From Peribacillus muralis (GTDB taxonomy: Bacteria; Bacillota; Bacilli; Bacillales; DSM-1321): a stretch of 64,000 bases of DNA. A program made the position numbers and the translations under genes. The DNA is taken from positions 3,463,051 through 3,527,050 of the forward strand of contig NZ_CP017080.1 in the NCBI RefSeq assembly GCF_001645685.2, in the 5' to 3' direction. The notes beneath the pieces were generated by a model. It did no database searches. It was not told the origin of the DNA and worked only from the letters and a program-made list of their open reading frames with translations. Positions 1 to 64,000 of this stretch are shown here, piece after piece. The first letter of the stretch is position 1. Every line of letters begins with the position of its first letter.

Positions 1-30
1 CTGCATCTCCAATAATTTCACTATGTTCAT
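1..30 (-). CDS. Possible 5' end of a gene running off the left edge (dUTPase-like?)
   Basis: Only ten codons are visible (MNIVKLLEMQ), starting at an ATG at 28-30 and preceded by a GGTGAT-type ribosome binding site at 33-40. The short N-terminus resembles the start of dimeric Bacillus dUTPases (MN-x-x-KL-x-x-MQ), an inference from memory on very few residues. The gene would be divergent from ysdB. The reading frame stays open to the window edge. Confidence 0.3.
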   Translation of the reverse strand, partial: MNIVKLLEMQ

Positions 31-77
31 TTTCATCACCACTTTCTATCATCATCCATTAAATTATAACAAATAAA

Positions 78-103
78 TGAAACTTATTAAAAACCCATAC
101 GTA
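78..103 (+). promoter_or_regulatory. Sigma-W-type promoter of ysdB
   Basis: TGAAAC (78-83), a 16 bp spacer and CGTA (100-103) match exactly the extracytoplasmic-function sigma-W promoter of Bacillus. It lies 36 bp upstream of the ysdB start. B. subtilis ysdB is a known sigma-W target, so the assignment rests on both sequence and family knowledge. Confidence 0.85.
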
Positions 104-139
104 AATGAAGGGAATCACTCTGTTTAGGGAGGTCGCTCC

Positions 140-523
140 ATGGTATTGATCATGCGGTTCATTCTTTTGGCTCTCATCATCTTCTTCATATACACGGTCA
201 TCAAATATCTATTGAACCCGAAAAGAAAATTAGAGCTTGCACATGAACAGAAAAAGTACTTTCTTCTCGATGACACAGCGAATATCCACAAGAATTTTTT
301 GTTGACGTACAACGGAGTCATGTTTGAAGGGGAAAAGTATTTAGGAACGACGGAGCGCGCCTTCGAGGTCATATCGATCTTCATCTGGCCTAAAAAGGTC
401 GCCGGCTTGAAGGGCTTGAAGCGAAATGACTTTTTAAAAATCGAGGCATCGATAAAAAAACAATATCCCGATGCGTCTATTGATTGGAAAAGTCCGGTAA
501 AGGAATTTTTGAAAAAAGAATGA
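140..523 (+). CDS. ysdB: Sigma-W-regulated membrane-anchored protein YsdB
   Basis: The 127-residue protein has one N-terminal hydrophobic segment (about residues 4-22, MRFILLALIIFFIYTVI) followed by a charged cytoplasmic domain rich in Lys and aromatic residues. Length, topology and position beside ysdA-rplT match B. subtilis YsdB. The molecular function of the family is unknown. The ATG at 140 is preceded by GGGAGG at 127-132. It is transcribed alone, on the opposite strand to the ribosomal cluster, from an exact sigma-W promoter, which points to a role under envelope stress. A shared stem-loop terminator follows. Confidence 0.85.
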   Translation: MVLIMRFILLALIIFFIYTVIKYLLNPKRKLELAHEQKKYFLLDDTANIHKNFLLTYNGVMFEGEKYLGTTERAFEVISIFIWPKKVAGLKGLKRNDFLKIEASIKKQYPDASIDWKSPVKEFLKKE

Positions 524-530
524 AGCCACG

Positions 531-571
531 CATGAAGAGCCTTGAGGGAAATGAACCCAAGGCTCTTCATG
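531..571. terminator. Bidirectional stem-loop between ysdB and the TVP38-family gene
   Basis: Arms at 531-547 and 556-571 (CATGAAGAGCCTTG against its complement) form a long stem between two convergent genes. The flanking T-runs are short, so termination strength is uncertain. Confidence 0.6.
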
Positions 572-572
572 T

Positions 573-1142
573 CTATTCATGCGATCGGAAAAATTCCTTC
601 CAGGGGACGACTGTCTGCTTCTCTCTCAATAAATAGAGCAAGACCGTTAAGGATAATAAAATGATGACAATCAGCGTTGGGCTGAAGTCTGAAATATAGT
701 GGCCAAAAACCGTGTAAACGAAGGCAACGGGGATATTAGTCATGAAGGAAAGGTAAAAATAATTTTTCAGCCCTTTATTGGATTCCAATAAGCAAAGCGA
801 CAATAAGTAAAAGTGGATGAACGGTATGAGCCGCAGTACAGCAATCTGCCGGCTGTTCAGCTTTCGATTCCCGAATAATTTATTCTTAAGCCGGAGCAGC
901 TTATCCTTCGTTTTCGGAAATTTGCCTATCACGAAATAAAACACCATACTCGACAACGTCAAGCCGATTATCGAATAGATCGTTCCAAAGGCTGCCCCGA
1001 ATAACACACCGCCGGATATGCAGACGACAATGACGGGAATGAATAAAAATTGCCGTAACAAATGAAACGCGATAAAAATCAATGGTGCAAACACACTGCC
1101 GGATTGAACGTAGCTCATCACAAGTGTCAGTTTATCATTCAT
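573..1142 (-). CDS. TVP38/TMEM64 (DedA/VTT superfamily) membrane protein
   Basis: A 189-residue integral membrane protein with about five hydrophobic segments. The central stretch FIPVIVVCISGGVLFGAAFG followed by a second GxxxG-rich helix is the signature of the VTT/SNARE-associated domain, and LRLIPFIHFYLL fits the reentrant-loop region. Members are proposed lipid or undecaprenyl-phosphate scramblases; the substrate here is unknown. I chose the ATG at 1140-1142 because GGAGGGAGAGC lies just upstream; a TTG at 1178 would add 12 residues but has no good ribosome binding site. It lies downstream of ysdA and converges on ysdB. Confidence 0.85.
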   Translation of the reverse strand: MNDKLTLVMSYVQSGSVFAPLIFIAFHLLRQFLFIPVIVVCISGGVLFGAAFGTIYSIIGLTLSSMVFYFVIGKFPKTKDKLLRLKNKLFGNRKLNSRQIAVLRLIPFIHFYLLSLCLLESNKGLKNYFYLSFMTNIPVAFVYTVFGHYISDFSPTLIVIILLSLTVLLYLLREKQTVVPWKEFFRSHE

Positions 1143-1206
1143 GCTCTCCCTCCAGCTACTTCTTGCTGCTTCCTTCAAGCATATACATTATATGGGCTAC
1201 ATATGA

Positions 1207-1479
1207 CTATTGAATGAATATCTTGAGGCATACGCCTATTTGGATGACCATCAAGATTGGCAGTCCCCATTTAAATGCAGCATGCTTCGTCTTATGGCGA
1301 AAATGCTTCATCCCCAAAAAAGCTCCTGTCCCTCCGCCGATGAACGCCCAGAACCATAGCGTCTTTTCACTGATCCGGTATTCCCGGGCACGCGCTTTCC
1401 TTTTGTCGATTCCCATTATCGCGAATCCGATGATGTTCGTGATGACCATATACACCATGATGATCCATGCTCCCTGCAT
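1207..1479 (-). CDS. ysdA: DUF1294 membrane protein YsdA
   Basis: A 90-residue protein with the DUF1294 pattern: an N-terminal helix, DKRKAR near residues 25-30, R-x-SEKTLW, GGGTGAFLGM and FRHKTKH-x-x-FKWG, then a C-terminal hydrophobic helix. It is a small membrane protein of unknown function that sits next to rplT in many Bacillaceae. AAGGAGG precedes the ATG at 1479. It is separated from rplT by a terminator, so read-through or its own promoter is needed for expression. Confidence 0.88.
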   Translation of the reverse strand: MQGAWIIMVYMVITNIIGFAIMGIDKRKARAREYRISEKTLWFWAFIGGGTGAFLGMKHFRHKTKHAAFKWGLPILMVIQIGVCLKIFIQ

Positions 1480-1503
1480 CCAGATTTCCTCCTTCGTCTA
1501 TGT

Positions 1504-1534
1504 AAAAAGCCACCCTCTTGAAAAGAGAGTGGCT
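1504..1534 (-). terminator. Terminator of the infC-rpmI-rplT operon
   Basis: Read on the minus strand, AGCCACTCTCT pairs with AGAGGGTGGCT and is followed by a TTTTT tract. It lies 15 bp beyond the rplT stop codon. Confidence 0.85.
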
Positions 1535-1548
1535 GATATCAGTCAGAC

Positions 1549-1908
1549 TTATTTGTCTAATTGTTGTTTAGCAGCAGTTGCTAATTGAGCAAAAGCTTGT
1601 TCGTCAGCAACAGCAAGATCTGCAAGCATTTTGCGGTTCACTTCGATACCAGCTAGCTTTAGACCATGCATTAAACGGCTGTAAGAAAGACCGTTGATGC
1701 GTGCAGCTGCGTTGATACGAGTGATCCAAAGTTTGCGGAAATCACGTTTTTTCTGACGACGGTCACGGAAAGCATAGTTTCCTGACTTCATTACTTGTTG
1801 GTTAGCTACTTTGAAAAGAATATGTTTCGCGCCATAGTAACCTTTAGCTAATTTTATTACCTTTTTACGACGTTTGCGAGTAACAGTACCGCCTTTTACA
1901 CGTGGCAT
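1549..1908 (-). CDS. rplT: 50S ribosomal protein L20
   Basis: The 119-residue protein has the typical L20 sequence: [28 protein letters not shown], the [23 protein letters not shown] core and a C-terminal globular domain around [13 protein letters not shown]20 binds 23S rRNA early in 50S assembly. In Bacillus it also represses its own operon by binding the infC leader and favouring premature termination. It is the last gene of infC-rpmI-rplT, 35 bp after rpmI. Length is normal for the family. Confidence 0.98.
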
Positions 1909-1943
1909 GTTATTTCCCTCCTATTTAACTCGATAAATCGAAC

Positions 1944-2144
1944 TTATTTAATGTTATCTAGCATATGACGAATACGTTTGAAGTCACCTTTGCTTACAAG
2001 GCTAGCTTTGCGAAGCTTACGCTTTTGCTTAGTAGATTTGTTAGCAAATAAATGGCTTGTGTAAGCGTTAGAACGCTTAAGTTTACCGGATCCAGTCTTT
2101 TTGAAACGTTTAGCAGACCCGCGGTGAGTTTTCATTTTAGGCAT
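1944..2144 (-). CDS. rpmI: 50S ribosomal protein L35
   Basis: A 66-residue, very basic protein beginning [24 protein letters not shown], with the family-typical [16 protein letters not shown] and a C-terminal MLDNIK. It is a structural protein of the 50S subunit. A GAGGAATACC ribosome binding site precedes the ATG. It is the middle gene of the operon, 34 bp after infC. Confidence 0.98.
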
Positions 2145-2178
2145 AAGGTATTCCTCCTCATTACAAATTACTTTTCAA

Positions 2179-2694
2179 TTACTTTTCAGCTTTTGGTGCC
2201 AAGATGATGAACATGCTGCGTCCATCCATTTTAGGGTGTTGCTCGATTGTAGCCACTTCTTTACATGCTTCGGAAAAGCGAACGAGTACACGTTGACCAA
2301 TTTCCTTATGCGTAATTGCACGTCCTTTGAATCGGATAGAAGCTTTTACTTTATCGCCTTTTTCAAGGAATTTAATACCGTTGCGAAGCTTCGTATTGAA
2401 ATCATGTTCTTCAATCGTCGGGCTCAAGCGAACCTCTTTCAGACTGATGACTTTTTGATTTTTACGTGCTTCCTTGTCTTTCTTTTGCTGCTCGAAGCGG
2501 TGTTTTCCGTAGTCCATGATCCGGGCTACCGGAGGCTTTGCATTTGCAGCAACTAAAACTAGATCAAGATTTACACGAGCGGCAATTTCCAATGCTTCGA
2601 ATTTCGTTTTAATTCCAAGTTGTTCTCCGTTTTGGTCAATAAGACGAACTTCACGGGCTCGGATGCCCTCGTTTACCATCGCGTCTTTACTAAT
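2179..2694 (-). CDS. infC: Translation initiation factor IF-3 with an AUU start codon
   Basis: IF-3 prevents subunit joining and checks the start codon and initiator tRNA on the 30S subunit. The N-terminal domain ([17 protein letters not shown]) and C-terminal domain ([19 protein letters not shown]) are both present. The first ATG (2677-2679) lacks a properly spaced ribosome binding site. Five codons upstream an in-frame ATT (2692-2694) gives ISKDAMVNE, aligning with the B. subtilis IF-3 start ISKD, and GGAGGTGG (2701-2708) sits 9 nt before it. I therefore annotate 171 residues with an AUU start, a rare codon conserved in infC and linked to autoregulation. Confidence 0.96.
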
Positions 2695-2935
2695 AGTTAG
2701 CCACCTCCAAAGATATTGGCGAATACGAATATTTGAATCAATTCGGTCACGCTCACAACTCGCTTACAGGATATAATCATAATAAAAAAGTGTGGATGCA
2801 TGCTGCACCCACACTGATAGACTCATTCAGAAAGATCCAAATAATCAAATCATGACCTGTTAACTGCATTGCTTGCGTCAACCAGGTGAGAAGCGGGTGC
2901 TTCTTCTTTTCCTCAAACACGTATTCAATTCACTT
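2695..2935 (-). ncRNA. L20-type attenuator leader of infC-rpmI-rplT
   Basis: The leader of about 240 nt contains a terminator hairpin at 2783-2816 (minus strand AGTGTGGGTGCAGC, loop, ATGCATCCACACT, then TTTTTTA). An upstream GCACCC (2895-2900) is complementary to GGGTGC in the terminator 5' arm (2805-2810), giving a mutually exclusive antiterminator. This is the layout of the L20 leader family, in which L20 binding favours termination. No other feature is seen in the 2695-3041 stretch apart from the promoter. Confidence 0.8.
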
Positions 2936-2939
2936 TAGA

Positions 2940-2969
2940 AATATATCATAAACACTGATGACTTGTCAA
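2940..2969 (-). promoter_or_regulatory. Sigma-A promoter of infC operon
   Basis: On the minus strand TTGACA (2964-2969), an 18 bp spacer and TATATT (2940-2945) form a near-consensus vegetative promoter directly upstream of the attenuator leader. Confidence 0.8.
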
Positions 2970-3041
2970 ATGCTAATTTTATTCGTTTTTCACAACAAAA
3001 TTAATATTAGCAGACATTCTGTTATTTGACAATACGTTTTT

Positions 3042-3536
3042 TCAAAGTAATTTGGACAAAAGATATTCATCATGAAACTTCCCATCAAAAAACAGGGATT
3101 CACGCCTTACGCCCTCTTGTTCAAACCCCATCTTAGCATACAGCGAAAGCGCGGGAGCATTATTTGCGATCACAGACAATTCCAGGCGCCGGATTCCATT
3201 GAGGCGGGCAAACTTCTCCATTTCCTGGAACAACTTAACCCCGATGCCTTTTCCCCGATCCTTTTCACGGATGCCGATGACGATCTTGGCTGAATGCCTT
3301 GTTCTCTCGAGCCCGTTCCCGACCAACAGTAAATAACCATGGAGATCATGGCCGCTTGCAGCAACAAGGAATACGGAATTGCGATTTTTTTCTATTTGCT
3401 CCAATTGTCTTTCCATTTGGATGTCCGTAGCTTTTCTTTCACCTGGGTTGAAAAGCATATACCCGGAATCTTCAACATGATTGAACAAAGCTGCCAATTC
3501 ATCACTGTCTTGCCTCAAGGCCCTTCTGATTTCCAT
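3042..3536 (-). CDS. GNAT-family N-acetyltransferase
   Basis: A 164-residue GCN5-related acetyltransferase, which transfers acetyl from acetyl-CoA to an amine. The acetyl-CoA pyrophosphate-binding loop is visible as IREKDRGKGIGVKLF (consensus R/Q-x-x-G-x-G/A), followed by RRLELSVIANNAPALSLYAKMGFEQEG, the C-terminal motif B with N-x-x-A-x-x-LYxKxGF. Such sequences resemble RimJ/RimL-like or YhhY-like enzymes, but the substrate cannot be predicted. The ATG at 3536 has an AAGGGGG ribosome binding site about 11 nt upstream. It follows a small membrane protein gene on the same strand. Confidence 0.85.
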   Translation of the reverse strand: MEIRRALRQDSDELAALFNHVEDSGYMLFNPGERKATDIQMERQLEQIEKNRNSVFLVAASGHDLHGYLLLVGNGLERTRHSAKIVIGIREKDRGKGIGVKLFQEMEKFARLNGIRRLELSVIANNAPALSLYAKMGFEQEGVRRESLFFDGKFHDEYLLSKLL

Positions 3537-3568
3537 TTGCGGCCATTCCCCCTTTACTTCTTAAGGTG

Positions 3569-3745
3569 TTAGTCTAAAGAGTTTTCTTTTGCTTTCTTCT
3601 TTTTTTCGATCGAATCCCAAGAAAAGAGAATGATCCAAAAAAGCAGGACCGGGACAATCGCATACTGTCGATAATCGTCCAACACCAATAAAATGATGAT
3701 GGCAAGAAATGTTGGCCCGAATAGATAAGAGAATTTCTTCTTCAT
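3569..3745 (-). CDS. Small two-helix membrane protein
   Basis: A 58-residue protein, MKKKFSYLFG followed by two hydrophobic segments (about residues 8-20 and 27-43) and a lysine-rich cytoplasmic tail. The GGAGG at about 3752-3756 is spaced for the ATG at 3745, so the upstream TTG at 3763, which would place the ribosome binding site inside the gene, was not used. No family recognised. It lies between thrS and the acetyltransferase, 32 bp from the latter, and may be co-transcribed with it. Confidence 0.65.
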   Translation of the reverse strand: MKKKFSYLFGPTFLAIIILLVLDDYRQYAIVPVLLFWIILFSWDSIEKKKKAKENSLD

Positions 3746-3795
3746 TCTGACCCTCCTTTTCAATGTTGTGGTGGTCTCATTTTATCATGACTGAA

Positions 3796-3831
3796 ACAAA
3801 AGAGGGACACAACAAATGTGCCCCTCTTTTG
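3796..3831 (-). terminator. thrS terminator
   Basis: Minus strand AAAAGAGGGGCAC pairs with GTGTCCCTCTTTT around a short loop, immediately after the thrS stop codon. Confidence 0.85.
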
Positions 3832-3834
3832 CCG

Positions 3835-5766
3835 TTAGCGGCTTACTTCCGCTTTAATCGCTGCAACGAAATCTTCAAAAGCGATCGTTTCCGATTTTTG
3901 TTCACCGTATTTACGTACATTCACACTGCCCTCTTTGGCCTCATTATCGCCAACAACGAGCATGTATGGGATTTTTTGCATTTGCGCTTCGCGGATCTTA
4001 TAACCGATTTTCTCGTCACGTGTATCCAGATCGACGCGAATGCCTTGTGCTTTAAGTTTTTCTTGCACCTCTTTCGCATAATCCAAATGCACTTCTGGAG
4101 AGACCGGGATCACTTGTGCCTGGATAGGTGCCAGCCAAGTCGGGAATGCTCCCTTATATTCCTCGATCAAGTACGCGACGAAGCGTTCCATTGTCGAAAC
4201 GACACCGCGGTGGATGACGACCGGACGGTGCTGCTTGCCGTCTTCCCCGACATAATTAAGATCAAAACGTTCAGGAAGCAGGAAATCCAGCTGTACAGTG
4301 GAAAGCGTTTCATCTTTCCCTAATGCGGTACGCACTTGAACATCTAGCTTAGGACCGTAGAATGCCGCTTCACCTTCCGCTTCAAAATAATCCAGTCCAA
4401 GTTCATCCATGGCATCTTTTAACATGCCTTGCGCTTTTTCCCACATCGCATCATCATCAAAATATTTTTCTGTATCTTGCGGATCGCGATAGGACAGACG
4501 GAATGAATAATCCTTGATATCGAAATCTTTATATACTTCGAGGACAAGGTTCACAACACGCTTGAACTCTTCTTTGATTTGATCTGGACGGACGAATATG
4601 TGGGCATCATTCAATGTCATCCCGCGTACACGCTGAAGGCCGGAAAGCGCACCCGACATTTCATAGCGGTGCATCAAGCCAAGCTCGGCTATCCGGATCG
4701 GCAGCTCACGGTAGCTGTGAATACTGTTTTTATATACCATCATGTGATGCGGGCAGTTCATCGGACGTAAAACGAGCTGTTCGTTTTCCATCTCCATGAC
4801 AGGGAACATGCCGTCCTGGTAATGATCCCAGTGTCCGGATGTTTTATAAAGGTCCACGCTTCCCATTACAGGTGTGTAGACGTGGTCATAGCCCAGCCGT
4901 TCTTCCTTGTCGACGATATACCTTTCGATCGTCCGGCGAATGGTCGCACCTTTTGGCAGCCACATCGGCAGCCCCTGCCCGACTTTTTGTGAGCTCATGA
5001 ACAAGTCCAATTCCTTGCCGATTTTACGGTGATCCCGTTCCTTGGCTTCTTCGAGGAAGCGCAGGTGCTCGGCCAATTCTTCTTTTTTATAGAAAGCCGT
5101 TCCGTATATTCGCTGAAGCATCTTGTTTTTGCTATCGCCTCTCCAATAAGCACCAGCGATGCTCAAAAGCTTGAATTCCTTGATCTTCCCAGTTGATGGA
5201 ACGTGAATTCCACGACAAAGGTCAAAGAATTCCCCTTGCTCATAAAGCGTTACCTGCTGATCGGCAGGAATCGCATCGATCAGCTCCAGTTTATACTCAT
5301 CGCCAATTTCTTTAAAACGGGAAATGGCTTCATCACGACTGACCTCGATACGGGATACTTCCAAGTTTTCATTGACGATTTTCTTCATTTCTTTTTCAAT
5401 CAATGGGAGATCCTCGGGAGTCAATGATTCCTCTAAGTCGATATCATAGTAAAAACCGCCCTCGATGACTGGTCCCACACCGAATTTAGCATTCTTGTAC
5501 AAGCGTTTGATGGCTTGGGCCATTAAGTGGGCTGTACTGTGGCGCAGCACTTCAAGTGCATCCGGTGCGTCCTGTGTAACGATTTCAATCGTCCCGTCTT
5601 CAAGAAGCGGACGTTTCAAATCATATAATTCACCATTGAATTTTCCGGCAATGGATTTTTTCCTTAAACCAGGACTGATCGATTGCGCGATGTCTTCAGT
5701 TGTTGTGCCTTTGGCAAACTCCTTAACCGCTCCGTCAGGAAAAGATATTTTCAGTAATTCAGACAT
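3835..5766 (-). CDS. thrS: Threonyl-tRNA synthetase
   Basis: Charges tRNA-Thr with threonine. The 643-residue protein has the full bacterial architecture: an N-terminal TGS domain (about 1-62), the editing domain with H-x-x-x-H in [13 protein letters not shown] (about 74-85) and [10 protein letters not shown], the class II catalytic core with [10 protein letters not shown] (zinc-binding Cys) and LRMT-like [10 protein letters not shown], and an anticodon-binding domain from about residue 540 ([16 protein letters not shown]). It is monocistronic, preceded by a T-box riboswitch and followed by a strong terminator, so expression should respond to uncharged tRNA-Thr. Confidence 0.98.
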
Positions 5767-6122
5767 TCAGTTTCACTCCCTCTTATTGTTCGGACAATTT
5801 CCTTGCAGGCAGCTGATTCCAATACAACACAAAAAGCCCGCCCCTGTATGAATACAGGGACGAGCTTAGTAATAGTAATCATTAACCCGCGGTTCCACCC
5901 TCGTTCCATTTTGCTTTTCAGGGCAAAACGGCACTTGTAACTTGGTAACGGCAGCTTCCCGTCAGCTCATATTCGCAGGAATGCCTGCTTTCCGAGCCGA
6001 AGTTTAAAGGTGGTAAGTGTTCCATGCGAATAGGAAGCTTTCAGCCTGTTGGCTCCCCTCTCTGCAAATCGAATATCAGAATACCCTTGTCCTCATCATA
6101 ACTTTTGTTTTTTTATAGTATG
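5767..6122 (-). ncRNA. T-box riboswitch in the thrS leader
   Basis: The hallmark GGGTGGAACCGCGGG lies at 5886-5900 (minus strand). Downstream is a terminator hairpin at 5831-5866 (AAGCTCGTCCCTGTA against TACAGGGGCGGGCTT then T5), and the T-box sequence can pair with its 5' arm region as antiterminator. The 5' part shows an AGAGAGGGGAG kink-turn-like motif and a stem I with CTTACCACC, where ACC is the likely threonine specifier codon. Uncharged tRNA-Thr is expected to allow read-through into thrS. Confidence 0.92.
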
Positions 6123-6128
6123 TAGGAA

Positions 6129-6157
6129 ATTATAAGTTGTTATACGGGGAAAATCAA
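6129..6157 (-). promoter_or_regulatory. Sigma-A promoter of thrS
   Basis: TTGATT (6152-6157), a 17 bp spacer and TATAAT (6129-6134) on the minus strand place the transcript start near 6122, at the beginning of the T-box leader. Confidence 0.8.
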
Positions 6158-6183
6158 GGTTAATTTTCTCTTTCCGATGAAAG

Positions 6184-7020
6184 TCATTCATTTGCACGGG
6201 AAAATGACGAAAGTGGCAGAACAGTCGCACGCTCTTCAAAAATCCTTGAGATCGTTTGAATGAGCCCCTCTTCCTTGTCATCTGTATAAATATATAAGTT
6301 CACGGGTGCGATCGAAAGCAGCGGGGCCAGTATCACCGTGTCGAGAAAAAGTGAACTTTTGGCAAGAAGCCTCCTATCGATCAAACTATTGATTCTCGGG
6401 CGGTCGAGCTTAGTGAATGCCTGATCATAGAAATGAAACCCGTCACTATTGACGAGGTGAAGCTTCGTGAATTTCGGCTCTTGGCCAAAAAGGCAATCAC
6501 GCAGCGTCGCGATGAAATTTTGGTAGTCCTGTTCCAATTTATATTCATCAATCGCCTTCACCACATACTTCTCCAACGTGTGCTGGAATGACTTCAACCG
6601 AAAAGTCGTAAAGGAATCGAATGAAAAAGATACCTTCCCCTCCAAAATGCTTTGCAGGCCGAACTCTATTGATTGCTTCTCATTATCGAATGCCGCATCC
6701 CCATTCACGGCCCTTTCCCCATCAATGATCGAGGAGGCGATTTCAATGATCGCTTCGATTTCCTCCCGTTCCCTATAAAAAAATTTCCCGACGATTATTT
6801 GTTCAAGTACAGTAAGCGTCTTTTCTTCCAATAAAAAAGAATGGAATGAGTCACGAAGCAAAATCAACCATTTATCCGCCGAAGACTCCGATATATCCAC
6901 ATGCATTCCTTGTTGCGGAAGAAATTGAATGCATGTTCGAAATTCTGCCCCAAGTGGATGGACAGAAACGAAATCAAGCAATTTCAATGCCTCTGAATCA
7001 TTTTGAAACGAAATTTGCAC
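6184..7020 (-). CDS. ytxC: Sporulation protein YtxC
   Basis: A 278-residue protein matching the YtxC family by sequence pattern and by its position between dnaI and thrS. No catalytic motif or membrane segment is evident. The family is tied to sporulation in B. subtilis but its mechanism is unknown. The start is a GTG at 7020 behind a GGGGGGATG ribosome binding site. A CATATACT at 7057-7064 (minus strand) resembles a sigma-E -10 element, but its -35 match is poor, so mother-cell control is only suggested. It ends 26 bp before the thrS promoter. Confidence 0.85.
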   Translation of the reverse strand: MQISFQNDSEALKLLDFVSVHPLGAEFRTCIQFLPQQGMHVDISESSADKWLILLRDSFHSFLLEEKTLTVLEQIIVGKFFYREREEIEAIIEIASSIIDGERAVNGDAAFDNEKQSIEFGLQSILEGKVSFSFDSFTTFRLKSFQHTLEKYVVKAIDEYKLEQDYQNFIATLRDCLFGQEPKFTKLHLVNSDGFHFYDQAFTKLDRPRINSLIDRRLLAKSSLFLDTVILAPLLSIAPVNLYIYTDDKEEGLIQTISRIFEERATVLPLSSFSRANE

Positions 7021-7106
7021 TACGACATCCCCCCTTCCCCCTTGCTTCTTTTTTCAAGTATATGGGGGTGGGGACAGGTTTAGAAGTGGATGGGAGCTGT
7101 AATAAA

Positions 7107-7138
7107 GAAAAAAAGTGACCTCTTATCAGAGACCACTT
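7107..7138 (-). terminator. Terminator after dnaI
   Basis: Minus strand AAGTGGTCTCT pairs (two G-U pairs) with AGAGGTCACTT and is followed by TTTTTTT, directly after the dnaI stop codon. Confidence 0.85.
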
Positions 7139-7142
7139 CCCT

Positions 7143-8081
7143 TTATCTTCTGCGGTTCACTCCATCCAGTCTTACAGGCTCCGCTAAATATTGAATTCTT
7201 TCCAAAACCCGGGCCGCCTTCACTTCTTCCTTCTCACCACGCTGTGAAAAGGTCAGGTGATTCTCGAGTCCATCCATATCAAAATTCGAAGTGAAAAACG
7301 TCGGCAGGTTTTCCAGCATCCTAAATTGCAATATCGGCCCGAAGACCTCGTCACGGCCCCAACTCGTCATGGACTCTGCCCCGATATCGTCCAGCATGAG
7401 GATAGGTGCCGTTTTCACCATCTCGATTTTTTCGTTGACCGTATTATCTCCGATCGAACCCTTAAGCTCCCTTAAATAGTCAGGTACATAAACAATAAGG
7501 GAGGCAATTTGCCTTTGGGCAAGTTCATTGGCGATCGCACCTAGCAAATACGTTTTTCCCACGCCGAACTTCCCATATATATAGAGACCCTTCTGACGTT
7601 TTCCCGGTTCATACTCCATAATGAACGACATCGCTTTACTTAAAACATTCAAGCGTTTGTTTTCATCATCCGTCTGGGTAAAGTCCTCGATCGATGCCCT
7701 TAAAATATCCTTCGGCACGTAAAGGCTGCGGATCAATTTTTCCCGTTTACGCTTTTCATCCTCTGCGTGCTTCCGCGGGCAAACTTCATAATGCAGATTC
7801 AATGCCTTCCCTTGAACGACCAGTTTCGGATAATATCCATGCATCATATTGATGCAGCCATCCAAGCTCGGGCATTTGTCGCACTTATTGCTTTGTGAAG
7901 TGAATTCATAAAGCTTTCCGAGGTTTTTATCGATCATTTCCTTCGTGACGGTCGAACTGTTGGCATTCAAGTAAAGCCGGACTTGCTCGTCTGCAAAAAT
8001 CTCCTGTTTAAGCTTTTCGTAACGCTGTTGAAATTGGTTCGTATTCGCCAATTTATTAAGCGATCTATTGATCTTTTCCAT
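7143..8081 (-). CDS. dnaI: Primosomal protein DnaI (helicase loader)
   Basis: Loads the replicative helicase DnaC onto the origin or a restart site. The 312-residue protein has an N-terminal helicase-binding domain with a zinc site (CDKCPSLDGC, then CPRK near residue 101) and a C-terminal AAA+ ATPase domain with Walker A GKFGVGKTYL (about 171-180), Walker B ILMLDDIGAES and sensor 1 TFFTSNF. The start codon lies 17 bp inside the 3' end of dnaB, with GGAGGTGAAATGAACG as ribosome binding site, indicating translational coupling. Length matches B. subtilis DnaI. Confidence 0.97.
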   Translation of the reverse strand: MEKINRSLNKLANTNQFQQRYEKLKQEIFADEQVRLYLNANSSTVTKEMIDKNLGKLYEFTSQSNKCDKCPSLDGCINMMHGYYPKLVVQGKALNLHYEVCPRKHAEDEKRKREKLIRSLYVPKDILRASIEDFTQTDDENKRLNVLSKAMSFIMEYEPGKRQKGLYIYGKFGVGKTYLLGAIANELAQRQIASLIVYVPDYLRELKGSIGDNTVNEKIEMVKTAPILMLDDIGAESMTSWGRDEVFGPILQFRMLENLPTFFTSNFDMDGLENHLTFSQRGEKEEVKAARVLERIQYLAEPVRLDGVNRRR

Positions 8082-9492
8082 CGTTCATTTCACCTCCTGC
8101 TTTCCATTGCTTCCATTTCTCCTGAAGATCACGTTTTTGGGCATCGAGTTCAGGCTGATCAGCTTTCTGCTCCTGCACAGCTGTTTCCTTTTTCTCGAGC
8201 CATTCCGGAACCACTTCTTCCCGAATTGCCTTTTTCCTTCCGCCTTTGGCCGCATTCCTGCTGCCTTGAGCCCAGTCCTGATATTTACGGTGTTCATTTT
8301 TGGCTAGCTCCATCGCCTCGATGACGGTGGAAACCTTCAGGCGTGCCCAATGGCCTGCCAGCTTCTCCACATAGCCCTTCAAGAATTTCATATCCGTTTT
8401 GAGCATGACATATTCTATCAGGACATTGACGACGCCAGGATTGAGCTTTTGATTGATCATCACGCCTTCCACGACCTTCAAATCTCCGCTTGATGGCTCT
8501 GCACCACCGGAAAGCTGCATTAGCCGCTCGCGCGGTGAGATTGTTTCCAAATGGCGGATCAGCTCTTGTTCCTGTGTTTTCGGTTCTTCTTTTTGTGTCC
8601 GCTCACGAATAGGCTGCACACGATTGACAAGGGACGGCATATCTGCCTGCCGTTCGATTTGGTACCAATCCCTTGCCGCTTTTCGAAGATTCTCCTCATC
8701 GATCTCATCATCCAATGAAACGGCATCCATCACTAGCTTTTGCATTTCGAGCGGATCGATGCCATATAAAAAAGCAAGTTTGGCAATCGTGCTTTTAATT
8801 TTCGGCGTAAAGGCCTTTTTTGGTACGATCGAGGATTTCATTCCTGCAAATAACAGCTCAAAATCGAATAGGCTATCGAATCCCGAAGGCTCGACCCCAT
8901 CCACCCGGTCAATGAATTGCTGCTCAGGCACTGGCTTCCATTCATTTTTCGCTTCGTCGGTTACATATAAAGAGTCCAAATGATCGGATGAGAAGACTTC
9001 CGCAAAAGATTTCGTCACCCGGTCATATTGATCTGTCCCAATTTGATCATCACAAAAGAATCGCTTTAACCGGTTGAACTGCGCTTTGCCAATTTTTTTG
9101 TATAAGTAGATATTCAGCATCCCATCCGTGAAAAACTGCTGAGGGGACAGCGGCGGGTTCAATTCATAGATGAATTCCTTCGAATCATTCTTCGATTGCT
9201 TATATACATTCAGCAAGCCTATTCCCTCCAGTAATAGACGTGCTTCATAAATGTCGCCTAACTTCATGCCGATGGTATTCATCAATTGATAATGTGAGGA
9301 GGTTTCCGACCATAACCTGTTTTCCTCAAGCTCACTCCACAGCGTCATGTATAGGCTGATGCAGATAGGTCCAATAAGAGGTTGATATAGTCGGGTCAGT
9401 ATTTTCCGATCATAATCATGAAGCAGCCCCGCAGATGAAACCAAGTATGAATCCGCTGGGAGCAATTCTTGCCAATGCATTGACATCTCCAT
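8065..9492 (-). CDS. dnaB: Replication initiation and membrane attachment protein DnaB
   Basis: A Firmicute primosome component acting with DnaD and DnaI at oriC and stalled forks. The 475-residue protein has two DnaD/DnaB-type helical domains: an N-terminal dimerisation region (YQPLIGPICISLYMTLWSELEENRLWSE) and a C-terminal DNA-binding region around NPGVVNVLIEYVMLKTDMKF, followed by a charged Glu/Lys/Gln tail. Three in-frame ATGs compete (9492, 9486, 9480). The last, giving MHWQELLPADSYLV, aligns best with B. subtilis DnaB and has GGAG 6 nt before it; AAAGG favours the first. It forms an operon with nrdR upstream and dnaI downstream. Confidence 0.95.
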   Translation of the reverse strand: MEMSMHWQELLPADSYLVSSAGLLHDYDRKILTRLYQPLIGPICISLYMTLWSELEENRLWSETSSHYQLMNTIGMKLGDIYEARLLLEGIGLLNVYKQSKNDSKEFIYELNPPLSPQQFFTDGMLNIYLYKKIGKAQFNRLKRFFCDDQIGTDQYDRVTKSFAEVFSSDHLDSLYVTDEAKNEWKPVPEQQFIDRVDGVEPSGFDSLFDFELLFAGMKSSIVPKKAFTPKIKSTIAKLAFLYGIDPLEMQKLVMDAVSLDDEIDEENLRKAARDWYQIERQADMPSLVNRVQPIRERTQKEEPKTQEQELIRHLETISPRERLMQLSGGAEPSSGDLKVVEGVMINQKLNPGVVNVLIEYVMLKTDMKFLKGYVEKLAGHWARLKVSTVIEAMELAKNEHRKYQDWAQGSRNAAKGGRKKAIREEVVPEWLEKKETAVQEQKADQPELDAQKRDLQEKWKQWKAGGEMNDGKDQ

Positions 9493-9544
9493 TCAAACCT
9501 TTCAAAAGATGTAGTGAAAAAAGAGCCAAAGTGAATCTTCAGCT

Positions 9545-10009
9545 CTACTTTCTTTCTTTATTGATCAAATCCTTCAGTTCATCGATAAAGACATTGATAT
9601 CTTTAAATTGCCGATAGACGGATGCGAACCTTACATAGGCAACCTCATCGACTTCCGCCAGCTTGTCCATCACCATTTCGCCGACATTGTCGCTTTTCAC
9701 TTCCGATATGCCCTGGTTGCGCAGTTCTTTCTCTACATAACTGGTAATTTGCTCTAGCTCCTTCAAGGGAACCGGACGTTTTTCGCAAGCCCTGATTAAG
9801 CCACGCAGGATTTTATCACGACTGAACTCTTCGCGTGTCCCGCCTTTTTTGACTACAATAAGCGGTGTTTCCTCCACCTTTTCAAATGTCGTGAACCGAA
9901 AACCACATGCCTCGCATTCACGGCGACGTCGAATCGATTTGCTTTCATCGACTGGCCTGGAATCGAGCACTCTTGTTCCATTATATTGACATGATGGGCA
10001 TTTCATCAT
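9545..10009 (-). CDS. nrdR: Transcriptional repressor NrdR
   Basis: A 154-residue nucleotide-sensing repressor of ribonucleotide reductase genes. It has the N-terminal zinc ribbon (MKCPSC, then CEACGFRF, with the [10 protein letters not shown] basic patch) at residues 1-35 and an ATP-cone domain (about 45-135, [29 protein letters not shown]). It probably begins at ATG 10009 or the adjacent in-frame ATG 10006, behind CGGAGCTGATA. It lies 52 bp upstream of dnaB, a conserved Bacillus arrangement that links dNTP supply with replication initiation. Confidence 0.97.
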
Positions 10010-10186
10010 TATCAGCTCCGTATTTTATGTAGGACTCCCCTATCTAAATGTTCCCCAAGTAATTTATCTTCTAGCTCAATCTTATATTAAAAGGAACGGC
10101 CAGTACAAGTAAAAAGTGTAACTTGAAGGCAGCAGCCGTTATCTTCCTTTATTTCAGGACCTTCTGAAAAGAACGAATCATTGCAT

Positions 10187-10216
10187 TAAAAAAGAGATGC
10201 ACCCATGGCATCTCTG
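10187..10216 (-). terminator. speD terminator
   Basis: Minus strand AGAGATGCC and GGTGCATCTCT-type arms (AGAGATGC at 10193-10200 against 10208-10215) with a T6 tract. Confidence 0.85.
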
Positions 10217-10230
10217 TGTATACGTGTTTT

Positions 10231-10629
10231 TTATAGGGCACTTATATTGGTTTTTTTCATTTGTACAGGACCTAATCCACGTGGCAATTCGATGTTTTCA
10301 CGTGTTTGCGCATTTAAAGCTTCTGCAATATAATCTGCCGCAATGTTCGGATCCAAGTTACCGCATGTATAGACATCAATGCTCGCATAGCCGTGTTCCG
10401 GAAAACTGTGAATCGTCAAATGTGATTCAGAAATGATGACAACCCCGCTGACTCCTTGTGGAGCAAACTTGTGAAAGGCAACTTCGCGTACCTCTGCACC
10501 TGATTTCAAAGCAGCATCAACAAATATCTGTTCAATCAAATCGATATTGTTCAGTTTTTCAAAGTCACAACCCCAAAGTTCAGAAATGACATGTCTACCC
10601 ATTGTTTCCATAGTGTAAGCTGTTTCCAT
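10231..10629 (-). CDS. speD: S-adenosylmethionine decarboxylase proenzyme
   Basis: Makes decarboxylated SAM for spermidine synthesis. The proenzyme cleaves itself before a Ser that becomes the pyruvoyl group; that site is the Ser in [14 protein letters not shown], followed by [10 protein letters not shown] with the catalytic Cys. At 132 residues it is six longer than the B. subtilis enzyme, whose start aligns with the internal [14 protein letters not shown]. The upstream ATG at 10629 is preferred because AAGGGGGAAGC lies 9 nt before it and the inner ATG has no ribosome binding site. In B. subtilis speD follows gapB directly; here about 635 bp separate them. Confidence 0.95.
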
Positions 10630-10759
10630 ATTAAGCTTCCCCCTTACAATGATTAAAATTAGTTCTGATAACTACCACGGGGGAAAGTTAGTCCAAAGAG
10701 GTCCTAACCCTTTAAGTAGCCATCATGCGAACCGTCTTTTGAAGAAGTTCACGATTCAT

Positions 10760-10788
10760 AGTATATATTGTTTGAATTTTTTTTGCAA
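10760..10788 (-). promoter_or_regulatory. Promoter of speD
   Basis: TTGCAA (10783-10788), a 17 bp spacer and TATACT (10760-10765) on the minus strand. It gives a leader of about 120 nt with a small hairpin at 10691-10714. A strong private promoter fits the physical separation of speD from gapB. Confidence 0.75.
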
Positions 10789-10950
10789 CTCCAAATTTGA
10801 AGTTTTGGAAAGATAAACTGCATTTGGAAAAGGTATATCAGCTTTCCAAGCAGCCAAGATTGCCTTTATTCCAGTTTATCGCGACACCTCATCACCGTAA
10901 GCAACTAGATCAATCTGTTGAAAAAAGACTTTCATGTAGGTCGTTTTAAG

Positions 10951-11235
10951 AACTCGCGAGTAACGCTCCAAAATGGTGACAGAAAGCAGTAATTAGGAGG
11001 AGAACCCGGGTCAAATTGGCTGGTAAAGGAAGAAAGTGACGAGAAACGGCCTCCGACAGCGTGTGAAAAGCGCAATTTTTATGGGAATCCGCCTCAAAAT
11101 CGATGCAAAGCCAAAAACCTCGAGTCATAAGAAGTTGGAATCCAGCTTTCCCCCCATTCCTTACTGTAATTGCCCATTACCTAAAGACAGCGGAACAAAA
11201 AAAGATGTCGCCTGCAAATGCAGACGGCATCTTTA
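10951..11235 (-). repeat. Dispersed intergenic repeat, copy 1 (between gapB and speD)
   Basis: From about 10951 to 11130 this sequence lines up with 54823-55002 at a constant offset at most positions, about two-thirds identical by eye. Shared blocks include CGCGAGTAACGCTCCAAAAT and GCGTGTGAAAAGCGCAAT (11059-11076). Both copies are followed by a related stem-loop (CGCCTGCA / TGCAGAC-GCATCT). No convincing coding sequence lies inside. The rest of the 10630-11264 gap holds the speD promoter and no gene that I can see. Confidence 0.7.
11197..11235 (-). terminator. gapB terminator
   Basis: Minus strand AAGATGCCGTCTGCA pairs with TGCAGGCGACATCTT and is followed by TTTTTGTT. It is the distal hairpin of repeat copy 1. 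Confidence 0.85.
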
Positions 11236-11264
11236 CAAAAGGACATGTTAAAATTCCAGCAGGC

Positions 11265-12302
11265 TTATTTGACTGATAATTCAACTTCTGACGTTTTTTT
11301 CAATTCGGATGCCACCAGTTTCACAAGATCGACTACCCGGTTGGAGTAACCCCATTCATTATCATACCAAGCAAGTACCTTGACTTTCCTGTCACCAATC
11401 ATCATCGTTGTCAGCCCATCGATGATGGCGGAATGGGGATTGGTTTTGAAGTCACAGGAAACCAGTGGTTCCGTCGTGAACTCCAATATCCCTTTCAGTT
11501 CATTTTCCGAGGCATCAATGAATGCTTGGTTCACGTCATCGATGGTGACATCTCTGTTTAAGTCCACAACAAGGTCGACCAAGGACACGTTAGGTGTAGG
11601 TACGCGGATAGCCATTCCATGAAGCTTGCCTTTTAATTGAGGCAGCACGAGGGAGATGGCTTTTGCAGCTCCTGTCGTCGTAGGAATGATGCTTTCCGCA
11701 GCGGCACGCGCGCGTCTTAAGTCTTTATGCGGGTTATCGATATTATTTTGATCATTCGTATAAGAATGGATTGTTGTCATCAAGCCGTTATTGATGCCGA
11801 ATTTCTCATCAAGCACCTTCGCAACAGGTCCAAGGCAGTTAGTGGTGCAGGATGCATTGGATATCACAAAATGCTTGTCAATTTCCAGCACTTCCTCATT
11901 GACGCCCATGACAATGGTAACGTCTTCATTTTTACCCGGTGCAGATAATATTACCCGTTTTGCCCCTGCTTCCAAATGAAGAGCCGCTTTAGATCGTTCA
12001 TTGAATTTGCCTGTAGCTTCGATTACGATATCTATGTTCATCTCTTTCCAAGGCAATTGCTTTGGATCGCGGTTATTGATTAGCTGTACCCGGCGGCCAT
12101 TCACAACAAGTGAATCATCCTCCGCTACAATGATTCCGTCAAATTTACCATGTATCGTATCATACTTTAGTAAATGGGCTAAAGTTTCAGCAGGATAGCT
12201 TGCATTAATGGCAATAATGTCCAAACTCTCATCTAATATGGCCTTTCGGAAAACCATTCTTCCAATTCTCCCAAATCCGTTAATCGCTATTCTTGCATTC
12301 AT
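11265..12302 (-). CDS. gapB: Gluconeogenic glyceraldehyde-3-phosphate dehydrogenase GapB
   Basis: Reduces 1,3-bisphosphoglycerate with NADPH during gluconeogenesis. The 345-residue protein has the Rossmann motif INGFGRIGR and the active-site Cys in SNASCTTNC (Cys152). Where NAD-specific GapA has an Asp in NDL, this protein reads INASYPAETLAHLLKYD, as expected for the NADP-preferring GapB class. A GGAGGG ribosome binding site precedes ATG 12302. Two CcpN-type boxes cover the promoter, implying repression under glycolytic conditions. Terminated before speD. Confidence 0.96.
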   Translation of the reverse strand: MNARIAINGFGRIGRMVFRKAILDESLDIIAINASYPAETLAHLLKYDTIHGKFDGIIVAEDDSLVVNGRRVQLINNRDPKQLPWKEMNIDIVIEATGKFNERSKAALHLEAGAKRVILSAPGKNEDVTIVMGVNEEVLEIDKHFVISNASCTTNCLGPVAKVLDEKFGINNGLMTTIHSYTNDQNNIDNPHKDLRRARAAAESIIPTTTGAAKAISLVLPQLKGKLHGMAIRVPTPNVSLVDLVVDLNRDVTIDDVNQAFIDASENELKGILEFTTEPLVSCDFKTNPHSAIIDGLTTMMIGDRKVKVLAWYDNEWGYSNRVVDLVKLVASELKKTSEVELSVK

Positions 12303-12326
12303 TGTTCGGACCCTCCTGAAAATATT

Positions 12327-12369
12327 AATGTTATACTTATTACCCCTCTTATGTAATTAGTATAACATA
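12327..12369 (-). promoter_or_regulatory. CcpN operator and -10 region of gapB
   Basis: Minus strand TATGTTATACT (12359-12369) matches the CcpN consensus TRTGHYATAYW exactly and contains the TATACT -10 element. An inverted second copy at 12327-12337 (plus strand AATGTTATACT) differs at one position. Ten-base arms ATGTTATACT/AGTATAACAT are perfect complements. B. subtilis CcpN represses gapB and pckA in glycolytic conditions. Confidence 0.85.
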
Positions 12370-12420
12370 TTTCAGTTTTATTGTGCTAATAAAATTGCGG
12401 ATTGTTTCTTTTTTTTCAAC

Positions 12421-12460
12421 ACAAAAGGAAGAAACACAATGGTTCCTTCCTTTTGTGTAA
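12421..12460 (-). terminator. Stem-loop after coaE
   Basis: ACACAAAAGGAAG arms at 12421-12433 and 12449-12460 form a strong stem just past the coaE stop. The following T-run is weak, so it may be a partial terminator. Confidence 0.6.
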
Positions 12461-12461
12461 A

Positions 12462-13061
12462 CTATATGACATGCCAATCGTTAAGTATGGCCCTGACCTG
12501 CTTCTTCGTTTCCGTCAGTTCACCATTATTATCAATGACCGCATCCGCTAAAGCTTTCTTATCGGCTAAAGGCATTTGTGAATGAATTCGGGCAAGGGCA
12601 TCCGCTTCCGATAGGCCATTCCTATTCATCAAGCGTTCCAACTGAACTCTTTCATCCGCATAGATCAAAAGCGTTTTTTCCACCATGTATGTCAGCTTGC
12701 TTTCGAATAAAAGCGGAATATCCATGAATACCGTTTCTTTGCCTTCAGCAAGCGCTTCTTCCGTTTTGAGGCGCATCCATTTTCTAACGGCCGGATGCAC
12801 AATGCCATTCAACAGCAGCCGTTTTTCCCGATCATGAAAGATGATCGCCCCCAGCTTGGCGCGATCAATAGTCCCATCCGCCAATAAAATATCTTTACCA
12901 AATGCACGCAACACTTGCTGATAGGCCTCTTCACCAGGCTCAACGACAGCACGGGAAGCCAAATCTGCATCTATGATCGTGAAACCGAGCTCCTGTAAAT
13001 AGAGGCTGACACTGCTTTTCCCGCTGGCGATCCCCCCGGTGATTCCGATGATTTGTCCCAT
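12462..13061 (-). CDS. coaE: Dephospho-CoA kinase
   Basis: Phosphorylates the 3'-hydroxyl of dephospho-CoA, the last step of coenzyme A synthesis. The 199-residue protein opens with the P-loop IGITGGIASGKSSVS and continues with the DADLASRAVVEPG region, the CoA-domain lid and VFMDIPLLFES (substrate-binding Asp). Length matches the family. It is 24 bp downstream of ytaF in the polA-mutM-ytaF-coaE run, the conserved Bacillus order. Confidence 0.97.
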   Translation of the reverse strand: MGQIIGITGGIASGKSSVSLYLQELGFTIIDADLASRAVVEPGEEAYQQVLRAFGKDILLADGTIDRAKLGAIIFHDREKRLLLNGIVHPAVRKWMRLKTEEALAEGKETVFMDIPLLFESKLTYMVEKTLLIYADERVQLERLMNRNGLSEADALARIHSQMPLADKKALADAVIDNNGELTETKKQVRAILNDWHVI

Positions 13062-13085
13062 AAGCTCCCCCTTTTACATCTTTTA

Positions 13086-13718
13086 TCATAACTTGTATAA
13101 CCCGATTAAGATCAATAGTACACCCGGAAGAAAGGTCAAACGCTGAACCACTTTATTATTTGAAAGCAATTTCCCGCTTTGAATTCCGCTCCATATGAAA
13201 ATTGAACTCATGACAGCGATGCATGCGGCAAGGATAATGGGGGAAATTCCGATCATGGCCGCGCCAACACCAGCCCCGAACGCATCAAGCGATAAGGCGA
13301 ATCCTAGGACGAGCGCTTCGATTCCGGTTATCGTACCTGATTTGTCAAAATCGGCATTCAATGGTTTTTGTAAAATATTGATGACGACCCCGAGTGATTT
13401 AATTTCAAAATTGAAGATGATCTTCTCATGATAACTATCTTCTTTCTGATCTTTGTCCGGCTTGAAATACTGGTATACCATCCAGGCACCAAGGAAAATG
13501 AGAATGATGCCTCCCGTTTTTTCTGCCGCCCCGATGGATATGAGCTGACTGATGAATTGCCCGATGACCATCGCTATGCCTAGACTCAATGCAGAACAAA
13601 ATGAGATGACCGCTATTGACTTAAGCGGAATCTTCATTTTCCGCATACCAAATGTCATGCCTACACCAAATCCGTCAATACTAACTGCAAAAGCAAGAAA
13701 AATAATCTGTAGCCACAT
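13086..13718 (-). CDS. ytaF: Sporulation membrane protein YtaF (MntP-like)
   Basis: A 210-residue protein with six hydrophobic helices in two related halves: the first contains SIDGFGVGMTFGMRK and the second ALSLDAFGAGVGAAM, the repeated D-x-F-x-x-G motif of MntP/YtaF-type transporters. The MntP relatives export manganese; YtaF is linked to sporulation in B. subtilis but its substrate is unproven. AAGGAG lies upstream of the ATG at 13718. It sits between mutM and coaE. Confidence 0.9.
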   Translation of the reverse strand: MWLQIIFLAFAVSIDGFGVGMTFGMRKMKIPLKSIAVISFCSALSLGIAMVIGQFISQLISIGAAEKTGGIILIFLGAWMVYQYFKPDKDQKEDSYHEKIIFNFEIKSLGVVINILQKPLNADFDKSGTITGIEALVLGFALSLDAFGAGVGAAMIGISPIILAACIAVMSSIFIWSGIQSGKLLSNNKVVQRLTFLPGVLLILIGLYKL

Positions 13719-13795
13719 CGGAATATTGCTCCTTCCCTTCTCGTTGCTACCTTAGTATATGGAAGGAGCCCATCCGATGTGTGTGAATGCACGAG

Positions 13796-14626
13796 CTAAA
13801 TTAGCGGCTGGCATACTGGGCAAATATGTGTGCCGCGCCCTGCTACAACAAGCTTTTCAAGTGGCGTCCCGCATGTTTTGCAGCTCTCGCCCTTGCGCCC
13901 ATAGACATTCAGCTCGAGCTGAAACATGCCGATTTGCCCTTGGGAGTTGACATATGAACGAATCGTGCTTCCTCCCTTTTCGACAGCCTCACCTAGTGTG
14001 GCAATGATTTCAGCATGAAGCTTTTCGATTTCTTCCAAGGAAAGCGAGGAAGCTATCCTCTCGGGATGGATGCCGGAACGGAATAACGACTCGTCCACAT
14101 ATATATTCCCGATTCCGACGACAACCGTTTGGTCAAGGAGCACCGGCTTGATTTTCCTGTTGGTTCTTGCCAATTTAGCCCTGAGCCCCTCGACAGTGAA
14201 ATCCACCGATAACGGTTCAGGTCCTAAATGCAGCAATGGCAGTCGCTCTAATTCCTCCCCTTTGGCAAATAAGTGCATCGTGCCGAATTTACGAACATCG
14301 CGGTACCGGAGTTCGCTGTCATCCGTGAATGTGAAAATCACATGTGTATGTTTATCATACGGTTCTTCCTTTTGATGCACCCCGTATTTGCCTTCCATCC
14401 TTAAATGCGAAACCATCGAATATTCATCCAAGGTGAAAATGAGGAACTTGCCCCGCCTGCCGATCGCTTGGATCGTCTGCCCCTTCAATGCATCCTGAAA
14501 CTGTTCGATTGGCTCGGGCGCTTTAATGATTTTTGGCCAGAAAACGGACACTTCCTTAATCTCTTTTCCAAGTACGAGCTGCTCTAACGTTCTTCTGACT
14601 GTTTCCACTTCTGGAAGTTCTGGCAT
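13796..14626 (-). CDS. mutM: Formamidopyrimidine-DNA glycosylase
   Basis: Removes 8-oxoguanine and formamidopyrimidines from DNA. The start is set at ATG 14626 because the catalytic proline must follow Met directly: MPELPEVETVRRTL. An upstream GTG (14635) would bury it. The 276-residue protein has the catalytic Lys in IGRRGKFLIF, the H2TH region around VGIGNIYVDESLFRSGIHP and the C-terminal zinc finger CKTCGTPLEKLVVAGRGTHICPVC. A GGTGATTGCA ribosome binding site fits. It follows polA by 19 bp. Confidence 0.97.
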   Translation of the reverse strand: MPELPEVETVRRTLEQLVLGKEIKEVSVFWPKIIKAPEPIEQFQDALKGQTIQAIGRRGKFLIFTLDEYSMVSHLRMEGKYGVHQKEEPYDKHTHVIFTFTDDSELRYRDVRKFGTMHLFAKGEELERLPLLHLGPEPLSVDFTVEGLRAKLARTNRKIKPVLLDQTVVVGIGNIYVDESLFRSGIHPERIASSLSLEEIEKLHAEIIATLGEAVEKGGSTIRSYVNSQGQIGMFQLELNVYGRKGESCKTCGTPLEKLVVAGRGTHICPVCQPLI

Positions 14627-14645
14627 TGCAATCACCTATCTTTTC

Positions 14646-17270
14646 TTATTTGGCATCAAACCATGTTGGCCCGAAGGCATAATCCACTTTAAGAGGCACA
14701 TTCAATGCGATGGCATTTTCCATTTCCTCAGGAACGATCACCTTCAGGATTTCGAGCTCCTCCGGCGGAGCTTCAAAAATCAATTCATCATGCACTTGAA
14801 GAAGCATCCTCGTCTTGAGTCCGTCCTTAATCAGTCGCTTGTTCATGTTTATCATCGCAAGCTTGATGATATCGGCGGCACTTCCTTGAATCGGTGTATT
14901 CATCGCCGTACGTTCGGCAAAGCTCCTGATGTTGAAATTCCTGCTTGTGATCTCAGGTATATAGCGCCTTCTTTGGAGGAGGGTGGTGCTGTATCCTTTT
15001 TGACGAGCTTCATGTATGCTTTCTTCCATATATTCCTGTACACCCGGAAAGCTCCTTAAATACTTCTCGATGAACTCCCCAGCTTCTTTTCTCGTAATGC
15101 CCAGGCTTTGTGATAGCCCGTAGTCACTTATCCCATAAACGATCCCGAAGTTAACCGCCTTGGCCTGGCGTCTCATGTTCGATGTGACTTCCTCAGCCGA
15201 TACATGGAAGACGTCCATCGCTGTTTTTGTATGGATGTCCATCCCAGCCTGGAATGCTTCCACAAGTCCGCTGTCATTGGCAATGTGTGCCAACACGCGT
15301 AATTCGATTTGCGAATAGTCAGCTGCGAAAATGATCCAATCCTTTTCGGAAGGAATGAAGGCCTGCCTGATTTTTCTTCCTTCCTCAAGCCTGATCGGGA
15401 TATTTTGCAGATTCGGATCTGTCGAGCTTAACCGGCCCGTCTGGGTCAGCGCTTGGTTGAAACGGGTATGCACCTTATCGGATTTGCCATTGACCACTTT
15501 TAGCAAGCCTTCGATATATGTGGATTGCAGCTTTCCAAGCTGCCGGTACAGCAATATATCCTTCACGATATCATGCTTGCTCTCCAGCTTTTCCAGCACA
15601 TCTGCTGATGTGGAATACCCTGTTTTCGTTTTCTTCATGACCGGAAGCTCCAACTTTTCAAAAAGTATGGCCCCAAGTTGTTTAGGTGAATTGATATTGA
15701 AGGCTTCTCCTGCCAAGTCAAAAATTCTGGCTTCGATCGTCCTTAAGCGGACGGCCAATTCCTGCCCCATATTTTTCAACCGGCCAATATCCACCTTGAT
15801 GCCCTGCCATTCCATGTTTGCCAGGATGATCGATAATGGCAGTTCAAGATCCGTCAATAAATGATATTGCTCAAACTCATGAAGTCTATCGATCATCGGT
15901 TCTTTCAATGAAAGTATCGCCTTGGATTTCCGGGCAATATGCTCGCTCAATTCAGCTTCACCTGGGATCATGCGTTTTGCGCCTTTTCCATAGAATGCAT
16001 CATCGGTTTCAAGAGGTACCGCCCCTTGGGTTTTGGTGATTTCCGCCACTTCAGCCACTGACTCTGCAGGATCCAGGATATAAGAAGCTAAAAACACATC
16101 AAAATCGATTCCCTTGATGTCGACTCCCCGATGGCGAAGTGCCACCACGGTGCGCTTCGCATCGAAAACCGTTTTCTTTTTCGTTTCATCCTCGGCCCAG
16201 GATTTGAATGGCCCCGAGCTCAATGCACTGTCACCATGGAAGTAGAAATGACCATGCTCATTACTGATGGCAATCCCGATGATGTCCGCGCGATGGTAAT
16301 TATCTTCTAGGATTTCGACATATAGAGCACTATCATCCGTGAACATCCCTTCTGTCATTTCTGCCGTATTGACCTCTATCTTTTCCTGCTCAAGCGGAAC
16401 ACTTTCCGTCACATCCAATTTATCGAGCAAGGTCGAAAAGCCTAGCTCTTTATAAAATGAAATGACCCGATCCTGGTCCATCCCGCTGTACTCGGTCTCG
16501 TTCAGGGACACATCAAGCGGCGCTTCCCTCGTTATCGTGGCAAGCTCCTTGCTTAAAAGAGCCAGATCCTTGTGTTCTTCTATTTTCTCTTTCAATTTTT
16601 GTCCGCTTACCTCCCCAGTTGACTGAAGGAGGTTTTCGACCGTTTCAAATTGATGCAACAGTTTAAGGGCCGTTTTCTCGCCAACCCCAGGAATCCCGGG
16701 AATATTGTCGGAAGCATCTCCCATCAGCCCTTTTAAATCAATGATCTGCATAGGGGATAGCCCGTACTTTTCATGTATATGCTTTGGCGTATATTCCTCA
16801 ATTTCAGTAATTCCCTTTTTCGTTATCGAAACCGTCGTACTAGGGGAAGCGAGTTGCGTCAAATCCTTATCACCGGAAATGACTTTGACTTCGAATCCAT
16901 CTTTTTCTGCTTGTAACGACAGTGTACCGATAATATCATCCGCTTCGTAATTCTCCAGTTCATATCGTTTGATTTGAAAACAATCGAGTAATTCGCGAAT
17001 GAAAGGAAATTGCTCGGACAGTTCAGGCGGCGTTTTCTGGCGTCCGCCTTTATATTCCTTGAAGGTCGCATGCCTGAATGTCGTCTTGCCCGCATCAAAC
17101 GCTACAAGTATATGCGTCGGTTTTTCCTCCGCGAGTATGCGGTTGAGCATCATCGTGAATCCGTAAACGGAATTCGTGTGCACCCCTTTATCATTATTCA
17201 GGAGCGGAAGCGCAAAAAATGCTCGGTAAGCAATGCTGTTCCCATCTATGAGTACTAATTTTTTATCCAT
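14646..17270 (-). CDS. polA: DNA polymerase I
   Basis: Fills gaps and removes primers in repair and lagging-strand synthesis. The 874-residue protein has an N-terminal 5'-3' flap nuclease domain (LVLIDGNSIAYRAFFAL to about residue 290), a central exonuclease-fold region, and a family A polymerase domain with motif A DYSQIELRVLAH, motif B RRQAKAVNFGIVYGISDYG and motif C LLQVHDELIFEAP. Bacillus PolA enzymes are known to lack working 3'-5' proofreading; the degenerate central region here agrees. First gene of the polA-mutM-ytaF-coaE run. Confidence 0.98.
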   Translation of the reverse strand: MDKKLVLIDGNSIAYRAFFALPLLNNDKGVHTNSVYGFTMMLNRILAEEKPTHILVAFDAGKTTFRHATFKEYKGGRQKTPPELSEQFPFIRELLDCFQIKRYELENYEADDIIGTLSLQAEKDGFEVKVISGDKDLTQLASPSTTVSITKKGITEIEEYTPKHIHEKYGLSPMQIIDLKGLMGDASDNIPGIPGVGEKTALKLLHQFETVENLLQSTGEVSGQKLKEKIEEHKDLALLSKELATITREAPLDVSLNETEYSGMDQDRVISFYKELGFSTLLDKLDVTESVPLEQEKIEVNTAEMTEGMFTDDSALYVEILEDNYHRADIIGIAISNEHGHFYFHGDSALSSGPFKSWAEDETKKKTVFDAKRTVVALRHRGVDIKGIDFDVFLASYILDPAESVAEVAEITKTQGAVPLETDDAFYGKGAKRMIPGEAELSEHIARKSKAILSLKEPMIDRLHEFEQYHLLTDLELPLSIILANMEWQGIKVDIGRLKNMGQELAVRLRTIEARIFDLAGEAFNINSPKQLGAILFEKLELPVMKKTKTGYSTSADVLEKLESKHDIVKDILLYRQLGKLQSTYIEGLLKVVNGKSDKVHTRFNQALTQTGRLSSTDPNLQNIPIRLEEGRKIRQAFIPSEKDWIIFAADYSQIELRVLAHIANDSGLVEAFQAGMDIHTKTAMDVFHVSAEEVTSNMRRQAKAVNFGIVYGISDYGLSQSLGITRKEAGEFIEKYLRSFPGVQEYMEESIHEARQKGYSTTLLQRRRYIPEITSRNFNIRSFAERTAMNTPIQGSAADIIKLAMINMNKRLIKDGLKTRMLLQVHDELIFEAPPEELEILKVIVPEEMENAIALNVPLKVDYAFGPTWFDAK

Positions 17271-17326
17271 ATCCGTCTACCTCCAGACCAACTGGTTTAT
17301 GTATTTTCAGCTTCTATTCATACCGC

Positions 17327-17395
17327 AAAAAAGCCGTTCATTTTCTCCCTCTATTCTACCATGAGTAGAAGCGGAAAGAAAAATGACGGCTATGC
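17327..17395 (-). terminator. Terminator after hflC
   Basis: Minus strand AGCCGTCATTTT and AAAATGAACGGCT form a long, partly interrupted stem ending in TTTTTT, two bases beyond the hflC stop codon. Confidence 0.8.
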
Positions 17396-17397
17396 GA

Positions 17398-18330
17398 TTA
17401 TTTTGTATTCCCCATTAACAAGCTCGCATAAGGGGAATCCGATGGCAGTACGATGACCGTTTGATCGCCGATCGTTTTTTTGTAGGATTCAAGAGTCCGG
17501 TATAGTTTATAGAATTCCGGATCCTTGGAAAAGGACTTATTATAGATTTTCGCTGCTTCCCCTTCTCCTTCCGCCCTAATCACTTCGGCATTCGCCTCCG
17601 CAGTCGAGAGCAATTCCTTCACCTTCCGATCCGTATCCGCAATGATCCGGTTTTTCGTCGCGTCACCTTTGGACAGGTACTCCTGCGCTTTCGATTCACG
17701 CTCGGAAATCATCCTTTTGAAAACGGACGCTTCATTTTCAGCAGGTAAATCCGTCCTTTTTATCCGGACATCCGTCAAGCTGATGCCATAATGGTCATTT
17801 TGCAGCAGCGAGTTGACCTTTTCCGTTATGCGGTCATTTAAACTTCCTCTGGACGACTTCTCATCATTGATGATTTCATCATAATTCAATTGGCCCAGCT
17901 CTGAACGAACGGCTGAATAGATGAACTCCCCCATTTTCGTTTCCGCATTTTCTATCGTCCGTGCATTTGTAATCAACTTCTTGGGATCTTCGATTCTCCA
18001 TACTGCGTAGTTATCGATCAGCATTCTTTTTTTATCTTTCGTATTGATTTCCGCCTCGGATACATCGGAACTCATTTGATACTTCGGCAAGGTCATTACG
18101 CTTTGGATGAATGGCGCTTTCACCTTTAATCCAGGGGTTTTGTCGATCCTTACAACCTCACCGAATTGACGGACGACTTTGTATTCTCCCTCTTTGACGA
18201 TATAGACATTGGTGAATATGATCAGCAGCAGCACGATGAAAATAATGAAGAAAATGCCAATCCTGAAATAGCCCCTCCAATGAAAGTCGCCTTTTTTCAG
18301 CTCAGTGAAATCGATTATTTTCCCGCTCAT
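17398..18330 (-). CDS. hflC: SPFH-domain protein HflC
   Basis: Partner of HflK in a membrane complex that modulates FtsH proteolysis in bacteria where it has been studied. The 310-residue protein has one N-terminal transmembrane segment (about 21-45, RIGIFFIIFIVLLLIIFTNV), an SPFH/band-7 domain starting EGEYKVVRQFGEV, and a coiled-coil C-terminus (ISERESKAQEYLSKGDATKNR, AEANAEVIRAEGEGEA). Its start overlaps the hflK stop by 4 bp, so the two are coupled. B. subtilis 168 is not known to have hflKC, so this pair is a distinguishing feature. Confidence 0.93.
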   Translation of the reverse strand: MSGKIIDFTELKKGDFHWRGYFRIGIFFIIFIVLLLIIFTNVYIVKEGEYKVVRQFGEVVRIDKTPGLKVKAPFIQSVMTLPKYQMSSDVSEAEINTKDKKRMLIDNYAVWRIEDPKKLITNARTIENAETKMGEFIYSAVRSELGQLNYDEIINDEKSSRGSLNDRITEKVNSLLQNDHYGISLTDVRIKRTDLPAENEASVFKRMISERESKAQEYLSKGDATKNRIIADTDRKVKELLSTAEANAEVIRAEGEGEAAKIYNKSFSKDPEFYKLYRTLESYKKTIGDQTVIVLPSDSPYASLLMGNTK

Positions 18331-19361
18331 TGTTTTGCGCCCCCTTCCGCTTTTCCTTCAGATGGATCCTGCTTTTTCGTTTCAGTATCAGAAGCCTTAT
18401 CTTCGGAAGCTGGCGCTTTTTTCGTTTCCTCTTTTTCCAGGGAACGAAGCGGCAAATATTTCATCGTATTTCCATCATCATTCATGATATAAATCTCGGC
18501 ATTCGGTAATACTTCTTCAAGTGTCTCAATAACAAGGCGGTCCTTCGTGATTCCCTTATTGCCTTTATACTCACTATATAGCTTTTCAAAAACAGCTACA
18601 TCCCCGCGAGCGGACTCGGTACGGGCAGCTTTATCCCCGTTGGCCTGTGAAATGATGGCGTCTTTTTCCCCTTCCGCTTCATTCATCCGTTTATTTTCAT
18701 ATTTTTCAGCTTCGTTTCGTTTCGTATTAGCCGTTTCACGAGCATCCGTCACGTTCGTGAACGCTTTCCGCACTTCTTCATTCGGTAACTCGACATCCTG
18801 GAGCTTGACGGCAGAAATGGAAATCCCAACATCATACTTCTCCATCAGCTGGGTCAATAATTCCCGTACATCCGCTTCGATTTGCGCTTTCCCGGAAGTG
18901 AGTGCATCATCGATTTCCGTGCTGCCGATGATGCTCCTTAATGCAGCAGAAGTGGTGTCATATAATATTTTTTCTGGGTCATCCGCATTATATAGATATT
19001 TTGGAGGGTCCGTGATTTTCCACTGAACAACCAGGTCGGCCAGCACGATATTTTCATCACCCGTAATCATTTTCGTCTCACTCGGGTAATCCTTCATCTC
19101 TCCGTCCTCTTCCTTATATCCGAACTTAAGGCTGAACGTTTCTTTCGATAGCTTCTCAACCGATTGTATCGGCCAAGGCAGTTTAACGTGAAGACCTGGT
19201 TCCGTGATCGTCTCCTTTACCTTACCAAACGTCATGATGACAGCCTGATCGGATTCATCGACCGTATACCAGGTCGATATCGCAACAACCCCCAAAATTA
19301 AAATAAGAAAAACAAGTCCTGTGATCGTATAGATCCTTTTTAAGCTAACGATATGTATCAC
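18327..19361 (-). CDS. hflK: SPFH-domain protein HflK
   Basis: A 344-residue membrane protein with a transmembrane segment at about 10-29 (ITGLVFLILILGVVAISTW), an SPFH domain (ESDQAVIMTFGKV), the typical LQDVELPNEEVRKAFTNV and coiled coil, and a low-complexity tail rich in Lys, Glu, Ala and Ser. It forms the HflKC complex with the next gene. The start is uncertain: the annotated GTG at 19361 overlaps the AAGAAGGGG ribosome binding site. An exact sigma-W promoter lies upstream, so the operon should be induced by envelope stress. Confidence 0.92.
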   Translation of the reverse strand: MIHIVSLKRIYTITGLVFLILILGVVAISTWYTVDESDQAVIMTFGKVKETITEPGLHVKLPWPIQSVEKLSKETFSLKFGYKEEDGEMKDYPSETKMITGDENIVLADLVVQWKITDPPKYLYNADDPEKILYDTTSAALRSIIGSTEIDDALTSGKAQIEADVRELLTQLMEKYDVGISISAVKLQDVELPNEEVRKAFTNVTDARETANTKRNEAEKYENKRMNEAEGEKDAIISQANGDKAARTESARGDVAVFEKLYSEYKGNKGITKDRLVIETLEEVLPNAEIYIMNDDGNTMKYLPLRSLEKEETKKAPASEDKASDTETKKQDPSEGKAEGGAKQ

Positions 19362-19386
19362 CCCTTCTTTGCCGTTATATCTTATT

Positions 19387-19412
19387 TACGCAAGAAGGGG
19401 CCTAAAGTTTCA
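19387..19412 (-). promoter_or_regulatory. Sigma-W-type promoter of hflKC
   Basis: On the minus strand TGAAAC (19407-19412), a 16 bp spacer and CGTA (19387-19390) match the sigma-W consensus exactly. The predicted transcript starts near 19380, about 20 nt before hflK. Confidence 0.85.
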
Positions 19413-19474
19413 TGAAAATGAAATATTTACCTGACTAAACAATTGGGAGATACCCACAATCGGACATGACACAA

Positions 19475-19506
19475 AATAAAAGACAGAGACGATTTGTCTC
19501 TGTCCT
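19475..19506 (-). terminator. phoPR terminator
   Basis: GACAGAGAC (19482-19490) and GTCTCTGTC (19496-19504) are perfect arms; on the minus strand they are followed by TTTTATTTT. It lies about 100 bp past the phoR stop and insulates hflKC. Confidence 0.85.
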
Positions 19507-19608
19507 TGCTTAACTCCTTGGATGAGGGGCTGTACAATCATTGTATCCCGCCATTATGAAGTCGATTTTAAGGAATTGTAAAGGCTGTGTAAATTTACAA
19601 AGAACGAT

Positions 19609-21387
19609 TTACATTTTTCCTTTTAAGCTTTTATTTAGTGTCACCGTAAATGTCGTGCCTGTGCCAGGTGTGCTTTCCACCCTGATATTCCCTTTATGGA
19701 CTTCAATGATATGCTTGACGATCGCCAGGCCAATCCCCGTTCCGCCCGAATCACGGCTTCTTGCCTTATCAATGCGGTAAAACCTTTCAAAGATCCTCGG
19801 CAACTCCTTTTCGTCAATGCCAATCCCATTATCCTGAACGGTAATGTCCACAGTCTGTTCATTTTCAATGACATTCACGGACACCCGTCCGCCATTTGGC
19901 GTATAAGTCAATGCGTTCGTTATCAAATTAATGAACACCTGTTTGATTCTATCCGATTCCCCTTCGACATAAACATGGTCCGGCGATGCTTTAATTTCAA
20001 GCATCACTTCTTTTTGCTTCAGCTTCCCTATCAACATCTCCTGTATTTCCCCAAGAATTTTCGTTAAGTCAACGACGCCTGCTTTCAAAACGAATTCCTG
20101 TTGCTCCATCTTGGACAAATTCAAAAGCTCCTGAATCAGTTCTTGCAGCCGGTCGCTTTCTTTCAAAATGATCGATAAGAAGTGCTTCAATGTCTTTTCG
20201 TCTTTTAAGGCACCATCCAGCAATGTTTCGGAAAAGCCCTTAATGGAAGTAATCGGTGTCCTCAATTCATGTGAAACGTTCGCCACGAAATCCTTTCGCA
20301 TTTGCTCGAGCCGCTTCAATTCGGTGATATCATGGAAAATGAGCAGGATTCCCTTCCATTCGTCATGATTTCCGATGATTGGCGCCCCATAAATTTCAAA
20401 ATGCTTGCGCTCTATCTCAAGCGGCATTTTCACCTGCCGTTTTATCGTTTTTTCGGTTCGGAAAATCTCTTCGATGATCGAGATGACTTCCTGATCTTTA
20501 ATGACCGAATAATATTCTTGAAACAAAAACGTAGCGGCATCCACACGGAAGCTTTTTTTGAATTCGCGATTGATTACGGTGGTATACCCCTTGCTGTCAA
20601 TAAGCAGTACACCGCTACCGATATTTTCTACCAGCGTTTCCAACCGATCCTGATTCATTTCCCTCGCTATTTCGGTTTCTTGAAGGTTCCTTGCCAGTAT
20701 GTTCAAGGACGTAGTCAGCATTCCCGTTTCATCGGAGTGCCGCTCCAACGTCCTAGTCCCATAATTCCCTTTGGCCAACTCAATGGCTGCCATCGTCGCT
20801 TCCTCGATCGGCCTGGTATAGTATGAAGTGATTTTACTGGCAAGCATGAGAATGATGATCAAAGCCACCCCTAAACAAATGATCAAAATTTGCCACATTT
20901 GCTTATTCACTTGATGAATGGCTTTGATTTCGTTGCTATGGACAACAAAACCCTCAATCTCGCCATCCTTTTCGACCGTCTTCCAATAATAATGAAGGTC
21001 CGAATCCCCTTCAACCACTTCATATCCTTCCCCATGCTTACGCCCTTTTTCCAACGTAATTTCACGAAGGACCTTTTCGTGGTTTTTCAGTATCTCATTG
21101 GATGATGTCGAATCGTATAATATGTCCCCATTCGTTGAGAGAATGGTTAAATTCGAGTCCAAGAGCGGCGTCAGCTTCTCCGTTTTCCCTTTTTCCAAAA
21201 AGGAGGCGATCCCCCCGTGCTCTTGAATATATGTAGATATGAAAAATGTTTCATTCTGTATACGCTCATTGAATGTTTTAATATAATAACTTTTGAAAAG
21301 ATGTCCCAATAAAAAGCCCACGGCCATCAGGACAACCATCACAAGCGTGATGAGGGTAAACAGAAGCTTCTTGCGATAGGTCGTCAT
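19609..21387 (-). CDS. phoR: Phosphate-starvation sensor histidine kinase PhoR
   Basis: Phosphorylates PhoP when phosphate is scarce. The 592-residue protein has two transmembrane helices (about 8-30 and 165-185) flanking an extracytoplasmic sensor domain, a HAMP linker with YTRPIEEATMAAIELAKGNYG, a PAS domain (about 245-350), the phosphoacceptor His in FVANVSHELRTPITSIKGFSETLL, and a HATPase domain with NLITNALTYTPNGG, DNGIGI and GGTGIGLAIVKHI. Its start overlaps phoP by 4 bp, as in B. subtilis. Confidence 0.96.
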   Translation of the reverse strand: MTTYRKKLLFTLITLVMVVLMAVGFLLGHLFKSYYIKTFNERIQNETFFISTYIQEHGGIASFLEKGKTEKLTPLLDSNLTILSTNGDILYDSTSSNEILKNHEKVLREITLEKGRKHGEGYEVVEGDSDLHYYWKTVEKDGEIEGFVVHSNEIKAIHQVNKQMWQILIICLGVALIIILMLASKITSYYTRPIEEATMAAIELAKGNYGTRTLERHSDETGMLTTSLNILARNLQETEIAREMNQDRLETLVENIGSGVLLIDSKGYTTVINREFKKSFRVDAATFLFQEYYSVIKDQEVISIIEEIFRTEKTIKRQVKMPLEIERKHFEIYGAPIIGNHDEWKGILLIFHDITELKRLEQMRKDFVANVSHELRTPITSIKGFSETLLDGALKDEKTLKHFLSIILKESDRLQELIQELLNLSKMEQQEFVLKAGVVDLTKILGEIQEMLIGKLKQKEVMLEIKASPDHVYVEGESDRIKQVFINLITNALTYTPNGGRVSVNVIENEQTVDITVQDNGIGIDEKELPRIFERFYRIDKARSRDSGGTGIGLAIVKHIIEVHKGNIRVESTPGTGTTFTVTLNKSLKGKM

Positions 21388-22103
21388 TCTTTTTTAGGCT
21401 CCTCAAGCTTATAGCCCAAACCTCTGATCGTCTTGATATATAAAGGTTTTTTTGTATCAATCTCGATTTTTTCGCGAAGATGGCTAATATGCACATCGAC
21501 GATTCGGGAATCCCCCGCAAAATCATAATTCCAGACCGCACTTAACAGCTGGTCCCTCGTTAAGACTCTTCCTTTATTTTTTGCCAAATACAAAAGTAAT
21601 TCAAATTCCTTTGGAGTCAGTTCTAATTGCTCTTCATCAAAGAATGCTTCATATCGATCAGGGAACACCTTCAAGTCTCCTAAATTCAAGAGTCCATCCT
21701 CCTGATCATGACCTGCCTCATTTCCATTGGATTGCAGCTGCGATCTTCTTAATATGGCTTTGATCCTTGCCACAACCTCACGTGGACTGAACGGCTTGGT
21801 TAGGTAATCATCCGCTCCAAGTTCAAGCCCCAGCACCTTGTCAAATTCATCGTCCTTGGCCGTCAGCATCAAGATCGGAATATTGATCTTCTGTTGGCGA
21901 AGCTGTTTACATACCTCTAGCCCGTCCATTTTAGGCAGCATCAAATCCAATACGACCAAATCGGGACGTATATCCACAGCAGCCTGAAGACCTTCCTCTC
22001 CATCCAAAGCCGTGATCACCGAATAGCCTGCTTGCTCTAGGTTGTACTGAAGTAAGGTAACGATTGATTGTTCATCATCCACTACGAGAATTTTCTTTGA
22101 CAT
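21384..22103 (-). CDS. phoP: Phosphate response regulator PhoP
   Basis: An OmpR-family activator/repressor of phosphate-starvation genes. The 239-residue protein has a receiver domain with the acidic pocket DDE, the phosphorylation Asp in DLVVLDLMLPKMDG and the Lys in LTKPFSPRE, then a winged-helix domain (ELTPKEFELLLYLAKNKGRVLTRDQLLSAVW, RIVDVHISHLREKIE). GGAGGATCTA precedes the ATG. A TATAAT at 22168-22173 is a possible -10 element with a poor -35. I saw no clear TTAACA-type PhoP boxes upstream. Confidence 0.97.
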   Translation of the reverse strand: MSKKILVVDDEQSIVTLLQYNLEQAGYSVITALDGEEGLQAAVDIRPDLVVLDLMLPKMDGLEVCKQLRQQKINIPILMLTAKDDEFDKVLGLELGADDYLTKPFSPREVVARIKAILRRSQLQSNGNEAGHDQEDGLLNLGDLKVFPDRYEAFFDEEQLELTPKEFELLLYLAKNKGRVLTRDQLLSAVWNYDFAGDSRIVDVHISHLREKIEIDTKKPLYIKTIRGLGYKLEEPKKE

Positions 22104-22246
22104 TAGATCCTCCTGAATTATGTATTACCCACATAGACCAATTCTTCTGTCTACTCATCCACTTTCATTATAAAGAATATTATTTGAAATTCACACAAAA
22201 AAAATCACTTATCGCGTTCCACTTTTCATTGTTCCCGATAATGGAT

Positions 22247-22310
22247 GAAAAAAACTGCCTGAAGATGGAGAGTTAGGTCTTAGCCTCCCTTCCCATATCC
22301 AGGCAGTTTT
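22247..22310 (-). terminator. mdh terminator
   Basis: Arms AAAACTGCCTG (minus strand 22310-22300) and CAGGCAGTTTTTTT (22260-22247) enclose a 40 nt loop between mdh and phoP. Confidence 0.8.
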
Positions 22311-22333
22311 ATCGGGGGAACCTTCATAGATCC

Positions 22334-23269
22334 TTACTGAAGGACCTGCATGACCGCTTTAACAGACTCGACCGATTTGGAAAGTGCCGCTTTTTCGTCA
22401 TCAGTCAATTCAAGCTCGATGATTTGCTCAATACCGTTGGCACCCAGTACAGTCGGCACACCGAGGTAGATTCCTTCGAATCCGTATTCACCTTCAAGAT
22501 AAGCAATTGATGGAAGAACACGTCGTTGATCTTTGAGGATCGCTTCAGCCATTTCCACTAAAGCCGCTGCAGGTGCATAATAGGCGCTGCCGTTTCCGAG
22601 AAGGTTTACGATTTCACCGCCGCCAGTACGGGTACGGGCCACGATTGCATCCAAACGTTCTTTAGGGATCAATGTTTCCAAAGGGATTCCGCCAGCATAT
22701 GAATAACGTACCAACGGGACCATATCATCCCCGTGTCCGCCTAGAACGAAACCAGTCACATCTTTAACGGACAAGTTTAGCTCACTCGCAACGAAAGTAC
22801 GGAAACGAGCTGTATCGAGGACACCTGATTGTCCGATCACCCGTTCCTTGGGAAAACCTGATTCTTTATAAACGGTATACGTCATTGCATCGACTGGGTT
22901 CGTCAATACGATGATCGTTGTATTTGGAGAATGTTTAACCACTTCTTTAGTTACGGATTTCATGACTTTTTGATTGGTTTGAACTAAGTCGTCACGGCTC
23001 ATGCCAGGCTTACGGGCAATACCGGCAGTGATGATGACCACCTCGGAGTCTTTTGTATCGGCATAATCGGAAGTACCGATGATGTTAGCGTCGAAACCTA
23101 GGACGGGACCTGCTTCCGCCATATCCAGCGCTTTACCCTTTGTAGGGTTTTCCGCTTGCGGAATATCGACTAAAACGATATCACCAAGCTCTTTTTGAGC
23201 TGCAAGGAATGCTGCTGTGGCGCCCGTGAAACCTGCACCGACCACCGTGATCTTTTTACGCTTGGACAT
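22334..23269 (-). CDS. mdh: Malate dehydrogenase
   Basis: Oxidises malate to oxaloacetate with NAD in the TCA cycle. This is an LDH-like MDH of 311 residues with [17 protein letters not shown] (nucleotide-binding), [20 protein letters not shown] (with the substrate Arg), and catalytic His in [17 protein letters not shown]. Last gene of citZ-icd-mdh, 124 bp after icd, and followed by a terminator. Confidence 0.98.
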
Positions 23270-23337
23270 ATTATCTCCTCCTTGAAATCATGCAATTTTC
23301 AGAAATCTAAAAACATCCTCATGTACACATATAAGCC

Positions 23338-23373
23338 TTCCGGAAAAGAACCCGCAGAGGAACTTTTCCGGAA
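23338..23373 (-). other. Stem-loop in the icd-mdh intergenic region
   Basis: TTCCGGAAAAG (23338-23348) and CTTTTCCGGAA (23363-23373) are perfect 11 bp arms. No T-run follows on the minus strand, so it is more likely an mRNA processing or stability element than a terminator. Confidence 0.55.
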
Positions 23374-23393
23374 AGCATCATAAGCAAAGATTA

Positions 23394-24665
23394 TTATTTA
23401 AGGTTTTTGATAAGCTCGTCAGCGAACTCCGAACATTTAACTTCTGTAGCACCTTCCATTAGACGGGCAAAGTCGTATGTAACAACTTTAGAAGCGATCG
23501 TTTGTTCAACTGATTTCGTGATGCTGTCTGCAGCTTCGTTCCAGCCAAGGTGTTCAAGTAAAAGAACGCCTGAAAGAAGAACGGAAGATGGGTTCACTTT
23601 ATCAAGACCAGCATATTTTGGAGCCGTTCCGTGAGTTGCTTCGAAGATGGCATGTCCAGTTTCGTAGTTGATGTTTGCTCCAGGAGCGATACCGATTCCG
23701 CCAACTTGTGCAGCCAATGCATCGGAAATGTAATCTCCGTTCAAGTTCATTGTTGCAACAACGTCAAACTCTTTAGGACGAGTCAGGATTTGTTGTAAGA
23801 AGATATCCGCAATGGAATCCTTAACGATGATTTTGCCTTCAGCTTCAGCAGCAGATTGTGCTTTGTTAGCAGCTTCAGTGCCTTCTGCGTCTTTAATTTT
23901 GTCATATTGGTTCCATGTGAACACTTTATCGGCGAATTCTTGCTCAGCCACTTCATAACCCCAAGTTTTGAATGCACCTTCCGTGAATTTCATGATGTTC
24001 CCTTTATGAACAAGAGTTAAAGATTTACGGCCTTCTTTGATCGCATAGTTAAGCGCAGAGCGAACAAGACGTTTTGTTCCTTCTTCGGAAATCGGTTTGA
24101 TCCCGATACCTGAAGTTTCTGGGAAACGGATGTTTGTAACACCGAATTCATTTTGTAGGAAGTCGATCAATTTCTTCGCTTCATCAGAGCCTTTTGCATA
24201 TTCGATGCCTGCATAGATATCTTCAGTGTTTTCACGGAAGATGACCATGTCAGTGTCTTCCGGACGTTTGACTGGTGAAGGTACACCATCAAAGTAACGT
24301 ACTGGGCGAAGACATACGAATAAGTCCAATACTTGACGCAATGCCACGTTCAATGAACGGATACCGCCGCCGATTGGAGTTGTAAGAGGTCCTTTAATAG
24401 CGATCAGATATTCGTTAATGACATCAAGAGTTTCTTGCGGAAGCCATTCGCCTGTTTGGTCAAATGCTTTTTGTCCAGCTAAAACTTCTTTCCATTCGAT
24501 TTTCTTTTCGCCATTGTAGGCTTTTTCAACTGCTGCGTCCAATACGCGAGAAGCTGCTGCCCAAATATCAGGACCGATTCCGTCTCCCTCAATAAAAGGA
24601 ACGATTGGGTTGTTTGGCACGTTAAGAGCACCGTTAGTAACTGTAATTTTTTGGCTTTGTGTCAT
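23394..24665 (-). CDS. icd: NADP-dependent isocitrate dehydrogenase
   Basis: Converts isocitrate to 2-oxoglutarate in the TCA cycle, competing with isocitrate lyase encoded 4 kb away. The 423-residue protein has [21 protein letters not shown] (isocitrate-binding Ser/Arg cluster), [30 protein letters not shown], and HGTAPKYAG for NADP binding. Start set at ATG 24665 ([12 protein letters not shown]), preceded by CGGAGGTAAGAG and aligned to B. subtilis Icd; the frame stays open 15 codons further up without support. Confidence 0.98.
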
Positions 24666-24803
24666 GTCTCTTACCTCCGATTCAAATTCAAAGGTTAGAT
24701 CGTCCGCCATTCAAGCAGGCAGCACCACTAACCCTTTTTTACTCACATCTATTAATTTACTACAAATCCGATGAAATAAAAATAAGTTTCGAAAAACTTT
24801 TGA

Positions 24804-25919
24804 TTAGCGTTTTTCGATCGGTACGTATTTTTGCATACCCGGTCCAACATACTCTGCACGAGGACGGATCAAACGGTTGTTTGAATACTGCTCAAGGATA
24901 TGAGCGATCCAGCCTGAAGCACGGCTCACAGCAAAGATTGGTGTAAATAGGTCGTGCTCGATACCTAGACTATGGTATACCGAAGCAGAATAGAAATCCA
25001 CGTTTGGCGGAAGATTTTTTTGACCGGTTACGATGTCATTGATTTTAATGGACATATCATAATATTGAGGTTGTCCAGTAAGCTCCGTCAATTTTTGGGA
25101 CATTTCTTTAAGGTGCTTGGCACGCGGATCTCCTTTACGGTATACACGGTGGCCAAAGCCCATGATTTTTTCTTTATTGGCTAATTTTTCGTTGATGTAA
25201 GGCTCGACATTTTCAACGGAACCAATTTCCGTAAGCATTTTCATGACTTGTTCGTTAGCTCCGCCGTGAAGTGGGCCTTTTAAAGCGCCAAGGGCAGAAG
25301 TAACACCAGAATAGATATCCGATAATGTAGCCACACAAACGCGTGCCGTGAATGTGGAAGCGTTCAGTTCATGGTCAGCATGAAGAACCAATGCTTTGTT
25401 GAATGCTTCTTCTTCGATTGCCGTTGGTTCATTGCCGCTTAACATATATAAGAAGTTAGCAGCAAAGCTTAAATCTGTACGCGGCGCAATCGATTCTTTT
25501 CCTTGACGGATACGAGCGAAAGTTGTTACCAATGTAGGGATTTTAGCTTGGATGCGGATGGCTTTACGATAGTTAGCATCTTCACTCATTACATCTGCCT
25601 CTTCATCATATAGACCAAGCAGGGAAACGGCTGTGCGAAGAGCTCCCATTGGGTGCACTTTATCAATTGGGTAAGTTTTGAAATGATTAACCACTTCAGC
25701 TGGAATTTCAGCATTTTCAGCAAGTTGTTTAGTTAACTCTTCTAATTGGCTTTTAGTCGGAAGAGCTCCATGCCATAATAGATAGATTACTTCTTCGAAT
25801 GTTGCATTTACAGCCAAATCATCGATATCATAACCTACATACGTTAATGTATCATCGATGATGGAGCTTACTGATGAAGTTGTTGCTACCACACCTTCAA
25901 GACCTTTTGTTGCTGTCAT
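24804..25919 (-). CDS. citZ: Citrate synthase
   Basis: Condenses oxaloacetate and acetyl-CoA to citrate. A 371-residue Gram-positive-type citrate synthase with the catalytic residues in LKGPLHGGANEQVM and MGFGHRVYRKGDPRA, and ADHELNASTFTARVCVATLSDIYSG. First gene of citZ-icd-mdh. A weak hairpin at 24783-24798 with a TATTTTTATTT tract follows it and may reduce read-through into icd. The 540 bp upstream is a long regulatory region. Confidence 0.98.
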   Translation of the reverse strand: MTATKGLEGVVATTSSVSSIIDDTLTYVGYDIDDLAVNATFEEVIYLLWHGALPTKSQLEELTKQLAENAEIPAEVVNHFKTYPIDKVHPMGALRTAVSLLGLYDEEADVMSEDANYRKAIRIQAKIPTLVTTFARIRQGKESIAPRTDLSFAANFLYMLSGNEPTAIEEEAFNKALVLHADHELNASTFTARVCVATLSDIYSGVTSALGALKGPLHGGANEQVMKMLTEIGSVENVEPYINEKLANKEKIMGFGHRVYRKGDPRAKHLKEMSQKLTELTGQPQYYDMSIKINDIVTGQKNLPPNVDFYSASVYHSLGIEHDLFTPIFAVSRASGWIAHILEQYSNNRLIRPRAEYVGPGMQKYVPIEKR

Positions 25920-26456
25920 ACTAAATCTCTCCTTTTCCTGAGTATTCCCCTATGTCCTTGCTCGTTGCGTATAAATATAGCGCTTCCAAGAGATTAGCCT
26001 TTGATTACAACCATCTATTTTTTAGCAGAAGACATACATCTTAAGTTGGAAGCGTTCACAGATTAAACCCCCACAATAGTAAAATGTACGCTAAACCTTA
26101 AGAAAAGATCTAAAAATTTAATGCTTGTAGCCATTCCTAGTGAGCGCTTGCTCAATAACTACATCTTTTTTAAGATTCCTCAAAAATATCATTGATATCC
26201 CGAATCCCAATTTTTTATAATCCTGAGCAGTTACATCATTATTATAAACAATAAACACTTTTTTGGGAATGAAAAGCACTTAAAATGTGAAAAAATTATT
26301 ATTTTATCAGAAGAATTAGCTACATATTCTCTTGCTTTTTAAAAGAGGATTCAAACGTTTTTTTAGAAAATTCGTTACAAAGCAGAAAAAATGAAACATT
26401 AAATAGAAAATCCACATGACCAAGTTGGGCGGACCATCCTGTCATCCGCCACTCCT
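25920..26456 (-). promoter_or_regulatory. citZ promoter and leader region with a cre-like site
   Basis: No gene seen. A TTGGAAGCGTTCACA at 26046-26060 approximates the CcpA cre consensus with two mismatches, and a TATAAT on the minus strand (26241-26246) is a possible -10 element without a good -35. In B. subtilis citZ is repressed by CcpA and CcpC; I could not identify a clear CcpC dyad. A GGCGGA/TCCGCC stem at 26428-26450 may end the ytwI transcript. Confidence 0.45.
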
Positions 26457-26918
26457 TCATTTGAAAAAATTGAAGATCTGCATGCATAAATAAGCAATGC
26501 CTGCCCCGATTAACGGTCCGACAGCAACGCCCTTGAATAAGGCTACCGCAAGAATCGTCCCGAAAACAAGGGCCGTGGTGATATGCGGATCATGAGACAA
26601 AAGCGTAATCCCATTTTTCGCTATAAGTGCAACCGCTATTCCGGATGCAAGCGCGATCCAGGCATAAGGAGATTTAACCGCATCCCCGAGTTCCTTGAAC
26701 CCTATTGCCCCATTCGCTATCGGTATCAGTACGGAAATGGTGATGATCGTGACTCCCAAATTGATTCCTTTCGCCTCCAGATAGGGGAAAACCTTTGCGT
26801 CGAGACCAACCACCTTCATGAATAGCAGAAAACCTGCAGCCATGATCAGCGACGTATTCTTGCCGAACCAGCCGATTGCTGCAAGTAAAATTAAAAATGC
26901 GATAGGTCCGTTTACCAT
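26457..26918 (-). CDS. ytwI: DUF441 membrane protein YtwI
   Basis: A 153-residue, very hydrophobic protein with four or five transmembrane segments and no obvious catalytic residues. The pattern FLLFMKVVGLDAKVFPYLEAKGINLGVTIIT and PIANGAIGFKELG identifies the DUF441/YtwI family. Position next to citZ and opposite ytvI is conserved in Bacillus. Function is unknown. Confidence 0.88.
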   Translation of the reverse strand: MVNGPIAFLILLAAIGWFGKNTSLIMAAGFLLFMKVVGLDAKVFPYLEAKGINLGVTIITISVLIPIANGAIGFKELGDAVKSPYAWIALASGIAVALIAKNGITLLSHDPHITTALVFGTILAVALFKGVAVGPLIGAGIAYLCMQIFNFFK

Positions 26919-27099
26919 TATACCTTCGACTCCATTCTTCTTTTTTTATTATTTTAACATAGCAAACGCCATTCTTCCCTCGTCATGTGAGCCATCAATT
27001 GGCTGAAATAGTTATATGAAAGGACGAAAGAAACTTTCCTTTCATTTCCATTCTCGTTACAATTATAATACAAACTTTATAATAGAAGGAGGATATGTC

Positions 27100-28227
27100 T
27101 TGAATCCAATCTATCTGTATCGCTTCATTCGCTTTTTACTCGTCATCGGCGGGGTAATTTTAGGTGGAATTGGCTTGTTTTTTTTATCTAAATATACATA
27201 TCCATTCATCATTGCGATGGTAATCGCATTCTTGATGAATCCGCTTGTCACTTTCTTCGAGAAGAAAGGCAGGTTACCAAGGGGGTTTGCCGTATTCGTT
27301 TCTCTCTTACTCATTTTCCTTTCATTCGCAGGGCTCATCACCTTACTGGTTACCGAAATCATATCAGGGACCAATTACCTTGCAGGAGTCATACCTGAAC
27401 ACATCGAAACGATCGTGGACTATATTGAGTCCTACATCGCCACCACCATCATTCCTTTATATAACCAAATCGCTGCGATGTTCAATAATTTGGATGTCGA
27501 CCAACAAGATACCGTCCTCAAGAATATCCAGAATATCGGGGAATCCATCACTACGGGAGTAAGCGGGTTCATTCAAACGTTCTTGAAGAACATCCCCACG
27601 ATCATCGGCTGGTTCCCAACCACTGCAACGGCACTCCTGTTTACGCTGCTTGGCACTTTCTTCATCAGCAAGGATTGGGACACTTTCGGCAGGATGACTG
27701 GCAGGGTGCTGCCCGATAAGATTTTCTCTGGCGCCAAGCGTTTGTTCCGGGACTTGAAACGGGCCTTATTCGGCTTCATCCGTGCTCAATTCACGCTTGT
27801 TTCATTGACGACTGTTACGATTTTGATTGGGTTTCTCATTTTAGGGGTGAACTATTCGATCACGATTGCCCTGATTTGCGGCTTGGTCGATATCATTCCT
27901 TATTTAGGGACGGGCACCATCTTCATCCCATGGATCATATTCGAGTTCATCGTTGGAAATACGAGCCTTGCCATCGGTTTGTCCGTGCTTTACATAATCG
28001 TCGTCGTCCAGCGGCAATTGATAGAGCCAAAGGTTCTCTCTTCCAGCATCGGTCTTGACCCGCTTGCCACCCTCATCGCCCTGTTCATCGGTTTCAAGCT
28101 GATCGGGTTCCTAGGACTGATAGCAGGTCCTGTCGCACTCGTGATATTCAATACACTTCAGCGTGCCCATGTCTTCAAGGCCATCTGGTCCTTCATCATC
28201 GGCGCGGATACAAAAAAAACCATATAA
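27100..28227 (+). CDS. ytvI: AI-2E/PerM-family sporulation membrane protein YtvI
   Basis: A 375-residue polytopic membrane protein of the AI-2E transporter-like family. It shows paired N-terminal helices (GGVILGGIGLFFLSKYTYPFIIAMVIAFLMNP), a long soluble segment, and C-terminal helices with the conserved DIIPYLGTGTIFIPW and IGFKLIGFLGLIAGP. A TTG start at 27100 is chosen because GAAGGAGGATATG lies just upstream and the sequence LNPIYLYRFIRF aligns with the B. subtilis start; an ATG 28 codons upstream has no such support. Sporulation-linked in B. subtilis, substrate unknown. Confidence 0.9.
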   Translation: MNPIYLYRFIRFLLVIGGVILGGIGLFFLSKYTYPFIIAMVIAFLMNPLVTFFEKKGRLPRGFAVFVSLLLIFLSFAGLITLLVTEIISGTNYLAGVIPEHIETIVDYIESYIATTIIPLYNQIAAMFNNLDVDQQDTVLKNIQNIGESITTGVSGFIQTFLKNIPTIIGWFPTTATALLFTLLGTFFISKDWDTFGRMTGRVLPDKIFSGAKRLFRDLKRALFGFIRAQFTLVSLTTVTILIGFLILGVNYSITIALICGLVDIIPYLGTGTIFIPWIIFEFIVGNTSLAIGLSVLYIIVVVQRQLIEPKVLSSSIGLDPLATLIALFIGFKLIGFLGLIAGPVALVIFNTLQRAHVFKAIWSFIIGADTKKTI

Positions 28228-28270
28228 AAACAACCGATCTATATATGTTAGCATTCTCCTAAAGACCAGA

Positions 28271-28306
28271 TAAAAATCCGCCTCGGATGGAGGCGGATTT
28301 TTTATA
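28271..28306. terminator. Bidirectional terminator between ytvI and aceA
   Basis: AAAATCCGCCTC and GAGGCGGATTTTTT form a strong stem with A-run and T-run on either side, between two convergent genes. Confidence 0.9.
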
Positions 28307-28314
28307 TGTCACCC

Positions 28315-29598
28315 TTATTTGGAAGTCTCGAATTGCTCTGCTTCCGTAGAACCCGCAAGTGCCGTCGTAGACGAGGTTCCTCCTGAAACGACTTGTGCCA
28401 CTTCATCGAAATAACCCGTTCCTACTTCACGTTGATGGCGTGTTGCCGTATAGCCATCAGGTTCACTGGCGAACTCAGCTTGCTGCAATTCAGAGTATGC
28501 AGCCATGCCGCGCTCTTTATAACCTAAAGCAAGATTGAACATGCTATGATTCAATGAGTGGAAGCCTGCAAGCGTAACGAATTGGAATTTGTAACCCAAT
28601 TTACCTAATTCGACTTGGTAAGTGGCTATTTCTTCATCGCTTAATTTCGCTTTCCAGTTGAATGATGGGGAACAATTGTAAGCTAGCAGTTTCCCCGGAA
28701 ACTCTGCATGGATCGCTTCCGCAAAGCGGCGGGCATCTGCCAGATTAGGTTCCGAAGTCTCACACCAGATGAGGTCGGCATATGGTGCATAGGCCAAGCC
28801 GCGTGCAATGGCCTGGTCCAGACCTGCATTCGTGCGGTAGAATCCTTCTGGTGTTCTTTCACCTGTGATGAAAGGCGCATCCACCGGATCGATATCATCG
28901 GTAATCAAATCAGCCGCATCTGCATCCGTACGGGCGATCAAGATGGTCGGTGTCCCCATTACGTCCGCTGCCAAACGGGCGGAAACCAAATTACGTACGG
29001 CCGTTTGTGTCGGAAGAAGGACCTTGCCGCCTAGGTGGCCGCATTTTTTCTCGGAGGAAAGCTGGTCTTCAAAGTGAACGCCGGACGCTCCGGCTTCGAT
29101 CATTCCTTTCATCAATTCGAAAACATTAAGGGCTCCCCCAAAACCTGCTTCAGCATCCGCCACGATTGGAGCGAACCAATCGATATCATCTTTGCCTTCA
29201 GCAAAGCTGATTTGATCTGCACGCTGAAGAGTCTGATTGATGCGTTTCACTACTTGCGGCACAGAGTTGGCCGGATATAAGCTTTGATCCGGATACATTT
29301 GCCCTGCAATGTTGGCATCTGCTGCCACTTGCCAGCCACTAAGGTAAATCGCTTTTAGGCCAGCCTTCACCTGTTGCATGGCTTGGTTGCCCGTCAATGC
29401 TCCCAAAGCATTGATGAAATCCTCTGTTTTCAATAAGTCCCATAGTTTTTCAGAACCTCTGCGAGCCAATGTTTGCTCAATATCGATCGATCCTCTTAAT
29501 TTAATCACTTCTTCGGCCGTATAAGGACGTTTGATCCCAGTCCACCTTGAGTCGTTTTCCCAGCTTTGCTGTAATTTTTGCGCTCTTTCATTCGTCAT
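28315..29598 (-). CDS. aceA: Isocitrate lyase
   Basis: Splits isocitrate into succinate and glyoxylate, allowing growth on acetate or fatty acids. The 427-residue enzyme has the catalytic signature [23 protein letters not shown] and [19 protein letters not shown]. Start placed at the ATG giving MTNERAQKL, because GGAGG is correctly spaced for it and too close to the ATG two codons upstream. It follows aceB by 36 bp, forming an aceBA operon. B. subtilis 168 lacks this shunt, so the pair separates this organism from it. Confidence 0.97.
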
Positions 29599-29634
29599 TA
29601 TCATTTCCTCCTATTTTATATGAATATTTAAATA

Positions 29635-31227
29635 TCAAGATAGTTGTTTGTATGCCGAATTGGTTAAGAAATCAGCAAACTCATCGGCTTCGATCAATTC
29701 TTCGAATAGTTTAGTAGCTTCCATGAACTTTCCTGCTTCGAAGGTTTCTTTTCCTACCTCCGATTTAATGGCCGCCAATTCTTCTTCTTTGATTTGGTGG
29801 AATAATGCCTCGTCTATTTTCCTGCCATCATCGAGAATCCCTTTTGGATGACGGATCCATTGCCAAACTTGAGCTCTTGAAATCTCGGCCGTTGCTGCAT
29901 CCTCCATTAAGTCATTAATCGGCGCTGCCCCTCTGCCGCTTAACCAAGACGCAATATATTGGATGCCTACGTTAATGTTCGTCCTCAATCCTGCTTCCGT
30001 GATCGTCCCTTCTGGTACTGCGAGTAGCTCTTGGGCGGTTACATGGATATCTTCACGTTTTCGGTAAATTTGGTTCGGTTTTGGAACAAGCAGGTCAAAC
30101 ACCTCTTTCGCCGTGCTCACCATCCCTGGGTGGGCCACCCATGTTCCATCGTGACCATCCCTTGCCTCACGCTCTTTATCGGCACGGACTTTTGCAAAAG
30201 CCTCAGCATTCTTGAGCGGATCATTTTTCACCGGGATTTGTGCGGCCATTCCCCCAATTGCCGGGGCATTACGAGTGTGGCACGTTTTGATTGCCAATAA
30301 GGAATAGGCCCTCATGTTCGGTACAGTCATCGTGACCTGCAGGCGATCCGGGAAAATGACTTCATCCGAGTGACGGAATTTTTTCAAGAAACTAAAGATG
30401 TAATCCCAGCGGCCACAGTTCAAGCCAGCCGAATGCTCTTTCAGCTCGTATAGAATTTCGTCCATTTCAAATGCAGCAAGAATCGTTTCGATCAATACTG
30501 TTGCCTTGATGGTTCCTTGAGGGATTCTCAAGTCGTTCTGTGCATATACGAATATATCATTCCATAATCTTGCTTCCAGATGGCTTTCCATTTTTGGCAG
30601 GTAGAAATACGGGCCGCTTTGTTTTTCCATCAATGCTTTTGCGTTGTGGTAGAAGTAAAGGCCAAAATCAAATATGCTTGCTGATATTGGCTGTCCATCC
30701 AAAAGGACATGTTTTTCTTCTAAATGCCAGCCCCGGGGCCTAACTTTCAGTACAGCTGTTTTTCCCTTCAATTCGTATACTTTTCCATTTGGATTTTCGA
30801 ATGAAATTGTACCCCTGATGGCATCGCGCAAATTCAGCTGCCCATCCAGGCAATTTTCCCAAGTGGGTGAGTTGGCGTCTTCAAAGTCAGCCATAAACAC
30901 ATTGGCACCAGAATTCATGGCATTGATGATCATTTTCCGGTCGACTGGCCCGGTAATTTCAACCCTGCGGTCTTGCAGGTCATGCGGGAGAGAGGCAATC
31001 GTCCACTCACTTTCACGAACATGCTTCGTTTCTTCAAGGAAATCAGGAAGCTTGCCTTGATTCAAGTCCTCTTGAACCCGATTGCGCCGTTCTAAAAGTT
31101 CTTTTCTTCTTTCACTGAAATGCCGCTCGATTCTTTCAATGAATTGAAGAGCTTCCGCTGTAAGTATTTGTTCATATCCCGGCTTAATGTTTCCTGTAAC
31201 TTGTAAGCCTTTTGCTTCCGTAATCAT
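29635..31227 (-). CDS. aceB: Malate synthase
   Basis: Condenses glyoxylate with acetyl-CoA to malate. A 530-residue malate synthase A with MADFEDANSPTWENCLDGQLNLRDA (acidic metal site), VLKVRPRGWHLEEKHVLLDG, IETILAAFEMDEILYEL and GLNCGRWDYIFSFLKKF. ATG 31227 (MITEAKGLQVTG) is preferred over an ATG or TTG eight codons up because GGAGAGGCAAC precedes it. First gene of aceBA, under a promoter flanked by an inverted repeat. Confidence 0.97.
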   Translation of the reverse strand: MITEAKGLQVTGNIKPGYEQILTAEALQFIERIERHFSERRKELLERRNRVQEDLNQGKLPDFLEETKHVRESEWTIASLPHDLQDRRVEITGPVDRKMIINAMNSGANVFMADFEDANSPTWENCLDGQLNLRDAIRGTISFENPNGKVYELKGKTAVLKVRPRGWHLEEKHVLLDGQPISASIFDFGLYFYHNAKALMEKQSGPYFYLPKMESHLEARLWNDIFVYAQNDLRIPQGTIKATVLIETILAAFEMDEILYELKEHSAGLNCGRWDYIFSFLKKFRHSDEVIFPDRLQVTMTVPNMRAYSLLAIKTCHTRNAPAIGGMAAQIPVKNDPLKNAEAFAKVRADKEREARDGHDGTWVAHPGMVSTAKEVFDLLVPKPNQIYRKREDIHVTAQELLAVPEGTITEAGLRTNINVGIQYIASWLSGRGAAPINDLMEDAATAEISRAQVWQWIRHPKGILDDGRKIDEALFHQIKEEELAAIKSEVGKETFEAGKFMEATKLFEELIEADEFADFLTNSAYKQLS

Positions 31228-31258
31228 GTTGCCTCTCCACTTCCTTTCCAACTTCTTT

Positions 31259-31322
31259 ATGTTATAATACAGTTGTTTTATTTCCTGTTTGTATTATATA
31301 ACACGTTGTATAATTTTGTCAC
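31259..31322 (-). promoter_or_regulatory. aceBA promoter with inverted-repeat operator candidate
   Basis: Minus strand GTGACA (31317-31322), 18 bp, TATAAT (31293-31298). CTGTTTGTATTATATAACAC over the -10 (31285-31304) is mirrored by ATGTTATAATACAG (31259-31272) near +15 to +28. The two half-sites share the TATTATA-ACA core, suggesting repressor binding. The regulator is unknown. Confidence 0.6.
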
Positions 31323-31378
31323 CAATTTTTTCTAAAAAATTCAGAAAAATGTGAACAAGCTAAAAAAAGCCTGTATTA

Positions 31379-31516
31379 TCAACGTTTCCACCAGACTTTT
31401 TTCCGGAATTTTGGCCATTCCATGTGATTCACTAGTTGTGAAACAGAGCGCGATACCTCCCATGGAATAAAAAACATCCCTAGTATCTTTATTGCATAAA
31501 CCGGAAGGGATAGCAC
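31379..31516 (-). CDS. Short basic peptide, 45 residues
   Basis: GTG start at 31514-31516 with GTGGAGGCTGCCG immediately upstream, a well-spaced ribosome binding site. The peptide begins MLSLPVYAIKILGMFFIPW, hydrophobic and possibly membrane-associated, and ends in HMEWPKFRKKVWWKR, strongly basic and tryptophan-rich. The stop codon is followed by a T7 tract. No family recognised. It lies upstream of the aceB promoter and is transcribed in the same direction. Its organised, amphipathic composition argues for a real gene, but there is no conservation evidence here. Confidence 0.5.
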   Translation of the reverse strand: MLSLPVYAIKILGMFFIPWEVSRSVSQLVNHMEWPKFRKKVWWKR

Positions 31517-31590
31517 CGGCAGCCTCCACTTTTGAAACTAGTTAATTTCAAGGAATCATTCAGGGATGAAGTTTTACCTAAAAGTTGTAA

Positions 31591-31637
31591 CCACGTTGAT
31601 TGGAGTGTAACGTGCGAGGCTCCTGCCGGAAAAGCGA
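31591..31637 (+). repeat. Degenerate fragment of a Bacillaceae dispersed repeat
   Basis: ACGTTGATTGGAGTG followed by GTGCGAGGCTCCTGC and GGAAAAGCG resembles, from memory, one end of an intergenic repeat abundant in Bacillaceae genomes. The rest of 31530-31810 shows no gene. Confidence 0.5.
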
Positions 31638-31812
31638 TTGCCCCCCTTTAAGGACAGCGGTCATGTATTGACAGCGATTTTAACACCTGTGGATCCCATG
31701 TTAGTCGAATCTTGGAGGAGGATTCGGAATCTTTTGATGGAATTTTTCCGTCCACTAACCAACATCACTGGAGAAACGTCCGGATGCCTTCATTGGTCTC
31801 CTTTTCCCAAAA

Positions 31813-31852
31813 TAAAAAGGCTGTCTAAAAGCGTGAGCCTTTAAACAGCCTT
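31813..31852 (-). terminator. fxsA terminator
   Basis: Minus strand AAGGCTGTTTAAA and TTTAGACAGCCTTTTTATTTT form a stem with a T-rich tail directly after fxsA. Confidence 0.85.
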
Positions 31853-31857
31853 ATATA

Positions 31858-32250
31858 TTATTTATGTCGAATGATGGTGACTTTTCCTTTGTTCATTCTG
31901 TTCATCAGAAACCGGATAACAATCGGTTTGAGGAGATTCCGGGTTGGCGGAAACACAAGGATCAATCCCATGATATCCGAGATGAGACCAGGGGATAGCA
32001 GCAGGGCGGCCCCGATGAAAATACAGATCCCATCGATGATTTCATTTCCAGGCATCATTCCATAACGAATTTGTTCCTGTGCCTTTCTCCACGTTTCCAT
32101 TCCTTGCTTTTTAGCCAGATAGGCACCGATTAAACCCGTGCCTATGATCAGGAACAACGTAGGCCAAAAACCAATTACCTTACCTGACAGCAATAGGACA
32201 ATAATTTCAATGACCGGCATCGCAATGATAAACAATAAAAAATATCTCAT
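31858..32250 (-). CDS. fxsA: FxsA-family cytoplasmic membrane protein
   Basis: A 130-residue protein with four hydrophobic stretches: an N-terminal MRYFLLFIIAMPVIEIIVLL, GFWPTLFLIIGTGLIGAYLAKKQGMETWRKAQEQI, and IGAALLLSPGLISDIMGLILVFPPTRN, all typical of FxsA. In E. coli FxsA overcomes phage T7 exclusion by the F plasmid; the native role is unknown. It lies downstream of pyk, the usual Bacillus position. Confidence 0.92.
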   Translation of the reverse strand: MRYFLLFIIAMPVIEIIVLLLSGKVIGFWPTLFLIIGTGLIGAYLAKKQGMETWRKAQEQIRYGMMPGNEIIDGICIFIGAALLLSPGLISDIMGLILVFPPTRNLLKPIVIRFLMNRMNKGKVTIIRHK

Positions 32251-32332
32251 TTACTTTCCTCCTGCACAGCCCATTTCTGGTACGGTACACCCATCTTACC
32301 TCATTGGCACGGAATGAGCCAAAAATTTCATT

Positions 32333-34093
32333 CTATAAAACGTTGGCATGCCCGTCATAAATGACACCGCGCCCTGAATCGACGGTTACTCGTTGTCCAT
32401 CCTTGAAAATCTTGGTCGAATCTTCCGCTCCCACGATGACAGGAATGCCCAAAGTGACGCCCACTACAGCAGCATGACTTGTCAATCCGCCTTCTTCGGT
32501 AATCAATGCCGCACATTTTTCAATCGCTGGCATCATATCACGATCGGAGCCGATCGTAACCAATACAGAGCCTTCGGTCACTTTTTCCAAAGCCTCCTTG
32601 GCGTTCTTCGCGATGACCACCTGACCTTTTGCGGATTTTCTGCCGATTCCCTGAGCCTTCAACAGGACCTCTCCCAGCACATGAATCTTCATCAAGTTAG
32701 TCGTTCCTGTTTCACCTACAGGGACACCTGCTGTAATGACCACCAAGTCTCCATGTGACACTAAACCTGAATGCAGGCTTTCATCGATCGCCGTTTGAAG
32801 CATTTCATCCGTAGTCGTCGCCTTCGGTCCGATTTGCGGATAAACTCCCCAAGCTAGTGCAAGGCTTCTCGAAACATGTTCATTGGATGTGACCGCGATA
32901 ATCGGTGCTTTAGGGCGATATTTAGAAATCATTCTTGCCGTATGACCGCTTTCGGTAGGAGTGATGATCGCACCGGCATTAAGATTGAGTGCAGTATGAG
33001 CAACTGACTGACCGATGGCATCGGTAACATTATGACGGTTCACTTTACTTCTGATTGATAATATATTTCGATAATTGAGCGCTGATTCAGCACGTGATGC
33101 AATATTATGCATCGTTTGCACAGCTTCTACAGGATAGGTACCTGCAGCCGTTTCGCCCGAAAGCATGATGGCATCCGTCCCATCGAATATGGCGTTGGCG
33201 ACGTCACTGGCTTCAGCACGAGTCGGCCTTGGGTTACGCTGCATCGAATCGAGCATTTGTGTAGCCGTTATGACAGGCTTGCCGGCGTTATTGCACTTTT
33301 TGATCATTTGCTTTTGGACCAACGGCACTTCTTCAGCCGGAATTTCCACGCCTAGATCGCCACGAGCCACCATCAAGCCATCTGAAACCTCAAGGATTTC
33401 ATCAAGACGGTCGACGCCTTCCTGGTTTTCGATTTTAGGGATGATTTGAATATGCCCTGCTCCATTTTGCTGCAGTAATTCACGCACTTCGAGGACGTCG
33501 GAGGCTCTGCGTACAAATGATGCCGCAACAAAATCGATACCCTGTTCGATTCCAAACAAGATATCCTGCTCGTCTTTTTCCGTGATACCTGGCAAATTCA
33601 CCGAAACACCGGGCACGTTGACGCCTTTTTTGTTCTTCAAAGTACCGCTATTCAATATTTTCGTATGGATTTCTTTGCTTACTTCATCGATCTTCAATAC
33701 TTCAAGGCCGATCAATCCATCATCCAGAAGGATTTTGGATCCGGTTTGGACATCATGAAGAAGTCCTTCATAAGTAATGGAGAATTTCTCTGGCGTCCCA
33801 AGCACTTCATTCATGGAAATGATGACTTCGTTACCGGCTGCCAGCTCCATTGAATCGTTCTCCATGTTATTAGTGCGGATTTCAGGTCCTTTTGTATCAA
33901 GCAGGATTGCTACCTGTTTCCCTGTTTTTTCGCTAGCCTCCCTAATGTTGGTGATCCTGGCGGCATGTTCTTCATGATTGCCATGAGAAAAGTTGAGCCG
34001 AGCTACATTCATGCCCGCTTCTATTAATTGAACCAGCTTTTCGATACTTTCACTTGCGGGGCCGATCGTACAAACAATCTTTGTTTTTCGCAT
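32333..34093 (-). CDS. pyk: Pyruvate kinase
   Basis: Makes pyruvate and ATP from phosphoenolpyruvate. The 586-residue protein has the core TIM barrel ([38 protein letters not shown] with the catalytic Lys, [20 protein letters not shown]), the allosteric C domain, and the extra C-terminal PEP-utilising-type domain of about 110 residues ([25 protein letters not shown]) typical of Bacillus PK. Start at ATG 34093 ([14 protein letters not shown]) with AAGGAGGATACACC. It follows pfkA by about 130 bp, forming the glycolytic pfkA-pyk pair. Confidence 0.98.
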
Positions 34094-34223
34094 GGTGTAT
34101 CCTCCTTTAAGGAAAACTCGCCGCCTGTCCAACTTATGTAGACAGGGGCATAGTGTAATTTGTCTCTATCTTTTTATAAAATTGAATCTTTTTTCAATCT
34201 GATCATTGGTCAATCCTGATTGT

Positions 34224-35204
<981 letters not shown>

Positions 35205-35412
35205 CTAATCAAATTTAATCCCTTATATACCATTGTACCCTTTTTCAAGCTTCAATAAGCAGTAACTATTTCAACTTATGGTCACTTGATGTAATAAGAC
35301 TAACCGATTCTGTTCAGAAATTGAAGCAATATGGCGTAAATCTTTACATTCTTCACACAAATATATAGCTTTCGCATTAGACCATCGGTGCATCGGCTCG
35401 GTATGAAAGGCT

Positions 35413-35446
35413 GAAAAAACGTGTTGCCCAAGGCAGCACGTTTTTC
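35413..35446 (-). terminator. accDA terminator
   Basis: AAAACGTGTTGCC and GGCAGCACGTTTTT form a stem with T-runs at both ends, 13 bp past the accA stop. Confidence 0.85.
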
Positions 35447-35458
35447 CTTTACAAATGT

Positions 35459-36457
35459 TTACGAATGCTGCTTTACTTCCTCAGGTTTCCCATCAGGTTG
35501 TTTGGCAAATTCATATTCACCGATTTTCTTGAATTTCATGTAACGTTGATTGATGAGATCCTCACTATTCAATGGGAGCAGCTCATTAAATGAACGTTTC
35601 AAGGTTTCCTTGATGGCTTCTGCCTGTACATTTGCATTCCGGTGGGCGCCGCCTTTCACTTCCGGGATGATTTCATCGATGACTCCCAAGCGATTTAAGT
35701 CTGGAGCCGTGATCTGCATCGATTCAGCAGCCCTTTTAGCCTGGGAAGCATCCTTCCATAATAACGCAGCAGCCCCTTCAGGAGAAATGACCGAGTAAGT
35801 TGAATTCTCAAGCATGAAAATCCGATCTCCCACTCCAAGTGCCAAGGCACCGCCACTTCCACCTTCACCGATGACGATGCTTATGACGGGCACCTTCAGC
35901 CCGGCCATTTCAAAAAGGTTTTTTGCAATGGCTTCACTTTGACCGCGTTCTTCTGCAGCCTTACCAGGGAAAGCCCCCTTCGTGTCGATGAAGCAAATGA
36001 TCGGCCGATTGAATTTTTCTGCCTGTTTCATCAAGCGCAGCGCTTTTCGATAGCCTTCCGGATGAGGCATGCCAAAGTTACGACGGATATTCTCCTTCGT
36101 ATCCTTGCCGCGCTGATGACCAATGACCGTCACCGACCGTCCATCAAACTGTGCAATACCAGCAACGATCGCCTCATCATCCCCATAATATCTGTCACCA
36201 TGAAACTCGATGAAATCATTGAACAATAACGGGATGTAATCAAGCGTTGTCGGGCGAGCGGGATGCCTGGCAATCTGTACTCGATCCCATGGTTTTAAAT
36301 GGTCATAAATATCCACTTCCAGCTTTTCCAAACGTTTTTCCAACGTTTCGATTTCAACCGTAAGATCCACATCGGCATCTTTCGTAATGGCCTTCAGCTC
36401 TTTAATCTTATTTCTCAGGTCCGTAATGGGACGCTCAAACTCCAATTCATATATCAA
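35459..36457 (-). CDS. accA: Acetyl-CoA carboxylase carboxyltransferase subunit alpha
   Basis: With AccD it transfers the carboxyl group from biotin to acetyl-CoA, giving malonyl-CoA for fatty acid synthesis. The 332-residue protein shows [57 protein letters not shown] region and [39 protein letters not shown], which holds the carboxybiotin and CoA oxyanion holes. Its start overlaps the accD stop by 4 bp. Confidence 0.98.
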
Positions 36458-37317
36458 GACCGTTCACCACCCGGGGCATGGATTTTTAGGATCGTCGTCA
36501 AGGTTTCTTCCAATTCCGTCCGTTTGACGACCGCATCCAATTGACCGTGCTTCATCAAAAACTCAGCCGTTTGGAAATCTTCGGGAAGCTCTTCATGAAT
36601 CGTCTGTTCAATGATTCTCCGCCCTGCAAAACCGATCAGGGCACCAGGTTCGGCAAGGTTAATATCACCAAGTGATGCGAAGCTTGCCGAAACACCACCA
36701 GTAGTTGGGTGAGTCATGATTGAAATGATCAAACCGCCTTCATTGCTGAACATCTTGAGGGCGGCACTCGTCTTGGCCATCTGCATCAAGCTCAGTACGC
36801 CTTCCTGCATCCGGGCACCGCCAGATGCTGTAAATATGATGAACGGAATCTTCAATTCGCCTGCACGCTCGATGGCACGGGTGATTTTTTCGCCAACAAC
36901 CGACCCCATGCTTCCCATCCGGAAATTGGAATCCATGATCGCTGTCGAAACTTGATGCCCATTGATGGTCCCCACTCCTGTAACGACCGCTTCGTTAATT
37001 TTGGCTTTCTTTTTATCCTTCTCCAATTTATCCAGGTAATCCGGGAATCCAAGCGGATTGACTGAAATCATTTCTTTATCAAATTCCTTGAAACTGCCGG
37101 CATCAAATAAACATTCAATACGTTCATGTGAAGACATCGAATGATGGAACCCGCAATGGAGGCAGACTTTCTTATTTTTCACTAACTCTTTTGTATACAT
37201 GATTTTTTTACAGCCGGGACATTTAGTCATAATTCCTTCTGGTACATCTTGTTTCTCCCGATCTAAAGGAACCGTTGCATATTTCTTCTTAGACTTCGCA
37301 AATAGCTCTTTAAGCAA
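36454..37317 (-). CDS. accD: Acetyl-CoA carboxylase carboxyltransferase subunit beta
   Basis: The 287-residue partner of AccA. The N-terminal zinc ribbon is [29 protein letters not shown] (four Cys), followed by the crotonase-like carboxyltransferase fold with [19 protein letters not shown] and [26 protein letters not shown]. The gene heads accDA and lies about 90 bp after a FadR-type regulator gene on the same strand. TATCAT at about 37350 is a possible promoter element. Confidence 0.98.
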
Positions 37318-37408
37318 GCTTTAGTCCTCCCTTTACCACCAATTATCTATTATATGATACTTGGTACAAACTATATCAGAAATAAAATTAGTATCGTGTA
37401 AAAAGTTG

Positions 37409-38038
37409 TCACTCGTCTTTCGACATATTTCTAATTCTAATAAGATACGTTTCGATAGCTTTTTCTTCATCCCGTTCGAGCAAATATGTAAGAAGTGACA
37501 AATAGTCTTCTTTTTTCACATTACCCAGCACCATCTCTGATGTTCTTGCATAGCTGTTGACAATGCGCCAGATTCTTTCCAGCAATCGATTTCGATTCAA
37601 TATCGCGATTCTTAAGAAGAAATCGTCATCACGAAACTCCCCCGCTTTGACCCAGCCCATCAGCCGCTTGATATCTTCAGCCGTTGCGAAGAAAGCGACG
37701 ATCCTCAAACAGTCAATTTCAATCAACCTTTTCGTCTCAGCCAAGTCTTCCTGTACCTTTTTGTCTTGCAAAAAAAAGGTTCCCAGAAGCTCGACTAGCT
37801 TATGCTCCTGGAAATCCCTGATAAACGTCCCTTCACCACGCCTCGTTTCTATCAAACCCAATAGCTCCAAGGCACGCAATGCCTCACGGACTGAGGAACG
37901 GCCGACATTCAAACGATCCGAGAGCTCCCTTTCCGAGGGGATTTTATCCCCTGGCAGGAGGCTGTCCGCTTCGATCATTCCACGAAGGCTCTCAACGACA
38001 TCGAGATAAATTTTGGATGAAGAAGTACGATCCTTCAA
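37409..38038 (-). CDS. FadR-subfamily GntR transcription regulator
   Basis: A 209-residue regulator with an N-terminal GntR winged helix (VVESLRGMIEADSLLPGDKIPSERELSDRLNVGRSSVREALRALELLGLIETRRGEGTFI, residues about 14-73) and an all-helical FCD ligand-binding domain. The FCD part looks short and lacks an obvious full set of metal-binding His residues. It lies 5 bp after the malic enzyme gene and before accDA, so it may sense a metabolite of this carbon/lipid junction. Specific target and ligand are unknown. Confidence 0.9.
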   Translation of the reverse strand: MKDRTSSSKIYLDVVESLRGMIEADSLLPGDKIPSERELSDRLNVGRSSVREALRALELLGLIETRRGEGTFIRDFQEHKLVELLGTFFLQDKKVQEDLAETKRLIEIDCLRIVAFFATAEDIKRLMGWVKAGEFRDDDFFLRIAILNRNRLLERIWRIVNSYARTSEMVLGNVKKEDYLSLLTYLLERDEEKAIETYLIRIRNMSKDE

Positions 38039-38043
38039 ATTAA

Positions 38044-39285
38044 TTATTCCTCACTTTTTCCAATGATCGCTAATTTTCTTGTTTTTTCTTTAATTTCCTC
38101 AGGATCGACATGAATTCTGGCTACTCCCGTTTCCATCGCTGCCTTGGCAACAGCAGCTGCAACGGCAGGAGCCACCCTCTCATCGAAAGGAGCAGGAATG
38201 ACGTAGTCTTCATTCAACTCATGTTCTTGTATTAAACCGGCAATGGCCTTTACAGCAGCTACCTTCATCTTTTCATTGATGTGAGTCGCACGTACATCCA
38301 ATGCCCCACGGAAAATCCCTGGGAATGCAAGAACGTTATTAACCTGATTCGGAAAATCCGAACGACCGGTTCCTACCACTCTTGCGCCTGCAGCCTTCGC
38401 GTCTTCAGGCATGATTTCCGGATCGGGATTGGCCATCGCAAATATGATCGCATCCCGGTTCATTGTAGAAACCATTTCTTTGGTCAATGCACCTGCGGCA
38501 GAAACACCTATAAATACATCCGCGTTTTGGATGACCGCTTCCAAAGGTCCTGAAACCTTATTTCGGTTGGTCACTTTCGCCACTTGTTCTTTAATATCAT
38601 TCATGCCTGTCGAACGGCCCTCATAAATGGCACCCTTCGTATCACACATGATGATGTCGCGAACCCCATAGCTATAAAGCAATTTAATGATGGCGATGCC
38701 GGCAGCGCCAGCCCCATTCGCCACCACTTTAATTTCCGATATGGATTTATTGACAAGTCGTAAAGCATTAACAAGACCGGCAACAGTTACAATCGCTGTA
38801 CCGTGCTGATCATCATGAAAAACGGGGATGTTCATTTCCTTTTTCAGCCGTTCTTCAATTTCGAAGCAATTCGGTGCGGCGATGTCTTCCAAATTCACTC
38901 CGCCGAAAGTTGGTTCGAGTAATTTAACGGTCTCTACAATTTTATCCACATCCGTCGTTTTTAAACAAATTGGAAAAGAGTCCACTCCCGCAAAGCTTTT
39001 GAATAAAACGGCTTTACCTTCCATTACGGGTAAAGCGGCCTCAGGACCGATGTTTCCAAGCCCAAGTACAGCCGTTCCATCTGAAATCACTGCGACGGTA
39101 TTCCCTTTCATCGTGTAATCATAAACGGTTTCAGGTTTATCGTATATTTCTTTACAAGGTTCTGCAACGCCAGGAGAGTAAGCGAGGCTTAAATCCACCG
39201 CATTCCTAACAGGCACTTTCGAAATTGTTTCTAATTTCCCTTGATTCAAGCGATGCATATGTAAAGCTTCTTCTCTTAATGACAT
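38044..39285 (-). CDS. ytsJ: Malic enzyme (YtsJ-like)
   Basis: Decarboxylates malate to pyruvate. The 413-residue short-form bacterial enzyme has DLSLAYSPGVAEPCKEI, GLGNIGPEAALPVMEGKAVLFKSFAG, the metal site VNLEDIAAPNCFEIEERL and HDDQHGTAIVTVAGLVNAL, and the Rossmann motif VVANGAGAAGIAIIKLL. B. subtilis YtsJ is the NADP-preferring housekeeping form; cofactor here is inferred only from similarity. Lies 112 bp after dnaE and overlaps functionally with the following regulator gene. Confidence 0.95.
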   Translation of the reverse strand: MSLREEALHMHRLNQGKLETISKVPVRNAVDLSLAYSPGVAEPCKEIYDKPETVYDYTMKGNTVAVISDGTAVLGLGNIGPEAALPVMEGKAVLFKSFAGVDSFPICLKTTDVDKIVETVKLLEPTFGGVNLEDIAAPNCFEIEERLKKEMNIPVFHDDQHGTAIVTVAGLVNALRLVNKSISEIKVVANGAGAAGIAIIKLLYSYGVRDIIMCDTKGAIYEGRSTGMNDIKEQVAKVTNRNKVSGPLEAVIQNADVFIGVSAAGALTKEMVSTMNRDAIIFAMANPDPEIMPEDAKAAGARVVGTGRSDFPNQVNNVLAFPGIFRGALDVRATHINEKMKVAAVKAIAGLIQEHELNEDYVIPAPFDERVAPAVAAAVAKAAMETGVARIHVDPEEIKEKTRKLAIIGKSEE

Positions 39286-39397
39286 ATTTTCACTCCTAAA
39301 ACGAATTGGGCAAACCTGATATTATATGCTGAAATCTAGTGGTCAGACCACAGCGGCCTGTGTTCAATATAACATATCTATTAAAGTTGTAAAACAG

Positions 39398-42300
39398 TTA
39401 TTCTTTCTTGTAAACCACATTCCCTTTTCCAACCATGTCAATTAATGACTGCATCAAACGGTCCGTAGGATTGACCCAATCCCAATAAGATAGCTGTACA
39501 TAGCGGTTTTCCCTTTCGTAAAAAAGCATGACCTTCGTTTCACCGCCGTGCTGCAGTAAAATTTTTTTTATTTTTTGCAGCGTGTCCTTCGTTTGCTTGT
39601 CAGCCTCGACCTTCAGGAAAATGGTTCCATTTTTTTCTTCCTTCATCCGTTTCACTTTTTCCAATGGATATACACTCCTGATCAGCAGCTGGTTTTTTCC
39701 ATCCCGCTCTTCCAGCGTTCCTTGAAGCATGACAACTTGTCCTTGGATCAATTCGACAGAATGGAGTTTATACACATTAGGAAAAGCGACCGCTTCGATA
39801 TCCCCCTCTTCATCGCTTACGCTCAAAAACGCCATCACATCGCCCTTTTTCGTCCTAATGGTTTTCACCGCCGTAATATAGGCGCCAAGCAGGACTTTGG
39901 ATTCCTTTTTATTGGTCGCTTCGTCTATGCTCAAGCAGCCAAAGTATTGGAAAAGCTCCCTGTAGCTTGTCACAGGATGATTCGATAGGTAGAGCCCCAA
40001 TGCGCCTTTTTCCAACGCCAGTTTATGTTCGATCGGAATGGGCTCGACATGGTTGTACTTCGGCTTGAGTGAAAATTCGCCATCGGAAAACATATCGAAA
40101 AGATCGTCATCGGGATTCACCAATTCTGTATGGCTGATCGCAACGTCCAAGCTTGCCAGCAGCGTCGCCCTGTCTTCCCCGAATTCATCGAATGCACCTG
40201 AATTCACAAGTGCCTCGAGCACTTTCCTATTTACGATCTTTCCAGATACCCGTAAACAAAAATCGAATAAATCCTCGAATCTCTTTTGCCGTCTTGCCGC
40301 AAATAATTCCTTTAAGACAGTGCCGCCTATCCCTTTAATGGCACCAAGGCTAAAACGGATCCCTTCCTTTTCCGGTAAAAACGGATAGCCGCTCAGGTTG
40401 ATGGAAGGAGGGAGGACGGTAATCCCTTTCTTTTTTGCTTCACGGATATATTGGGAAACCTTGTCATCATTCCCGATTACCGATGTCATGAGGGCTGCCA
40501 TGAAATGTTCAGGATGGTGGGTTTTCAAGTAACCTAGCTGATAGGCAATGACACTGTATGCGACCGCATGGCTGCGGTTGAATCCGTAGTTAGCGAACCG
40601 GACGATCAAGGAATAAATTTCATCCGCGGTTTTTTCGGAATATCCTTGCTGCAATGCCCCGCTCACAAAATGCTCCCGCTCCTGATCGAGCACATCCTTT
40701 TTCTTTTTCGACACGGCCCGTCTGAGCAGGTCTGCCTCCCCAAGCGAAAAACCGGCTAAGCGAGAGGCAATTTGCATAATTTGTTCTTGATAGACAATGA
40801 CTCCGTATGTAGGCTCAAGAATATCCCGCAAATCCTCGTGCAGGTAATCGATTGGTGCCAATCCATGCTTTCGCTCGATGAACAATGGTATGTTCTCCAT
40901 CGGACCTGGCCGATAAAGGGCATTGACCGCGACGATATCCTCGAAACGGTTAGGCTTCAGCTTGATCAAGACCTTTCTGATGCCATCCGATTCGAATTGA
41001 AACACCCCGGTTGTTTCGCCTCTTCCCAAAAGCGCCAAGGTCTCGGGATCATCCATCGGGATTTGCGACAGGTCGAGCTTCCTCCCGGTTGCTTTTTGGA
41101 TATTTTTCAAAATATTATCAATGAGCGTCAAATTGCGAAGACCAAGGAAATCCATTTTCAGGAGTCCAAGCTCTTCAAGGACGTCCATTGGATATTGCGT
41201 CAAATGGATTCCATCATGGCCTCCGGCAATCGGGATATGCTCGGTCAGTGCCTGGTCGCTGATGACGACGCCGGCAGCATGCGTCGAGGTGTGGCGCGGC
41301 AAGCCTTCAAGCAATAACGCGGTGTGAAAAAGCTTTTGATTCAGCTCGCTCTCATTAACGAAATCGCGCAGCTTTTTTGATTCCTTGAAAGCGTCGGGCA
41401 GTGTTATCCCAAGGCGGTTTGGTATCATTTTCGAGACCGCTTCCTGCTCCTTGGAATTCAAGCCGAAAACGCGTCCCGTGTCCCTTAATGCAGCTTTGGC
41501 CGCCAACGTTCCGAACGTAATGATTTGTGCGACATGCAATTCCCCGTATTTCTTCGCAACATAAGCGATCACCTCTTCACGGCGGTTATCCGGGAAATCA
41601 ATATCGATATCGGGCATCGAGACCCTTTCCGGATTCAGGAAACGCTCGAACAGCAAGGAATGCTCGATCGGATCGACATCCGTTATCGACAGCACGTAAG
41701 CGACCATCGAACCTGCGGCCGACCCCCTTCCAGGTCCGGTCAGGATGTGGTGATCCTTGGCGAATTTCATGAAGTCCCATACGATCAAAAAGTAATCGCT
41801 GAATTTCATCTTAGTTATGACATCCAATTCATATCGCAGTCGCTCTTCATATTGAATGGGCGGCTCCTGCAGTCTCTTCTTTAAACCTTCAAAACAGACG
41901 GCTTCGAGCATTTCCTCTGCTGTCACCCCGGCTTCGGTAGGGTACTTAGGCAGCAGGGAACGGTGAAACGGTATGTCAAGATTGCATTGCTCGGCAATAA
42001 GGAGCGTATTTTCGAGTGCATCCGGCCTATCATGGAACAGCTCCGCCATCTTGGCGCGGCTTTTCAAATAATAGTGCTGGGATTCAAGCACTGTGTGCGT
42101 TTCATCAGCCAGCTTGTCACCATTTCCGATTGCCAGCAGCACTTCTTGGGCAAGTGCATCGCTTTCGTTCAAGTAAAGGACTGGATTGGTCGCTACGACC
42201 TTAATCCCCAGTTCCTTCGCAAGCACACTTATCGCTTCGTTTTCTTGATCCTCATTTGAGATCGACAATCTCTGTATCGATGCATAAAAGTTATCCGCTC

Positions 42301-42757
42301 CAAAAATCTGCTGAAATCTCCTTGCTGCCTGTTGAGCCTCCTCCGCCCGTTCTTCCCTTAACAGTGTTTCTATTTCCCCTTCGGAGCCAGGGGTGATCGC
42401 AATCAATCCCCTGGAGTAGCCTTTAAGCCAATTCATCGGGATACCCGAAGGTGATTTCGTTTTTATCGCACTGCTTATCTTGAGCAGGTTCTGGTAACCT
42501 TGTAGATTTTTTGCTAATAAAAGAAGTCCATGAGCCGCTTCCCATTCATCCAGGACATCTACAAGAATCCCGATGATCGGCTTTATGCCCTGCCTTTTGC
42601 ATTCTTTATAAAAATAAACTGAACCGTACATGACATTTCGATCGGTTAGTGCAAGGCTTGTACAGCCATCCGCTTTCGCTTTGGCTACAAGCTCGGCGAT
42701 CTTCACCGTACTTGTCAGCAGGCTATATCCGCTCTGAATATGGAGATGAGTATACAC
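39398..42757 (-). CDS. dnaE: DNA polymerase III subunit alpha, DnaE
   Basis: The second replicative polymerase of Firmicutes, which extends RNA primers before handing over to PolC. The 1119-residue protein has an N-terminal PHP domain (MYTHLHIQSGYSLLTSTVKI), the catalytic Asp motif in RVSMPDIDIDFPDNRREEV, GPGRGSAAGSMVAYVLSITDVDP, the helix-hairpin-helix region and a C-terminal OB fold (about 955-1040, VLLGAYITAVKTIRTKKGDVMAFLSVSD). No proofreading exonuclease is inserted, as expected for DnaE. Divergent from ytrH. Confidence 0.98.
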   Translation of the reverse strand: MYTHLHIQSGYSLLTSTVKIAELVAKAKADGCTSLALTDRNVMYGSVYFYKECKRQGIKPIIGILVDVLDEWEAAHGLLLLAKNLQGYQNLLKISSAIKTKSPSGIPMNWLKGYSRGLIAITPGSEGEIETLLREERAEEAQQAARRFQQIFGADNFYASIQRLSISNEDQENEAISVLAKELGIKVVATNPVLYLNESDALAQEVLLAIGNGDKLADETHTVLESQHYYLKSRAKMAELFHDRPDALENTLLIAEQCNLDIPFHRSLLPKYPTEAGVTAEEMLEAVCFEGLKKRLQEPPIQYEERLRYELDVITKMKFSDYFLIVWDFMKFAKDHHILTGPGRGSAAGSMVAYVLSITDVDPIEHSLLFERFLNPERVSMPDIDIDFPDNRREEVIAYVAKKYGELHVAQIITFGTLAAKAALRDTGRVFGLNSKEQEAVSKMIPNRLGITLPDAFKESKKLRDFVNESELNQKLFHTALLLEGLPRHTSTHAAGVVISDQALTEHIPIAGGHDGIHLTQYPMDVLEELGLLKMDFLGLRNLTLIDNILKNIQKATGRKLDLSQIPMDDPETLALLGRGETTGVFQFESDGIRKVLIKLKPNRFEDIVAVNALYRPGPMENIPLFIERKHGLAPIDYLHEDLRDILEPTYGVIVYQEQIMQIASRLAGFSLGEADLLRRAVSKKKKDVLDQEREHFVSGALQQGYSEKTADEIYSLIVRFANYGFNRSHAVAYSVIAYQLGYLKTHHPEHFMAALMTSVIGNDDKVSQYIREAKKKGITVLPPSINLSGYPFLPEKEGIRFSLGAIKGIGGTVLKELFAARRQKRFEDLFDFCLRVSGKIVNRKVLEALVNSGAFDEFGEDRATLLASLDVAISHTELVNPDDDLFDMFSDGEFSLKPKYNHVEPIPIEHKLALEKGALGLYLSNHPVTSYRELFQYFGCLSIDEATNKKESKVLLGAYITAVKTIRTKKGDVMAFLSVSDEEGDIEAVAFPNVYKLHSVELIQGQVVMLQGTLEERDGKNQLLIRSVYPLEKVKRMKEEKNGTIFLKVEADKQTKDTLQKIKKILLQHGGETKVMLFYERENRYVQLSYWDWVNPTDRLMQSLIDMVGKGNVVYKKE

Positions 42758-42870
42758 GTTTTTATTCTCCCACCTTTGTAAGGCATGTTTCTTTCATTAT
42801 AGTGTTTATTTCAAAAAAAGAAAATATGTTCTCATTTCCAATCCCCTTTCGCACGTATTTCCACCTGCTA

Positions 42871-42899
42871 TCATAATACTCCGACACTCCCCATATAAT
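42871..42899 (+). promoter_or_regulatory. Sigma-E-type promoter of ytrHI
   Basis: TCATAAT (42871-42877), a 14 bp spacer and CATATAAT (42892-42899) fit the mother-cell sigma-E consensus (KMATATT-N14-15-CATACAHT) with one mismatch in each box, 40 bp before ytrH. Confidence 0.75.
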
Positions 42900-42939
42900 T
42901 GGAATAGAAGACTATCAAAGCCAAAAAGGATGATGATAC

Positions 42940-43275
42940 ATGAATGAAGCCTTTGTTCCAGCCTTTCTCAACAGCTTTTTCATATCGCTTGGCGTTTTGC
43001 TTGGAGGTTCGATCATCGGGGGGCTCGCCGCTTTTTTTACAGGACAGGCCCCGATGACGGCTGTTTTCCGATTATCGGACAGCCTGCGGATTTGGGCGAT
43101 TGTCGCGGCCATCGGAGGTACCTTCGATATGGTCTATAATTTTGAGCGTGGCATTTTCCACGGGGAAACGAAGGATATCGTCAAACAGGTTCTCTTGATT
43201 TTATCTGCCCTTGGCGGAGCACAGACAGGAGCACTGATCATCAACTGGTTCACCCAGGAGCATATCTCATCATGA
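42940..43275 (+). CDS. ytrH: Sporulation membrane protein YtrH
   Basis: A 111-residue membrane protein with four hydrophobic segments (FLNSFFISLGVLLGGSIIGGLAAFF; IWAIVAAIGGTFDMVYNFERG; QVLLILSALGGAQTGALIINWF). It matches YtrH, needed for efficient sporulation in B. subtilis, mechanism unknown. AAGGATGATGATAC precedes the ATG. It overlaps ytrI by 4 bp, and a sigma-E promoter lies upstream. Confidence 0.92.
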   Translation: MNEAFVPAFLNSFFISLGVLLGGSIIGGLAAFFTGQAPMTAVFRLSDSLRIWAIVAAIGGTFDMVYNFERGIFHGETKDIVKQVLLILSALGGAQTGALIINWFTQEHISS

Positions 43276-43778
43276 GGATTCCCCCTTATCATCGGGCACC
43301 CACCTGGCAGCGTTTCTTTGCAGGTGCTGCCCTTGGCGCATTGCTGAGCTGGGTGATGTTCTTTTATATGCATGGGGTCCAGCAGGAAAAGCAAATCCGG
43401 ACCCTTCACGAACAGCGGGAAGATATTAAGGACTTCAAGGATAAAATCGCCATTTGGGAGCAAGATTACAAAAAATTAAATCAGCAAAACGAAGAGATTC
43501 TAACGATTCAGGAAGTGGAGGTACTGATTACGAATGGTAAGGATTACAGCCTCGATAACCTGAGTGTGGCGGAAGCGGAGGATTTGATAGAGGACGACCT
43601 ATCCTCACTGGTTGCCAAGGATGTCGCCAGTGTATATAACGGAAAGATGCTATTGAAAAAATCCATTGAAAATAAAATCATGACCATCAATAAAAAGCGT
43701 TATAAACTCGAAGTCGCCGAGATCATGTTTTATACGAAAATGAATATCGAGATCAAACTGAAAAGAACCACTTCTTAA
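43272..43778 (+). CDS. ytrI: Sporulation membrane protein YtrI
   Basis: A 168-residue single-pass protein: a transmembrane helix at about 14-36 (FFAGAALGALLSWVMFFYMHG), a coiled-coil stretch (QEKQIRTLHEQREDIKDFKDKIAIWEQDYKKLNQQNEEI) and a C-terminal domain. Length and order match B. subtilis ytrI, which acts with ytrH in the mother cell. Translationally coupled to ytrH. Confidence 0.92.
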   Translation: MRIPPYHRAPTWQRFFAGAALGALLSWVMFFYMHGVQQEKQIRTLHEQREDIKDFKDKIAIWEQDYKKLNQQNEEILTIQEVEVLITNGKDYSLDNLSVAEAEDLIEDDLSSLVAKDVASVYNGKMLLKKSIENKIMTINKKRYKLEVAEIMFYTKMNIEIKLKRTTS

Positions 43779-43781
43779 ACA

Positions 43782-43815
43782 TAAAGACCAAATCATATGC
43801 GATTTGGTCTTTACA
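43782..43815. terminator. Bidirectional terminator between ytrI and nrnA
   Basis: TAAAGACCAAATC (43782-43794) and GATTTGGTCTTTA (43801-43813) are perfect arms, followed by ATTTTTT on the plus strand; the genes are convergent. Confidence 0.9.
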
Positions 43816-43820
43816 TTTTT

Positions 43821-44759
43821 TCACTCCGCCTTATTCAACGCTTCCAAATCGGCTAGGATGTTGTCGACTTCATCCCAGGAATGGATCGAAGCCCCAGCAG
43901 CAAGAGGATGGCCGCCGCCGTTATATTTCCGGGCGATCGTATTGATGATCGGACCTTTAGAACGGAAACGCACTCTAATCTCTTGGTCTTCTTCAATGAA
44001 AAACACCCATGATTTCACATTTTTGATCGAGCCGAGGGCGGAAACGAGCTGTGACGCCTCCGATGCCGAAGCATCGAATTTTTCAAGGATTTCTTTAGTG
44101 ATGATCATTTTACCCGTGCCATGCGTCAGGATTTCAAAATGCTGCAGCACATAACCATTCAAGCGGACGATGCTTTCCTTGACATCGTACATCTCCTGAT
44201 ATAGCTGCGGGCGGGAAAACGAATAGGTGATCAATTCACCGGCATGGTCAAATGTCTTTTCAGTCGTGCTTTGGAACAGGAACCGTCCTGTGTCGCCAAC
44301 GATGCCCGCATATAGAAGACGCGCGGCTTCATCCCCCATCTTCAGCCCTTGATCTTTTCCAAATAGGTAAAAATCATAAATCATTTCGCATGTGGAACTT
44401 GCTGATGTATCGACCCACCTCATATCTCCATAGGGATCTTCATTTGGATGATGATCGATCTTGATCAGCTTATCACCTGTCTTGTACCGTGCATCACAAA
44501 TCCGGTCCGTATTTGCCGTATCACAGACGATCACCAAAGCCCCTTGATACGTTTCGTCCGAAATCACATCAAGCCTTCTTAAGTAATTCAATGATGGTTC
44601 TTCCTTACCTACCGTGAATATCCTCTTTTCAGGGAAAGAAGCTTTCAGGATTTCCGCCAGGCCCCCTTGTGAACCATAAGCGTCGGGGTCCGGACGGACA
44701 TGACGATGGAGAATAATGGTATCATAACGCTTTATTTCTGCCAAAATTTCAGCTTTCAT
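43821..44759 (-). CDS. nrnA: Oligoribonuclease / pAp phosphatase NrnA
   Basis: Degrades nano-RNA and dephosphorylates 3'-phosphoadenosine 5'-phosphate. A 312-residue DHH/DHHA1 phosphoesterase with RHVRPDPDAYGSQGGLA (motif I), VCDTANTDRI, the DHH motif KIDHHPNEDPYG and the DHHA1 signature KYNGGGHPLAAGASIHS. Known in B. subtilis as YtqI/NrnA. Convergent with ytrHI. Confidence 0.97.
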   Translation of the reverse strand: MKAEILAEIKRYDTIILHRHVRPDPDAYGSQGGLAEILKASFPEKRIFTVGKEEPSLNYLRRLDVISDETYQGALVIVCDTANTDRICDARYKTGDKLIKIDHHPNEDPYGDMRWVDTSASSTCEMIYDFYLFGKDQGLKMGDEAARLLYAGIVGDTGRFLFQSTTEKTFDHAGELITYSFSRPQLYQEMYDVKESIVRLNGYVLQHFEILTHGTGKMIITKEILEKFDASASEASQLVSALGSIKNVKSWVFFIEEDQEIRVRFRSKGPIINTIARKYNGGGHPLAAGASIHSWDEVDNILADLEALNKAE

Positions 44760-44930
44760 ATAAATCTCCCTCCAACATATGTATTAGTAGTTTCCAATTT
44801 AAAGATGATATCTTTCATTTAATCAAATATTTGGGGAAATAGGAAGACTCATCTTGTTTACTGTGGCATTCCCTGGCATTTCCCGCTACAATAAAAAGGT
44901 ACATATGTTAAATTGGGGGAATTATAAACG

Positions 44931-45233
44931 ATGCCTATCCTTGTCACCTTGATCGTTCTATCACTAGGGGTCTATCTGTTTTATAAAATTAAATCGATAC
45001 GCACCAAAATGCCGATGGAGAAAAAGTGGATTTCCGGAAAGTCTTCCATAGCCCTTGGAGCATTTGTCGCCCTATTCGGAATGAATCAGCTTTTTCTGTT
45101 CCACTCGACCACCACTTATATCATCGCCGCGGTTTTCATCTCAGTCGGCCTGTTCAGCGTTTATGGAGGCTATAAAATGTATAAATATTACCTGCCATAT
45201 GCGATTGAAGAATCCGCAAATCAAAAAGGATAA
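44931..45233 (+). CDS. ytpI: YtpI-family membrane protein
   Basis: A 100-residue protein with three hydrophobic helices (MPILVTLIVLSLGVYLFYKI; SSIALGAFVALFGMNQLFLF; TTYIIAAVFISVGLFSVYGG) and a basic loop between the first two (RTKMPMEKKW), as in the YtpI-like family of unknown function. TACAAT about 40 bp upstream, with a weak -35, may be the promoter. Position next to ytoI is conserved. Confidence 0.88.
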   Translation: MPILVTLIVLSLGVYLFYKIKSIRTKMPMEKKWISGKSSIALGAFVALFGMNQLFLFHSTTTYIIAAVFISVGLFSVYGGYKMYKYYLPYAIEESANQKG

Positions 45234-45259
45234 TCGTCATTCGATTATCCTTTTTGATT
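45219..45259. terminator. Bidirectional terminator overlapping the ytpI stop
   Basis: AATCAAAAAGGATAATCG (45219-45236) and its exact complement (45242-45259) enclose the ytpI stop codon and lie 6 bp beyond the ytoI stop. Confidence 0.9.
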
Positions 45260-45264
45260 TATTT

Positions 45265-46620
45265 TCATGATCTGTCCAGCAGCTGGCACGTTAACATTGC
45301 CTTTCCGACGAGTTTGCCTTGGTTAAACACCTCGACATCCACTTTTCCGAATTTACGTCCTACGTCAAGAACACGGGGGTGTATTTCAAGCGTACTGTCA
45401 ATTTGGACTGGCTTAATGAAATAAATCGTCATATTCTCTACGACCAAATCACCTCGTTTGTAGCTTCTCAGTGCCCGGTTAGCCGAATCCGTAACCAATG
45501 TCGTAAACACACCGCTGGAAATCGTCCCAAGATAATTGGTCATTTGCGGTGTGACGCCATACTTATACACTTCCTCACCCTTACCCCGATTCGACGTCAT
45601 CACAAGCTGACTCGTAATCGTATCGTCGATCGTTTCGCCAACCTGTGGCTGCCTTTGGCTCATTTGCAGTGCCTTCAGCACATCCTGCCTGCTCACGATT
45701 CCTTGCAGGATATGACTGTCATTGACTACCGGGATCAATTCGATCCCTTCCCAAACCATCATATGTGCAGAAGAGGCCACACTCGTTTTATCACCGACGG
45801 TCATCGGATTTTTCGTCATCACCTTTTCGATGAGCGTCCACTCATCCTGACCGATGATATCCTTTGAAGTGACCATTCCTTGGACCTTCATATTGTCATC
45901 AACAACAGGAAAACGGCTATGCCCTGATTCCTGGTTGAGCTCGTGCCACGTCTGAACCTTATCACCAATCGTCAAAAAGGTCGTATCCTGAACAGGTGTC
46001 AAGATATCCTCCACGAGCAAGATTTCCTTTTTAATCAATTGGTCATAAATCGCCCGATTGATCATCGTTGCGACAGTAAAGGTATCGTAGCTCGTTGAAA
46101 TGACCGGCATTTCCAATTCATCCGCTAACCTTTTAACAGGCTCTTCCGTATCAAAGCCTCCGGTAATCAGCACCGCCGCCCCTGCTTTCAGCGCATGCTC
46201 ATGGGCCTGTGTACGGTTCCCGACGATCAGCAGATTTCCCGCACCTGTATATCTCATCATCGCATCGAGCTTCATTGCCCCGATGACAAATTTATTCAAT
46301 GTTTTATGAAGTCCCGTTTTACCGCCCAGAACTTGTCCTTCCACAATATTGACCACTTCGGCGAAAGTGAGCTTTTCAATATTCTCTTTTTTCTTCTTCT
46401 CAATACGAATCGTGCCTACCCGCTCGATCGAGCTCACATAGCCCTGATTCTCTGCCTCTTTAATGGCCCGGTACGCCGTTCCTTCACTAACATTCAATGC
46501 TTTCGCGATTTGACGGACGGAAATCTTCTCGCCAACCGGAAGCCCATCGATATGCTTTAATATTTGTTCATGCTTTGTAGCCAAGCGCTTCACCCTTTTC
46601 ACGGTATTCCTATTCCCCAT
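45265..46620 (-). CDS. ytoI: CBS/DRTGG/hotdog-domain regulator YtoI
   Basis: A 451-residue multidomain protein: an N-terminal helix-turn-helix (KISVRQIAKALNVSEGTAYRAIKEAENQGYVSSIERVG, about 32-70), a DRTGG domain (about 85-195), a CBS pair (about 200-320, VVDDNMKVQGMVTSKDIIG; VVNDSHILQGIVSRQDVL) that should bind adenine nucleotides, and a C-terminal hotdog domain (about 330-445). The fusion suggests a nucleotide- and acyl-CoA-sensing DNA-binding protein; targets are unknown. Matches B. subtilis YtoI. Confidence 0.9.
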   Translation of the reverse strand: MGNRNTVKRVKRLATKHEQILKHIDGLPVGEKISVRQIAKALNVSEGTAYRAIKEAENQGYVSSIERVGTIRIEKKKKENIEKLTFAEVVNIVEGQVLGGKTGLHKTLNKFVIGAMKLDAMMRYTGAGNLLIVGNRTQAHEHALKAGAAVLITGGFDTEEPVKRLADELEMPVISTSYDTFTVATMINRAIYDQLIKKEILLVEDILTPVQDTTFLTIGDKVQTWHELNQESGHSRFPVVDDNMKVQGMVTSKDIIGQDEWTLIEKVMTKNPMTVGDKTSVASSAHMMVWEGIELIPVVNDSHILQGIVSRQDVLKALQMSQRQPQVGETIDDTITSQLVMTSNRGKGEEVYKYGVTPQMTNYLGTISSGVFTTLVTDSANRALRSYKRGDLVVENMTIYFIKPVQIDSTLEIHPRVLDVGRKFGKVDVEVFNQGKLVGKAMLTCQLLDRS

Positions 46621-46655
46621 TATAAGGTCAAAGAGCCCCGTTTATCAAACAACTA

Positions 46656-46880
46656 CTAATATTGGCGCAGCCTTTTGTGTTCCACCTGCCGTTTCAGCTT
46701 ATGCTTTTTAGGCGAATATAGAATGCCCGTCAAATTCCCCGCCACCGCCAGCATCGCAAACAACAACCAACAGCCTGCAAATAAGCCCCTCAGCCCCCCG
46801 CTTTCCAATGACAAGCGCGGCACGGCATAATACAGCATCACACCGCATAATAACAAACACAGCAACAACCTCTGCTTCAT
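46656..46880 (-). CDS. Small membrane protein
   Basis: A 74-residue protein with two hydrophobic helices (LLLCLLLCGVMLYYAVP at about 4-20, and GLFAGCWLLFAMLAVAGNLTGILY at about 32-55) and a basic tail (KKHKLKRQVEHKRLRQY). AAGGGGGGATTGG precedes the ATG at 46880, a strong ribosome binding site. No family recognised with confidence. It lies just upstream of ytoI on the same strand, 35 bp away, and may be co-transcribed. Confidence 0.65.
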   Translation of the reverse strand: MKQRLLLCLLLCGVMLYYAVPRLSLESGGLRGLFAGCWLLFAMLAVAGNLTGILYSPKKHKLKRQVEHKRLRQY

Positions 46881-47101
46881 CCAATCCCCCCTTATTTTTC
46901 ATCTATTCATTTTATGCCTGCGAACGAAAAAAAGACTGACCTGCATGAACGAGAATTACTGGTCTATATGTCCATGTATCGCGCACCCTATAAAATGAAG
47001 CGCCATAACGTGGATTTAATGGTTCACGAGCCTTTACGAGGATTTCTTCGTTTTCATGCAAAAGAGGGTGGAACTTCAGGCGCAAAGCACGAGCTATGCA
47101 T

Positions 47102-47973
47102 TCTTTTTTTCGGCCTGCACTCAACTTAATTCAACCTGCCTCCTCTTTTTTTCGACCTGCATTCAACTTAATTCGACCTGCACCCACTTTTTTCGGCCTG
47201 CACTTAGCTTAATTCGACCTACTTCCACTTTTTTTCGGCCTTCACTCAACTTAATTCGGCCTGCATCCTCTTTTTTTCGGCCTGCACTCCACTTAATTCG
47301 ACCTACACCCACTTTTTCGGCCTTCACTCAACTTAATTCGACCTACACCCACTTTTTTTCGGCCTTCACTCAACTTAATTGGGCATGCATCCTCTTTTTT
47401 TCGGCCTGCACTCCACTTAATTCGACCTACACCCACTTTTTTTCGGCCTTCACTCAACTTAATTCGGCCTGCATCCTCTTTTTTTCGGCCTGCACTCCAC
47501 TTAATTGGGCCTGCATCCTCTTTTTTTCGGCCTGCACTCCACTTAATTCGACCTACACCCACTTTTTTTCGGCCTTCACTCAGCTTAATTCGACCTACCT
47601 CCACTTTTTCGGCCTGCACTCAACTTAATTCGACCTGCCTCCAGCTTAATTCGGCCTGCACTCAGCTTAATTCGACCTACACCCACTTTTTTTCGGCCTT
47701 CACTCAACTTAATTCAACCTACACCCACTTTTTCGGCCTGCACTCAACTTAATTCGACCTACCTCCACTTTTTCGGCCTGCTTTCAACTTAATTCGGCCT
47801 TCACTCAGCTTAATTCGACCTGCCTCCACTTTTTCGGCCTGCACTCCACTTAATTCGACCTACACCCACTTTTTTTCGGCCTGCACTCCACTTAATTCGA
47901 CCTGCCTCCACTTTTTTTCGGCCTGCACTCCACTTAATTCGACCTGCCTCCTCTTTTTTTCGGCCTTCACTCA
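47102..47973. repeat. Array of 42 alternating 20-22 nt half-units
   Basis: Two related half-units alternate: type A, (A)CTTAATTCGACCTRCMYCC, and type T, ACTTTTTTTCGGCCTGCACT(C). I counted 42, alternating almost strictly, with two A-A exceptions (near 47640 and 47800). Type T has T-runs of mostly 5 or 7 bases, giving 20 or 22 nt. Because a pair is close to 42 nt, translations of both strands look open and periodic (RIKLSAGRKKVGVG-like), but the frame breaks repeatedly and no ribosome binding site is convincing. I regard it as non-coding. 46881-47101 and 47974-48080 hold no gene that I can support. Confidence 0.9.
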
Positions 47974-48084
47974 ACACCAGCCTACTCCACCTCATTAAAA
48001 CTGCAGGCTCAAGGATTTCTTTATCATGTTAGAGTGGATTGGAATGTTCAAGCCCGCAGGAACAGAAAGAAAAAAGCAATAATA

Positions 48085-48135
48085 AAAAAATACAGCCAAA
48101 CTCCATTATTATCGAGTTTGGCTGTATTTTTGCAG
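48085..48135 (-). terminator. ytkL terminator
   Basis: Minus strand AATACAGCCAAACTC and GAGTTTGGCTGTATTTTT form a 15 bp stem 35 bp past the ytkL stop, followed by a T7 tract. Confidence 0.9.
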
Positions 48136-48168
48136 AAGCTCCTAAAGTAAAGGCTACCGCTCTTCTCT

Positions 48169-48849
48169 TTATAGGTCAATTTCATCTCCTGGTTCCATGA
48201 TGAATCCATTTCCTTCTTCAAGCAGGTCAAGGAATCGTTTGGGATCCTGCTTGATGACAGGGAAAGTATTGTAATGGATTGGCACGACTTGTTTCGCTTG
48301 AAGGAATTTCGCCGCCAGTGCCGCATCTTCAGGTCCCATCGTGAAATTGTCGCCGATCGGCAAGAAAGCCAGATCAATCGGATGGCGCTCCGCAATCAAT
48401 TTCATATCGGAATATACCGCCGTATCGCCGGCATGATAAATGGTTTTGCCTTCTATCGTCAATAACACGCCAGCAGGCATCCCTAAATATATGATTTGTC
48501 CATCACCCGCATTGAAGCCCGTACCATGAAAGGCAGGCGTCAGTTTCACTTTTCCAAATTCGAACTCAAAAGCTCCGCCGATGCTCATTCCATGAGTCCG
48601 GACTCCTTGTGCACCGAAGTAATCGGCAAGCTCTGCAATGCCAATGACAAGTGCATCATGTTTCTTTGCCAATTCAACCGTGTCACCTACGTGGTCATTA
48701 TGCCCATGCGTCAGGATGATCACATCCGGTTTAACCTCGTCAACCTTCAAATCGGTTAGTGCATTTCCATTAATGAACGGGTCGAACAAAATCGTTTTTC
48801 CATTCGTTTCTACTTTTACGACTGCATGTCCATGAAAAGATACTTTCAT
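48169..48849 (-). CDS. ytkL: Metal-dependent hydrolase (UPF0173, metallo-beta-lactamase fold) YtkL
   Basis: A 226-residue metallo-beta-lactamase-fold protein. Metal ligands are visible in [11 protein letters not shown] (HxHxDH), AFHGTGF, and [11 protein letters not shown], and a C-terminal HYNTFP completes the site. The natural substrate of the UPF0173 family is not established. Start at ATG 48849 ([11 protein letters not shown]), which aligns with the family; an ATG seven codons upstream is also in frame. Divergent from the M24 peptidase gene. Confidence 0.93.
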
Positions 48850-48971
48850 TTGATGATGCTCCCTTCCCATACCCCATAATTTTGATTCGATAAGCTTTCT
48901 TAGGACTTTCCCATTTACTATGCTTTTAAATATTGCTAAGGTAATTATATCTTATCAATGGAGGTATCGTC

Positions 48972-50069
48972 ATGAATGAACGTTTGACAGAATTACAAAA
49001 TTGGCTTCAGACCAATGAGGTCGAAGCCGCTTTTCTTACATCCACCGAGAGCATCTTCTATTTAAGCGGATTTTTTAGTGATCCTCACGAAAGATTGCTT
49101 GCACTTGCCATTTTTGCAGATGCCGATCCTTTCCTCGTCTGTCCGCAAATGGAGGTCCCCGATGCGAAACAGGCTGGATGGGATGGAGATATCATCGGAT
49201 ACACCGATATTGAAGATCCATGGGAAAAAGTTAAGCAAGCCGTTGCGAAACGCGGTCTGGCCATCAATAAAATGGCGATTGAAAAAGAACATATGAATGT
49301 GGAACGCTACGAGCAAATCCAGCAGCATTTTGGAGCACCAGCGCTCGTTCCGGCAGAAGAAAAACTGCAAAAGATGCGAATGATCAAGTCGGAGGATGAA
49401 ATGGTCAAAATCCGCGAAGCGTGCCGACTTGCCGACTTCGCGATTGAAGTCGGCGTCAGCGAAATCCATGAAGGTAAAACGGAAATGGAAATCCTTGCAA
49501 CGATTGAATATGAATTGAAGAAGGCCGGTGTCAGCCAAATGTCATTCTCCACGATGGTGCTCACTGGTAAAAACGGCGCATCGCCACATGGTACACCAGG
49601 AAATACGAAGGTTCAGCGCGGCGACCTTGTCCTTTTCGACTTAGGCGTCGTTCATGAGGGATACTGCTCTGACATCACCAGGACCGTTGCATACGGTGAT
49701 ATCAATGATAAACAGGCAGAAATATACGAAACGGTTCGCATGGCCCAGGAAGCGGCCGTAGCAGCGAGTATGCCGGGCGTTGCTTGCTCGGAGGTTGACT
49801 TGATCGCGAGAAACATCATCCGCGATAAAGGATATGGCGAATTCTTCCCGCACAGACTAGGCCACGGACTTGGGATCAGCGTCCATGAATACCCGTCCTT
49901 GACCGAAACGAATTCCCTCAAGCTTCAATCTGGCATGGTTTATACGATCGAACCAGGCATCTATGTTCCGAATGTTGCAGGCGTCAGGATCGAGGATGAT
50001 CTTTTGATCACGGAAACAGGCTGTGAAGCTTTGACCAAATATCCGAAGAGCTTGCAAATCATAAAGTAA
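48972..50069 (+). CDS. M24B-family Xaa-Pro peptidase
   Basis: A 365-residue metallopeptidase that probably cleaves X-Pro bonds. It has an N-terminal creatinase-like domain (1-130) and a C-terminal pita-bread domain with the five metal ligands in FDLGVVHEGYCSDITRTV (two Asp), HRLGHGLGISVHEYP (His), TIEPGIYVPNVAGVRIEDDLLIT (two Glu). The family includes PepQ-type dipeptidases and YkvY/YqhT-like proteins; which is unclear. GGAGG precedes ATG 48972. Confidence 0.93.
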   Translation: MNERLTELQNWLQTNEVEAAFLTSTESIFYLSGFFSDPHERLLALAIFADADPFLVCPQMEVPDAKQAGWDGDIIGYTDIEDPWEKVKQAVAKRGLAINKMAIEKEHMNVERYEQIQQHFGAPALVPAEEKLQKMRMIKSEDEMVKIREACRLADFAIEVGVSEIHEGKTEMEILATIEYELKKAGVSQMSFSTMVLTGKNGASPHGTPGNTKVQRGDLVLFDLGVVHEGYCSDITRTVAYGDINDKQAEIYETVRMAQEAAVAASMPGVACSEVDLIARNIIRDKGYGEFFPHRLGHGLGISVHEYPSLTETNSLKLQSGMVYTIEPGIYVPNVAGVRIEDDLLITETGCEALTKYPKSLQIIK

Positions 50070-50078
50070 CCAACCTTA

Positions 50079-50118
50079 GGAACCCCCAAACTCATTCGAA
50101 TTGGGGGTCCTTCTTTTC
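50079..50118 (+). terminator. Terminator after the M24 peptidase gene
   Basis: GGAACCCCCAA (50079-50089) and TTGGGGGTCC (50101-50110) form a stem followed by TTCTTTTC. Confidence 0.85.
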
Positions 50119-50140
50119 ATTCGCAAGCCCTTGTCAATAA

Positions 50141-50710
50141 TTAATCGGTCCTTATTTCCTGCTTCACGACTTTGTCACGGCCATCATACCAAAGGAGCAG
50201 CCATTCGCTATCTATCCTTATAAATCCCCTTTCCGCTCCAAGATAATAAATGCTCGCAGCTTCCCCTGAAAAATATTCAGTGTCCGTCGGCGGACCTAAA
50301 AGCGCGATGACTTCTTTTTCCGACTTTCCGACGAGCCCGCGTCCCTTCAATAAATCATCGACCATATAGATTCTTTCTTCATGATCCCCCAGCCACCTTT
50401 CAGTGGTGAAACGGGCTTTGGATTCATTCACTCCCAAAAGGACCAGGCAAGAAAGCAAAAGCAGGAGGCCAACACTTGTTATGATTATGGATATCATTTT
50501 CCTATCTTTGTTTTCATGTCCATCGGTATATCTAGAGGAAATCCACTGAACCAATAGCAAGGGTGCAAACGGAAGAAGCAAGGCAGCGATGCTTGCTACA
50601 CTGATAGAAACCATTGCCATATTAATGTAAATGATTGCAAGGAAATAGATTAGCATAAACACGAGTACATACAGATAAAATGCCAGATTCACCATTCTTG
50701 AAAGACTCAA
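50141..50710 (-). CDS. Membrane protein with a BamE/SmpA-like C-terminal domain
   Basis: A 189-residue protein with three hydrophobic helices (about 10-30, 32-55 and 72-95) followed by a soluble domain. The soluble part, DDLLKGRGLVGKSEKEVIALLGPPTDT...YYLGAERGFIRIDSEWLLLWYD, resembles the small alpha-beta BLIP/SmpA-type fold (helix with G-x-S-x-x-E-V-x-x-x-L-G-x-P, then strands). No named family is claimed. The start is a TTG at 50710 with GGAGGGGAGTTTTCG upstream. The gene stands alone between convergent or divergent neighbours. Confidence 0.75.
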   Translation of the reverse strand: MSLSRMVNLAFYLYVLVFMLIYFLAIIYINMAMVSISVASIAALLLPFAPLLLVQWISSRYTDGHENKDRKMISIIITSVGLLLLLSCLVLLGVNESKARFTTERWLGDHEERIYMVDDLLKGRGLVGKSEKEVIALLGPPTDTEYFSGEAASIYYLGAERGFIRIDSEWLLLWYDGRDKVVKQEIRTD

Positions 50711-50919
50711 CGAAAACTCCCCTCCCCAGCCGTCAGATTACCATAAATAAACAAATAAGTTAATGGCATAAAAGACAAAAGGAATCAATCTCTTATTGTG
50801 CCCAGATTACGGTTTCTTTGGTTATTGGCTAAAACAGTCGCTAATTTGTTATAATTGAAATAATATCCAATAGGAAAACCATAGTATAATAGGAATGAAA
50901 TAGAAGGAGGAGATTCACT

Positions 50920-51372
50920 ATGAATAGTATAGATTATAAAAATATTCTCGTAGCGGTGGATGGTTCGGAAGAAGCGGAGTGGGCATTGAAAAAAGCCATC
51001 TACTTGGCGAAACTCAGTGACGCCACCCTTGTGCTGGCACACATCGTTGATACAAGGAATTTCCCGACAATCGAAGCTTATGATATGACCCTCCGTGAAC
51101 GTTCTGATGCCTTTGCCAATGAACTTTTGGAAAAGTACAAGATGGATGCAGTGGCATCCGGAATCGTACACGTCCAAACTGAAGTCGCCTACGGTTCACC
51201 AAAGGTACAAATTCCAAAAGATTTAGCGAAAAAATATTCAATCGATTTAATCGTCTGCGGTGCAACCGGCCTTAATGCCGTCGAACGCTTCCTGATCGGC
51301 AGCGTGTCTGAGGGCATCGTTCGCCATTCAAGCTGCGATGTAATCGTCGTGCGTACGAATACCGATAAATAA
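50920..51372 (+). CDS. Universal stress protein (UspA family)
   Basis: A 150-residue single Usp domain with the ATP-binding signature at the C-terminus: GATGLNAVERFLIGSVSEGIVRHSSCDVIVVR (G-2x-G-9x-GS). The N-terminus KNILVAVDGSEEAEWALKKAIYLA is typical. Such proteins bind ATP or AMP and protect cells during stress or stasis; the partner is unknown. AGAAGGAGGAG precedes the ATG. The 210 bp upstream contain two TATAAT sequences without convincing -35 elements. Confidence 0.95.
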   Translation: MNSIDYKNILVAVDGSEEAEWALKKAIYLAKLSDATLVLAHIVDTRNFPTIEAYDMTLRERSDAFANELLEKYKMDAVASGIVHVQTEVAYGSPKVQIPKDLAKKYSIDLIVCGATGLNAVERFLIGSVSEGIVRHSSCDVIVVRTNTDK

Positions 51373-51377
51373 TCAGC

Positions 51378-51418
51378 AAAAAAGCTCGTTCACAATGTCG
51401 GTGAACGAGCTTTTTTTG
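51378..51418. terminator. Bidirectional terminator between usp and argH
   Basis: AAAAAAGCTCGTTCAC (51378-51393) and GTGAACGAGCTTTTTTT (51401-51417) form a very stable stem with A- and T-runs. Confidence 0.92.
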
Positions 51419-51421
51419 TTT

Positions 51422-52801
51422 TTATTTATTCACGAGCTTCTCCGCTTTTTCAATGGCAAGCTGTACTTGAGCGAAACCAGTACCGCCCGCACTATTACGT
51501 CGTTTAACTGCTTCGTAAGGATCCAGGGCATCGAATATATCATGGTCAAACAACTCGGATGCTTCCTGGAATTGCTCAATGCTCAGATCGACTAAATAGC
51601 AGCCGTTCTGCACACAGTGCAATACCAGTTTCCCGACAACCTCATGCGCCTTCCGGAAGGGCATTCCCTTTGCAGCTAGATAGTCAGCCAATTCCGTCGC
51701 ATTCGAAAAATCATTCCTTGTCGCCTTCTCCATGATGTCCTTCTTCACCTTCATGGTTGAGATCATGCCGGCAAATATCTTAAGCGAACCAACTATCGTT
51801 TTGACTGTATCAAAAACGCCTTCCTTATCTTCCTGCATATCCTTGTTATAGGCAAGCGGAAGTCCTTTCAAAACAGTCAATAACCCCGTCAAATTCCCAT
51901 AAACCCGCCCGGTTTTCCCACGGATCAATTCAGCCATATCCGGATTTTTTTTCTGCGGCATGATGCTGCTTCCCGTTGAAAATGCATCGTCCAATTCAAC
52001 GAATTGAAATTCCTGGCTTGACCAAAGGATGATTTCTTCGCTGAAACGGGATAAATGCATCATCATCGTCGCACTATTGCTCATGAACTCAATGGCAAAG
52101 TCCCGATCGCTTACCGCATCCAGGCTATTTTCATATATTCCTTCAAACCCCAAGAGCTCGGCACTGAGGGCACGGTCAATCGGGAAGGTCGTTCCGGCCA
52201 GTGCACCAGCACCCAATGGCGAAATGTTGATTCTTTTATAGCTTTCTGAGAAACGCTCTTTGTCACGCTCAAGCATCCAAAAATAAGCCATTAAATGGTG
52301 GGCAAACGAGATCGGCTGCGCCCGCTGTAAATGAGTATATCCTGGTATGAGTGTTTCCACATTTTTCTTGGCCTGTCCCAAAATCGCTTCCTGAAGGTCG
52401 TGGATGAGCTGCAGAATCACGTTCGTTTGATTTCTCATATAAAGATGAAGATCCGTTGCAACCTGATCATTACGGCTTCTCCCAGTATGGAGCTTTCCGC
52501 CAACTGGCCCAATTTCGTTTATTAGCATACTTTCCAGGTTAAGATGGATATCCTCCATCTCAACCTTAAATGTCAACTCTCCCTTTTCAGCTTTTCCCTG
52601 CAAGGATTTAAGGCCAGAAATAATCTGATCTGCATCTTCTTCAGGCAGGATGCCGCATTGCTTTAGCATCGTTACATGAGCTAGGCTTCCTTGAATGTCT
52701 TCTTGGACAAGTTCCTGGTCAAAGGAAATGGAAGCTCCGAATTCGTCTACCCATTCCTCTGCAGATTTAGTGAACCTTCCTCCCCAGAGCTTGCTGCTCA
52801 C
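51422..52801 (-). CDS. argH: Argininosuccinate lyase
   Basis: Splits argininosuccinate into arginine and fumarate, the last step of arginine synthesis. A 459-residue enzyme of the fumarase/aspartase fold with the signature [12 protein letters not shown], the N-terminal [39 protein letters not shown] and [26 protein letters not shown] catalytic His region. Its start overlaps argG by 4 bp; both are under one ArgR-controlled promoter. Confidence 0.98.
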
Positions 52802-54003
52802 ACTGTCACCTTCTTGTTATTGACCATGCTGTTCACTTTCGTTGGAAGTCCCCATAGTTTAATGAAACCAACTGCTGCATCATGATCGAATTCATCCGCC
52901 TTTGTATAAGTGGCCAATTTTTCATCATAAAGGGAGTATTCCGATTTTCTGCCTTCTACGATCGCATGTCCTTTGAATAGCTTCACACGAACTGTTCCCG
53001 TTACGTTCACTTGTGTTTCTTTCAGGAAAGCGGCCAATGCTTTTTGAAGCGGTGAGAACCAAAGTCCTTCATAAATCAATTCAGTCATTTTCTTTTCGAT
53101 CACAGGTTTGAAATGAGCCAGCTCTTTTACAAGCGTAATGTCCTCAAGCTCTTTATGGGCAGCTATCAATGTCATGGCTCCAGGAGCTTCATAGACTTCA
53201 CGGGATTTGATTCCTACTAATCTATTTTCCACATGATCGATACGTCCAACACCGTGTTTGCCGGCTATTTGATTCAATTCGACAATCAAGTCGGCCAGTT
53301 TATAGTGTTTATTATTCATCGTGACAGGAACACCTTGTTCGAATCCAATTTCAATGATATCAGCGGTATCCGGCGTGTCCTCAAGACTTGCAGTCAAATC
53401 GTAAGCATCCTCCGGCGGAGCGGCCCATGGGTCTTCCAGGATTCCACATTCATTGCTTCTTCCCCAAAGGTTTTGATCAATCGAGAATGGGCTAGCCAAG
53501 CCGATCGGTACAGGAATTCCGTTTTTTGCTGCATATTCAATCTCCTCTTCGCGAGACCACTTCCAATCACGAACAGGTGCAAGAACTTCTAAATTAGGGT
53601 TCAAAGCTGAAATGGAGACTTCGAAACGCACCTGGTCATTTCCTTTTCCCGTACAACCGTGCGCTACAGCCACTGCATTTTCCGCTTCAGCCACTTCCAC
53701 TAATTTCTTCGCGATCAGCGGACGTGATAAAGCCGATACCAATGGGTATTTCCCTTCGTACAATGTGTGTGCCTGAAGGGCCGTTAATGCGAATTCATCC
53801 GCAAATTCATCTTTGGCATCAATCACATATGAACTGACGGCACCAACCGTTATCGCTTTTTCCTTAATGAAGTCCAGATCTTTCCCTTCACCGACATCCA
53901 AACAGCATGCCACAACCTCATATCCTTGTTCTTGTAACCATTTAATTGCTACGGAAGTATCCAATCCTCCGGAATATGCTAAAACAACTTTTTGATTTCC
54001 CAT
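52798..54003 (-). CDS. argG: Argininosuccinate synthase
   Basis: Joins citrulline and aspartate using ATP. The 401-residue protein has the PP-loop [31 protein letters not shown] and the C-terminal citrulline-binding region. ATG 54003 ([13 protein letters not shown]) is spaced 8 nt from GGGA; an ATG two codons upstream at 54009 is too close to it. First gene of argGH, with an exact ArgR/AhrC box in its leader. Confidence 0.98.
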
Positions 54004-54020
54004 TTTCATCGTCCCTTTCG

Positions 54021-54058
54021 TGTGAATAAAAATTCATATGTTTTTATTTTTATTCATT
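54021..54058 (-). promoter_or_regulatory. ArgR/AhrC operator of argGH
   Basis: TGTGAATAAAAATTCATA (54021-54038) fits the ARG box consensus WNTGAATWWWWATTCANW at every position. A second, half-matching box (minus strand AATGAATAAAAATAAAAA, 54041-54058) is 2 bp away. The boxes lie just downstream of the predicted transcription start. Confidence 0.85.
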
Positions 54059-54069
54059 CTATGATTAGT

Positions 54070-54098
54070 ACTTTATCATTTTTATAAAAGGAATACAA
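54070..54098 (-). promoter_or_regulatory. argGH promoter
   Basis: Minus strand TTGTAT (54093-54098), 17 bp spacer, TAAAGT (54070-54075). The -10 matches the sigma-A consensus at four positions. Confidence 0.55.
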
Positions 54099-54217
54099 GG
54101 GGTATTTTGAAGATTCAGCTAAAAATTCCGTTCCTATTATCAAGCCCCTGATACATTGGCAGCGCCCGCCGGAATATAGTAAACTAAGAGTATGAAAAAC
54201 GGAAAAGCGGAGGGAAT

Positions 54218-54532
54218 ATGAAAGAGTTATTTACCTATGATGAACGGCTCGGCATCGCCATTCCTGATTTGAACCTGGAGTGGGATGAATATACAAAGGG
54301 CGAGCAGCAGCAAATACTCGTGCACTGGGAGAATATCCGGGGGAGCATCCCTGACCGAATCAAGGAGCTGGAAACAACCATTAACCATAAGCAGAACCAG
54401 CTCTCCGATGAAAGTGACTTCGCCGCTTCATGCAAGCTCAATTCCGAAATTGCCGACCTGGCCTCGATCATCAATGACCTGTGGCTTTGGTATCGGGCCA
54501 ATCAAGGCGTGAGTGGGAAGATGCATAATTGA
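54218..54532 (+). CDS. Conserved-looking protein of unknown function
   Basis: A 104-residue, mostly helical, acidic protein (MKELFTYDERLGIAIPDLNLEWDEY...; ELETTINHKQNQLSDESDFAASCKLNSEIADLASIINDLWLWYRANQG). No membrane segment or catalytic motif is visible; heptad spacing at about 45-90 suggests a helical hairpin. GGAGGGAAT precedes ATG 54218. TTGGCA with TAAACT 18 bp on, near 54155-54190, is a plausible promoter. I do not recognise a family. Confidence 0.7.
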   Translation: MKELFTYDERLGIAIPDLNLEWDEYTKGEQQQILVHWENIRGSIPDRIKELETTINHKQNQLSDESDFAASCKLNSEIADLASIINDLWLWYRANQGVSGKMHN

Positions 54533-54567
54533 AGGCTGTTCTATGCAAAAAAGGCCACAGGCTAATT

Positions 54568-54616
54568 AGTACCCTATTGAATGGACACTCTAAAAATGTC
54601 TACGCTATAGGGTACT
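54568..54616 (+). repeat. Long inverted repeat of unknown role
   Basis: AGTACCCTAT (54568-54577) and ATAGGGTACT (54607-54616) are perfect arms, with an inner GGACA/TGTCt pairing. Downstream lacks a T-run. It could end the preceding gene or be a trace of a mobile element end. Confidence 0.5.
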
Positions 54617-54822
54617 TATGTTTATATTAAGAAAAAGCGATTTGGAGCGGCCTTGTTCGATTTGACGGACCGTTCCTTTTCGACATGCATTCTGTACATC
54701 TACAGTTTTTAAGCCGTTCGCGTGAAAACGATGAGGGAATCCCGATTGTCCGCATGTAGCTGGTGAGAAACGGTATCTCAAACTCGCGAGTAAAGTCAAT
54801 GAATTGGCGAGTAGAGGTGCCG

Positions 54823-55091
54823 AATTCGCGAGTAACGCTCCAAAATGGCAAAAAAAACCAGTAATGGTACGGAGAAACCCGGGCGGAAATTGCTAGTAAC
54901 GCAACAATTTGACGACAAATGTCCCTAATAGCGTGTGAAAAGCGCAATATTTATGTGGACCCACCCCAAATTCGAGGCAAAGCCCGTACTAGCGAGTAAA
55001 CTGTACCTTAGACCGTTCTAGACCCGGTGGCACATGAACAGGTAGAAGCGATGTAAAATCAAAAAAAGCCGCCTGCATAGTGCAGACAGCA
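54823..55091 (-). repeat. Dispersed intergenic repeat, copy 2 (between argG side and moaB)
   Basis: Partner of 10951-11235; exact shared blocks are CGCGAGTAACGCTCCAAAAT and GCGTGTGAAAAGCGCAAT (54931-54948). GCGAGTA recurs several times here (about 54785, 54809, 54829, 54992), and the unit ends in a stem-loop. The remainder of 54533-55173 shows no gene. Confidence 0.7.
55059..55091 (-). terminator. moaB-proximal terminator
   Basis: Minus strand GCTGTCTGCA and TGCAGGCGGC arms, then TTTTTTT. It lies about 80 bp past the moaB stop and is related in sequence to the gapB terminator. Confidence 0.8.
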
Positions 55092-55173
55092 TCTCCTTCA
55101 AGTTGCCTAGTTTTTTTAAAAGCCCATTCAAAGGTCCATTTTATAGGAAACTGGGTCCTTTTTTACAATTCGT

Positions 55174-55689
55174 TCATAAATCCTTCCTGAGTTCACCGAC
55201 GACATGCCGCAATTCCGGAAGAATCAATTTATTCATCGCAAGCCGAACCGCCCCTGATGAGCCAGGAGTGGAAAATACCGCTTTATCGTTCACGATTCCG
55301 GCAGCCGCCCTCGATAATATCGCTGCCGAACCAATGTCCTCCTGATAGCTGAGCATACGGAAAAGCTCGCCGAAACCAGGGATTTCCTTGGTCATCAATT
55401 CCTTGACCGCCTCGATCGTTACATCCCTCTTGGCGATTCCCGTACCGCCATTCATCAATACGACGTCGACCTTTCCGCTTCGACAGCCTGCCATAACCGC
55501 TGCTTGAATTACATCTTTTTCATCTTTTACGATTTCGTATCTTGTCACTTCATGACCATTCGCTTTCAGTAATTCCATCATCAATGCGCCGCTTTTATCA
55601 TTTTCTTCATTACGCGTATCGCTAACGGTAATCACCATGCAGTGAATAACCTCCGTGATCGCCTTTTTATGATTCTTGACGCTCATCAT
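55174..55689 (-). CDS. moaB: Molybdenum cofactor biosynthesis protein MoaB
   Basis: Adenylylates molybdopterin or has a related role in molybdenum cofactor synthesis. The 171-residue MoaB/Mog-like protein has VMNGGTGIAKRDVTIEAV (the conserved GGTG motif), HCMVITVSDTRNEENDKSG and the C-terminal PGSSGAVRLAMNKLILPEL. It starts 4 bp before the stop of the EcsC-like gene. Other moa genes are not in the window. Confidence 0.95.
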   Translation of the reverse strand: MMSVKNHKKAITEVIHCMVITVSDTRNEENDKSGALMMELLKANGHEVTRYEIVKDEKDVIQAAVMAGCRSGKVDVVLMNGGTGIAKRDVTIEAVKELMTKEIPGFGELFRMLSYQEDIGSAAILSRAAAGIVNDKAVFSTPGSSGAVRLAMNKLILPELRHVVGELRKDL

Positions 55690-56525
55690 TCATCAGCCTT
55701 CTTCTCCAGTAAATAACGATATTGATAAAACTTCTGGGCAAATTCACTGACACTCCGGGTCATTTGATAATTCGCGCCTGCCCCGATGGCGATGCTGATG
55801 ATCGGAATGCCCCGAACCAGCTTTTGGCGGAAAACAGTAATCGATAAAGCCTTCAATAGCTGCTTCAATGGCTGCTCCATCCAGGTCGGATTTGTCAGCT
55901 CCTCAATTCCCAAATAAAAATAATCATCTTCGGCAGTTTGGATTTCATGGATCAATTCTTCCCATGCTATTCCCTGTAGCCTCTTTGGCATTGCCCCTGC
56001 ATTGAATACCTTAAGTGCCATCATCATTTCGAAAGGCGTATTCACCTCGAAGCCATAAGACATGGCGATCAGCTGCACAGTCCGGATATTGATGACCGTC
56101 ATGGCCGGTAAATCACTTCCAAGCAAAAGCATGCCTCCTGACCCACTCATCCCTCCTTGTGCAAAAGAGTATAAACGATGCTTGGCAATATGCTGGTTCG
56201 CTATGTAATTCAACTGGTCGATCGATAGGAGATTCAAGTCACCAAGCGTTTCGATTTCCTCGTTGAAAACGCGTGCTGATGCTAAAATCCGCTCCCTTGC
56301 ATCTATTTGAATTTGTGAACTCTGAACCATGGCGTGCAAGTGAAAAAGCCAAGTATCAAGCTTTTCAAAAAACTGTTGCTGTACGTTTTCAGGCAACAGC
56401 GAAAACCCCTGCTCCAGCCATTTATCATACAATGCAGCAAGATCCGTCGGCTCATATTGATAAAGGTTTTCTTGCCATTCATTAATTTCATGCCAAACTT
56501 TCATTTCCCGATTGGTGAATTCCAT
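55686..56525 (-). CDS. EcsC-family protein
   Basis: A 279-residue EcsC-domain protein. Characteristic are LGSDLPAMTVINIRTVQLIAMSYGFEVNTPFE and RGIPIISIAIGAGANYQMTRSVSEFAQKFYQYRYLLEK. EcsC is the membrane-linked partner of an ABC transporter in B. subtilis; this stand-alone relative has no known role. Stop codon overlaps the moaB start, so the two are translated together. Confidence 0.88.
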   Translation of the reverse strand: MEFTNREMKVWHEINEWQENLYQYEPTDLAALYDKWLEQGFSLLPENVQQQFFEKLDTWLFHLHAMVQSSQIQIDARERILASARVFNEEIETLGDLNLLSIDQLNYIANQHIAKHRLYSFAQGGMSGSGGMLLLGSDLPAMTVINIRTVQLIAMSYGFEVNTPFEMMMALKVFNAGAMPKRLQGIAWEELIHEIQTAEDDYFYLGIEELTNPTWMEQPLKQLLKALSITVFRQKLVRGIPIISIAIGAGANYQMTRSVSEFAQKFYQYRYLLEKKADE

Positions 56526-56670
56526 GCATCAAGCCTCCTATGTATAGAATTGGTTGATTCTCCCTTAAGTATATCATACACAATGGGCTTTCAAGAATAG
56601 GTGACTTCCCGCGTTTCACGTAAGTGTACAGGGAAAACCCGTGATGAATTTGGCTTATGGTCCATATGGA

Positions 56671-56709
56671 TAAAAAAATTCCCTTACCGAAAAAACCGGC
56701 AAGGGAACC
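56671..56709 (-). terminator. ackA terminator
   Basis: Minus strand TTCCCTTGCCG and GGTAAGGGAA form a stem followed by TTTTTTTATCC, 15 bp past the ackA stop. Confidence 0.88.
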
Positions 56710-56723
56710 TCTTATCCGAAAAA

Positions 56724-57941
56724 TCAGGAAGGCATATTTTCGGCTTTTCCGTTCAAAGCAACCTTCATCGTATCCCTGACGATCATGATTTCTTCATTTG
56801 TGGGGATGACCATCACTTTCACTGGGGAATAAGGTGAATTGATGAACGCTTCTTTACCAGAGGAGGTACGATTAAGGTCCCGATCCCAATAAACACCCAT
56901 GAATTCAAGCCCCTCCAAGATCCGGGCTCTAATGGCTTGGCTATTTTCACCGATACCGGCCGTGAAAATGATGCCATCGACTCCACCCATTTTCGCTGAA
57001 TAGGAACCGATATACTTATGAATCCTGCCTGCAAACACTTCAAGGGCAAGTTTGGCCCTTTCATTGCCTTTGTCAGCTTCGCCTTGGATATCGCGCAGAT
57101 CGCTGGAAAATCCGGAAAGGGCCAGCATGCCGCTTTGCTGGTTCAAGACATCCAGCACTTCATCAGCTGTTTTACCTGTTTTTTCCATTATATAAGGAAT
57201 CAATGCAGGATCGATATTTCCTGAACGTGTCCCCATGGTAACACCTGCCAATGGTGTAAAGCCCATGGATGTATCCATCGACTTACCGCCCTTAATGGCA
57301 GTAATGCTGGCACCATTGCCTAGATGGCAGGAAATTAAGCGAAGCTGTTCAAGCGGACGGCCAATCATTTTTGCGGCCCGTTGGGAAACATATTTATGGG
57401 AAGTACCGTGAAATCCATATTTTCTTATTCCATAGTCTTCATAGTATTTGAAGGGTAAGCTATACATATATGAACTTGCGGGCATCGTCTGATGGAAGGC
57501 CGTATCAAATACCGCAACAGCCGGAACATCGCCTAGTATTTGCCTGAAGGCTTTGATTCCCGTACTATTGGCAGGGTTATGAAGTGGTGCCAACTCCGAT
57601 AAGCGATCAATTTCCTTGATTACTTCCTCGTTAATCAGGACCGAATCACTGAACACCTCACCGCCATGAACAACACGATGGCCAACGCCGTCTATTTCTT
57701 CAAAGGAGTCAATGATGCGATGGTGAATCAGCTTTTTCAATAATATTCCTACAGCCACTTCATGATTAGGTATATCCATCGTTTCGGAAACATTTTCCCC
57801 TCCGACACTCAAAGTGAAAGTGGAATTCTTCAAGCCAATCCGTTCCACAAGACCTTTTGTAATTACTTGTTCATCAGGCATCTCAAAAAGCTGAAATTTC
57901 AATGAAGAGCTGCCTGCATTTATTGCGATGATTTTTGACAT
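56724..57941 (-). CDS. ackA: Acetate kinase
   Basis: Interconverts acetyl-phosphate and acetate with ATP, the overflow route from acetyl-CoA. The 405-residue ASKHA-fold enzyme has the phosphate loop [13 protein letters not shown], the active-site Arg in [40 protein letters not shown] and [14 protein letters not shown]. Slightly longer than the B. subtilis protein. GGAGCAGG precedes the ATG at 57941. No clear CcpA cre was found upstream. Confidence 0.98.
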
Positions 57942-58085
57942 CCATCCTGCTCCTTTACTCTAAGCTTGTCTACATTTTCTTATGATTCCCTAAAAAGAAA
58001 TATGCAGTATATAGTACAATCTTATCATGGCAGGTGGATAGTACCAAATAATAAGGGGAGGTAAAAAATAACCAGTACCGTCAAA

Positions 58086-58127
58086 CAAAAAAATGAAAGC
58101 CAATGCGAAGCGCATCAGCTTTCATTT
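58086..58127 (-). terminator. ytxK terminator
   Basis: Minus strand ATGAAAGCTGATGCG, loop CTT, CGCATTGGCTTTCAT, then TTTTTTGTTTG. One of the most stable hairpins in the window. Confidence 0.92.
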
Positions 58128-58128
58128 T

Positions 58129-59115
58129 TCATTTTTCCTCTTTAAACCAATCATCCATCTGCTGCATGACAGAACTTGTCGCTTCAAAATCCGAAAGCTT
58201 CGGAAGTTGTACGAGCAAGGCTTTCTTCGGTGCTTCGATACCTTCTTTTTTCTTTTGAAGGATCAGGATGCTTTTCGCTGCCGCTTCATTTTTAAACATG
58301 GAAAGCGGCAATTGCACCATTCCTTGGATATGTGTATGTTTTTTCAAGAAATCATTAAGTTTCGGCGCTTCATCTGAAACGAATAATTTATTTGGGACGA
58401 TGAAGAAAAGGTGACCGCCATCCTTCACATGTTTCACACTCTGCTCGATAAACAAATGATGTGCATAAGAATGTCCCTCCCCAGCCTTCAATTCATAATC
58501 GGATGCACGGATATCATTCGGATAATACCCAATCGGCAAATCACTGACTACGACGTCCGAGGGATCGATGAATAATGGCTCCAGGCTGTCCTGGTTGAAG
58601 AATTCAAGCGGATGTTCTTGCAGGTTGGCACCTGCATAAGCAAGCCTGATCAAGGTTTCATCAATCTCGACTCCATATGAAGCGATGTTTTTATCAAGCA
58701 GTTGGTTCAGAATCGCAAATAACAAATTCCCTGTTCCGACGGCGGGATCCAGCATGACCAACTCTTTTTGACCCTTGGTGAATTTCCCGACTAAATAACT
58801 GACGAACATGCCTACTGCATCAGGGGTCATTTGATGATTTGGCTGCACGCTCTGCTGCATGCCTTTCAATATGGCCAACTGATACGCTTTACGGATTGCT
58901 TCCTTCTCATATTTCTCAGGTGAAAAGTCCGCATAATGCTTCATTAACCTTTTCTTTGATACTTCACTCAATTCCTCCTGCAGGATTTTCCCTTGGAAGA
59001 AATTCTCGCCCGTTTCACCTAGGGCATCGAGATACGTACATGATAGTTCACCTTGCAATATCTGGGCTGTTTCATTGAATTCATTAAATAATAGTTCAAC
59101 TGGGGTAGACTTCAC
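58129..59115 (-). CDS. ytxK: SAM-dependent methyltransferase YtxK
   Basis: A 328-residue class I methyltransferase. Motif I is MLDPAVGTGNLLFAILNQL (SAM-binding) and motif IV is VVSDLPIGYYP, a DPPY-like motif seen in N6-adenine methyltransferases of the HsdM type. An N-terminal helical region (1-90) precedes it. The substrate is unknown. It begins with GTG 59115 behind AGGAGG. Position between ackA and tpx is conserved with B. subtilis. Confidence 0.9.
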   Translation of the reverse strand: MKSTPVELLFNEFNETAQILQGELSCTYLDALGETGENFFQGKILQEELSEVSKKRLMKHYADFSPEKYEKEAIRKAYQLAILKGMQQSVQPNHQMTPDAVGMFVSYLVGKFTKGQKELVMLDPAVGTGNLLFAILNQLLDKNIASYGVEIDETLIRLAYAGANLQEHPLEFFNQDSLEPLFIDPSDVVVSDLPIGYYPNDIRASDYELKAGEGHSYAHHLFIEQSVKHVKDGGHLFFIVPNKLFVSDEAPKLNDFLKKHTHIQGMVQLPLSMFKNEAAAKSILILQKKKEGIEAPKKALLVQLPKLSDFEATSSVMQQMDDWFKEEK

Positions 59116-59250
59116 TTGTTAATTCCTCCTGTTTGGTTCTGTCCCTATTTTAAAGGTATGAAGAAAGAGATACAAGCCAGAGACCCTAGCAATCATTCTT
59201 GGCTGTACTTCGGACTTTCCTTTACACCTTATGTGAACACGAAGATGGAA

Positions 59251-59303
59251 TTGTACTATGTTCGTTTCGTTTCACTGCAGGCACTCGCTTTCTACTGCAG
59301 GAG
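59251..59303 (-). repeat. Second fragment of a Bacillaceae dispersed repeat
   Basis: TTCGTTTCACTGCAGGCACTCGCTTTC resembles in part the opposite end of the repeat noted near 31591 (comparison from memory only). The parts of 59116-59790 not described under the 51-residue ORF hold no other supported gene. Confidence 0.4.
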
Positions 59304-59418
59304 TTGAAAAAATATTGCTTTGAACCAGTTGCTTCGGCAATATCACTTGAACACAGTTCCGTTTTGCTCCATTGATGACCGAATACCAATGGAGTAATAT
59401 GCATGAGGTGGTGATTAT

Positions 59419-59574
59419 ATGGATAAAAATCAATTTCATCATGGGCAGGTTAATCCGATAAATCAGCAACATGATATACAGTCAGCAACAATGGTTTCGG
59501 CAAGGGTATGGGGATGGATGTCGGACAGGGGAACAAGCGGGTTTTTACCTAAGACAAATGCTGTCTTGGTCTAA
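59419..59574 (+). CDS. Possible 51-residue protein
   Basis: ATG at 59419 follows a strong GAGGTGGTG ribosome binding site at 59405-59413. The peptide is MDKNQFHHGQVNPINQQHDI followed by QSATMVSARVWGWMSDRGTSGFLPKTNAVLV. It is hydrophilic with His/Gln-rich N-terminus and no membrane segment. No family recognised. Spacing of the ribosome binding site is the main support; it could be chance. Convergent with tpx. Confidence 0.45.
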   Translation: MDKNQFHHGQVNPINQQHDIQSATMVSARVWGWMSDRGTSGFLPKTNAVLV

Positions 59575-59790
59575 TGAAGTCGACATAAAAGAATAGAAAA
59601 ACAATCTTGCCAGACCACTCTTGACCATTAGGTGTACCGACAGTCTAGAGCCTTAACTAAATCGAGATAAAAAAACGTGTATCACAACGAATTGTATGGC
59701 CGGCAAACACAGATTTAAATACCTGCAGCTCCATTGAAATTCTGAGTCTAAAAAGGCTGTTGATTTTTTCAAAAACAAGTTGTTTATCAA

Positions 59791-59820
59791 CAAAAAAACC
59801 GGGCATATTGTGCCCGGTTT
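59791..59820 (-). terminator. tpx terminator
   Basis: AACCGGGCA (59798-59806) and TGCCCGGTT (59811-59819) are perfect arms; on the minus strand followed by TTTTTTTG. Confidence 0.92.
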
Positions 59821-59840
59821 CTTAGAATTGAATTCACATC

Positions 59841-60341
59841 TTATTTTGCCGCTTTGGCCGCTTCGATCGCACCTTCGTAATTTGGATGGTTCGTGCCTTC
59901 GCTCACATATTCCACATAAGTGATTTCATCGGAGCTGTTCACGACGAAGACGGAGCGTGCCAAAAGACGTAATTCTTGCATGACCACACCATATGCTTCA
60001 CCGAAGGAAAGGTCACGGTGATCGGAAAGAACTTGAACATTTTCCAATCCACTTGCTGCGCACCAGCGTTTTTGGGCGAAAGGAAGATCATTGCTGATCG
60101 TCAATACTTTCACATTGTCCAATTTTGCCGCTTCTTCATTGAATTTTCGTGTTTGTGCATCACATACACCTGTATCCACTGAAGGAACTACACTGATGAT
60201 GCGTACGGAACCTTTGGAGTCGCTTAATGTAACAGGTGATAAGTCGTTAGCCAATACTGTAAAATCAGGAGCCTTGTCCCCAACCTTTAGTTCCTGTCCC
60301 ACTAAAGTGACCGGATTGTTTTTAAATGTAACTGAAGCCAT
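59841..60341 (-). CDS. tpx: Thiol peroxidase
   Basis: Reduces hydroperoxides with electrons from thioredoxin. The 166-residue Prx has the peroxidatic Cys60 in [18 protein letters not shown] and the resolving Cys94 in KRWCAASG, the spacing typical of Tpx. The [16 protein letters not shown] start is standard. AGGAGGAATTTTTA precedes ATG 60341. Single-gene transcript with its own terminator. Confidence 0.98.
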
Positions 60342-60485
60342 TAAAAATTCCTCCTTTTTCTTCTATATGTACAAGCATAATCATATTTGTTTTACCGGAA
60401 TTTTGCAATTAATTGAATTGGGAAAAGCGAAATTGACTGGAGCAATCAAGTCCGCCATAAATATAATGGCGATATTCCTGCAAAA

Positions 60486-60508
60486 AGAAAACTCGGCGTA
60501 TGCCGAGT
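60486..60508 (-). terminator. ytfJ terminator
   Basis: ACTCGGC/GCCGAGT arms around GTAT; minus strand continues TTTTCTTTTTG. Confidence 0.85.
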
Positions 60509-60513
60509 CGCAG

Positions 60514-60981
60514 TTAGAAATCTAAATCCTGTTTAGGTTCCTGATATCTTTTTGTTGGAGGTTGTTGACTTGCCCCCTGCTTTTGATTACTATCCTTCTT
60601 GGAAAGCATGGACTGGATTTTATCGACGACCTGGGGAGCTAAATCCATCATTTTTTCGAGAAGGTGCGTCCCTTCATCAAGATGAATCATCTTGACGCCA
60701 TGGGAACCGACGATCAAAAAAGCAATCGGCGTTATCGAAACACCACCGCCGCTACCGCCGCCAAATGGCTGTTTCGATTCACCTTGTTGCCCTTGATGAT
60801 TGCCATCAATCACAAATTCACTGCCACCTGCCGCAAACCCGAAGCCCACTTTGGAGACGGTTAAAATGACACTTCCATCCGGAGTTTCCACCGGATCGCC
60901 GATGATTGTGTTCACATCGACCATTTCTTTCAGATTTTCCATCGCTTCTTTCATCAATCCTTGGATTGGATGATCTGACAT
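60514..60981 (-). CDS. ytfJ: GerW-family sporulation protein YtfJ
   Basis: A 155-residue GerW-type protein. The glycine-rich PFGGGSGGGVSITPIAFLIVGSHGVKMIHLD core is diagnostic, and the C-terminus is a disordered Gln/Lys-rich tail. In B. subtilis YtfJ is made in the forespore and affects spore germination or coat-cortex properties. It lies 14 bp after ytfI. Confidence 0.93.
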   Translation of the reverse strand: MSDHPIQGLMKEAMENLKEMVDVNTIIGDPVETPDGSVILTVSKVGFGFAAGGSEFVIDGNHQGQQGESKQPFGGGSGGGVSITPIAFLIVGSHGVKMIHLDEGTHLLEKMMDLAPQVVDKIQSMLSKKDSNQKQGASQQPPTKRYQEPKQDLDF

Positions 60982-60995
60982 CTAAATTCCTCCCT

Positions 60996-61688
60996 CTAGA
61001 ACGATTGTTTATTGGAATCACCTGATAGCCTCGCTAAATTTCCGGACTTGAAATTCGCTTTTTTGCCTTTCCAATAACGAAGCAGTTTTATTCCAGTCCA
61101 CATAGCCTGCCCGATTCTAAATTGTAATATGCAGGAAATTAACGTATTCGCCTGCCATCGCTGAAAGTTAGGTGTAATCGAATAGGAGGGCATGATTTGA
61201 AAATTCAAATAGGAAGTCAATAAACCGATGATGGATCCTTTAAGCGCCCAGCAAGCCCCAGTTAGCATACCGGTGTGGGCAGCATTTTTAGTTCCGACCA
61301 TGCTGTGCCACACGAATTTCTTGACCTTGACCTTTCGTGTGAACTGCCGGACGATCTTGTGAAAGCCGACAATATGCACAATCATCGTACGGAGGTCAGC
61401 CAACCCATCACGTAAATTTTCCGGTGTGACTTTTTTCGTTTCTTCCTTTTTGCTTTCTTCCTTCATACCTTGTTCTTTCTTAACTGTTATCGTTGCCGAG
61501 CCTTCTTCCTTTTTAATGACAGGCACTTTGATCGTATAGTGAAAAAGCCCATACCAAGCTGTTAATTTAATCTGTATTTTGTCATTTTTGTGAACATGCT
61601 TTAAGTCAATGTACACCTTTATTTTAGTGAACATAAGAAGAAGCAGCAGTAAGATGAGACAACCTGCAATCAACAAAAGCCACTTCAT
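60996..61688 (-). CDS. ytfI: DUF2953 membrane protein YtfI
   Basis: A 230-residue protein with an N-terminal transmembrane helix (MKWLLLIAGCLILLLLLLMFT, about 1-21), a soluble part beginning KVYIDLKHVHKNDKIQIKLTAWYGLFHYTIKVP (DUF2953 signature), a charged linker of KKEE repeats and a second hydrophobic segment around GACWALKGSIIGLLTSYLNF. Start at ATG 61688, after AAGGGTG. The frame extends 29 codons further but aligns poorly. Function unknown; neighbours ytfJ suggest a sporulation link. Confidence 0.85.
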   Translation of the reverse strand: MKWLLLIAGCLILLLLLLMFTKIKVYIDLKHVHKNDKIQIKLTAWYGLFHYTIKVPVIKKEEGSATITVKKEQGMKEESKKEETKKVTPENLRDGLADLRTMIVHIVGFHKIVRQFTRKVKVKKFVWHSMVGTKNAAHTGMLTGACWALKGSIIGLLTSYLNFQIMPSYSITPNFQRWQANTLISCILQFRIGQAMWTGIKLLRYWKGKKANFKSGNLARLSGDSNKQSF

Positions 61689-61785
61689 GCATCCACACCC
61701 TTTTTCCTCCCAGTATCGGCATATCCACAAAAAAATAAACCTGCAAAAGCGAAGATCTCGCCCTTGCAGGTTCATGAATTCATCA

Positions 61786-62319
61786 TCATCTTCTTGTCAA
61801 GACCACGCTCGTATCTGCAAAGACATCATGCAAGGCCTGTTTCTTCGGCAATAGTCCTGCCAGGAGATAGCCAATCCATGTAATCTTTGAGATATAGCGA
61901 CCGACCAGTTCCCTGAATAATACCGTTCCCCAGGAAATGACCTTTGCCTCTTCCTTCAATGCCACGACCTTCAGGCCGAAAATCATTTTGCCCAAGGTTT
62001 GGTTCATGAACTTGGTCATCAGTACAAAGTATAGGAAGAATACGATTCCCGTCAAAAAGCCCTCTGCCGAAAACCACAGATCATCTGCGCCTTCATAAAA
62101 CTTGAAAATTGGATGAATCAAGATCCGATTCAAGCTTCCGATAATCAGGAGATCAGCTAAATATGCCCAAAATCTCATCCAAAACCCAGCAAAACAAACA
62201 GCCTTCAGTTCCTTATCACCGTTAACCTGCGCTGGTGGCATATCCAACTGCATGGGATCTTCCAGTAGATCCGGTGAAGCGAATTCGATTGGTTCATTGT
62301 TTTCATTTCTTTCCGTCAT
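61786..62319 (-). CDS. yteJ: RDD-family membrane protein YteJ
   Basis: A 177-residue protein with three or four transmembrane segments. The RDD signature is GFWMRFWAYLADLLIIGSLNRILIHP, with the paired LGKMIFGLKVVALKEEA and the terminal FRELVGRYISK. RDD proteins are probably ion transporters or antiporters. It follows sppA by 12 bp, as in B. subtilis, where both are sigma-W dependent. Confidence 0.92.
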   Translation of the reverse strand: MTERNENNEPIEFASPDLLEDPMQLDMPPAQVNGDKELKAVCFAGFWMRFWAYLADLLIIGSLNRILIHPIFKFYEGADDLWFSAEGFLTGIVFFLYFVLMTKFMNQTLGKMIFGLKVVALKEEAKVISWGTVLFRELVGRYISKITWIGYLLAGLLPKKQALHDVFADTSVVLTRR

Positions 62320-62331
62320 CCTTCAGCCCCC

Positions 62332-63333
62332 CTATTCCGCATACAAATACATTAAGCGTGGAGAATTTGAAGAGGAAAGGATTTTTGTCAAGACTGCCGT
62401 TTCCACATCATTTCCCAACATTTTTTGCGCTCCCATACTGAATAAGGAACCAAAGCCTGCTTCATCCGTATAACGGATGACTTGAGCATCTTTTTGACCT
62501 ATATCCTTTTTCATGGCGGCAATGACATCATCCAAATGGCCAAAATCATCAATCAAATGGTTTTCCTTCGCCTGACGCCCATCATAAATGCGGCCATCGG
62601 CGATCTTCCTTACTTCCTGCTCCGTCATACCGCGGCCGTCTGCAATGACCTTCACGAATTGATCATAAGAGTTATTAATCATATTTTGCAATATATCTCG
62701 TTCCTCACCCGTCATTTCCCGGGTCGGACTCATGATGTCCTTGTGCGGTCCGCTTTTGATTGTCTCGAACTCGACGCCATATTTCTTGGCAAGCTTTTCA
62801 TAATTATACCCGTGCATGATGACGCCGAGGGAGCCCGTCATCGTTTCCGGGCTTGCATAAATCTTATTGGCCGGTGCGGAAATATAATATCCACCCGACG
62901 CGGCCATTGACCCCATCGAAACATAGACAGGTTTTTTGACCTTTTTAATATCAAGGATCTTGTCATGGATTTCTGCACTTTCGACGACACCGCCGCCAGG
63001 TGAATTCACCCGGAGGATAATTCCCTTGATATCATCATTTTCTTCCGCCATCTTCAGCTTATCCATGAAGGCGCGGTGATTATAGGTTGCCGAACTTAGT
63101 AATGATGCTTCTCCCGTATCCTGAATCGTTCCCTCTACATCAAATACGGCAATGACATTCGTGTAGTCCTCGCCTTCAATGACGTCTTCGTAAAACTCGC
63201 TATCGGAAGCGAATAATTCATCAATCACGCTTTCCGTATCAGCTGTAAAAAAAGTTGTCGCCGTCCCTACCAGAATAGAGACAAAAAATAAAACGGCTGC
63301 GATTCCAAGTGCGGCCCAACGCTTTCCATTCAT
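62332..63333 (-). CDS. sppA: Signal peptide peptidase SppA
   Basis: A Ser/Lys protease that degrades cleaved signal peptides and membrane-associated peptides. The 333-residue protein has one transmembrane helix (about 7-28) and a crotonase-fold protease domain with the catalytic Ser146 in GSMAASGGYYIS and Lys198 in KSGPHKDIMSPTREM. It faces outside the membrane. It heads sppA-yteJ and lies behind an exact sigma-W promoter, so is expected to be induced by membrane-active antibiotics. Confidence 0.96.
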   Translation of the reverse strand: MNGKRWAALGIAAVLFFVSILVGTATTFFTADTESVIDELFASDSEFYEDVIEGEDYTNVIAVFDVEGTIQDTGEASLLSSATYNHRAFMDKLKMAEENDDIKGIILRVNSPGGGVVESAEIHDKILDIKKVKKPVYVSMGSMAASGGYYISAPANKIYASPETMTGSLGVIMHGYNYEKLAKKYGVEFETIKSGPHKDIMSPTREMTGEERDILQNMINNSYDQFVKVIADGRGMTEQEVRKIADGRIYDGRQAKENHLIDDFGHLDDVIAAMKKDIGQKDAQVIRYTDEAGFGSLFSMGAQKMLGNDVETAVLTKILSSSNSPRLMYLYAE

Positions 63334-63370
63334 CTGTGTTCCCCCTTAACGATATGTATCCTTCTTACCA

Positions 63371-63396
63371 TACGAACTGCATCCAAAAATGTTTCA
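63371..63396 (-). promoter_or_regulatory. Sigma-W-type promoter of sppA-yteJ
   Basis: Minus strand TGAAAC (63391-63396), a 16 bp spacer and CGTA (63371-63374) match sigma-W exactly, 38 bp upstream of sppA. The B. subtilis sppA-yteJ operon is a recognised sigma-W target. Nothing else was found in 63397-63634. Confidence 0.88.
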
Positions 63397-63634
63397 TCCC
63401 ATGATAAACTTAGATATTTAAAATTGTAGCAAATAATCCTCTAATTGGAAATGGGAGCCACCTATTACATGTTTTTTTCTTTAGGCATACAAAAAAAGTC
63501 CTTTCCTCCCACCCTTCTACTAATGGGAGCTTCATGGACTCTCCGTGAAAATTCATTATACTTCTCCTATGGAGAAAAGAATGGCTTCCTATCGCATCAG
63601 CCTTCCAGATGCTGACGCAAGTGCCGTAATAATT

Positions 63635-63668
63635 AAGAAAGCTGCCGGAATAAATTCCGGCAGCTTTC
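63635..63668 (-). terminator. Terminator after the pdxA-type gene
   Basis: AGAAAGCTGCCGGAA and TTCCGGCAGCTTTCT arms on the minus strand with a short T-rich tail, 5 bp past the stop. Confidence 0.88.
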
Positions 63669-63673
63669 TCCTT

Positions 63674-64000
63674 TCATTCCTTTGGCGCTAATTCAATGGC
63701 TGAATGAATCGCCGCAAGCATGCTTTTCTCATCGGCAATGTTCTTCCCCGCTATATCGAATGCAGTGCCGTGATCGACGGAAGTTCTTATGATGCCGCCT
63801 TTCAGGCCGACGGTAATATTGACCCCTGCCTCGATCCCCATTACTTTGATCGGGGCATGTCCTTGATCGTGATAACAAGCAACGACCATATCAAAATCCC
63901 CGCGGCCTGCCCTGAAGAACAATGTATCAGCAGGAAGCGGCCCTGTTACATTGATTCCTTCTTTTTGTGCCCGTTCGATGCCAGGCATTAATTTTTCTTC
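63674..64000 (-). CDS. PdxA-family dehydrogenase, C-terminal part (truncated at the window edge)
   Basis: The frame stays open to base 64000 and continues beyond it, so the N-terminus is missing. The visible 108 residues carry two PdxA signatures: CYHDQGHAPIKVMG (metal and phosphate-binding His/Asp) and RTSVDHGTAFDIAG (catalytic His). PdxA oxidises 4-phosphohydroxythreonine in one vitamin B6 route, but Bacilli usually make pyridoxal phosphate through PdxST, so this is more likely a PdxA2-type enzyme of sugar-acid (erythronate/threonate) breakdown. The choice cannot be made from this fragment. Confidence 0.9.
   Translation of the reverse strand, partial: EEKLMPGIERAQKEGINVTGPLPADTLFFRAGRGDFDMVVACYHDQGHAPIKVMGIEAGVNITVGLKGGIIRTSVDHGTAFDIAGKNIADEKSMLAAIHSAIELAPKE

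Follow-up and report, generated by a model that had tools for sequence, protein, structure and literature searches.

The gap between ytoI and ytkL in Peribacillus muralis holds an array of 42 direct repeat units, each about 21 nt long, at 47102-47979 of the window (the whole stretch of 64,000 nucleotides analyzed here). The same genome carries at least 30 arrays at no fewer than 25 loci, amounting to at least 439 units and at least 9259 bases, as found by core-pattern searches after which the places were read. Arrays of this kind are already published; without prior report in the literature searched are a core that recurs across genera, a measured constraint on that core, and comparisons of orthologous slots. 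We lean slightly towards reading the window array as non-coding, helically phased direct sites for a putative DNA-binding protein, grown by two-unit blocks and with GG.CG under selection. The initial annotation had named a protein-binding array among its possible readings, and the sequence comparisons below are consistent with it.

Structure and surroundings of the window array

The features of the locus, in window coordinates, are as follows.

45265-46620, minus strand: ytoI, with DRTGG, CBS and thioesterase domains and a winged-helix start (Pfam; name from the initial annotation)
46621-47000, no strand: left flank, aligned at about 88% with L009 and L010, the closest relatives measured (alignment)
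46656-46880, minus strand: 74-aa ORF before ytoI, without Pfam match (ORF list and Pfam)
47102-47979, minus strand: array, core GG[A/C]CGAA followed by TTAA or AAAA (Tandem Repeats Finder and unit chain)
47109-47150, minus strand: example two-unit block of 42 nt, one TTTTCG-type and one AATTCG-type half-unit (unit list)
47980-48079, no strand: non-repeat stretch from array to hairpin, with little or no match in relatives (alignment)
48090-48127, minus strand: hairpin followed by a T-run, probable ytkL terminator (by eye)
48169-48870, minus strand: ytkL, metal-dependent hydrolase with beta-lactamase fold (PF12706, PF13483; name from the initial annotation)

Core-to-core steps in the window array are 21 nt in 35 cases, 19 nt in five and 20 nt in one (n=41); units had been described as 20-22 nt, which is right as to a length of about 21 nt, while the actual steps are 21 and sometimes 19 nt. 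Tandem Repeats Finder gave periods of 21, 42 and 124 for 47103-47975 with scores of 638, 941 and 1022, and the maximum score among 50 dinucleotide shuffles was 58, confirming that the 42-unit array is real. It is composed of 22 AATTCG-type and 20 TTTTCG-type units that alternate in 38 of 41 steps, a value not reached in any of 100,000 label shuffles (maximum 36), so the near-strict alternation claimed earlier holds. T-runs in the T-type units are mostly of the two lengths noted before (seven in 14 units and five in five, with six in one). Spacer similarity is 0.70 between units two apart versus 0.40 between neighbors, which bears out the proposed duplication in pairs.

The longest ORFs within the array are 190 aa (plus strand, 47056-47628, with a start that precedes the array) and 108 aa (minus strand, 47293-47619). 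Neither crosses it, and the ORF scan found no frame across the whole array on either strand, as the initial annotation had stated. That the array is a protein-coding repeat or encodes a phase-variable small protein is therefore hardly credible. Units of 21 and 42 nt do hold a frame locally and give rise to these two ORFs, but no frame survives the 19- and 20-nt steps, the periods of sister arrays are 20, 41 and 61, the 108-aa frame has no Pfam match, and none of 259 candidates matched at E <=0.001.

The array lies downstream of ytkL and upstream of the 74-aa ORF, presumably ytpI, which precedes ytoI. Its reported placement between ytoI and ytkL is thus correct for the gap but passes over this ORF. 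About the first 340 bases of the left flank also align with most other relatives, and right-flank matches in relatives start near 48075-48084. The terminator scan did not list the hairpin at 48090-48127. In L012 and L017, the ytoI-ytkL gap contains GC-rich DNA in which the words GAGACTCCTGC and GAAAGC(G/T) were seen by eye and which looks like a dispersed intergenic element; a short piece similar to it occurs in the right flank of the window array at 48034-48058.

The array family of the genome and its published class

On the GG strand the family consensus is GG[A/C/T]CG[A/G]ATTA, usually with TA in front. Over 30 arrays, each position of GG.CG carries about 2 bits, the A/G position and ATTA carry 0.9-1.4 each, and positions 12-21 carry at most 0.3. 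Chain L211, on the minus strand and without an exact core, was excluded from the consensus, gene-context, constraint and unit counts. Family steps (n=409) are 21 nt (239), 20 nt (154), 19 nt (10) and others (6), with a mean of 20.58 and with 20-21 nt in 393 of 409. Spacer identity between arrays of the genome is 0.295, making spacers array-specific. Units resemble the next but one more closely than their direct neighbor in 25 of 30 arrays (for instance 0.80 versus 0.26 in L004b), so the alternation in the window array is the usual higher-order repeat of the family, such as two-unit block duplication would leave. The pattern is absent from five short arrays (L003, L202a, two at L208, and L210), and array L001 repeats at three units.

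Gene contexts, taken from ORFs of at least 90 aa and not from annotation, comprise 19 tandem, eight convergent and three divergent gaps for the 30 arrays. Such ORFs overlap six of the arrays, and most arrays lie between genes. At the tandem loci the core strand matches the gene strand in 9 of 16, as expected for an orientation-free DNA site. A replication-strand bias was considered and rejected: one pattern subset suggested that the core lies on the leading strand, and the fuller array list mixes both strands. No DnaA motif or DnaA box was found in the three stretches tested for an origin.

Several further observations were made on the same chromosome. Eighteen of the 25 array loci found have positions above 2.5 Mb on this chromosome of 4.92 Mb, the region noted being 3.2-4.4 Mb; this half was searched unevenly, and arrays past 3.51 Mb come from a different set of core-pattern searches. 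The gene to the right of array L004b contains 10 copies of a 27-nt tandem repeat (locus L004, 5561-5830), which could encode a 9-residue protein repeat. A second 21-nt family, with the core TTTACTCGCGARTTT, is also found at G000:C1:3216661-3216712 and 4466837-4466888. It occurs in 6 of 36 genomes of the genus, this one included, and is commonest in G030, which has 29 pairs of this core versus 9 GGNCGAA pairs. The ACTCGCGAGT form of this core is palindromic.

The window array falls within the class of 20-21-nt Bacillus tandem repeats, of which 781 arrays in 176 genomes were described by Subirana and Messeguer in 2021 (PMC8161180). The statement in the initial annotation that no element of this form is described is accordingly withdrawn. 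The class is typical of the "simplex" group, now Peribacillus, with B. simplex and B. muralis rich in it; its authors noted doubles of 40-41 nt and a unit length equal to two helical turns, found no sequence conservation between species, called the class "enigmatic" and of unknown function, and proposed a polymerising nucleoid protein or a small RNA (PMC8161180, preceded by the same authors' 2019 survey, PMC6749651). They define it by a 20-21-nt unit in at least four repeats, one length (+/-1 nt) common to 60% or more of the repeats, and a position outside coding genes. The window array has 42 units, with 36 of 41 steps at 20 or 21 nt (counted from our unit chain, theirs by SATFIND), and it lies outside coding genes. 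They also describe several arrays per genome with a common short sequence, which here are the 30 arrays with core GGNCGRATTA. Likeness to the class thus extends over unit length, 40-41-nt doubles, non-coding position, several families per genome, a species-common short sequence and the genus group. In contrast to the species-specific sequences that the authors describe, the core found here spans genera, being common to several Peribacillus species, Mesobacillus and Cytobacillus, and its constraint has been measured. The main text of PMC8161180 gives no core for the simplex group. Literature searched by topic and by core letters contained no prior report of the core, its constraint or the slot comparisons; the supplementary tables of PMC8161180, which may list these arrays, stood outside that search. 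The 52-nt tandem repeats of the same paper are likewise dispersed, non-coding, constant in unit length and found in the same bacteria, but differ in unit length, and the core is not visible in the sequences of its Table 1.

These 52-nt repeats provide an argument for a transcribed non-coding RNA, such as a sponge that titrates an RNA-binding protein recognizing GGNCGAAUUA or UUCGNCC. The same authors' next paper (PMC8625621) reports satellite transcription in B. coagulans, and that paper, with PMC8161180, reports transcription of the 52-nt class. A sequence-specific RNA binder would keep a core too. We nevertheless consider this reading improbable. Structure on the two strands does not exceed that of shuffles (mean z -0.72 and -0.54 over 27 arrays; 0.2 and 0.5 for the window array), no promoter-like site occurs inside the window array, and array orientation is independent of genes. 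The Rfam scan of the window, judged at the gathering score, matched only the ribosomal protein L20 leader (RF00558, 79.8 bits, 2778-2914, minus strand) and nothing in the array.

Core constraint and orthologous slots

Deviations from the phase consensus were counted in the 16 arrays with at least 10 units. At GG.CG they amount to 34 of 1396 (2.4%), versus 394 of 2094 (18.8%) in spacers, and the core rate is below the spacer rate in all 16 arrays. The base between GG and CG deviates in 85 of 349 cases (24.4%). The ATTAW flank lies in between (171 of 1745, 9.8%) and is above the spacer rate at three arrays. Simulated arrays with 20% uniform change, passed through the same core-based detection (2214 of 6980 units kept), gave 15.1% for cores and 22.4% for spacers. 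Since the observed gap is far larger, we reject detection bias as its cause; nor can detection account for the free base inside the core.

The main rival to binding sites is a neutral satellite, in which slippage and unequal exchange make and homogenize the arrays, the core either promotes amplification as a pause or nick site or descends from one seed, and the cell derives no function. We regard this as possible but rather unlikely. Two-unit homogenization is itself a product of exchange and so fits such a satellite. Drift and homogenization alone, though, would be expected to let core and spacer vary alike, and common descent alone would not hold GG.CG while the middle base is free. A core required for amplification would still predict some recognizer.

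The form of the core also bears on a known regulator. The 0A box of Spo0A is TGNCGAA and agrees with GGNCGAA at six of seven positions, as would suit a decoy array for this protein. Among 388 cores whose other bases fit, however, 385 begin with G and 2 with T, so the T at the first position of the 0A box is not what the family carries; G stands at position 6 in a quarter of cores. A Spo0A decoy is therefore very improbable.

At the slot of the window array, the ytoI-ytkL gap was measurable in 28 relatives, and none of them has a GGNCGAA array there (26 without a core, two with one core); one locus without ytoI and six relatives that were assigned no locus were set aside. In G018 (L010) and G030 (L011/L239) the slot holds three units 20-21 nt apart with the other core, TTTACTCGCGARTTT, degenerate in G018. 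An assembly artefact, which the initial annotation had offered as a test, is unlikely because the array family is present in many genomes, yet the array itself is confined to this assembly among the genomes compared and its copy number is as assembled.

Other slots persist with differing copy number. Slot L001 has 47 units in our genome, 10 in G024, eight in G018, four in a P. muralis record and none in six, and its gap is 148 bp in G030 and about 3 kb with other sequence in seven relatives. Slot L207 has 18 units in our genome, 10 in the P. muralis record, four in G018, three in G031 and none in five, with only the right flank read in G004. Chains are thus found in only three of nine relatives at each of these slots, which, together with the missing window array, counts against binding sites, and the variable copy number at L001 is what a neutral satellite would show. 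Slot L004b, with 25 units in our genome, has a chain in eight of nine relatives, weak in G030 and none in the P. muralis record. The criterion was a lenient one (three units, two exact cores), and 0 of 77 control pieces had a chain.

In the seven relatives compared at L004b, core identity to our array is 0.87-0.99, while spacer identity is 0.28-0.38 versus 0.30 for unrelated arrays of our genome. Best-match spacer values of 0.55-0.60 in four of the seven slightly exceed the 0.50 of unrelated arrays, and certain relatives have spacers in common with one another (mean up to 0.62). At this slot our lineage thus retains the sites and their phasing, with spacers unlike those of the relatives. Common descent alone, as in a neutral satellite, would not give this combination.

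Distribution and possible role

A strict two-core pattern occurs in 13 of 36 Peribacillus genomes and has a reversed control of 0. Under a looser pattern, 11 of the 36 have at least 31 pairs and 25 have at most 20, a number that the reversed control never exceeds; the 25 genomes without arrays above control speak for a neutral satellite. G032 has 151 pairs under the looser pattern and one under an A/T-flanked pattern, so its units differ from the family consensus, which counts against a uniform core. Outside the genus, a survey of 397 genomes of the order gave numbers above the largest control (9) only for G102 and for four of the nine genomes of genus g63. The words listed for g63 genome G149 are those of named Mesobacillus loci, which suggests that g63 may be linked to Mesobacillus.

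Runs of at least four cores were found in at least 23 of at least 115 named stretches, and all 23 are from Peribacillus, Mesobacillus, Cytobacillus or Bacillus sp. Outside Peribacillus, the species are Mesobacillus selenatarsenatis, M. boroniphilus, Cytobacillus oceanisediminis and Bacillus sp. The core word recurs in Mesobacillus and Cytobacillus in the form GTGGTCGAATTA, and one further genus has GGGCGAAAT every 20 nt. No chains were found in the UBA9944, J37, Paenibacillus and Planococcus loci examined, and single core matches in other taxa look like chance. With the true core we obtained 28 runs versus at most one for any of 59 permutations, a control that is partly circular since loci were fetched by the two-core pattern. 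Some arrays in L103 (Mesobacillus selenatarsenatis) and L111 (Bacillus sp. ISL-41) alternate GTGGTCGAATTA with CCGCCAA units. Five units of the Mesobacillus-type core occur in L092, a record labeled Chryseobacterium sp. ISL-80, a Bacteroidota genus, and this organism label is probably wrong.

Fixed asymmetric contacts around a free base, an A/T-rich flank, two-turn spacing, occurrence in either orientation, mostly intergenic position and lack of promoter-like sites or of RNA structure beyond that of shuffles together fit a DNA-binding protein. Each unit of about 21 bp would be one asymmetric site, GG[A/C/T]CG[A/G]ATTA, with about two helical turns to the next; neighboring putative proteins would then lie on one helix face, where they could bind next to each other. 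Arrays may grow and shrink as two-unit blocks are exchanged or slip, leaving the alternation, while selection would hold the GG.CG contacts and spacers would drift and be homogenized within each array. The mean step of 20.58 counts against such phasing, as it loses exact phase over long arrays. We infer that the binding protein exists, that it targets DNA and not RNA, and that the arrays would mark or organize the chromosome and not regulate neighboring genes.

Direct repeats of about 20 bp, with one asymmetric site per two helical turns, are also found in the iterons of plasmid origins and in partition centromeres bound by ParR. Those are few, lie on plasmids and stand beside their own rep or par gene. 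The Peribacillus arrays share their repeat type and differ in being dispersed on the chromosome, with up to 47 units and variable spacers. The neighbors of the window array are ytoI, the 74-aa ORF and ytkL, with no cognate Rep or Par gene adjoining. LytTR-type regulators bind 9-bp direct repeats about 21 bp apart, as promoter pairs; the spacing of direct repeats is alike, but our arrays are long, have no tie to promoters and carry another core.

By analogy with these systems, the arrays may form a cross-genus Bacillaceae class of chromosomal centromere- or iteron-like arrays, a proposal that we put forward tentatively. A putative protein on cores two turns apart would mark or compact the chromosome at dispersed intergenic slots, of which some persist as spacers turn over. 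Lineages could then exchange the core word, GGNCGRATTA here and the second core in two relatives at the ytoI-ytkL slot. Coevolution of arrays and binding protein would lead one to expect such exchange. With the core defined and its constraint measured, the protein hypothesis becomes directly testable, and the core offers a pull-down bait with a clean control in which GG.CG is changed and the spacing kept. Copy numbers of 47, 10, 8 and 4 between species at L001 suggest a possible further use of the arrays as typing markers.
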